A DNA stretch of 64,000 bases, taken from NCBI GenBank assembly GCA_020091685.1, contig CM034599.1, forward strand, positions 34,573,920-34,637,919, in the 5' to 3' direction. Both the position numbers and the translations under genes were made by a program. The notes below the pieces were generated by a model that was not told the origin of the DNA, did not search any database, and was given only the letters and a program-made list of their open reading frames with translations. Each line of letters opens with the position of its first letter. The first letter of the stretch is position 1. Shown here piece by piece: positions 1 through 64,000 of this stretch. The DNA comes from Lutjanus erythropterus. Lineage: Eukaryota; Chordata; Actinopteri; Lutjaniformes; Lutjanidae.

Positions 1-3000
1 CAATAAAGCTGTGATGAGGCCAAAAAAGTGTTAAATATTCTACCTTCTTTGCAAAATAAAGGTTTTAATATTCAATGGGAGAAAGAAATATCTTTATATT
101 TCCATATTAAACTGCCCAATACACATGAATGCATTCAAATCCTTTACTTAAATCAAAATACTAATACCATACTGTGAAAAAAATCAACTAGCAGTTAAAA
201 AATCATCAAAATGTTCTTAAAATATGAAAAGTAAAGAACTCATGTAGTAAAATGATCAGTTTGTGTTTTACTTTGCTTTATTGCATCTGATGTTTTTGGA
301 TTACTATAAATCTTGCATTTTACAGCTGTGGAGGGTTGCGTTTATTTTAATTACTTTATATATTGTTTGGCAGTTCATTCTATAGAATGCATCATTTTAT
401 ATACGATCATCAAATGTTTGTAGTGTCACTGTCCTGTGAGAAGCACATATCTTTAAAAAGTCGACTTTTCATGGTGTCTGAAAAACAGCCAGTTTTCAGC
501 TTTGTGACAATACATTTTCCAGCTCATCCAAGAGGGTGTTTAAAGAGTTAACATCGCCGAAGAAAGTCGGAGAAGTTCCTCAAGCCATAAACAAACAATT
601 CATCCTTCAGTTTACCACAAACATTGAAAATCAAGTCAGCCACATATACATGGTTTTCACTGGACAGGGTATGAAATATTGCAATCTGAAAGGTAACTAG
701 TAACAAAAGCTGTCAGACAAATGTAAAAGGTATGATACAAACACCTTGAATTTGTACCTAAGTACAATATTTGTGTAAATGTACTCAGCTGCAGTCTACC
801 ACTGCTGAATTCCACCACTCAGTTCAACTGAAATTTAAATGCAAGCATCTACTGAAGAAATAAAGACGTCCCTTACAATATACTGATGAACATTTGCTAC
901 AAAAAAAGTATCAACAAAAGTGAAATATTAGATGGCAGAATATTTGGATGTTATAGCATTCCTGCTTCAGCACCTACCTTGATATGTTGAGAATCCTGCA
1001 GACCAAACACAAGACTAATTCTGAAGTGTTTCAGTGCTGACTAAAGCAGAACAATAGATGCTCATATCTTCTTAGTCTAGTATTGGACATCTTTTATAAG
1101 GCTGTTGACATGTGTGGGTACAATAAACCAGTAATTCATCATCCGGTTCATGTCGGTACCATTATCCACTTCAGCACTCGGTAAATCATTTAACACCCCA
1201 GACACAGTAAAATTAGAGAGTGCTAAAAATTCTTAAAGATAAAAGGAGAATAAGTACACCAGACGTGCCTATTTATTTGCAAAGTAAACATGTGTTTTGT
1301 GGTTTGGGTGTAAAACAATGGCAAGAATCCGGTTTGGACTTTAAATACATGTCTGATCATGCATACTTATTACACTGACTGCAACAAAAGACATTATTTG
1401 TAGGGGAAATATGATTTTTTTTTCTTTTTTTCTTCGCTACCCTTAGTCTGCCACAGTACACACAATACACTTATTCCAGCAAACAGTTGGCTATACCATT
1501 TATCTACAGACACAAACGCTGACTTCCACTAAAACAACATAATCTCCACAAATCACACTAGTTAAATGTCCCCAAAATCTGCATTTATTCTCATCATTTA
1601 CAATGACAGCGACAGTCAATTAAAAACACATTTCTTCACCAAATTTACAGGTCAGTAACGTAAGCATCAAAGCAGTAAACTCAGGTGGTTTTAATTAGAG
1701 TGACCGATTAGACCTCTGCGTCAGTCCATGTGCTAATAAGAATGATAAATGGGTCATTTGTCCCGCCCTAAAAGGTGCAGCACAGTTGATAAGAGGGTGA
1801 GAGAGATGTCAATCAAGCACGGTCTGTAAAACAACCACAGTGCAGCCAAAATAATTAACATCACCTTTAAGTAACGGACCCTTTTTTCAGCAGCCATTTT
1901 GATATGAAATATACCACTCATACTAATTTAAAAACTAGTGCGTAAGATTTACAGGGCTCTATTGGCAGAATATGGCACAAATGGAAAATAATATTCATTA
2001 TTATGTTTTCATCAAATTTTGCACAACTCTTGCAGACACAGAAAGTTCTCCAACTCCTTGGCAGGAGAAAGTGACATGAGGTGTTTTTAATCTGTTTGCA
2101 GGCTACTTAATCTTACAGACTGGTCCTTTAAGGTTCCCTTCAAATTCAGGTAAAACAGAGTCAGGGTGTTGCCATTTTTCATGCAGGCTCCCCAGAAAGG
2201 CTCTTATAACAGGACTTTAATTAGTAACACTGGTAACACTATTATTTCATATCAGTATGATCGCTGTGAAAAGAGTCAGTAATATCACAAAATAGAAATA
2301 CTGTTACATGTAAAAGCCCTGCTTTAAACTATAGCTAATTAGCTACCAGAAAATATACTCAGAAGTATAAAAACTATGCAAAAAAAAAGTACTCACTGAC
2401 TTTATCAGCATGAGCAATCATTGGTTCAAGCTGGAGCTTCATATGCTTTTGTATTGTTTTATTGCTGATCACATGTTTTGGATGTAAAATGTTTGTCTGC
2501 AAAGTGACCATCAAATAAATGCAACTAGCATGGTACAACATACAGCCGATAGTTCTGCGGGTATTTGATCAAAAGCCATTAAAAAAAGTCTAAACTGATT
2601 TGACAATATAGAAGAAAATTTCAATTATGAAAAATTTCAATTCAAATGTCTATGACCCGAGTGTTTGGCTCAGACTGCAATATCCCAACCACCGGATGGA
2701 TTGCCATGAAATCTGGTGCAAAGCGGTGGACCAACTAACTGATACTGTCATGATGTGAGCATGGCTAAAAAGACGTGCAAAGGATCAACTGTGTGATATA
2801 ACAGCTCTTTTGTCAAGCTATTTTGTAGTAAAATATTTTAAGTAAAATGACATCCATTCTCTGGTTCCAGCTGCTCAAATATGAGGATTTTCCACATTGT
2901 TTCACTCCAAACTCAATATTTCTGTTTTCAAGTGTTGGTCACAAAAGACAAGACATTGATTGAAGAAGTCATGCTAGGCTCTGGAAAACTGGAATGTGCA

Positions 3001-3735
3001 TTTTGAACTACTGTGTGACAGACAAAATGATTAATCGAGAAAGTAGTCAGCAGATTAAGCAACAGTAAAAATTATTTAGTTTCAGCTTTAAGGGCCACCC
3101 ATACCAAGAATGATACTTGAACTATAAAACTATTTTAAAAATCATTCTTACTGAAGTGGTTAGCAGAGTCCAGAATGCAACTTTATATTTGGCGTGAACT
3201 CCATCCACTTGAGTTAAAATGATTTACCATATTTTTATAGTCACTGTTTTTAGTGTGGAGGGCCCTTTAGTCTTCAAGACACATAATGTACTTGTGGGGA
3301 ACATTTGGTCTCTCAAGGAAAAGAAAAAAGCTGCAGCTGCAGTGGTCTTCCAATCCTTCAGATCAGAGAATACACACAACAGTCTGGCATGTTCTGCAGT
3401 TGAGGTCTCCCTTCCCCAGAGAGTTGGTAGTGTCTCTTTTGCTTCCTACAATACCACATCCTTGTCCTTTGTCACCCTCGCTGCTGAACCTCTTGGCGAA
3501 TTGAGAATGATTTACAGAGGAGAGTCCACCTGGGGCGTCACTGACCTCTGTCTGATGTTAGCCATCAACTTCCTGGCACTACCAACCATCAACCCATGAA
3601 TGAAAACGCTCTTTTTAAACACCGAATAATGTTCAAATCAGTTATATAACACTATACATTTAGTCCCTGTCAAATATTCAGCATTGGTGGTCTAACCAAT
3701 ACTAAACAATGCTTAAATAACTTCACAGAAAACAG
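1..3735. other. Intergenic, no supported gene
   Basis: AT-rich sequence with no exon chain on either strand. An AATAAA at 2-7 could be the polyadenylation signal of a plus-strand gene ending left of the window, but nothing else supports that. Pieces of dispersed fish repeats are visible: about 1938-2130 (a family sharing the phrase CTGGTCCTTTAA), 2204-2275 (a family ending near GCTGTGAAAA) and about 2690-2740 (a family with GGATTGCCATGAAAT). A GC-richer block at about 3240-3600 holds a 126-codon plus-strand ORF that resembles nothing I know. Confidence 0.6.
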
Positions 3736-3751
3736 TGGAAAATGCAAATTG

Positions 3752-3757
3752 TTTATT
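3752..3757 (-). promoter_or_regulatory. lrp13 polyadenylation signal
   Basis: AATAAA on the minus strand, about 30 nt downstream of the stop codon in the last predicted lrp13 exon (stop at 3788-3786). The close spacing supports that short terminal exon and implies a very short 3' UTR. Confidence 0.6.
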
Positions 3758-3785
3758 TAAAACACTGCTTGCCCATGAATCAGCC

Positions 3786-6700
3786 TCAGTCCACAGAAGA
3801 TACCGCTTCCTGCAAAAGAACAAACCGTTAGACCACAAGCACAGTAAGATAAATTGAGAACATGCTAGTTTAAGGGTTTTTTTGGGAGGTCCACCTCTGG
3901 TTTGTCTGCCTCTGCTGGAGAACTTCGTGTACTTGGGGTGGACTCTGCTTTGTTCTCCAGGTCAGTCATATTCGTTTCCGTCACTGCTGCTGTACTAGCT
4001 CTCCTGCAGGAAGGAAGCACAAAACTGTAATCCTGTGCTACCTCTGGATAGTCAACTGTTGCAATATGTGGTAAAAATTTAACAGTGTCTGCATATATAA
4101 AACAGATAGACCGTTTTGTTCACATCAATATTCCTAATCTTGATACCATGTAGTTTAGGGGACATTTGTTGCCATCTCTGCATCTTTTAGTGTTTTTTTA
4201 AAAAACCACAATAGCAGTGTAGCTCTGGGATGGCAATGTCCATCAGGCCACTTTTATCAAGACTGAAGCATCTATTAACTATTGGTTGGCCTGCTACCAA
4301 ATTTTGTACAGATATTCATGGTCCCCAGACAATGAACCTTAAGAATCTGGGGATCCCCAACTCTTCCTGTAGTGCCACCATAAGTAGGGCTGAACGATTT
4401 TGAAAAAATATCCAGTTACGATTTTGACCAATACTGCAACTGCAATATGATTTGCACTATTAGAGGTAATGATCATTTTTACATCATTCTTTTTTGATTG
4501 AAAAATGTTAAAACTGGTTGATTTTTTGCAGGAATCTGTACCAAATGAACAGTTTTTTTAAGTCTGTAGAATTTGATTTGTAGGACAGGACATCTCTGCC
4601 TCATGAGGTTTGACAAAACTTTTGCCTTTAATATTGCACCTCCGCAATTTGAAAATTGCAGAAACCCATATTGCGATTAGTAAAATTGAATTGTGCAGCC
4701 CTAGCCATAAAGTTCAAACTTTGGGTTTTTAGCAAATGCTTTGACAACTACTGGATGAACTGCCATCCAGCTTGATTCGGACATCTTGGCTCAGACATTC
4801 CTGGTCCAATCAGGAGAAGATCTGGTGGTTCTCAACTAACTATTAATTTACACCATCATCAAATCATTTTTGTCATATACTTTGGTTTATGACCAAATAG
4901 TTGCAAGGATAAAGTCATTCCCTCAGCCAGTGAGCAACTTATGGGATGAGGGGGATCCCATCCCCCTTATAAGCAAAATGACCAAAATTCCTAACCAAGA
5001 TGCAGACATACCCAACAAATATTACATGCTAAACATGCTAGCATTGTCAGTGTGCAATGTGCACATGTTAACATTTAGCTCACTTCACCACTTCTGCCAA
5101 AGCACAGCCACCCAGAGCCACTACAATGGGAGACTGCAGAAAGACTGAACTTATACTTACTTTTAACTACACATTTATATATGTATCATGGCTGACTTGT
5201 ATATCCTGTGTCCACCTGGAGCGATGGTTGTATACACAAATGCATGGTTAAACAGTAACAAGTATTTCTCTGGCCTAAACACATTCCCAGGCTTTCTTAG
5301 CCTGGAGCTAACAGCTGTTACACTAGCACAATCCTAACACATTTCAAATAGCGCTAAGCCAAACTTCGTTCTGTAACTAGAGTTTGCAGGGTTATCGATG
5401 AAAACTGACTAAACAGAGGGCTGTTACAGAGTAGTAGTGTGTCATTCCAGAATGTAACAGCTGTGTTCAGATATTTAACCCGGAGCTAGAATAAGTGTAA
5501 TGTGAATCATATAGCCCTGAGATTTTTTAACCCTGGGTTAATAATATGCATGTGAAAATGGGTTATCCCAAGAATATGCATCATGAAAAGCCCTTCAAAA
5601 TCTTGATTAAAAGTTGATATCTTGTAAGAAACACACACTGTATGTATGTTTAATGTTGTGAGAGGAAAGTTTCTACTTCTTTAGTAATCAAACAAACCTT
5701 GTGTTGGCACTCTTCCTCCTCTTAGCCACCACTGCCACAACAGCAATGACCACCACTCCTGCACAGAGCCCCGCAGCGCCATAGACAAGGGGACCCTGCA
5801 TGGTCTTTAGGAGGTTGTGTTGACAGGAATTGCCGCTGTAGCCCAGTGAACACACACATGCAGTGTCTCCACTGGTCTCCACACAGCGTCCATTGCCACT
5901 GCAGCGTATCTGGCTGCACTGCTGGGCATCCAGGTTCCTGAGCTGACCGCTTACATTCAGGGTGGGGTTCAGGGCAGGGACTTCAGAGAAAGCAGGGAGA
6001 GGAGGGGGTGGAGGAGAAGAACTGTGGACCTGGGTGGTAGAAGGGGCCTTGGCTCCTGACCACTCCTTCAGATTGACACCTATGAAAAAATGATAGTGTC
6101 ATCAAACAAAAAAAACCCTCTTAGTTGTTTGTGTATCATGACATTTTCCTGTTCTCAGATGGTATAAAGGCTCACAGTTCTCGTCAGAGTGGTCAGAGCA
6201 GTCAACGTGCCCGTTACAGAACTTCTCAACAGGTTGGCATGAGAGTTGATCCAGACAGGGCCTGCTGCCAACTGGGCACTGTTGCTCCGGACTGCAGTGG
6301 GTGCCATTCACGAGGACGTGATCGTGGGCGCACTTGCATGTTCGACCTCCTGGGGTAGCAAGGCATAAGTGCTGGCATTTGCCGTTGTTTGCGGCACACT
6401 GGTTTAAACCTGTGAAAACCAGGACGGTAGACCGTCAGTCGGTTGGAGTTTGATGTTTAGGGTGATGGTCAACACTAGATGGCACCTCACTATGCTCACA
6501 TTTGGAAGACCTTCTAAACTGCCATCAGAACTGTTGGAGCATGGTTTTTGTGCGTACCATTCTGACTGGACTGGCTGAACGCCTTTAAGCTGACGACCTC
6601 TGTCCCAACCTCAAACCACAACTTGGTCTGCTGCTGCTCATCTCTGTACCAGAGTCTGGTCTTGTCTGAAGGCAAATGGACAACAAAGTTATGTGGCTAC

Positions 6701-9700
6701 ATTCAAAATCAAAGGGAACAATTTGTAATACATATTAAACTCAGGACTATATTAATCTCCTTTAGGAAAAACTAAAATTTCATTACACACAAGACCTATA
6801 GACAAGAATAAGTGGAAAGATGTAAGAGTAAGGGCTCCACTCATGCTTCAAGCAGTTAGGGGTTAAGTGCTTTGATGAAGGGCTCATTGGCTGCGCCCAG
6901 GAAGTGAAATGGCATCTCTTCAGCCACCAGTCCACACTCCCTAACATGATTGAGACAATTTGTCATGCAAGTGTGTCAATCCATTTAGCATGGACTAGGG
7001 CTGGGCAATATATTGATATTGTACTATGAGACTACATATAGTCTTAAATTTTGAATATCACATCACGATAAAGCAAAAGTATTGTCTTTTCCAGGGTTTA
7101 AAGGCTCAGTTGCAGTAATATGATGTAATTTTCTGAACTCAAATATTCTGAACAGAATATCTAGTTACTAGTCTCATGTTGATCACAGTTGCAATTAAAG
7201 GTTTGGGTGGACTGCAGAAGATTTTCAAAATGGGCTGTGACATTACTAAGTCTGGGAATGGCTGCCATAGACATTCAGGAATTGAGCAATACTCAGCAAG
7301 TAAACTAAGGGGGTGACAGCTTTATCCAAGCTTTGTCTGGGGACAGGCCAACAGTCTCAGACTTCTGATTTACTATGAGGCATTACCACTGACAGTCATC
7401 CAGAGCAGTGTGTCATCACTCAGAGTCACAGCAGCCAGACCGTTACCAGCCTTCACCTCCCTGTATCCAGATCCATCGAGCTGTACAGAGCCTATTGTTC
7501 CAAAACCTAGGAAAGAATTAAAAAAAAAAAAAAAACTTCATTCCACAGCATTTTTGACTTTCAATGCATGACAATGCACACAAAATGTCCCAAACTGCAC
7601 CAAACAAAACTTCTCACCAGTGTCAGCCCAATAAATCGTGTCTCCATTACTGGAGAAGGCTAGAGATGCAGGCTCAACTGCGTCCTTCCACATCACCCTC
7701 CGCTCAGCACCGTCCATGTTGGCACACTCTACAGTAGCCGTACTACCTGCAACCTGCAGGCCCAGGTTAGTGAAACACACTATTCCACTGGGGGGGTGAA
7801 GGGCGATGGATTCCACTCTCCCGATACCATCCTTTATGAGAACAGCGGTGTGTGCAGCGGTGATGGAGGTGACCTGCACGTGCGGTTGTTTGATGCTGCT
7901 CCAGTAGATGTTCACTGTTACCCAGTCCACCGCCATGGCGGTGATGGTGTCACCCAGGAGTTTTAGGGGCTGGCCCTCAGAGGACAACTTTGAGCCCTTC
8001 AGCTTGAAAGAGCTGAGCGAAGTTGTGCCGTCATCTGTCAAGAACAGGGTGTGGTCACGTAGGCTGTAGTCCATGATGGCTGCCTCGTTGACGCTGGGCA
8101 CCTGCAGGGCCACGTGTTCAGGCCAGCCCTTCAGCTCTACTGCTGTGTGTCGGGACTGCAAGTAGATCTACAAAGAATATTGGGATCAATTATAAATCTA
8201 AGGAATGTGTAAGTTATCTATACAATGTGTATATTTTCATGCATGATAAACTGCTAATGGCTGCCAGAAGTAGAGCCGATGTCATGTTGTGTCACAAATG
8301 GTGTGTGGTGTTGATAACCAAACATTTAGAGCTGTGTTTTCCAAACTTAGGGTCAGGACCCAAGTTGGGTCACAAATGCATTTGTAATTGGCAGAGTAAA
8401 ACACATGAGAATGCCATTATATGAATTCATTTTCCTAAATAAAATACAAGTGTGCTCTTTTTGCCAGAAAAGAGACTAGTCTCCTTCTTCATGTGAACTT
8501 GAAATTTTAAAGACTTGTTCTTGCTCTCAGGCTGAGATATCATTATGACTATCATGGCATAATGTTGAAACAAAAATACAAGACCTTATAAACACTGGCT
8601 TTACCAAAGCCATGAAAATGCAGAGAACAAGCCTCTGTCAAGTTTTAAACTAATTACTTATGTCTGACATACTGACGTCTCCTAACAAAGCATTCTCAGT
8701 CAAAAGAATTTTTCCAGTGCCAAGAAGAGACTTTCAAGAGACAGTGGAAACAACAGCCATGTGTTTATGTAGAATTTGAATAATTTGTTCCATGTATTTG
8801 CTAGTGAGGTAGCTATCATTACTAGAGTTATCTTCTGAGCTGTGATTGACATTCCAACATTCTGTCCATAATGAAGAAAGTTTGGGTCCCTGGGAAACAC
8901 CAAATTTCTCTTTGCTCTTAGGCTGAAAAAGTTTGGGAACCCCTGATTTAGAGTAACAGATGAAATTATGAGGTCCTTTGGACTTCCATGTTACTGCATC
9001 TTAGGCTTAAAGACCTGCTAGAAATGTTATTCCAAAATGTTTAACATATGTAGCTTAGCATAATGACTGGAAACGAGGGCAAACAGCTAGCCTAGCTCTG
9101 TTCAAAGAAAAAAAAAGTAAGTCTAAAGCTCAGTAATTGAAGTTCTGTTTTATTTTTTGTTTTTTTGTTTTTTAATCTGTACAAAAATAATTTGCCATTT
9201 TTACCAGGGGTTAATCACCATTTCTTTGCCAGTACCAGTAACAGAAAACCATTCCCTGTCCATAGTCCAATAGTTTGGCATACAACCTTCCCTTTGACTA
9301 GAAACATGTTGGCTAACTGGAAAGGCTCTGCTACACTAAATGGAACGGGACCTTAATTATTATCATGGTAACACCTGTATTTACCCCTTTATTTCACATC
9401 AATACGGCTGCCGTGAAAAATGTCTTTTCTTTTGAAGATTTATAGTAAAACCTGGGTGACTGTGGAGGGAGACAGCATCAGCAGGAACGCTGAATTGACC
9501 AGGCTGGTGCAGGTCAGGCCATCCTCAGCTAGTGAAAGACCAGATGGACACTTGCACACAGCATTGGGTCCCGGGGCCAACACACACATGTGGGAACAGG
9601 CCATTTTCTCACAGGGTCTCTCAGTGGCCATCTGGAGCAGTGGATGGACAATCTGCAAACAGAAGCAGAGAGCAGGTTTTATTAATGCTTTTACACCTTA

Positions 9701-12700
9701 CAATCCATGCTGATCCAAAACTGAAACCATGAATACACCAAGTGCTAGATGTAATATTTCAAGCAGCAAATTGAGGATTTTTAGCATTTCCCAAACTGTG
9801 CCAAAATAGGTCAATATCTTCACAAGTGGAAAGCTTCAAAGCTACAATGTCATTACTGTGTGTGGGCAGTTCAGCAAGCTGCTGTGAACACTCCACACAT
9901 GTGAAGTGATCCCAGTTTAGTTAGTGTCTTATACAATATCAGCTCCACTTCCACACGTGCCTGAATGTCCCTAATTCTAAACATTTTACTCACCTTCACA
10001 CCGAACGGTTGTCTCAGTCTTTTCAAGAGAACTTGGCGGTTTTTACCAGAGATTTTATTAGCCACCAGCACCACTCGCTTCCCTGAGTCAGACCAGTAGA
10101 GCATGCCATTGAACACTGCCAGGGAGAATGGGTTGATGGTGTCTTTCATCTGCAGAATCTGAACATGGCATTTAGACATGGTACATTATTTAGGCGTGTA
10201 TTGCCATTGCCCATGTGTATTACTTCGGTTTGTTAAAGTGTCTTTTTTAAAACATGAAATTTCAGCCAGGTATGTTATGGCCACTACAGAAAAAAAGTGC
10301 CACTTGTGGGGTACATACAGGCCCCATTTACACCTGGTATTAACGAGAGTCTTGGGTGATCCACAAGTGGACTGTTCTGAGGACAGGTGTGAATGCAGCC
10401 AAGACTCACTGAGATCCAATTACTCTTCTCCAATATAATGGGACTAAATGGTTTGTGGCGCAGCAAAAAAGTACTTTTGAAAAATTTTAAAACCGTCTCC
10501 TTCCAGAATTCATGACCCAGTTACTCTACTTTCTTTCTGCAGTAGAATCTACTGGACCAACTTTCTGTAGATTATCTTAAAGGAACTGGGTCATGACACA
10601 CAAACACTAGTTTAATTTTTTAAATATATTTTTTGTTGCTTTTAATGCCACAAGCGGAGTAGCATTTAGACCCATTATATTAAGAGAGAAGGCAGACATC
10701 TCTACAGCAGATATCTCCAGAATTCTGCAAGTCACACCACAAAAATCTGGATGGATAAACAGTGCTACAGGCCAGGTGAACAAATGTGCATTTGATTTTG
10801 GGGTGGACTGTCATTTAAAAACCATTCAACATAACATCCGGCTCCCAAAAAGCTTTACCTGAATGTCATTGCCATCCAGTGTTGCAGATCCAATCGCTCT
10901 CAGCCTCACATCTGTCCAGTAGACTCTGTCAGAGATGGCGTCGACAGCCACACCGCCCGGCCAGCCCAGACTGGAGTTCACCACTGCCGTCCTCTCTGAC
11001 CCGTCCATCCCAGCACGCTCTATCTTCACTACATTACCAATCTCTGACCAGAACATGAGCCTGGTGAGAAAATTCAAAATCCATCTCTATTGTTTTGGTG
11101 CCTATAGTGATATCGTGCCTTCTCTCAAATATACTGGAACTAAATTGGGGCGCAAAGAATGAAAAAAATACATTTGAAAAACTCAGCAGTGATCTTTCTA
11201 GAAATTTTTGTGACACTTTGAGCACCACAAGCCGAGTGCCATTTCGTTCCATTATATTTGAGAGAAGGCAGACATCTCTATGGCAATATCTAAACTCAGC
11301 AACTCACACCAAAACTATCTAGATGGATAAGCACATGATAGCACTACAGGAACAAATATGCATTTTTGATTTTGGGGCGATCTGTCCCTTTTAAGTTTTT
11401 TAGGATGCTTTGAAAAGAGTGAAATAAAGAACTTAAGCTGACCCTTTCTGTGGCAGCAGCGCCAGCGATCGAGGCTGGTCCAGGTCTTCATCCAAGATGA
11501 CGCTGTGGTCCAGTGACTTCACAGTGGTCGGGGCCAGTCTGATGGCAACAATCTGACTGTTCTCTCCATCGATCCAGTAAAGGTTCCTCCCAAGCCAGTC
11601 CACAGCTACAGAATCAGCCCGTACACCTGTGGAAACAAACCGTTTCACGTGTGCCATTCATGACAGTGAATACCTCCTCTGAAACAATAGTTCATTTGTT
11701 CTTTAAAATTGGGACAAATCATACCCCACTAAAAAAACAAACCAAACCAAACAAAACCTTTAAAAATCACTACTAATAGTTTAATTCAATTTTTTGGGGT
11801 AAAAATTTAATACTACTTTTTTTTACTTCTTTATACAAATGTTTTGGTCTGATTTGTTTCTAATTTGTAATCTTGCTATGCCAAAAAACCCTTGTATCCA
11901 CCCTTAATGATCTTTGTTTTAAAAATAGTTTGTTTTTTTTTAAAGAAAATGTTGGTCCTTTAAAGTTGGGTCCTCAGTTTCTGTCAGTTCAGTCAGATTT
12001 TTACAAAAACAGGATTTAATCAGGCATAGTAATGGTTAGCTATACTCTAAAGGACCCCTGTCTCACTTCCTGGTTCAAAAAAGTCAGGACTACCGCTCAA
12101 GCTCTGGTAAACTTTCTAATTTTTGGAAAAAATTAAATAATATTGCTAACAGATGCGTCTCAACAATAACAGGTCAACTCTGTAGTCCTTTTCAATCAAA
12201 GTTAAAGACAAGTAATGGTTTAAAATGTGATTAGCATAAAGAGAACTGAATTTAAAAAAAAAAATGGCTACTGCACTACAACTCTGCTGTGAAATGAAAA
12301 AGTTTAAGATTTTTCCACTCCATCAGATGGAAAATACATTTAATAAATGTAATCACCAGGAGATTGGCCCGTACAAGGTTTAATAGCCAAGAGTTTGATC
12401 TTTTAAAATACATTTTCCAGTATAACTGAAGAGTATAAATCAGAACACCCCCAGAATGCACTTTTGTCCAAATTCTCAACAATGACTAATAAACGTAAAT
12501 GTCAGACACCTTCAATAGTCCAACTACATTTTTGTTGCTTCGACCTTTAATCAGAGTTCCTTCGGTCTTCTGATCCAGCGAGGACCATCGGATGCTCTCA
12601 CTGTCAACGTCGCCCCAAAAGACCTTCTGCTCCCTCCAGTCGTAGTCCAGGGAGAGGATGGCTTTGTCGGCAGAGGAGGACAACACATCCAGGCTGCCAC

Positions 12701-15700
12701 TGCGCAGGCCAAACAAGAAGAGGTCTGTTTGGACTGACGACAGCAGGAAGGGTTCACCTGAGGGATGAAAGAAAAAAATCATAGTGGGGGTCAATTTACT
12801 CTAACGTAAGGTTTTCCAGGTGATTACTAATAGAAAAGACTTTATAACATTTCTGCCATATTCTTGGGAATATATCCCTACAAATCTTACACACTGGACC
12901 TTTAAGTCACAAAACTTATGCCTCACTTTGTTTCTGAAATGCTCCTCTGCACACTGTTCTATGGCCAACTAAAGGAGACCGTCTGCTAAAGGGCTTTACC
13001 TGTGATCTTGCAGTAGTGTCCACCTGCCTCCTTTATGTAGCCTGGGTGACAGTCACACTGGTATGAGCCTGGACTGTTGATGCACAGCTGACTGCACACA
13101 CCTGGATTTGCACACTCATCAATGTCCGCACAGGTCAGACCGTCCTCCTGGAGCCTGAAGCCTGCTGAACAGCCACAACGCTACACAGCAAGAACCAAGC
13201 AGCATTTAAATGACACACCTGGTGAGTCGTCATGATACCCAAAACACATGGACAGAAAAATGCTCATTTACCCAGACTGATCTCAGAAACTCCACATTAT
13301 ATAGCTACATACAGTTTAGTTTAACTTTCATTTGAAAGGCATCGATGTGTAGGACACACTTTGACTTCGTTTGTTAAACTTGAAGCACACACGAAGCTGG
13401 AGCTACAGGCTCCTCACCGTTCCCTGTGGCGTGCTGTAGCAGCTGTGTGAGCAGCGGCTGTTATCTGCCTCTGCACAGTTTATCCGGCAGCTGCCTCCCT
13501 CGTCCGAGCCGTCTGCGCAGTTGGTGATGCCGTTGCACACCAGGGCTTGATCCAGGCACTCCTGGCTTCCGCACTGGAACTGGTGAGGGAGGCACGTCAC
13601 CACCCCACCTGGTACACACACAATTTTTATGCTTAACACAAGATTTTACAAGCATTCAGCTTACATTTTGAAATAAAGGAAAATCTGGTAGATCCTGGTG
13701 TTTTATTATCAGCAAAGGTTTACTTTTTTCTGTTTTCAAATGTAGCTGAATACATCAGTTTGCTAAAAGCTCAAACCTCTTGATGGAACTGCAATGATGA
13801 CGGTTTTGTATTCCAAAATTCAGAATGGATCCTGTTCTAAAAAGAAAGAGTCTATCTCTATGCTCCTCCCTATATCCATTTGGTTATTGCACAGTAACTG
13901 AGGTTGAATTTCAGTATGTGCTATTGTAGCAGGAAATAAACAAATAAAAATCAATAAAAGCAGGCCTAAAATGGGGAGTTTTTAAGTGTAATGTCCCTGA
14001 TCTCCTTGAACCGCAAAAGCCTGGTACCTTTAGTTTTCAGGTCTGACTGAGCAATGGTTAGGAATGACCTACCCAAGGATCCAAGGTTGTACTTAGATTA
14101 GTTTTTAACAAAGTCAAAGAAGACTTACAACTTTACTTGGACTTAAGCACAAATGACTCTGATGTTGAAATGGCATTACATTTGGGGCTGGATTCGAACT
14201 AGAGATGTTGTACTTGACACAATGACACCCTCATTTCACTTAAAAATCAAGCGTTGTTTCATTTAATTTCACAACTTCACCTCACTACATGTTATATACT
14301 GGATAAATACTCACATTCAGTCTCATCACTGCCATCATCACAGTCCTTCGTGCCATCACACTTCCAGGCCGTAGGGATACACTTGGTCTTTGACTTGCAG
14401 GACCACTGGAACTCATCACAGTTCAGCTGAGTCACAGGACAATCCTAGAAGAGGAACCAGTTGATTATTTTACTGTCATCTGAGCTTGTTCTTAACTGTT
14501 TGTTTGCTTTTGCAAATGCTTGATGTAGTGGTCTAAAGCCAGTCTAAACAGTCATTCACCCAGAAGTTCAAAGAGCCCGTTTAGGGCCCACATGACCCCC
14601 AGAGGTCCCCCACAGAGCAATATTATGTTCATTGACTGGCTAGTCAACCACTGTTTTAATAAATTCCAGCTGCCTGTCAGAGCTGGTGTCATGTTCCTGT
14701 ACACCGTGAAGGACTTTAACTTTGAGTATCAAAGTGCAAATTAAGAATCAGACCTCTCTTGCACATTTGAGGTGGTGGGACCAAATCAAATTCTGCTCAG
14801 ACCCTTCCAGAGATCAGGGTTTTTTGTTTTTTTTTTGTTTAGTCTACTTTTGCCCCAAAAACGTTGTGGTGCTTCCTTCAACATCCACCTTCTCATCTGT
14901 GCCATCCTTGCAGTCCTGATCTCCATCACAGATCCACTCCTTCACCAGACATTCTTTGCTCTGGGGGCAGCGGTGTTTGGTGGTACAGGTTGGTGCGTTC
15001 TTGCAGCTTTCCTCGTCAGAGCGATCCCAGCAGTCCAGGTGACCGTCGCAGCGCATCGTGGCCGACACACACTGACCACTGGTGCACTTAAACTCTGTGG
15101 CACTGCAGTCCTCGTCCTCTACAGGGAGAGAGGGAAGATCGATCGCAAAAGGTGCTCTTCGAGCACAGCTGATTAACACACTGAGTAGATTTAAAGGGAA
15201 AATTCTGCGCTTTTCATGTGGTCAACAGGTCATGCGCAGTGCAACTTGGTGCATGTAAGCACTGCTGGCATGGCTCCACAAGCAGGTGAACTAACATAAG
15301 ATGTGACCCTAAGTTTCACTTCACAGGAAAAGGAGAATGTTTTCTTTGTACCAAGATTTCTCAACCGTTATTGGAGTACAGAGCAAAAAGGGGCAGGGCT
15401 TTTGGGTCAATTGAATACATTTACCATCAACAAACATTCACATGAAAAGAGAAGAATTTCCCCCTTAATTTCCTGGTCCAATAACAGCGTACCACAGTTT
15501 GCCTCGTCACTGCCGTCCCAGCAGTCCCTCTCCCCGTCACAGAGGAAGCTGGCAGGGATGCAGCGGCTCTTGTTGTCACACTGGTGAGCGCAGCCCTCCA
15601 CCTGCTTGGCACACCCCAGTTCATCTGAGCGGTCCTGACACTGAGACACGCCGTCACACACCTGGCTCTGCTCGATGCACTTCTTTCCATGAGCGCACTG

Positions 15701-18700
15701 GAACTGGTCTGCAGAGAACACATGGCATGATCAGGATGCTGGCAGGACTGGGGTTCAAACTGGGCTTCAACTTGTGCAGAGTGTTCCAGGCTTTAGAGGA
15801 TGTAGCTGCCCTCCATAAATAATCCTATGAACACACCCTAAATAGCAAGGCTAGTCCTCTGCACGGTATAGCAACTCCATTGTTGTATAAAAAAGCCCTT
15901 TCACTATTTAATCAGTAGCTGTAAGAACAATTTTAGATCAACAGTTGCTTTTTGATTAGTTAGAATTCCAAGCCACCATATCTGTAATATAATTTCAACT
16001 AGTAGCAGTTCTAATTAAAGATATCTACAATTCATTCCTCACTTGTCAAAATGGTAATTCTTGATATCCTTTTTTTACACTTTTTATTTATTGACATTTC
16101 ATCTAAGCACATATTTTGCTGACTGTGCTACAAGTTTGTATCATTGTGTAATATAAATCATATCATGACAAAGAATGTGCTGAGACAAACATCCTATACA
16201 GATTCAATCTCATTTTTTAAGTGAGATAAAGGAAGAAAGGGGGGAAAAATGAGAAAAAAGAGAACAAAAGATAAAAACCTCAAACAGAAAAAACAATAGT
16301 AACAAGAAATGCATAAGTAATAATATAATAATGACAATGATAATCATGACAGCAAAATTACATAAATGTTATCATTGTCATTACCATCACCAACAATGAT
16401 ATTAACAGCATCAATAACAATAATGAGACAATAGGAGGACAGTAAAATATATATACAAATATAAATTAAAGATATTAATTAGAAAATAAATACAAGCTGA
16501 TTGTGGCAAAGTCAAAGGAGGGACTCTACAATGTGGCATCCTAATATTTCTCCTTACTTAATGTTATAATCAAGTTTTATAGTACATAATCAGTACACCT
16601 TACTTGAGTTTGTTCTAGTTCACTTGGTTGCAATATTCAGTCCATTTTCTCCATCTACTCTCACCGAAGGGTCCTTTGTGGGCAATTCTTGATAAACGAG
16701 TATTTCTTATTCATGGAAATGACCTTTGTAGATATCTAACTTAATTACTATTACTTAACTTTATACTGTTGACTTCTAATCAAGCTAAATTAGATAATAC
16801 AAGTGATGAGTTTTAATTCCAAGTAGACATATCCATAATCTAATTTTGACTAGTTGCAGTTCCAGTAACGATATCCATGACTCAGTTTTTACTACTCAAA
16901 TGTTAGTAATTGTTAACAGTTAAGTTCTCATTAGTGGAAATGTCAATTCTGTAGATAAGTTTTGAACAGTCAAAATGCAATAGTGTATGTGAAAATATTA
17001 GTGATGTAACAATATTTCAAATATCGCAATAAAAAAAGTCTCAATACCATTCTGGACTGTGACACATCTACCATTACATAGTTAATTCATTTATAAAAAG
17101 GACTGCCATTGACTGTAGCATTGTTTGGCAATACATAAAACATTCGTTGCCAAAGAAAACAATTTTTTGCGCACATGCTTCCATCATGGCAGGCTACTTT
17201 TATTAAAAGTAAAGCACAAGCACTTTGAGTTAAGGAAAAAACTAATTTTACACAAACAAAAAGCTATACACAGATTTATTATTGATAAAAAGGACATTTA
17301 AGACATAATTTTCCTTTATTTTTCAATATTGTGCTAAAAATACCATGGACTTTATCTTTTCTAGAATTTCTGATATAGTTCCATCCCTAGAAAATTTAAT
17401 TGTATTGAAGCTATAACATGTCAAAATTGCATTACAGATCTTAATATTAACTTTCCCATGAGTCAAAACTAAATCACTACTAGTTGGCCCTACTGATAAA
17501 GTGTTAATAGGGCTCGCCATGGCCTAATGTCACTTCAGATCCATGTCTTCTGACTACAGTCAGGTCAATAGTTAAATTTACTAATACTTCTCACTTCATG
17601 TCAGTCCATAGTGTCAAGCCAAATTGCAGACCATCTCTGCACCAACTTCAATGAAGAAACACCCTGCACACTGAATGTACTTTTTTTTTTTTTGATGTTC
17701 TAAAACAAAAGACAATCGTGATGCCCACTAGAGGGCAGTAGGTTCACAATGTTAACCCACGTTCAGGAGGTCAGGCACAAACCAAGCATCAGATTACCCG
17801 TTTCACATGCCAATAAGCAGTCTTCCTCATCTGAGCCGTCTCTGCAGTCTGCTTCTCCATCACACACGTGGTTGTAGAGGACACACTCCGCTTCGTCCTT
17901 GCAGGGTTTAGAGCCTAAAGGACACTTGATTGGGGTCGACAGGCCAACAGACGCAGCGGGAGCAGAGCTTGGACTGGTTCCCTCCTCTTTTTCATGTTCA
18001 TCATCCTCTTGGTCCTCTGATGCAGATGATAAATAAAATTATGACTCAAGACTGCATATTATGCAAGGGAGATGATCTCCTGCAAAGAGATCTATAAATC
18101 ACTTCAACGTACCACAGTTGGCCTCGTCTGTGCCATCTAAACAGTCCCTCTCTCCATCACAGAGGAACTTTGCAGGCAGGCAGCGACTCTTGTTGTCACA
18201 GTGGTGAACGCAGCCCTCGGTTTGCTTCGTACAGTGCAGCTCATCAGAACGGTCCTGACACTGAGGGATATCATCACACACCTGCTCCCTGTCTATGCAC
18301 TTCTTCCCATGAGCACACTGGAACTGATCTGTCAGGATATCATAAGACAAAGTTATAGTTTTGATCTAAACAACAATTATTGCAGCTCATTGCAGTAATT
18401 TAAAATTACTGATGTTATGTTTGATTGGCTGCCACATGAAATATTGAAACAGTGACTTGATACATGTAAATACACTTATACTTGAACATAAATATACTTG
18501 AACATGTGATATACATTCAGTTGCTACTTTTTTAGTTACATAATGCAGTCCAACACAACAGTCTTGAAATAATTCTGCCTTTGTTAAGGTTGTGATGGTC
18601 AGTTTGTTAACAAGAGGTCTTATTATTTAGCCAACCCTAAATGATATAACTGGGTGGACAAAATAATAAAAACACTTGTCAGGATAATGCAATACAATTC

Positions 18701-20845
18701 AACAACGCCACAAACTTCAGCCAGCCAAAATGACGTCTCTAAAAACGGTTTCAACAAAAGTTTGGATTAGATTGCATTGCTATAAGTTTGGTGTACTTGT
18801 GTAAACTACCAACTGAGTGCATTTTGCTCCATTTAAATCGACAGGATTCAATATTTAGCAATGCAAAAAAAAAAAAAATAAGACATGGTAATAATACCGA
18901 TCTAATAAAAGCACCCCCACTCCACCCCACCCCCAACATGCAAGAGCAAACAAGAATGGGCTGACTAGTCAAAAAACAAAATTACATTAATATATGAACA
19001 TATAAAGTTGAGCTTGGTGTACGTCACAATTCTTCAGCTTCCATATTTGCCACAAAAGTTAGAAATGGTTTGCAAAGAAGCACCATGCTGATCCCTTGAT
19101 GAAACAGCTGATCTTCTCCAATTGAAAATAGTATGCAACATCTTTAATCCAGTGTCCACAATATTTGTTTGAGCTCTTCTCAGGTTCACATCCTGGAGTA
19201 TTACTCCAAATATTCTCATTGACACATGGAGCAACACACTGTCCCGAAGTGTTTGAAAAAAGTTAAATATTAAACTCCAGAGGTTTTATACTTTCTGACA
19301 TGACCAAACAATAGGCTGTGGTACAAAGGGGCCATTAAATATTTATCGATCACATGAAGGATCAAGATCACAGTTAACCTAACTTTGGGCCATTCAGACA
19401 GTATAGAATTTAACTTTTTACAGGAGTAGGTTCTTACAGCTCTAGTGTTCCCTTTGATAAAAATGGAATTTAAAAGGAATTAAAGAAAATACAGGAGATT
19501 GTGTGGCTTTGTATTTATGATACTGACAGGCATGTGAACCACATTTTCTATAAAACTGTTTTCATGTTAGATTTCTAAGTTTCTCTGCAATTTCAACTTG
19601 ATGAATCAAGTCATTCAGTCCATTTTATGACAGTTCTTCAGGACTTATCCATTGTGCACTGGAACAGTTTTATTAGCAATTCAGGAGTTTTTTTTATTTT
19701 CTAGGTTATTAAAGAACATGAATTCACATCAGATTTCAATTCAACCACGGTAATTTGGAAATTGTTCATCTTTGTAACCAATGAAAAAAAATATGCACTT
19801 CATTTATGCCAAATACAAATTCAAATAGTATTCCCAAACCTCATTTCTGCCAGATTACTCTTTTCAGTTATAGGACATTTCTGCGAATGCCTGAAGTTCT
19901 GACTATGTGGCCCACACTTCTGTGTTGTAATTAAAGTTGGATTTGACTTCACCAAGCATTATCTGCAGTGGTGGAATGGAAATACATTTACTCAAGTCCT
20001 GTACTCGAGCACAGTTCTTGATTATTTCCATTCTAGGCTACTTTGTACTTCTATTCTGCTAGATTTCACTGATATGTTACACTTACTCCACAGAATACTA
20101 CATACTCCACAACATTTCTAATACCTATACTTGATACTTTTTACATATATATATAAAAAGATATTCTTATGATGCACTATGCAGTACAATACCACGAGTC
20201 TAACCCATAGCACACAAGGTATCTGAAATAAGCTCCACACTGACGTACTATAACATTAAAACGCTCTATTTGTTAGTGATAAAAACAATATAATTTTCTT
20301 GAATAAAAAGACATTTTGAAGGGAGTCAGCCTTCATAATGAACACATACTTTTACTTAGCATTTTGACATTTTTATTTGTAATATTTCTGCTTTTACTTA
20401 AGCAACAAAATCTGAGCACTTCTCCCACCACTGATTGTCTGTAGACACAATCAGTACCTTCATTGCAAGCTGATTCACAGTCCTCCTCATCTGAACCATC
20501 GCTGCAGTCCGGCTCTCCATCACACACATGGTTGTAAAGGACACACTCTGAGCCATCCCTGCACGGTTTAGAGCCCAGGTTACACTTCAAAGGACTGCTT
20601 CCAGCTGAGACAACTGTTTGGATCAAACAAAATATCAATCACTGCTGCAAAATTAGCCAAATTATAGCTGATGGGGCATCCCTACCCATTCTGTGTCTGA
20701 ACAGAGGAGCATCACCTTGAATAAATTATAACGCGCAAAGTCTAATTTTGCAGATAGTGTAAAAGCAGGACATTGGCTTACCTTGCAAGGGCCCTGACAA
20801 CTGCAACAAAACTGCACAAGGAAAAAGAAACAAAACTCCACCCAT
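3786..20845 (-). CDS. lrp13: LDL receptor-related protein, probable lrp13 (21 exons, 1364 aa)
   Basis: Type I membrane lipoprotein receptor of the LDLR family. Exons 5' to 3': 20845-20782, 20613-20458, 18328-18113, 18016-17798, 15708-15493, 15118-14889, 14444-14315, 13608-13418, 13180-13000, 12757-12545, 11626-11443, 11060-10859, 10158-9994, 9652-9452, 8167-7618, 7506-7387, 6665-6558, 6409-6176, 6079-5698, 4003-3895, 3809-3786. Every junction keeps frame. Order: signal peptide (1 to about 21), ten LDLa modules (about 30-440), two EGF modules, YWTD propeller 1 (about 535-789), EGF, a degenerate propeller 2 (about 857-1115), EGF plus an eleventh LDLa, proline/serine-rich linker, EGF, one membrane segment (about 1289-1312) and a tail of about 52 residues. 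The ten-plus-one LDLa layout fits the piscine ovarian receptor Lrp13, a proposed vitellogenin/lipoprotein receptor, as I recall it; the symbol is inferred. Weak donors are GTCGAA (exon 10), GTTTTA (exon 14) and GTTTGT (exon 19). Confidence 0.8.
4386..4705. mobile_element. MITE with GGGCTGMAC-type inverted ends
   Basis: Lies in lrp13 intron 20, between exons 19 and 20. The left edge reads GGGCTGAACGATTTTG and the right edge ATTGTGCAGCCCTAG, roughly reverse complements. It is about 320 bp with no transposase. A related fragment with TGCTGCACAGTATGG sits near 22650. Typical of short non-autonomous DNA transposons in fish. Confidence 0.6.
5275..5600 (-). mobile_element. Dispersed repeat related to 43960-44397
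   Basis: In lrp13 intron 20. It is rich in phrases such as AACCCTGGGTTAA and GCTAACAGCT, and shares them in opposite orientation with 43960-44397 (both end near GCTTTTCA). No coding capacity. Probably a MITE family; the edges are approximate. Confidence 0.45.
6558..8167 (-). other. lrp13 degenerate second propeller (exons 15-17)
   Basis: The blade positions read [40 protein letters not shown] and RLWYRDEQ, so only one or two keep a proper YWTD. Exon 15 (8167-7618) is unusually long at 550 nt and encodes about three blades without an intron. Exons 16 (7506-7387) and 17 (6665-6558) complete it. The fold is inferred from repeat spacing and position between EGF modules. Confidence 0.6.
6985..7160 (+). 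mobile_element. Fragment of a GGGCTGGGCAATAT-type MITE
   Basis: In lrp13 intron 16. The left end is GGGCTGGGCAATATATTGAT, followed by ATGAGACTACATATAG and then TTTTCTGAACT. This resembles a widespread fish element whose ends read GGGCTGGGCGATAT. Only the left part is recognisable. Confidence 0.5.
8700..9430. repeat. Dispersed repeat fragments in lrp13 intron 14
   Basis: The intron between exons 14 and 15 (9451-8168) holds repeat pieces and no further exon. About 9040-9110 has the TAGCTTAGCATAA type phrase also seen near 45600, 27300 and 61910. About 9230-9420 ends with GCTGCCGTGAAAAA, matching fragments near 2270, 39140 and 59760. Confidence 0.45.
10421..10816 (-). mobile_element. MITE family A, copy 1
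   Basis: In lrp13 intron 12. It contains the family core in reverse, GAGAAGGCAGACATCTCTA, and ends with GATTTTGGGGTGGACTGTCA, close to copies at 11088, 24680 and 29166. The left part also has the core in forward sense (CAATATAATGGGACTAAATG), so the element is a long imperfect inverted repeat. The 5' part at about 10300-10420 appears to be a different sequence. Confidence 0.55.
11088..11398 (-). mobile_element. MITE family A, copy 2
   Basis: In lrp13 intron 11, about 30 bp from the start of exon 12 (11060). It has the same core, GAGAAGGCAGACATCTCTA, and the same end, GATTTTGGGGCGATCTGTCC. It leaves little room for the branch point and polypyrimidine tract of exon 12. Confidence 0.6.
15709..17797. 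other. lrp13 intron 4, no further exon seen
   Basis: 2089 bp between the duplicated LDLa exon pair members, AT-rich, with a low-complexity block near 16190-16500 (AAAAG-rich, then ATAATAATGA-rich). I looked for a third copy of the LDLa exon unit here and found none. Its size is close to the 2129 bp of intron 2, the equivalent position in the other unit. Confidence 0.6.
18329..20457. other. lrp13 intron 2, no further exon seen
   Basis: 2129 bp, AT-rich, without LDLa-like reading frames apart from the flanking exons. There is an A-run near 18866 and a short C/A-rich stretch near 18905-18940. I see no transposon I can name. Confidence 0.5.
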
Positions 20846-23729
20846 CGCCACTGACAAAATAAAACGGACCAAATGGTGTCAAGTGCTTAAGTGTTGCATT
20901 TTATAAAGACACCAGGTGAAGCCAATACAGGCTAATTGAACACCTGACTGAGGGGAGGAGTTATTGCTGCTACTTCTTGAGCGATTGCACTTTTATTTTT
21001 ATTTGTTTATTATATCATACATAGACGGAATAAAAACATACTCACACTGGACCTTATCTAGTTAGCAAGAGCTTTTATTCTATTTTAACTTATTTTTGCT
21101 CTTAATTTACTGTCTTTTGTTGAAAGTGTAAATAATGAGTTTACGTCCTGTGAAAATGTTGAATAAAATTGCTTTTGCCTCCAAACTTCTCTGAATGAAG
21201 ATATAAACGCATGCTGTCAAACAGACAATAAAAATTGTCAAAACATCAACCAGTATTCTTCTTTTAATCTTCCAATCAGTTTTTGAATAGGAGGGATTAA
21301 GAGCTCGTACGTAACCATCAGGTTTGTTTTGTTGTTCCGGTCTACCTAACCTAGCAAACTAGCTCCTAGCACTGGTAGCAACTTGAGAGGAGCCCACTAG
21401 CCTTGTCAAAATTAGCTGCGGTACAACACAGTTCGGGCATTTTTATGTCGATAAGGTGTTTAGAGGGCTGTGCACATCTTTTTCTCAGCAAGCGGACCTT
21501 CGGACTTTAAAACTGGGGTAACTACTGAAATGCTTTTCGCTGTTTTCTCGACTTTGCAGCATGTTGTTTTGTGTGAGAGATGTAGGTCCGTTAGCCAGCG
21601 GGAGCCAGGGCTCAGTTTGGAAGAGTTCGTCCAAGATGCTAACTCATTTTGGTGCCGTTTGTGTATTTTAATAAAAGTCACAAACATTCAGTAGCTACGT
21701 TGAAATAAAATACTGCAATGTTTAGATTGATTAAGGGACATTTTGTCATCAGATAAATTATAACCTGTTTTTATTTGACAAGCTGACGTTAGGTAGCAAA
21801 GTAGCGCGACTTGACTGTTGCGCACAGGAGGTTTTTTCGTGGATCACAACAAAAGGATTTTTGATAACAAGCTGGCAGCTAGCTCACTGAAGCTAATGCT
21901 AGTTGACCTAGCTTGGTGAGGACTTCTCCATGAATTGCCTCCGGGCTGCTCGGTTATCTTAACCATATTTTTTCGTTTTTAGTTGAGACTATTTGAGCAT
22001 TTTGCTGTTAAACACTCGGCATGCTAACGCTAGTCAACTTATTGTTATGATTTGAGTGAAGCAGGCCCCCCATCAGGTAGCTAGCAGCCGGCCTTCACAA
22101 GCCACATAGTGTTAGCACTGGGGGGCCTGTCACAAAATACTCTGCTTGTTCACATCCATGTTATAACACTCATTGGGTAATTCATTATGTTCATTAGTAG
22201 CCGGTCGAGATTGCGTCTATGCACGGAATACGACAGTGTGAGGCACACCCCTGTGTCAACTTTATAAGTTTGCAAGCTAGCTAGCTTGGTTGTCGAGCAG
22301 TGTTTGTGACAAGCTAACGTCAAGAGGACATCTATACCAGTGTTGCCAGATTGGTTTAATATTTTCCAGCCCAATTATTGTTCTAAATCCGCTCAAACTG
22401 ATTGAATACGACCCATGTATTATCTATAATACAAAACAGTAGCAGCAATATAGTGGTTCATAACATATTTTAATGACATAATAATAAAATCACAATTAAG
22501 TGTTCATAAATGTGCTAGGACGCAGATAGGAGTTACAGTGCAACTAACTCAATCTCTGCCCTCTGCTTAAAAGTGAAGAAGAAAATTAAAGGAGCAGCTC
22601 AAATAACATTAATAATAGGCTTTATCTAACTGCAATAAGCCTTGACAGTAGTGCTGCACAGTATGGTAAAAAAAAAAAAGTTATTATTTCAACAGATATT
22701 GTGATTGTGCTGTCATTCATGCTTAGTGGGAATGATCATTTTTCATCACAATTTTCACTGAAAAACACTATTAAGATCATGATGATATGACATTTGATGG
22801 GCCTGTGCCAACAAACATATTGTCTTACATCTCAAGAACAAGATTTGTAGGCCAGGGCATCTCTGCAGCACTACAGTACTTCATTTTAGTTCTATTTTTT
22901 CCACACATTTTACCTTTTTATCAAACACTTGCAGCTTTTGCAATTTGGATATTCCACTGATCAGTTGGTCAGCCCCTACTTGACAGTGTGCCCAATTAAA
23001 GTGTATCCTCTATGTAGGAAGTGCATGCAATTTCATGCTATCAAAAAGCCAAACAAGTAATGATGTTGTAATGTTGCAACCAGTTTGTGTTATAATGACA
23101 GTACAAATTCGGTGGCTGCAGATCTCCTTTCAGCAGAATAAATAAACACTCTGTCATGTCAAATTCTGCTGAGGAACTGGATATCAATATATATACTAGA
23201 TTTCTAATGTGTTTATAAAGCAGCCCAACCCATGCTAAACCAGCCCAAATTTCTGTTCACCCATCCAAGCCTAATCTAACCTGCACAATGTAACTCAAAA
23301 CAGACCAATTGGGCATAAAACAGCCCTATCTGGCAACTGTGCAATCTACTTGGTCAACTAAACAAATGCATAACTTCACACAAGGCAGTTATGTAATATT
23401 AGCAATGCTGCTGCCAAAACAACATTACTATTTTGTTTACTACTCAAGTTTCATTGAGGCCTTTTTATTGTTTTGATAAGGCTACATGTGGTTATGTTTC
23501 TGTACCATGTTTTGTTTGTAACAATGTACTTTGTGTGTGACTTTCTCCCAAGGTGTCCATCTCTTTTGAGTATACGCAGCTAGCACTGGCTTCCACCCTG
23601 TGACTCACTGGTCACTAGAGGGGCCCCCGTCAGAGCAAGGGCCCAAACTGTAGCTCTAGGTCCCCTCTGTCTGTGTGTGTGAGAGCTTGTGTTGAGTCCT
23701 CTGGAGACTCCCGGCTTGTCCAGCTTAAG
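20846..23729. promoter_or_regulatory. Divergent lrp13/smad2 intergenic region with probable 5' ends
   Basis: The lrp13 start codon (20845, minus) and the smad2 start codon (23730, plus) point away from each other across about 2.9 kb. About 21300-22150 is less AT-rich, has more CG dinucleotides and repeated GCTAGC/GCTAAC phrases, and is the likely site of the untranslated first exon of smad2. I cannot fix a TSS or the 5' UTR splice; candidate acceptors before the start codon are at about 23552 (CCCAAG) and 23579 (CGCAG). About 22650-22930 looks like a MITE fragment. Confidence 0.4.
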
Positions 23730-33822
<10,093 letters not shown>

Positions 33823-36000
33823 ACAGCTGAGGAAAACGCCCCCCCAAAAAAAACGCAGCCCATTACATGATCATTAAATTCTAAACTTGTGAGTCCTTTC
33901 ATGAAAAAAAAAATGGAAACCCCACAGAATGAATTTTCTGTAACATTCTTCATAGTATTTGTGGCCCAGTTCCACATCCCTCTTTTAACTTTACACACAA
34001 ACACACACAAAAGAACAAACGCACCTACACTATCGCACTCACACACACATACAGACTTTTCAGTAAAGAATTTGGCACTTTGTTACCCATCTATGTCATG
34101 CACCTTGTTAAATTGCTTTTCCCCAAATCCTTAATATTAGATCTATTTGTGGTACAAATAAAATGTATATTGGTTTTTAGTCCAGGAAGTAGGGGAAATA
34201 CCAAAAATATCTGTGAATAGTTTCTCAGTATTGAAGATTTGCTTGTATGAGTAACACGAGCTTGAATGCTAAAATGATTTTTCGTTCCAACCCCACCCCA
34301 ACCATTGTTCTGAACCTGAGTTTACTTTTTCTCTGGGAAACTTGGCCCCATCTTTTGTCAGGGGGGAGGTGGCTTGGTGAAGAAACGATGGCCTTGGTGT
34401 GCGTTCTCCTCTTGAAGGAAACGCCACAATGTGTTTATGAAATTTAAATTGACTTTGCCAGAGTGGCCCTTTTTGTAACTCTCAACGTGTGTCTTTATAA
34501 GACATGCTTCTTAATGGACAAATAGGAATGTTAGTTAAATAATAGTAATTCAAAAACCCCAAACAAACTGCAAGCTCGACCCGGCTGTAGTTGATTGCTT
34601 TGTCATTATATGGCACTCTACGTGTCCTTTGTTTAGTTTATTTCCATCCCCGCTGAACAGCCTGGTGTGGAAGCTAATGAGATGTTGACCAGGCTTTGCA
34701 AGGTGCACTGGGCAGGGACCAGAGAATATCAGCAGTTATCGAAAGCTTTTTGTTTTTTCCTCTTTTTGACACGACACTGGGAGTCCTGGGGCTCTCCGAG
34801 GTGGCGCATTAAAACGTCTCACCAGGAGAAATTGAAGGTATCAAATGAATTCATTCTGTTTTTAGCCTATATCCTCATTGTTTTGCTACTTTTTTGTATT
34901 CTCATGTATTTTTATATATAAATATACTTAAAAATTTCTGTCGTTCACTTTTTATTAAAGTAATATTTTCAAGACCACAGCTGTTTCTAAAAGTGACATG
35001 GAGGGCATGGATCATTCCTTCGTTTGACCCCCAAAAAAGGTTCTGTTTGAATTCATTTCCAATCGCAGCTCTTTGTCTTGGTAAAAAAAAAAAAACTTAA
35101 AAAAAAAAAAAAAAAAGAAATCACTGCCCCACATGATGACGTGTAGCCTGTTTCTATCCTATCCTTTGTTTTTTTTTCCAAAGAAATCTGGTGCATTTAA
35201 AGTACACAAAACACCTAAAATCTACTTTTCCTCTCATGGTTTTAATGATTCCAGAGGCATGTAAAACTTTGTAATGGCCATTCATTCATTCATCTCTTCA
35301 CTTCTTTTTGAAAAACACACGTGACCTCTTGTAGCCTTTTGGTGCTTGGTCAAGCGGGTTAAGGTCAACCAGATACAATTGGCTTTTAAAATGTTACAGA
35401 AACACGGGAGGAGAGCAGTTTTTCTTCTTCCATGTGAAAAGAAGAGCGAATGTGCCTGCACACTGGGACATTCTGTGTTAATGTGTGTATTGTATTTGTT
35501 CTGTCTTTTAAATACAGTATGTACAACAAGACTTACTAGCTTAAACTCTGCCATTCTTGTCATTACGTGGCTGTTGCGAGTTTAACATGTTTCCGCCCCC
35601 CTCCTCCCTTCTTCTTTTCGATGTAAATGTGTTTACCTTCTGGCACTAGTGATTGTACTTTAAGTGCACCTAGTGAAGTTTGGATTTGGGGAACTGAACC
35701 ATGTGTTAGGGTCCAGTGTTACATTGTTTTTATCTTCGGCCTACAACATATGAATGTGAAAAAATACATTACAAAAACTGACGTGGACCAGACGTACATA
35801 TACATAACAGTAGTACAGTATGTGTGTATTTAACAGTAATCTTTTTGCAAAGCAGTCAGTACAGTAGATGTCGCAGTTGTTTTACCAGTAGAGGGCGGTA
35901 TTGATAGAGCAGTTCTTTTTTTTTTCTGACCATAAGCTTCTCAGGCGTGTGGCATATTATGCAGACTTCATAAAACACTAATAAAGATTTTTATTCTCAT
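33823..36000 (+). other. smad2 3' UTR
   Basis: No competing gene follows the stop. An AATAAA lies near 34157 and a second, better placed, at 35980-35985, so the transcript probably ends near 36000. A-rich tracts occur at 35083-35115. The long 3' UTR fits vertebrate smad2. No ORF here looks coding. Confidence 0.6.
35980..35985 (+). promoter_or_regulatory. Probable smad2 polyadenylation signal
   Basis: AATAAA followed by AGATTTTTATTCTCATGATTC and then a T/G-rich stretch (TGTTGTATGTGTGTTTCTTG), the usual pattern around a cleavage site. Confidence 0.55.
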
Positions 36001-37703
36001 GATTCTGGCTGTTGTATGTGTGTTTCTTGATTGTAGATATATAAATGTGTAGGTATATATATTAATGAAAACATAATTGAGCACAATTTATTTTACAGGT
36101 GAACTCAATTTCACCTTGGTTTAACTTCAGAGTACATTTACTGCAATACTGTACTGTAACAATTCCTAAAAATGTACCTCATAGTTCTACTAGTTATATT
36201 TCAGTGGAAAAATTTGACTCTTAACACATCGATCTGACAATAGTTGTTAGCTGGCAAAATCTGATTTTGCACTCAAAACATACAATTAGCCTATAAAATA
36301 TTATGCAATTGTTATACCTTCACTATTAAACAGTATGTGATGTATATGATGTAATTAAATTAGATACACCATCATCAGATAGACTTATACTACTTACACT
36401 TTATTCCATCAATTATAATCCAATAATACAATATAATGAGAGGAGTCATTATGTAAAATGAGTACTTATTCATTAGAAAATGGCACATCTACTTTAGTGC
36501 AATTTTGAAAGCATTTTTGAAAACAAAAAGTACATAGGGTTATTAGTACTTCAGTTAAGGGTGTGTACTTCTACCACAACTCTGATAAACAGTGGTGAAA
36601 TGTAAATGAAATGTAAGTTAAGTAATATAGGCCCACTCACTGCAAACTACTTGAGTGCAATTTTGAGGTACTTCATACTTGAGTGTGTCCATGTTCACTG
36701 TACTTTATAATTCTACCTTATACACTACATTTCAAGGGAGAATGTTGTGCTTTTACTCAGTTAATTCACAGCTTTAGTTACTTGTTGGCTTTCAGATTAA
36801 GATTTTACATGCAAAATATGGAATCAGTTTAGGAAATTTACTTTATTTTTCTAGATTAAGCAATCCAAACGTGTATAAAGCAGTTAAACTAAACTCCATC
36901 TCAACCAACTGCACCAGTTGGTAACACTTTACAATAAAGGTACAATTCTAATACTTAAACAATGCTCAACTAATGCCTGACTCATGATGATTTAATGCAT
37001 GAATGAATGCAGGATGTATCCTGTTGCTCGCCACTAACAACTAATGATCACATTACTATGATTTAATGTGATTAGTTCACACTTAATAGGTCATCAGTTA
37101 ATGCATGTTAATTCACAGTTTTTTCATACATTAATAGATAAGCATCAAGTTAGCTGGATTCCAGTTAAATAAAGGTTTATTTGTGTAACTATAAGAGTCC
37201 TTCGCTGATGATCGCTGATGATCTGTTAAGTGTAAATAATTACTTGTAGTCAGTAACTTGTACATTTGGTTGTAGTAGTAAGAAACAGGAATCCATATAC
37301 ATCCTGCATTAATTCATGCATTAAATCATCACGGGTCATGCATTAGATAAGCATTGCTTAAGTATGTGATTTGTACCGTTACTGTAAAGCGTTTTTAAAG
37401 CTTTTACTTTTGATATTTTAAGCACATTTTGGGTCATTTTGAATGCAAACTTTTATCTGTAGCTAATGCAGTATTTTATAGTGTGGTGCTGCTACTTTGA
37501 CTTCAGTAAATGGTCTGAATATTTTGTCCACCACTGTTGTTTATAAGGTACCTGCACAGGATGGCTGCACACCATTGATCTGTCTGTCATTTGTCCGACA
37601 AGCCATGATTCGACTTCGTTTGTCCTTCCTCGGCCACCGTAGGCTACGTCACAAGTAAATACAGTCAGCTAACTTCATGCTAACAGCTACTTGCTAGAAC
37701 AAC
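36001..37703. other. smad2-ier3ip1 intergenic
   Basis: AT-rich, no exon. About 36910-37400 has loosely inverted phrases (GGTAACACTTTACAATAAAGGTAC near 36920 and TTGTACCGTTACTGTAAAGCG near 37370; CATGCATTA/TAATGCATG between), suggesting a MITE of about 470 bp. The ier3ip1 promoter should lie just upstream of 37704. Confidence 0.4.
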
Positions 37704-38381
37704 ATGGCTTTTACTCTATATTCTCTTATTCAAGCAGCAATCCTGTGCGTCAATGCTGTCGCTGTGTTACACGAAGAAAGATTCCTCAGTAAAAGTAAGT
37801 GGTTGTAGTTAAAAAATATATTCGCCAGTAGATGTCATGTGAGTGAAATTCGAAATAGGTTAGCTAGGCTAATGCTAATTAGCTAGTAGCTTTACAAGTA
37901 GACAAACTGCACGAACAAAAAAACATTTAGGACTTATCGCTGAAGGGTGAAGTTATTTTTAGGTGTATCAGCCTCTAATGTACGGCTAAAATTGTCTGAC
38001 AGGTTGACTACCGTTTAAATTTAATCAATATTTGTTACAATGTACTGTTTTTGAAAGCTTTTTGTATCATCTTTATTGTAATATAGTAAATATACAACAA
38101 TCAGGCATTAGGGTTAACATATAACAATACATTTTCTACAGTGTCTTTGTTATTTAAAGAAAACAGAACTTAAAGAAAACATGTTTCTTTCTTTTAATAA
38201 TGAAGCTGTCTGTCTGTCTGTTTGTTTATTTGTTTGTTTGTTTGTTTTAATCATTAGTTGGTTGGGGAGTGGACCAAAGTGTTGGAGGTTTTGGTGATGA
38301 ACCAGGCATCAGAGTTCAGCTAATGAACCTGATCCGCTCTGTGAGAACAGTGATGAGAGGTGGGTGTCAGCTGTATTACTA

Positions 38382-38427
<46 letters not shown>

Positions 38428-39600
38428 GGTTGAGGTGTAGTTAAACATATGCTGTTGAATTACTAGTTTAACTAAATTTGTCATAGTTGGGTGGTAATTT
38501 AATCATATCAAAATCTCTGTAGCTTTTTCAGTGGTTCACTACTTTGGATCATGAAGTCCATCTTCAACTGCTTATCCGTAGTTGGGTTGTAGAGGTAACA
38601 GTTCAGCAGGGGATCTCAGACATCCTTTTCCCCGGCTACATTAACCAGCTCTGACTGGGGGACCCTGAGGCGTTCCCAGGCCAGGGTGGAGATATAATCC
38701 CTCCAGGTATCTCAAGGTCTTGTTCTCAAGTGAGGACCAATGGAGCTTGAGATGGGCGGTGGGTGTGGAATTGCGTTCAATTTAGCGCCCCATGGTGACA
38801 AAAAGAGAGCCTAGCCAGAAGTAGGGCTGCAGTTAATGATTATTTTCATAGTCGATTGATCGGCTGATTATTTTCTTGATTAATTGTTGTTTTGTTATTT
38901 GAAAATGATTAAAAGTGTTGATCAGTGATTCCCAAAGTCTAAGATGACATCTTTTAATGTCTTGTTTTGCCCACAGCCCAAAGATATTCAGTTTACCGCT
39001 CAAAAGGAGAAAAGGTTTTTGACTTTTTTCCTAAAAAATTTCTAAAAAACAATTAATTGTAATTATCAAAATAGTTGGAGACTAATTTAATAATTCGATT
39101 AATCATTTTGCAGTACAAAATGGCACCACAAACCTTTTTCACAGCAGCCATTTTATCAAGAAATAGTAGCGTAAACACAGGTGTTACCAATGACACTAAT
39201 TAAGGTCCAGTTCCATTTAGTGTATTAGAGCATTTCCAGTGAGCCAACAGGCACAACAGAAGTACCCTGACTCTTTTTGATCTGAATGGATCAGAAACGT
39301 AATTAGTAACATTGGTAGTAACAGTTATTTGCATATTGTAGTTGAACTACCTTTTGAAAGTACAGTCTGTGTAGTTTGTGAGAATAGTTTAACTACATTT
39401 CATTGTGAAGTAGCTTGGAGTTTGGTAAACTACAGTTTTAACGTAGTTTCCCTATCACAGTGTATCAAGGTTCAGTGACAAAGAAGCCTGGTGAGATTTG
39501 TCTTGGCTCTAATCATGTCTTTTACTCTCTTTTCTGCCTCATAGTGCCGTTAATCGCCGTGAATTCAGTATGTATTGTGCTGCTGCTTCTGTTTGGGTAA
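37704..39600 (+). CDS. ier3ip1: Immediate early response 3-interacting protein 1 (3 exons, 82 aa)
   Basis: Small ER membrane protein of the Yos1-like family, linked to ER-to-Golgi traffic and ER homeostasis. Exons 37704-37794, 38258-38359 and 39545-39600 splice in frame to 82 residues, the length of the human protein. The product begins MAFTLYSLIQAAILCVNA, continues VLHEERFLSKIGWG, then QLMNLIRSVRTVMRVPLI, and ends VCIVLLLLFG. Two hydrophobic segments (about 1-22 and 63-82) flank a short loop. It sits 3.9 kb downstream of smad2 on the same strand. The start has no competing upstream ATG close by. Confidence 0.97.
38384..38425 (+). repeat. (AC)n microsatellite, 21 units
   Basis: Uninterrupted AC dinucleotide run in ier3ip1 intron 2, starting 25 bp after the exon 2 donor. 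Likely length-polymorphic. Confidence 0.95.
38545..38720 (+). mobile_element. Fragment of a fish LINE-like dispersed repeat
   Basis: In ier3ip1 intron 2. It contains CTGCTTATCCGTAGTTGGG, ACATTAACCAGCTCTGACTG and GAGGCGTTCCCAGGCCAG, phrases I know from abundant teleost repeats. The family is not certain. No ORF. Confidence 0.5.
38823..39117. mobile_element. MITE with ATTATTTTCATAGTCGATT inverted ends
   Basis: In ier3ip1 intron 2. The left end is GGGCTGCAGTTAATGATTAT and the right end AATTCGATTAATCATTTTGC, imperfect inverted repeats about 300 bp apart. A related fragment is near 27360-27470. It is followed at about 39120-39310 by a reversed fragment of the CACAGCAGCCATTTT family. Confidence 0.6.
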
Positions 39601-40334
39601 TGCGGAGCGAGTGAAGATGGGACACGCCAGTCTGCTGTCAGGAGAACATCTCCGTCACCTCCTCAGGAACCCTTCTGCAGAAATGTTTTTATGTCTTTGA
39701 CATACAGAATGTGTCCTCTCAGCCTTAATATGAATGTTCTCATTTGATATTCCACTTCAATACACAGGATACCACTTAAGGTCTGTTTTATAGAGCACAG
39801 TACTTCAAAATAAGTAAATGCAGCTATTCTCCTCCTTTTGAATAGTACAACAAAACTGTAAATCATTAACAGTCCTTTGCTTTTGATTATAATATTAATA
39901 AGAAATACAAATGTTCTCACACTTTTCCAAGAAAAATGTAACTGTCACAAATAAGCACTGTAAAATGTTTGTGATTTGTACACTGAAGACATGTTTATTA
40001 ACTCTTGAATACATGCTGTTGTTAAAATGCTCGAAAACAAAGAGTTTCTTACTTTCACAAAGTCTTAAGCGTTTTATTTCCTGAAATAGTCGACGGTGTG
40101 TTGTTTGTCCCAGCTCGCACCCCGTCCTGTGTAGCGCCATTGCAGATTTTATTTTTTTTTCCCAGAATGACGAAGTCATAACAAGCCTTCACTGACTCTG
40201 ATAGGTGTTTCCGCTGTTGGTCCAGGTTGGTTAGGCTTAGGCATGAGTAGCGTGAGTGGTTAAGAAGATCACGGTCAGCCAATCAGTGGTAGAATAGGGC
40301 GGGTCATGCCTTCACCATCCTAGGAAAAAAAAAT
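39601..40334. other. ier3ip1 3' UTR and intergenic
   Basis: AT-rich for the first 450 bp, probably including the ier3ip1 3' UTR, although I see no AATAAA. From about 40090 to 40330 it becomes richer in CG dinucleotides (CCAGCTCGCACCCCGTCC, TAGCGTGAGTGG), as expected of the promoter of the next gene. Confidence 0.45.
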
Positions 40335-40472
40335 ATGGCGTCACCGACGGTCAAAGTCTTGTGTTTACTTCATAGTGCAGACTTCCGAAGTGAATTAAGA
40401 TGTAGTACTAGGTTAAGTTTTGCTAATTCCTTTGTTAAACTCGCTGTGTTGCATTGTTTTAATTATTTTTGA
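40335..40472 (+). other. Upstream ORF or alternative first exon of the hotdog gene
   Basis: An ATG in good context (AAATATGGCG) opens 45 codons and stops 6 nt before the main start at 40479. The peptide begins MASPTVKVLCLLHSADF. It also has a possible donor at 40413 (ACTAG then GTTAAG) in phase 2, the phase required by exon 2 at 42154, so it may instead be an alternative first exon giving a short basic N-terminus ending STR then LETPLL. Confidence 0.4.
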
Positions 40473-40478
40473 GCAGTA

Positions 40479-43349
40479 ATGGGGAACACGCAGAGTTACA
40501 TTGTTGCCTCAGTCACTGTGTGTTCTGTGTACTTGGTTTATGTTCACATTTACTGTTCTCATAACCTGTTGAAAACTAGTGTACTCAACAACAAGAGACT
40601 TCCAAGTTTCCTGTATCTTTACATCAGATATTTGACCAGAGCTCTGACTCGGAGGACAGGCTGCTTGTACACAGCAGTTACAAACAAGAGTGAAGTGGTT
40701 TACACGGTCCTCAGCTGCAGGTGAGACAACATGGTCCACTTTCTTTTAAAGGAGGAAGCTTCTGAAACTGTCTCAAAAGGTAGTATGCTGCTGTACATTA
40801 TGGAAGCCCATTGAAGCCAATGTTATGAGAAAAAAGACCTTGTAATTCGGAAAGAAACTCTGATATCTCTGATACTGTTCTAGATACTAAATCATTATTT
40901 TAAGATACTTTCTTTGAGATGTCATTTTGAGAAGGTTACATTATGTTGTCACATTATGTAAGTCAAGTTTCTTATTCTTCTTATTTTCACATGAATTCAT
41001 TATTTTGAGAACATCTCTCAAAGTGATGTACAGCCTACATTGTCAAATTATGGCACTCCTTCAGGTGGTACACTGAGAAATCTTCTCATTCAAATTCTTT
41101 TAAAACATATGATCAAAATACTACAAAATCCCAAATGAGAACTGTGGAACTATGAACTACTATCACTGAAATGTAATTTCAAATTTCTGTCTTTCCTGTA
41201 ATATTTTCATTTCAATATCAGCCTACTACACCTGATGGCCAAAAAAGTCACACCCTTTAATATTTCACTGGACTGCCTTTAGCTTTGATTACGGCACACA
41301 TTCACCATGGCAACGTTTTGATAAGCTTATGCAGTGTCACAACATTTATTTCTGTCCAGAGTTACATTAATTTTTAACCAAGATCTTGTATTGATGATGG
41401 GAGAGTCGGACCGCTGTGTAAAGTCTTCTCCAGCACATCCCAAAGGTTCTTCATGGGGTTCAGGTCTGGACTCTGTGGGGGTCAATCCATGTGTGAAAAT
41501 GACGTCTCATGCTCCCTGAACCACTCTTTCACAATTTGAGTCCGATGAATCTTGGCATTGTCATCTTGGAATATGGCCATCAGGCAGGAAAAACTCCACT
41601 GATGGAAAAACCTGCTCACTCAGTATATTCAGGTAGTGAGCTGACCTCATCTTTAGGTTGGTGAACCTCGACCTGAGCAACTGAAGCAACCCCAGATCAT
41701 AACACTGACCCCACAGGCTTGTATGGTAGGTAGTAAGCATGATGGGTGCATCACTTCATCTGCCTCTCTTCTTACCCTGATGCCCCCATCACTCTGGAAC
41801 AGGGTACATCTGCACTCATCAGACCACATGACCTTTTTCCTTTGCTCCATGTGTGCCTCATTTCTCAAACAACCATGTTTTCTTACATGGTTATTTAAGA
41901 AATCAGAAGCTCCTCACTGCATCAGTTAGGGTTAAATAACTTGTTGTCAGCTGAAACATATTAATCACTGCAGTAATTATCCAATGGAAGGATCTTACCT
42001 GTTTACTTAGTTAAATCCAGGTGGTGACTTTTTTTTTGGCCAGGCAGTTTACATGGACATGTTCATGAACTTAACTGTAATCAATAAATAATCTTGTATT
42101 AGAAACAAACCTGCTTCCATCCATATTTGATTAAGTGTTTTTGTCTCTGTAAGGCTGGAGACCCCCCTGTTGAGGAGGTTCTGCAGTGCTGCAGGTTACG
42201 GTTGGGATTATCCAGACACCGAGTACAGAGACATCCCACTGTGCTTCCCAGAGTTTCTTTGTCGGAGACTGCTGCTGATGGTGCTGACTGATGGAGACTT
42301 CAGGCTCAGCCCAGCAGGTCAGACACATTCACTTCTCTTTAAACAGTCTTTCTTTATAAGATGATTATATTTACACTGCCCTGATTCCCATGTTTTATTG
42401 GTGTGCCTATAATAAAACGCTGGAACGTGGTGGTGATCTGATAGCGAAATATTTTTGCAGGTCTGGTTCGTGTGCGTCAGAGTTTGAAAACCCTTCAGCC
42501 AGTTGATGAACTGAAGAAGGGTCCGTTCATGCTGCAGGTTCGAGTCCTGGAGTACCGGCAAATTGAAGCAGGGGTGGAGGTGGACGTCTGTCTGACTGCC
42601 ACGTCTCGTGCCGGATGCCCAGTTTGGGAAAACGTCCTGACACTGCTGTCCAAAGCCAGGAGATGCTTACCAGTGAAGGAAAACAAGGGTGAGCAACAAT
42701 ATACAGATTTCTGCTGAGAATGTATATGCTTTTTTAAACAAGGAACATAAATGAACGTTTGCATTTAATGTTTACTCATAGCACATTTCGCTTAGAGAAC
42801 TTGGCTCACCTGGTTCTTTCTGACTATGTCTCCTCGTTCTTACAGGCCAGCCAGATGAGCCTGTGCCAGAAAATGTGAAACAGGTAGAGCTCAAAGTACC
42901 CAGGACCGCTGGACTGCAGTGTATATGGTCTTTGTCAGACTTCTCCCCCTATCGCCTCCTCTCTCTGTTGGCCAGCCTGTTTGGATCCACATCGCAGATC
43001 TCATCAAGTCTCTGGATGCTGTCTGTGTGCTTGGCTGAAATAGAAAAGCACAAAGGTAATAGATAATTTAACCTGCAGCCAGCTGATGAAAATTATATAT
43101 CATATTTGGTGTTAAACAGTCAGATTTTTTTTTGTTTTGTCAGGGGTTGGAGTCATCACAGCTCCTGTCAACGTGACTGCCCAGTTTAAGGAGCATCTTC
43201 TGGTGCCAGGCAGAGTGACAGTCAAGTTCTGGGAGACGACCGAAAACAGGGATCAGTCCTGTGCCCAAGGCCTCAGATTTCACATGCAGCAACGTGGAAG
43301 TAACATATCTCACATGAGGGGACTGATTTCAAGGTTTTCATCAACATAG
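40479..43349 (+). CDS. Membrane-anchored MaoC-like hotdog protein, degenerate (6 exons, 349 aa)
   Basis: Exons 40479-40720, 42154-42317, 42461-42688, 42846-43055 and 43144-43349 are five coding exons that join in frame to 349 residues; the sixth would be the optional first exon at 40335. The N-terminus MGNTQS fits an N-myristoylation signal, followed by a hydrophobic segment (about 7-25). From about residue 135 there is a hotdog-like half ([20 protein letters not shown], then [10 protein letters not shown]) and a second half ([31 protein letters not shown], then [17 protein letters not shown]). This matches the MaoC/acyl dehydratase layout, where the second half normally reads GDxNPIH. Here the aspartate is kept and the histidine position is arginine, so catalysis is doubtful. 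I do not recognise a named orthologue. The domain call is by eye. A possible signal ATTAAA lies at 43431. Confidence 0.7.
41227..42051 (-). mobile_element. Tc1-like transposon remnant
   Basis: About 825 bp in intron 1 of the hotdog gene. The ends TACACCTGATGGCC and GGCCAGGCAGTTTA are imperfect inverted repeats, starting and ending in TA. On the minus strand 41868-41653 encodes a transposase fragment with [20 protein letters not shown] and VMIWGCFS, typical of Tc1 transposases. The rest of the transposase is missing or frameshifted, so it is not autonomous. Confidence 0.85.
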
Positions 43350-43762
43350 AAGATTTATATTTGTAGTAAAATGCTGACATTGTACTTTTTTCTGTTTTGC
43401 TCTGTTTCAATTTGGACATCACGGTGTATAATTAAAGATGTAATATGCAGGATTTTATTAGTTGCTGTTTGTAAATGCACCATACGAAGTTGGCTCCTCC
43501 TCTCCTGCTCAATGAACGAAAGAGGGAGGGAGTCGTGGTTGAGTGAGCCAGAGAGTGACATAAGAGAGGGAGCAGCATTGGTGAGAACAAAGCAGTCAAT
43601 CAGAGAAATAACATGTTATTTTCTGATTGTTTCACAGGCGTTACGCTCTAAAGCACACGGCTGTACCTCTGCACGATGCTGCAGGAAGGTGCCACCTTGC
43701 CAGATTTTCTGTGAATGCAGCTGAATGGAACATCCATCCTGTCTGCTGTGTCGTCTCTGCTC

Positions 43763-43764
<2 letters not shown>

Positions 43765-43795
<31 letters not shown>
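43765..43795 (+). repeat. (TG)n microsatellite
   Basis: About 15 TG units just downstream of the hotdog gene. Confidence 0.9.
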
Positions 43796-43797
<2 letters not shown>

Positions 43798-43959
43798 CTC
43801 AGCTCTGCATTCGGTCAAACAGACCTGCAGAGAGAGCTGAGGAGAGAGACAGACACGTTGCCACTTCACTGGTTCATTCCCTTTAATTTAAAATCAAGGT
43901 GGAATTTTAAATCTATATTGAAGAAATAGTGTGAGAGTTTGGGAAATACAGATAAGCGC

Positions 43960-44397
43960 TTTTCACATTGCATATTCAGCTAAGAGTTAACCCTGAGATA
44001 ACTTAGCCCCTTTTCACAGACACATTGTTAACCCAGGGTTAATCTAAGCCCAGGGCTGCCTTCTTCTAGCTCTGGTTTAAAGCCTCTGTATGCCCACACG
44101 GGGTGTTTTGTGTAAACCTGGCTGATTATCTTCTTCTTCAAGTCTTTTAGCCCTGTTTCACACTGGCTGCTTTTAGCCCTGGGTTTGGTCAATTTTTAGG
44201 GGAATACCCTGCAAACTCTGGGCTAACCCTGCTCCGGAGCAAGGCCAGCTAGCACTACGCTAAAGTCCAGTTTGTTAGCGCACTTTGGAAGGTGCCAGGA
44301 TTGTGCCAGTGTGCTCTTTTAGCCCTAGACTAACAGCTCCCGTATCCTGGAGCTAACTGCTCTCTTAACTTGGGGCTAAATGCAGTATGAAAAACCC
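43960..44397 (+). mobile_element. MITE-like repeat related to 5275-5600
   Basis: Rich in AACCCAGGGTTAA and TTAGCCCT phrases, with palindromic organisation and a start near GCGCTTTTCACATTG. Shares phrases in reverse with 5275-5600. No ORF. Confidence 0.5.
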
Positions 44398-45477
44398 CAT
44401 AATAGCTCACCAGCTTTATTCAAATATTAATAAAAGACTACATATATATATATATATAGATTTATAAATACACAGTCTACTGATTCCTTAAATTATGGCT
44501 TCCTGAAAGGATCATAATAACTGGGAATGAGTTTGAATTTCAAGATTTCGTATTTATCAGCAGGACTCTGTGCCTTAGGTTTCATAGATCCACTGTACAT
44601 GAGCACTTTGTCAGATGCCATGTCTACCGGTTGACTATACTAGGCTAATGCAGACATCATGCCTATAGGGAATCAAGACTTTTCAATATTTGATTCCTCC
44701 ATATTCCTGTTTGCAGCTTTCATGTATGTGGAGGTCTGTCTTCCTGTATTATTCATGGGAGCACATTTAGTGTATGGAAGTGAGAGAAGCGGCTTTCATG
44801 CATATCTGCACCATTGCAACATTTTATATGGGAGGGGTGGGGGGGACTGGAGGCTTGGTCCATGGTGACTTAGATGCATTTAAGGGAAAACAATGGACCT
44901 TTTCATTAGAAAAGGATTGACAGTCAGGTTTATTCAGTATTGCTACTGGTTCATCCTGTCACAATATCAGATTTTCACTACATGATTATTGTGGCCAAAA
45001 GAATTCACAATAATATTATTGCAATATCTTTAGAAAATCTTAAAGAAAAATAGTAGCCTGTCAGTCAAATTCATCTTTATCTTTGTCTATTGCACATTTT
45101 GTCTCCTTTTTGGTTAACGCGTTACATTTAAAGTACAAGCGTAGGGAGGTGGAGAGAGAGAGTCTGGACCCATCATAAAATGTGCAGAAAGTGCAAATTA
45201 CACTTATGGATAGTGAAAGAATGAGTGCGTTGGGGGAGAGAGACAAAGCAAGAATGGAAAGAAAGGGAAATGATTTTAGGAGCATCCAGTATGTTTAAGA
45301 GACAAAGGATTGTTTATATGATATCATCACGTGTGAATTATTAACATATTTTAGTTTTTATATATCACAGTTACTGTCAGTACTGGCATATCACAACACC
45401 CCTGGTTTCATTATCTTAACTTCAGAATGATATAAGATACCATTAAAAATCAGGTTGGGATTCTTAACAGTACATTG

Positions 45478-45862
45478 AAGAAATAGTTTGAGATTTTGGG
45501 AAATGTACATATTTCCTTTTTTGCCGAGAGGTAGATGAGAAGATTGATACCACTCTTATCTGTGCGCTAAATATGAAACTACAGCCAGGACACAGATAGC
45601 TTAGCTTAGCATAAAGACAGGAAACAGTGAGCTAGCCTAGGCTCTATCCAAACGTTCAGAAAACAAAACATTTCTAAATTTCATAAATTGACGTGTTTAA
45701 CAGGTTTTTGTCCAGATTAAACAAAGGAAATGTAACATGTTAATTACTTTAGACACATTTTGTTACTTTTGGACAGAACCAGACCAGCTGTTTCCCCCTG
45801 TTTACAGTCTTTATGCTAAGCTAACTGGCTTCACATTTATTATACAAATATGAGCATGGTAT
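45478..45862 (+). mobile_element. Dispersed repeat, intact outer family copy
   Basis: Starts AAGAAATAGTTTGAGATTTT and GGGAAATGTACATATTTCC and contains AGCTTAGCTTAGCATAAAGA; ends TTTATGCTAAGCTAACTGGC. The split copies at 26636-27356 and 61181-62230 are the same family interrupted by other elements. Confidence 0.6.
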
Positions 45863-46259
45863 CAATATTCTGTAAGCATATTTTAAGCATATATTTACTA
45901 AAATGTTGACCTACATTTCTTTAATGAATTTTGATCCAGTTAGCATTTCATGTTGTCTCAGTCTCCAGTTTTCTGTTTGAAAGTATGTCTCTCTTAGTTA
46001 CCTTTTTGTCTTTCCCTCTCTTTCAATGAGAACAGAGAACAGAACCCAAAAGTCTCATTTTTGTTCTGTAGATAGTGACTGTTTCCAGGTTTAAATATAT
46101 GCAGCTGGATGAATGTGAAAAAAAAAACACAAATTCAGCAAAATCCCAAATAACAACACAAAGCAGTCTTGCCGGTGTGGCTGTGATCAGTGGAGCATTC
46201 CTCCACCCCTGCCTCCCTGCACACACTGGGAGCAGTTGTAGTTCATAAGATGAGGGGAG

Positions 46260-46421
46260 GGCGTGTGTGAAGAGTGTGTGTATAGACGTCCAGACGGAGG
46301 AGAAATCAGTTCCACGCAGCTGTACTACTGATCAAAGGGACACACGCTGGGTCATCCCTCCTCTGCCATGTGATTTTCATTACTGCAACTTGGGGAAGAG
46401 TTCAACCGTGGACGGCTGAAG
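46260..46421 (+). other. Putative non-coding first exon of the paralemmin-like gene
   Basis: A GC-richer stretch after a TGTGTGTATAGACG sequence, ending GGACGGCTGAAG followed by GTAAAAG, a fair donor. It has no long ORF and would splice to the acceptor at 49935. The start is arbitrary; inferred from position and base composition only. Confidence 0.35.
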
Positions 46422-47483
46422 GTAAAAGCATTTCTTTTAAATATATGAATTTATGTTGAATTTTGAGAATTTTCTGATTTCTATTTGTGTAGCTTTTGTT
46501 GGTGTCTAACTTGTGTAACTGATATGTAATCTAACAGTCCAGTTAGTGCATAGGACAGTGCTGGGTGTGTTGTGTAACTACAGTACAGTGCAGTGTAGCA
46601 GTGGCACCCATTTACAGTATTTGAAGCTAAAAAAAGACTATGATCCTGCAGGAACAGTGTTCTAGAAATGTTCTGTCACTGCTAGAGGAACTTGTAAATT
46701 AAATGCTTCAACTTCAGGTATTCATACAAAGATCAATCTTGGATCTTTATGGCAGGATCACTCATGACTTTAGAGTTGAATGACAAGCGTTGTTTTAAGG
46801 AAAGGTCAATCATAAGTCCTGAAATTGAAATTATTGTCTAATATCTCCTTGTCCTAACAGTTTAAGTCCCCTCTGCTACAGTCAAAGCTGTTGTCCACCT
46901 CCTTGTTCTCACTGCTGTGACAAAAGCAGCCACTGACCACTTCAGTGCACTAAAGTGGTAATGCAATGAATGTGTTTAATTCAAATGTATTTTTCATCCA
47001 TTGTTGCTCAGTCACCAGCACAAGCTGGAGCGGAGCACGCTGACGCTCACTTGAACATGTACATTGCTGTTATTATTCATTTATAGAGTCCCGATTCTGT
47101 CATGCATATGAGTCAGTCAAGTGTAAGAGGGTCAGTCTGTTAAACTCTTGTGCAGAGTGCATTGCATTTAGCGTGTAGACACGTAAAGTGGAAATGCTCC
47201 TCTTAAAGAAGATTTTTTAACCTTGTGTTTAGTGTAAATATGTCATTGGTTTTAATGCAAATCATCCATCAGGGCTGTTCTGCTTTAAATCTTGTAGCAC
47301 AAAGCAAACCTTAAGCATCAGCTTTTCAGAAATACTGCTTTCTGCTACTGTAGCTTTGGCTGATAGCAGATACCTTTTTCTAAAACACCTGACATTCTGC
47401 CTAGTCTGTGTTTTGAAGTCGCTCTGAGTGATGCATTCATCACTCGGAAGAAGGGGAGGGTGTGTGTGTTTTGGAGAGATGAA

Positions 47484-47505
47484 ACACACACACACACACA
47501 CACAC
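47484..47505 (+). repeat. Short (AC)n microsatellite
   Basis: About 11 AC units following GATGAA, opposite a TG-rich stretch at 47457-47470. Confidence 0.85.
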
Positions 47506-48263
47506 TCCGTCCTCGGTTAGAGCACTTTAGAGGAGTTCGTCTGTCTCCTTCAAAGAGCTGATCCTCAGGGAATTTAAGTTATTTTTTGCTTCTTTTAAAA
47601 GTACTTCATTTATTTATTCAGAGAGGCCAATACTAAATGACAGCTTGTTCTCTCTTACTGTTGTTCATAAAACAACTCCACTGCACTTATTATTACCTGC
47701 CCCAGTTTCTGTGTTAGTGAAAGATGTGGATAGTATTAATGCTGCAAATACACAATAGTACCATGAATACTAGGGGTGAGTGGTATGCATAAAATTGCCC
47801 GATATAGTGCACACTATTTGTAGTTTTGCATTTTAATACACAGATGGAAATTAAAGGAAAAAGCTCAATAAATGGGTGCAAAATGATTTTAAAAAATGCA
47901 GATGCTTCTGTGCAGAGCTCAGTGGGTGTGAACATGATGTGAATTATGTGCTATAACCTTTACAATAACCAGATCTCAACCCAGTTTAACACCTATAGAA
48001 ATTTAGGAGCAACGTGTTAGATCACCACTGTCATTAAAAAAGACAAATGATTAAAAGGTTTAATTGATACCATTATCGATACTGATATACTGCTTAGCAA
48101 TATCGATACTCTTAGTGATACTAGTGTCCATATTATTGATATGGACATTATTATACTACTGTTCAATTTGGTGCAAAAAATAAAAATAAGATGGAAAAGG
48201 ATTCAACAGTTATCTTATTATTACTTTTCTCTGCAGGAATAATAAGTTAAATTGTTTCTTGAG

Positions 48264-48569
48264 TTGGCACAGTGGTCCAGTGGTTTGCACTGTGGTCTCA
48301 CAGGAGTTTGAATCCCCTGTGGGCTGAGGCGTTTGTGGCTGGGGCAGAGCCTTACTGTGGCGAGTTTGCATGTTCTCCTCGTGCCCGCCTGGTTTCTCTC
48401 TGGATTCCTCCCACAGTCCAAAGACATGCAGCATAATAGATTAACTGATAACTCTAAATTGCCTGTGAGCGTGAATGTGAGCGTGAATGGTTGTCTCTTT
48501 CTATATGTCAACCCTGCGATGAACTGGCGACTCGCCAAATGTCAGCTGGGATAGGCTCCAGCCCCCCCA
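48264..48569 (+). mobile_element. tRNA-derived SINE
   Basis: The head TTGGCACAGTGGTCCAGTGG and the B-box-like GAGTTTGAATCCCC show the tRNA-derived promoter. The body has GAGTTTGCATGTTCTCCTCG, CCTCCCACAGTCCAAAGAC, CTCTAAATTGCC and GGGATAGGCTCCAGCCCCCC, all standard for a very common teleost SINE. Diverged, and without coding capacity. Confidence 0.85.
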
Positions 48570-49948
48570 TACATACACTTCTTGAGTTACTGCATTTATC
48601 TACATTTTCATTAAATTTAGTAAATATAATTTTGAATGTTTGATCCTGTCAGCTGTTTCTTACAAATAAGGAAGCAGCTTATGGATGAATGGTGTGCATC
48701 TCTTCAGTCGTGGAAACAATGGCAAGGAGCATTAAAGCTGTTCTGAAATTTCACAATGGCCCAACATTTCACTAAGACACCTAGTAATGGGTTTGCTAGG
48801 TGATGACCTCAGTGTATCACCTATCCTGCTGTAGTTCTTTTTCTGAAAAGTCAATTGAGAAATGCTGACTGTTTGCTCACAACTTTGTTCCAGAATAAAA
48901 TATCTCAGCAGCTGTTCAAAAGATTGCCATGAAATTAGGTACAGATATTTATGGTCCCCATAAGGTCAATGATAATGGCTTTGGTAATACCTTGACTTTT
49001 CCTCTAATTCCACCACAAGGGTCACATTGAGCAATATTACTCCTAGGGATAATTTGGAGTACTGCAGGGGGTACTTAAGTTTTGTTTCTTAATTTAAAAA
49101 GTATCATCATGTCATGCATAATTCCTGAAATAATTCTTCTTTCAACTGTGCTTTGCTGTTTGCTATGCTATGTTGCTAAATCATTCTGACATTTTTTTCT
49201 CTCAACAAAAGTTTAGTTTAGTTAGTTTCAGTTAGTTTATTGTGCCACAGTAAAGACAGTTGTTGGAAAACTCAGGTTCTACTTTCTAGCTTTTTCTGGA
49301 CTTCTATTCATATGTCATGTTCTTTGTCATTAAGTTAGCTAGTAAATAGATCTTAATGGGAAAATTCACTACTGTTTATGTGGATTTGTAGTCAGTGTCG
49401 ATGGTAAATGTAGTCCACTGAGGTAATAAATTCCTTAGTGTGTCACCAAGAAAGCTGAGTTCTCCTGCTTGCAGAGCTGTTCCGCTAATGACTACATTTA
49501 TCAGGAGGCATCACATGCAAATTTGTGACGCCCACACCCACGTTGCTGTGCATCACCACTGTACCCCATAGCTATTACTTTGTTCACTAAAACATAGTGT
49601 TAGGTAACAAAAATACTCATTTAGCATGCCCTTTAGCCACCCAGAAGTGGAGACTAGAAATCCAAAATGAAATAACCTTCCTTATTGTCAGCTACATCAC
49701 TGTGACATCACTGGATGCAGGAAAAACAACAGATTTTGCAGCATTAAAACTCCAATCATTCAGTAAATATAGCCTGCACTGAGGAATTCAGTGGTTCAAT
49801 TGACTACATATACCATCACCATCACAACAGAGTGGACAGCCACATAAGAAGTGGTGAATTTTACCTTCAAGTTTTTTTAAAATGATTTCCGAGCTTAAAA
49901 ATGAACTTGCAGTTTTCTGTTTGTTTTCTGTGCAGCAAGGGAAAATAG

Positions 49949-50608
49949 ATGAAGAAGCAAGGAAAAGGCGATACTGCCACCATCCCCCTCTCTTCCCCAA
50001 CAGGGAGCAGCGGTGTGCAGGTCTACCATGACTACCAGAAAGTGGCTTTTAAGATGTTTCCCGGGAATGGTCATGCAACAGAAAACGGTTCTCACGCCAG
50101 GAGAGACACCAGCAAGATGTCCTCTGTTCCAGACATCATCTGTAACAGCCCGGACCAGAGGAACAGTGTGAAAGACAACAGCATTCAGAGGAACTCCACA
50201 TGGACGATGGATTCAAGCAGCCAGGCCTATTCAGGTGCGGAGGACAACTCCACAGACCCACATGAGACCCTGACAGAGACCTCAACTCTGACCTTTGTGG
50301 ATGCCCACACCCTGGAGGAATCAGCAGAGAACCACAGCCTCCATGGGGTGGGGATGGTTTACCTCAAGGAGTTTGTGCTGATAGATGACGACGATGATGG
50401 AGACATGTCGTTAAGAGAGAAAACGGTCACAGACTTGTCCGTCATGGACGGGAGAGCTGCTGATCTGGTTCGTGGGAGGCTGTTGTCCACCTCCAGTGGC
50501 TCAGTGTCGGAGTGCAAAGAGGAGTCTCCGGCTCCCGAGGCGCCTCCACCAGAGGAAGCTGTAACTGTGCAGGAAAAGAAACGCTGCTGCTTCTGCACTA
50601 TTCTATGA
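49949..50608 (+). CDS. Paralemmin-like prenylated protein without coiled coil (219 aa)
   Basis: Single coding exon. The acceptor is at 49935, and an in-frame TAG directly precedes the ATG, which fixes the start. Near the N-terminus GVQVYHDYQKVAFK followed by ATENGSH resembles the paralemmin core (VY-D--K- then ENG-H). The middle is serine- and acid-rich (VLIDDDDDGDMS). The C-terminus KKRCCFCTIL carries a CAAX box with final leucine, favouring geranylgeranylation of C216, with C213 and C214 as likely palmitoylation sites, as in paralemmins. Paralemmins act at the plasma membrane in cell shape and filopodia. The usual N-terminal coiled coil is missing, so this is either a reduced family member or a short isoform. 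The family call is by eye; I do not recognise the exact orthologue. Confidence 0.65.
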   Translation: MKKQGKGDTATIPLSSPTGSSGVQVYHDYQKVAFKMFPGNGHATENGSHARRDTSKMSSVPDIICNSPDQRNSVKDNSIQRNSTWTMDSSSQAYSGAEDNSTDPHETLTETSTLTFVDAHTLEESAENHSLHGVGMVYLKEFVLIDDDDDGDMSLREKTVTDLSVMDGRAADLVRGRLLSTSSGSVSECKEESPAPEAPPPEEAVTVQEKKRCCFCTIL

Positions 50609-51500
50609 CCAAGAAGGAGATGAAAGATCAGATAGTTTTGAACCCTGCAGCTGTTTGTGTCAAAAATCAGGATTGTGAAGGTGTCCTGGACAATTCTGTC
50701 CAAGTACTGCTACATACTGGTCTTATATATATGTGTCCCTGTTGAAGCACAGAAGACATTTCTAGATTTTTCTTTCATTCAAATTTTTGGCATTTCTGTC
50801 TGGACATGAAAGGTTCAGTGTGTATTTATGGGGATCTGTTGGCAACATATGGCAGGAACTGAATATAATATCCATTAGTATGTTTTCATTAGTGTATAAT
50901 CATTAACTCAGAATGAGCCATTTTCTGTGTATTTATAGAAGGAGTGGGTTCTCCTCCTCATGCTGAACCGCCATGTTTCTACAATAGCCCAGAATGGACA
51001 AACGAAACACTAGCTCTATATAGACTTTTGCATTTTTCATGAGTTTTGCAGCCACTGTAGTTTCTCCTAAGCCCTCGGAAGGGGAGGGTGAGATGAGGGG
51101 TATTCAGCTGGTTGCAATCTACAACCTCCCCAGTAGATGCCTCTAAAACCTACACATTGGTCCTTTAAAAACAATCAACCTTTAAAAATATGTTTTATTT
51201 GCATCAGACATCAGCCACTTGTGTGTTTTAGTTTGAAACTCATTTATTTAGATAATTATGAAATGTGTGTGCTGAGAGGTGTATTGTTCTCAGTTTGATT
51301 TACATTTAAAGAATTCGATCATGTGGGTTAAGACATTCCTTTAAGTTTAACAAACATATCTTTGACGTGTATTATAAAATTTTGATACAAAGAAATGTAT
51401 GCATGAAATATTTGATCTGAGTGACAGACTTTGTGATAACTACACAGGTCTAGAAAGATCAGGTGCTAACAGCAAATAAAGATATCTTCAAATACCAAAG
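50609..51500 (+). other. 3' UTR of the paralemmin-like gene
   Basis: Ends near an AATAAA at 51475-51480. It contains a dispersed repeat at about 50815-51175 whose right end reads CTACACATTGGTCCTTTAAA; relatives lie at 53203-53398 and 1938-2130. Confidence 0.5.
50815..51175. mobile_element. MITE of the CCAGTGTGTA/TACACATTGGTCCTTT family
   Basis: Left end TTCAGTGTGTATTTATGG and right end ACCTACACATTGGTCCTTTA are inverted. The interior has the phrases AATAATATCCATTAGTATG-like and CACTAGCTCTATATAGAC. It sits inside the predicted 3' UTR. Confidence 0.5.
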
Positions 51501-54261
51501 TTTGTGTTTAGCTATTTTCCTTACGCACATACAGTGTTTGGTCATGGGACGTGGCATAACACCAATCACAACTACTGCAGAAAATACAACAATGATATCA
51601 CACAATGATTGCATCATTATTCCAAGGTGTTATTATATAAGTGGATGCAGTAATCATGGTTTAGCTTGCACTGGAACTTGCAAGATACCCCGTGGAGTGT
51701 TTGACCTCTAGTAGTGCTATGGAGAAATGTTTTTAAAAGTGGGTCCTCATTTTGCATTACTGGTGCTGTTCCCCTATGGAGTGTGGCCATTCGGAACATG
51801 TGCCTGTTCAGAACACATGCCCGTTTGCAGTGGGCCAATTGCTTGGCTCCCAGTATTGATGCCTGCGGCGTTGTCAGGGGACATCTCCGTTCAGACCATG
51901 TGGCAGTTCAGAGCAGGGCTATTCCCTGGTCCTCGGAAGTGCTGCTTGCAGCGTTCTCGAGAACCGCTGATCTGATTGAATTCACACTTTACTCTGCACT
52001 CCCCTGGGTCCTCGGCAATACACCCGCCATGTGTGAGGTTGATCGGATGAACGGTTCTTGAGATATGGAAAGGACAGTCATACATACATATACAGAGATT
52101 CCTTCCTTTGCAGTTAGATGATGCTGCTACAGCACCACCTATTGGCTAAATGGCACCAAATTTGCTACACATGTCCACTATATTTGGTTGCAATAGCACA
52201 AAGTGTTCAGGAGTTATGACATTTTTGATAACATAAGCCCTGCACACAGCATTTGAGCAAACTGAGGGCCAGCTGTAGCGAAACTGTATGGAATATCAAA
52301 AACGTAAAGTCCAGAGATGTTCTGTATTTTGTGTTGATTTCTTAGAATGGTGGAAAATTGATCCAGATGCAATTAGGCATGGTTTATGTAGATAAATTTG
52401 TCTGGATCCACAGAATCTGGGAAAAATTGTTTCTGAGACTAGTGGTTCAAATAGTACAGACCAAACCATAAAGTGTGCAGGGTTGTAAAGTTTGTTGTTT
52501 AAGCGCCACCATCTGGCCAAAATGCCCTAATTTCGACCCTGTACACTTTCTATTTCAACACTCCATGCAGTCTGAAGTTGACTGAATGAACAGTTGTCAA
52601 GAAAATCAGAAGACATACAGGCAGACAGACAGAGATTCCTACCTGCATAATTAGATCCACGTTCATGCACACACAAACACATGAGCGGTGTAATAGGAAG
52701 TCCTGACAATGGTTATTCCAGTGATCAACTTTTAGTGAGAGTAAGGTGCAAAGAAGCATGGCAAAGTGCCAACAAAGGCAGTGAAGAAAAAAGGAAAAGG
52801 TTGGCTTTGCAAATGCATTGAACACATTTCTGTTAGACCTCAAGAAGAGCCACGCTGTGTTTAATTGCGTAACACTGGATGTCAACTGAACTTTTGTTTA
52901 CACCAAACTCCACAGGGAACCTTTAAGTAAACCCCAAACCCAAATCTGTGTGAAGCCTGCCATCTTCTGGTGAAAGCACGACTGAACTGTCCATCTGCTG
53001 CCATCTGATTCTGTTGTGCTCTGTAGAGTGACCACACCATCACTCTGTCCCATTATATGCTATATTTTTGGTATTGCTGATTCAATTAAAAAATAATGTT
53101 AATGTATGGTTTTATAACATGGGATTAGTTCTTCCAGCAGAATCCATATTGATGCATACTGTATTTGAGAGTTGTTGACTTTGGTTTAAAGATATTATTG
53201 AAGCAACTTTAAAGATCCAGTATGTACGATTTATTAGCAGAATATCACACAAATGGAATATAATAAAATAAATGTTTTCATGTTTTGTTACTTTAGAATG
53301 AGACGTCCTTCCTCGTCCCTGGAAGCTCTGATTTTCACAGTCACTGTATGTCCTCCTACACACAGATGCCACTAAATCCTGCACACTGGTCCTTTAATTT
53401 GCATGGTATCATGTCCAGTTCTAGTCAGATTTGGACACACACAAAAACACAGAGCTCTGTCTGATCAGTGGTACAAACTGGAGTTAATCAGTCTAGTCCA
53501 GCAGGCACTGGTGTGAGGCAGTGGCTTGTTGATTTGACTGACAGAAAGACACCACCATGGACCCTGCTGGGCAGAAAGATAGGAGGTCACAAGACTTATC
53601 TCCCCTTCCCACAGTACGTCAAATGACACCCACTACCGACCCTGTGATAGTTCCCTTGACTTAAAACACCAGTTGCTTCCAGTTGCTTCTAAAAAATGAT
53701 TAATTTAATTTAATAAACAACTTTAAAAACATGGGACAAAGGGTAAGCTGCACCATGATATTCATAATTTATTTGGTCTACAATAGTAATGCCAGTTAAT
53801 ACTAACTTATGTACTTGATTTAGTGTAAAAACTTACTCAGCAATCATTATTTTCACACACATAATACTGTGTTTCTAAAAGATAATTTTGTTTTACAAAA
53901 TGCCAGAATTTTTGTCAGTGGGCATCCAGCAGGTTCATGAGACCAAAAATAGCCGTTATCAGCCACCGCAGCATGTTTATGCCAGAGTGCTGCGCGTATC
54001 ATCAGCATATCTGATGTGTAACCGAATGTGTCAGCAGCTGGCAGTTGAAACCACAAAAACCACCAGCTGCTACAAGACCATTGAGAAAAGGAGCTCTTTC
54101 TCAGAGTGACCTCAGCTCACCCACTCACCGTGTCCTCTCAGTCCTGGTTATCAAACCCACTCAGAATTAACATGGTCCACAAGACGGAAGTGAATCTTGA
54201 AAAAAAGAAGCTGGGGAGGAGGCTGTGTGGTTGAAGTGAAGAGCCCAACAGACTCTCGAGG
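51501..54261. other. Intergenic, repeat-rich
   Basis: No supported gene. About 51960-52130 and 52540-52660 look like two diverged copies of one unit: a TTGA(T/C)-GGATGAACGGTT-like phrase, then ACATACATA or AGGCAGACAGACA, then AGAGATTCCT. A MITE lies at 53203-53398. The susd1 promoter should lie in the last few hundred bases. Confidence 0.45.
53203..53398. mobile_element. Short MITE, same family as 50815-51175
   Basis: Left end CTTTAAAGATCCAGTATGTA and right end TCCTGCACACTGGTCCTTTA are imperfect inverted repeats 195 bp apart. No ORF. Confidence 0.6.

Positions 54262-64000
<9,739 letters not shown>

Follow-up and report, generated by a model that had tools for sequence, protein, structure and literature searches.

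A two-exon, three-LDLa-module unit duplicated in tandem long ago in an Lrp13-type receptor gene of Lutjanus erythropterus

Why does one receptor differ between fish species in its number of LDLa modules? Lrp13, an ovarian receptor of fish reported to bind vitellogenin (PMC9935665, PMC4651544), varies in this way, and the relevant passages of PMC9935665 and the related sources give no reason for it. A stretch of 64,000 nucleotides from Lutjanus erythropterus (the window) raises the question at the level of exons, as an lrp13-type gene on its minus strand encodes its first six LDLa modules in two exon pairs, E2+E3 and E4+E5, that resemble one another.

Architecture and identity of the receptor gene

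The exons and the distal module are listed in Table 1. The predicted N-terminal model, E1 to E9, is open over 534 residues, and Pfam finds ten Ldl_recept_a stretches in it followed by EGF modules, with M1-M3 encoded by E2 and E3, M4-M6 by E4 and E5, and M7-M10 by E6 to E8. This agrees with the preliminary description, which had counted 3+3+4 = 10 N-terminal modules plus one distal. The distal module, M11, is located after an EGF-type module and is absent from the Pfam matches at E 0.01, despite its six cysteines with LDLa spacing. Further Pfam matches, for which exon pieces were joined by hand, are to EGF_CA, FXa_inhibition/EGF and Ldl_recept_b. A hydrophobic stretch near 5.7-5.8 kb, spotted by eye in the reading frame, forms a putative transmembrane segment; no unsplit NPxY motif occurs in any minus-strand frame of positions 1-5684, downstream of the putative transmembrane exon.

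Table 1. Exons, selected introns and the distal module of the lrp13-type gene (positions in the window)
Feature	Position	Strand	Description
E1	20782..20845	-	Start codon and signal-peptide exon; 64 nt coding, phase 1 end; conceptual, start by eye, GT donor
E2	20458..20613	-	Unit 1: M1 and first Cys of M2; 156 nt, phase 1-1
Intron 2	18329..20457	-	2129 bp; interrupts M2 after first Cys
E3	18113..18328	-	Unit 1: remainder of M2 and whole M3; 216 nt, phase 1-1
Intron 3	18017..18112	-	96 bp; separates units 1 and 2
E4	17798..18016	-	Unit 2: hinge, M4, first Cys of M5; 219 nt, phase 1-1
Intron 4	15709..17797	-	2089 bp; interrupts M5 after first Cys
E5	15493..15708	-	Unit 2: remainder of M5 and whole M6; 216 nt, phase 1-1
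E6	14889..15118	-	M7 and M8 (M8 without last Cys); 230 nt, phase 1-0
E7	14315..14444	-	M8 end (last Cys) and M9, whose last Cys codon is split; 130 nt, phase 0-1
E8	13418..13608	-	M9 end, M10, start of EGF module; 191 nt, phase 1-0
E9	13000..13180	-	Remainder of E8's EGF module and EGF_CA module
M11, distal (+1) LDLa module	6174..6278	-	Six Cys, LDLa spacing

The gene that starts at 20.8 kb looks, from the architecture on which its name rests, like an LDL-receptor relative of the Lrp13 type; by homology it would serve the oocyte as a vitellogenin receptor. Lrp13 (LRX+1) is marked by 7-13 N-terminal LDLa modules, of which there are ten here, by an extra LDLa module near the C-terminus, which is M11, and by EGF modules, YWTD repeats and a single transmembrane segment, all of which are found here, the last by eye only. 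LDLR and VLDLR (Lr8) share the LDLa, EGF and YWTD modules, and in these two receptors the LDLa exons are in phase 1 and there is one propeller. They are described with 7 or 8 LDLa modules, in contrast to the 10+1 here, and in oviparous animals VLDLR is reported to mediate the uptake of yolk protein (PMC11772764). The PDB entries matched by unit 1 are of VLDLR, LDLR, LRP2 and LRP4, and these matches reflect general LDLa similarity. Relatives of the unit were absent from the viral contigs and prokaryote genomes searched, as expected of a vertebrate gene.

In eel, zebrafish and medaka, rchy1 is reported upstream of lrp13 (PMC9935665). A scan of the window with CHY and RING motif patterns, a weak test, gave zero matches to rchy1. 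The upstream neighbour here, at 23619-33795 on the plus strand and divergent from the receptor gene, consists of SMAD MH1 and MH2 exons, with the last MH2 piece falling under the Pfam cut-off. Two lrp13 copies on separate chromosomes are reported in fugu, and the gene is reported from a newt as well (PMC11772764); by analogy with two-copy fugu, the gene here may be the other lrp13 copy. Elsewhere on the plus strand, EGF-type exons at 54383-63318 are followed by what by eye is an apparent run of Sushi exons, of which one scanned exon matched, in a gene that resembles the SUSD1 type. A 219-residue open frame at 49949-50608 (plus strand) ends in CCFCTIL, a possible prenylation end, and has no Pfam match at E 0.01.

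The repeated exon pair

The preliminary description had proposed that E2 and E3 are mirrored by E4 and E5, and its coordinates are borne out: the four exons, of 156, 216, 219 and 216 nt, each have an AG acceptor, a GT donor and phase 1 at both ends. Its residue counts can also be reproduced. The 31/37 counted for E2 against E4 corresponds to a 36-residue module from cysteine to cysteine at 83.3% identity (30 residues) plus a shared preceding Lys, and the 57/72 counted for E3 against E5 is 56/71 plus a shared Asp of the split codon; counted from KC onward, E2 and E4 are identical at 33/43 residues. The repeat is visible in DNA as well, with ungapped stretches of 227 nt at 80% (15485-15711 against 18105-18331) and 110 nt at 81% (17818-17927 against 20478-20587). 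The collinear module pairs M1/M4, M2/M5 and M3/M6 are 83.3, 75.0 and 81.8% identical, while the remaining 52 of the 55 pairs among the eleven modules average 40.6% (sd 4.8, range 30.3-51.5%). The inner linkers are equally long in units 1 and 2, at 3 and 6 residues in each. The copies are thus adjacent, collinear and mutually closest, with symmetric 1-1 phases, the marks of tandem exon duplication. We conclude that a unit of two exons and three LDLa modules was duplicated in tandem at this locus long ago, an event of an ordinary kind. A search of the window by tblastn with both units, where the unit 2 query included ten residues of E6, returned, apart from the LDLa exons of the gene itself, no third copy or remnant with E below 0.5.

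Module trees, which the preliminary description had offered as a way to refute the pairing, uphold it when built from distances and do so less firmly by maximum likelihood. Neighbour joining on protein p-distances (500 bootstraps) pairs M1/M4, M2/M5 and M3/M6 at 99.8, 100 and 97.8%, and on codons (500 bootstraps) at 100, 99.2 and 98.6%, with every other module pair at or below 38% support. FastTree recovers all three pairs from codons (0.930, 0.877 and 0.866, in the same order); from protein it recovers M1/M4 (0.707) and M2/M5 (0.854), with no M3/M6 clade. IQ-TREE pairs M2/M5 from protein (93) and codons (92), M1/M4 in the codon tree only (47), and M3/M6 in neither, inserting long branches within that pair at near-zero lengths. 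M3/M6 is in this way unpaired in three of the four maximum likelihood trees. All trees used the same 37 columns, and because a single-module alignment is this short, we weighted the distances above the maximum likelihood trees.

The copies differ in one segment. The start of E4 (17925-18016, minus strand) encodes a 31-residue hinge, acidic and then Ser/Pro-rich, that joins M3 to M4 and is without counterpart in E2; the eight other linkers within M1-M10 have 3 to 6 residues, compared with 31 for this one. The hinge has no significant similarity to intron 1 (64/500 shuffles scored as high) or to the start of E6 (54/500), nor does intron 3 together with the hinge have any to intron 1 (208/500).

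Exon and cysteine register and module counts among fishes

In both units, the long intron interrupts the second module just behind the module's first cysteine; ESACNE closes E2, and DQFQC follows. Neither E2 (7 cysteines) nor E3 (11 cysteines) therefore holds a whole number of modules, while the whole unit contains 18 cysteines and three modules. Gain or loss of E2 or E3 singly strands a cysteine, whereas the whole unit can be gained or lost. For each of the 28 contiguous blocks within E2-E8 we simulated a duplication and a deletion, with a change in cysteines by a multiple of six as the criterion. Sixteen of the blocks are in frame, and 14 of these 16 are open both when duplicated and when deleted. 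Only four of the 14 pass the multiple-of-six criterion both ways, namely E2-E3, E3-E4 and E4-E5, with 18 cysteines and three modules each, and E2-E5, with 36 cysteines and six modules. Three more pass as deletions only (E6-E7, E4-E7 and E2-E7, with 3, 6 and 9 modules lost); in the case of E6-E7, the duplication meets a stop, while the deletion leaves an open frame with seven modules and 18 cysteines fewer. Qualifying single events would take the ten modules to 1, 4, 7, 13 or 16, in changes of 3, 6 or 9. The rule of three hinges on the multiple-of-six criterion. When an even number of cysteines is accepted instead, E7-E8 (16 cysteines) passes and yields 12 or 8 modules, but it cuts the EGF module shared by E8 and E9; duplicated E5-E7 (28 cysteines) then gives 13 modules, and E3-E7 (46 cysteines) gives 16. 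The exon/cysteine register is a likely reason for three-module steps.

Published counts can be set beside this register. In the passages of PMC9935665 that list them, Lrp13 is 7+1 in striped bass, white perch, yellow croaker and short-finned eel, 10+1 in greater amberjack, which like the receptor here has ten N-terminal LDLa modules and one distal, and 13+1 in cutthroat trout, and the general LDLa range is put at 7-13, leaving room for other numbers. All of these are receptors of the same type with the distal +1 module, and, compared by published counts, those with 7+1 and 13+1 lie one three-module step away from the 10+1 here (PMC9935665). The six teleost counts, second-hand and from related species, all fit 4+3n, as the register predicts (PMC9935665). 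A swordfish transcriptome is reported to contain no lrp13 match (PMC6517582). Among the papers listed as matches, including PMC9935665, PMC4651544, PMC11772764, PMC6517582, PMC8834532 and PMC11463792, none ties repeat number to exon units in its matching passages. Domain number is likewise reported as amplified in teleosts for the zinc fingers of Piccolo, an unrelated domain in an unrelated gene (PMC3484663).

Unit copy number as the thing that varies across species would be consistent with the counts, with the sequence itself read in one species. We give about even weight to the full reading, in which the register limits gain and loss to threes, 7, 10 and 13 modules stand for one, two and three E2+E3 units, and unit number is an old character with both gains and losses. 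A competing account, which we hold to be possible and on the whole unlikely, is that the differences among fishes arose by independent loss or gain of different exon blocks, such as E6-E7 or E3-E4, with 4+3n following from cysteine balance alone. The E6-E7 deletion also arrives at seven modules in an open frame, and E3-E4 and E2-E3 are equally balanced; moreover, the copies here are old, yet striped bass, white perch and yellow croaker are listed as 7+1 (PMC9935665), so that losses have to be allowed for if the copy is shared. Set against this, the extra block in Lutjanus erythropterus is plainly E2-E3 copied as E4-E5, and E6-E7 works only as a deletion. If the copy predates the split between 7+1 and 10+1 fishes, some 7+1 receptors would have lost a unit.

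Age and mode of the duplication, and likely function

The preliminary description gave lengths of 2129 and 2089 bp for the introns inside the two units, and both are exact. Their near-equality had been offered as evidence of duplication, and we discarded it as such, since introns 2 and 4 score like shuffled controls: the best local score is 28 (shuffles 28.7, sd 2.6; 66/100 as high), the global alignment is also like that of shuffles (34/60 as high), and BLASTN finds only short scattered matches, the best being 14 nt at E 0.045. The comparisons for homologous introns or breakpoints (introns 2/4, 1/3, 3/5 and 1/5) are all at shuffle level. For an old event, intron homology is not a defining feature, and its absence makes any claim about date or breakpoints weaker and leaves the homology of the exons untouched. 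The two longest of the eight introns between E1 and E9 do occupy equivalent slots, with a chance of 1 in 28, which is a mild hint that the long intron was inherited. Intron 4 also holds two 59-nt copies of its own at 78% identity (15953-16011 and 16804-16862), perhaps pieces of a dispersed repeat.

Divergence was taken over 114 codons (43 of E2/E4 from KC, 71 of E3/E5), which are 77.5% identical in bases. With our own NG86 script, dS is 1.16 (codon bootstrap 0.66-2.79) and dN is 0.149 (0.09-0.22); Biopython gives dS of 1.30 (NG86), 0.77 (LWL85) and 1.46 (ML), and 10 of 24 comparable fourfold sites differ. A dS of about 0.8-1.5 makes the copies old and a false duplication unlikely. The low dN/dS, about 0.1-0.2 for the two units jointly, shows purifying selection on the pair taken together. 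The exon pairs are unequal in dS, at 1.86 for E2/E4 and 0.91 for E3/E5, and this, within a wide pooled bootstrap range, is what might be expected if the two exon pairs had been copied or homogenised separately; such a history is highly improbable against the collinear pairing of three modules, inner linkers of equal length, matching phases and a second module that is cut at the same place in both units. An assembly artefact has the smallest chance of all, as a base difference of 22.5% and unrelated introns are unexpected for a falsely duplicated haplotype and tblastn shows no further copy in the window below E 0.5 beyond the gene's LDLa exons, a collapse of extra near-identical copies being the form of it that could still apply.

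With high confidence, then, we read the locus as an Lrp13-type receptor gene in which the segment E2-intron-E3 was tandemly duplicated long ago and in which the register would favour change by whole units. The duplication of the segment with E2, the long intron and E3 probably came about by unequal exchange, with inferred breakpoints in intron 1 and in the intron that follows E3. As the exons of the segment are symmetric in phase (1-1), the copy was spliced in frame at once, and the whole unit, with its 18 cysteines and three modules, can be gained or lost. The added modules would extend the array, leaving the Trp-Trp pair of M8-M9 in the non-duplicated block.

This last point bears on function. 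The aromatic site of RAP contact, which we take to be the position two before the fourth cysteine, is occupied in M1-M11 by H, Q, F, H, Q, F, M, W, W, L and K; the H-Q-F pattern is repeated in each unit, and the only adjacent Trp pair is that of M8-M9. The residue before the fifth cysteine is Gln in M2 and M5, in contrast to Asp in M1, M3, M4 and M6-M9. M3 and M6 (18114-18212 and 15494-15592, minus strand), and with them both copies, share a short first loop in which three residues separate Cys 1 from Cys 2, against five or six in each of the nine remaining modules. In fragments of LRP1 and LDLR, RAP is reported to bind adjacent module pairs via conserved tryptophans, and mutation of these tryptophans abolishes or strongly lowers binding (PMC8239462). 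From the residues at these positions, the four-module block M7-M10 may hold the main site, and the units may contribute reach or weaker contacts. White perch VtgAa reportedly binds Lrp13 primarily (PMC9935665, PMC4651544), and by analogy the receptor here is predicted to bind yolk protein. A step of three that is built into the exons makes the variation of Lrp13 among fishes testable, through counts of units, through the placing of each gain or loss on a phylogeny of fishes, and through a link to the type of yolk protein.
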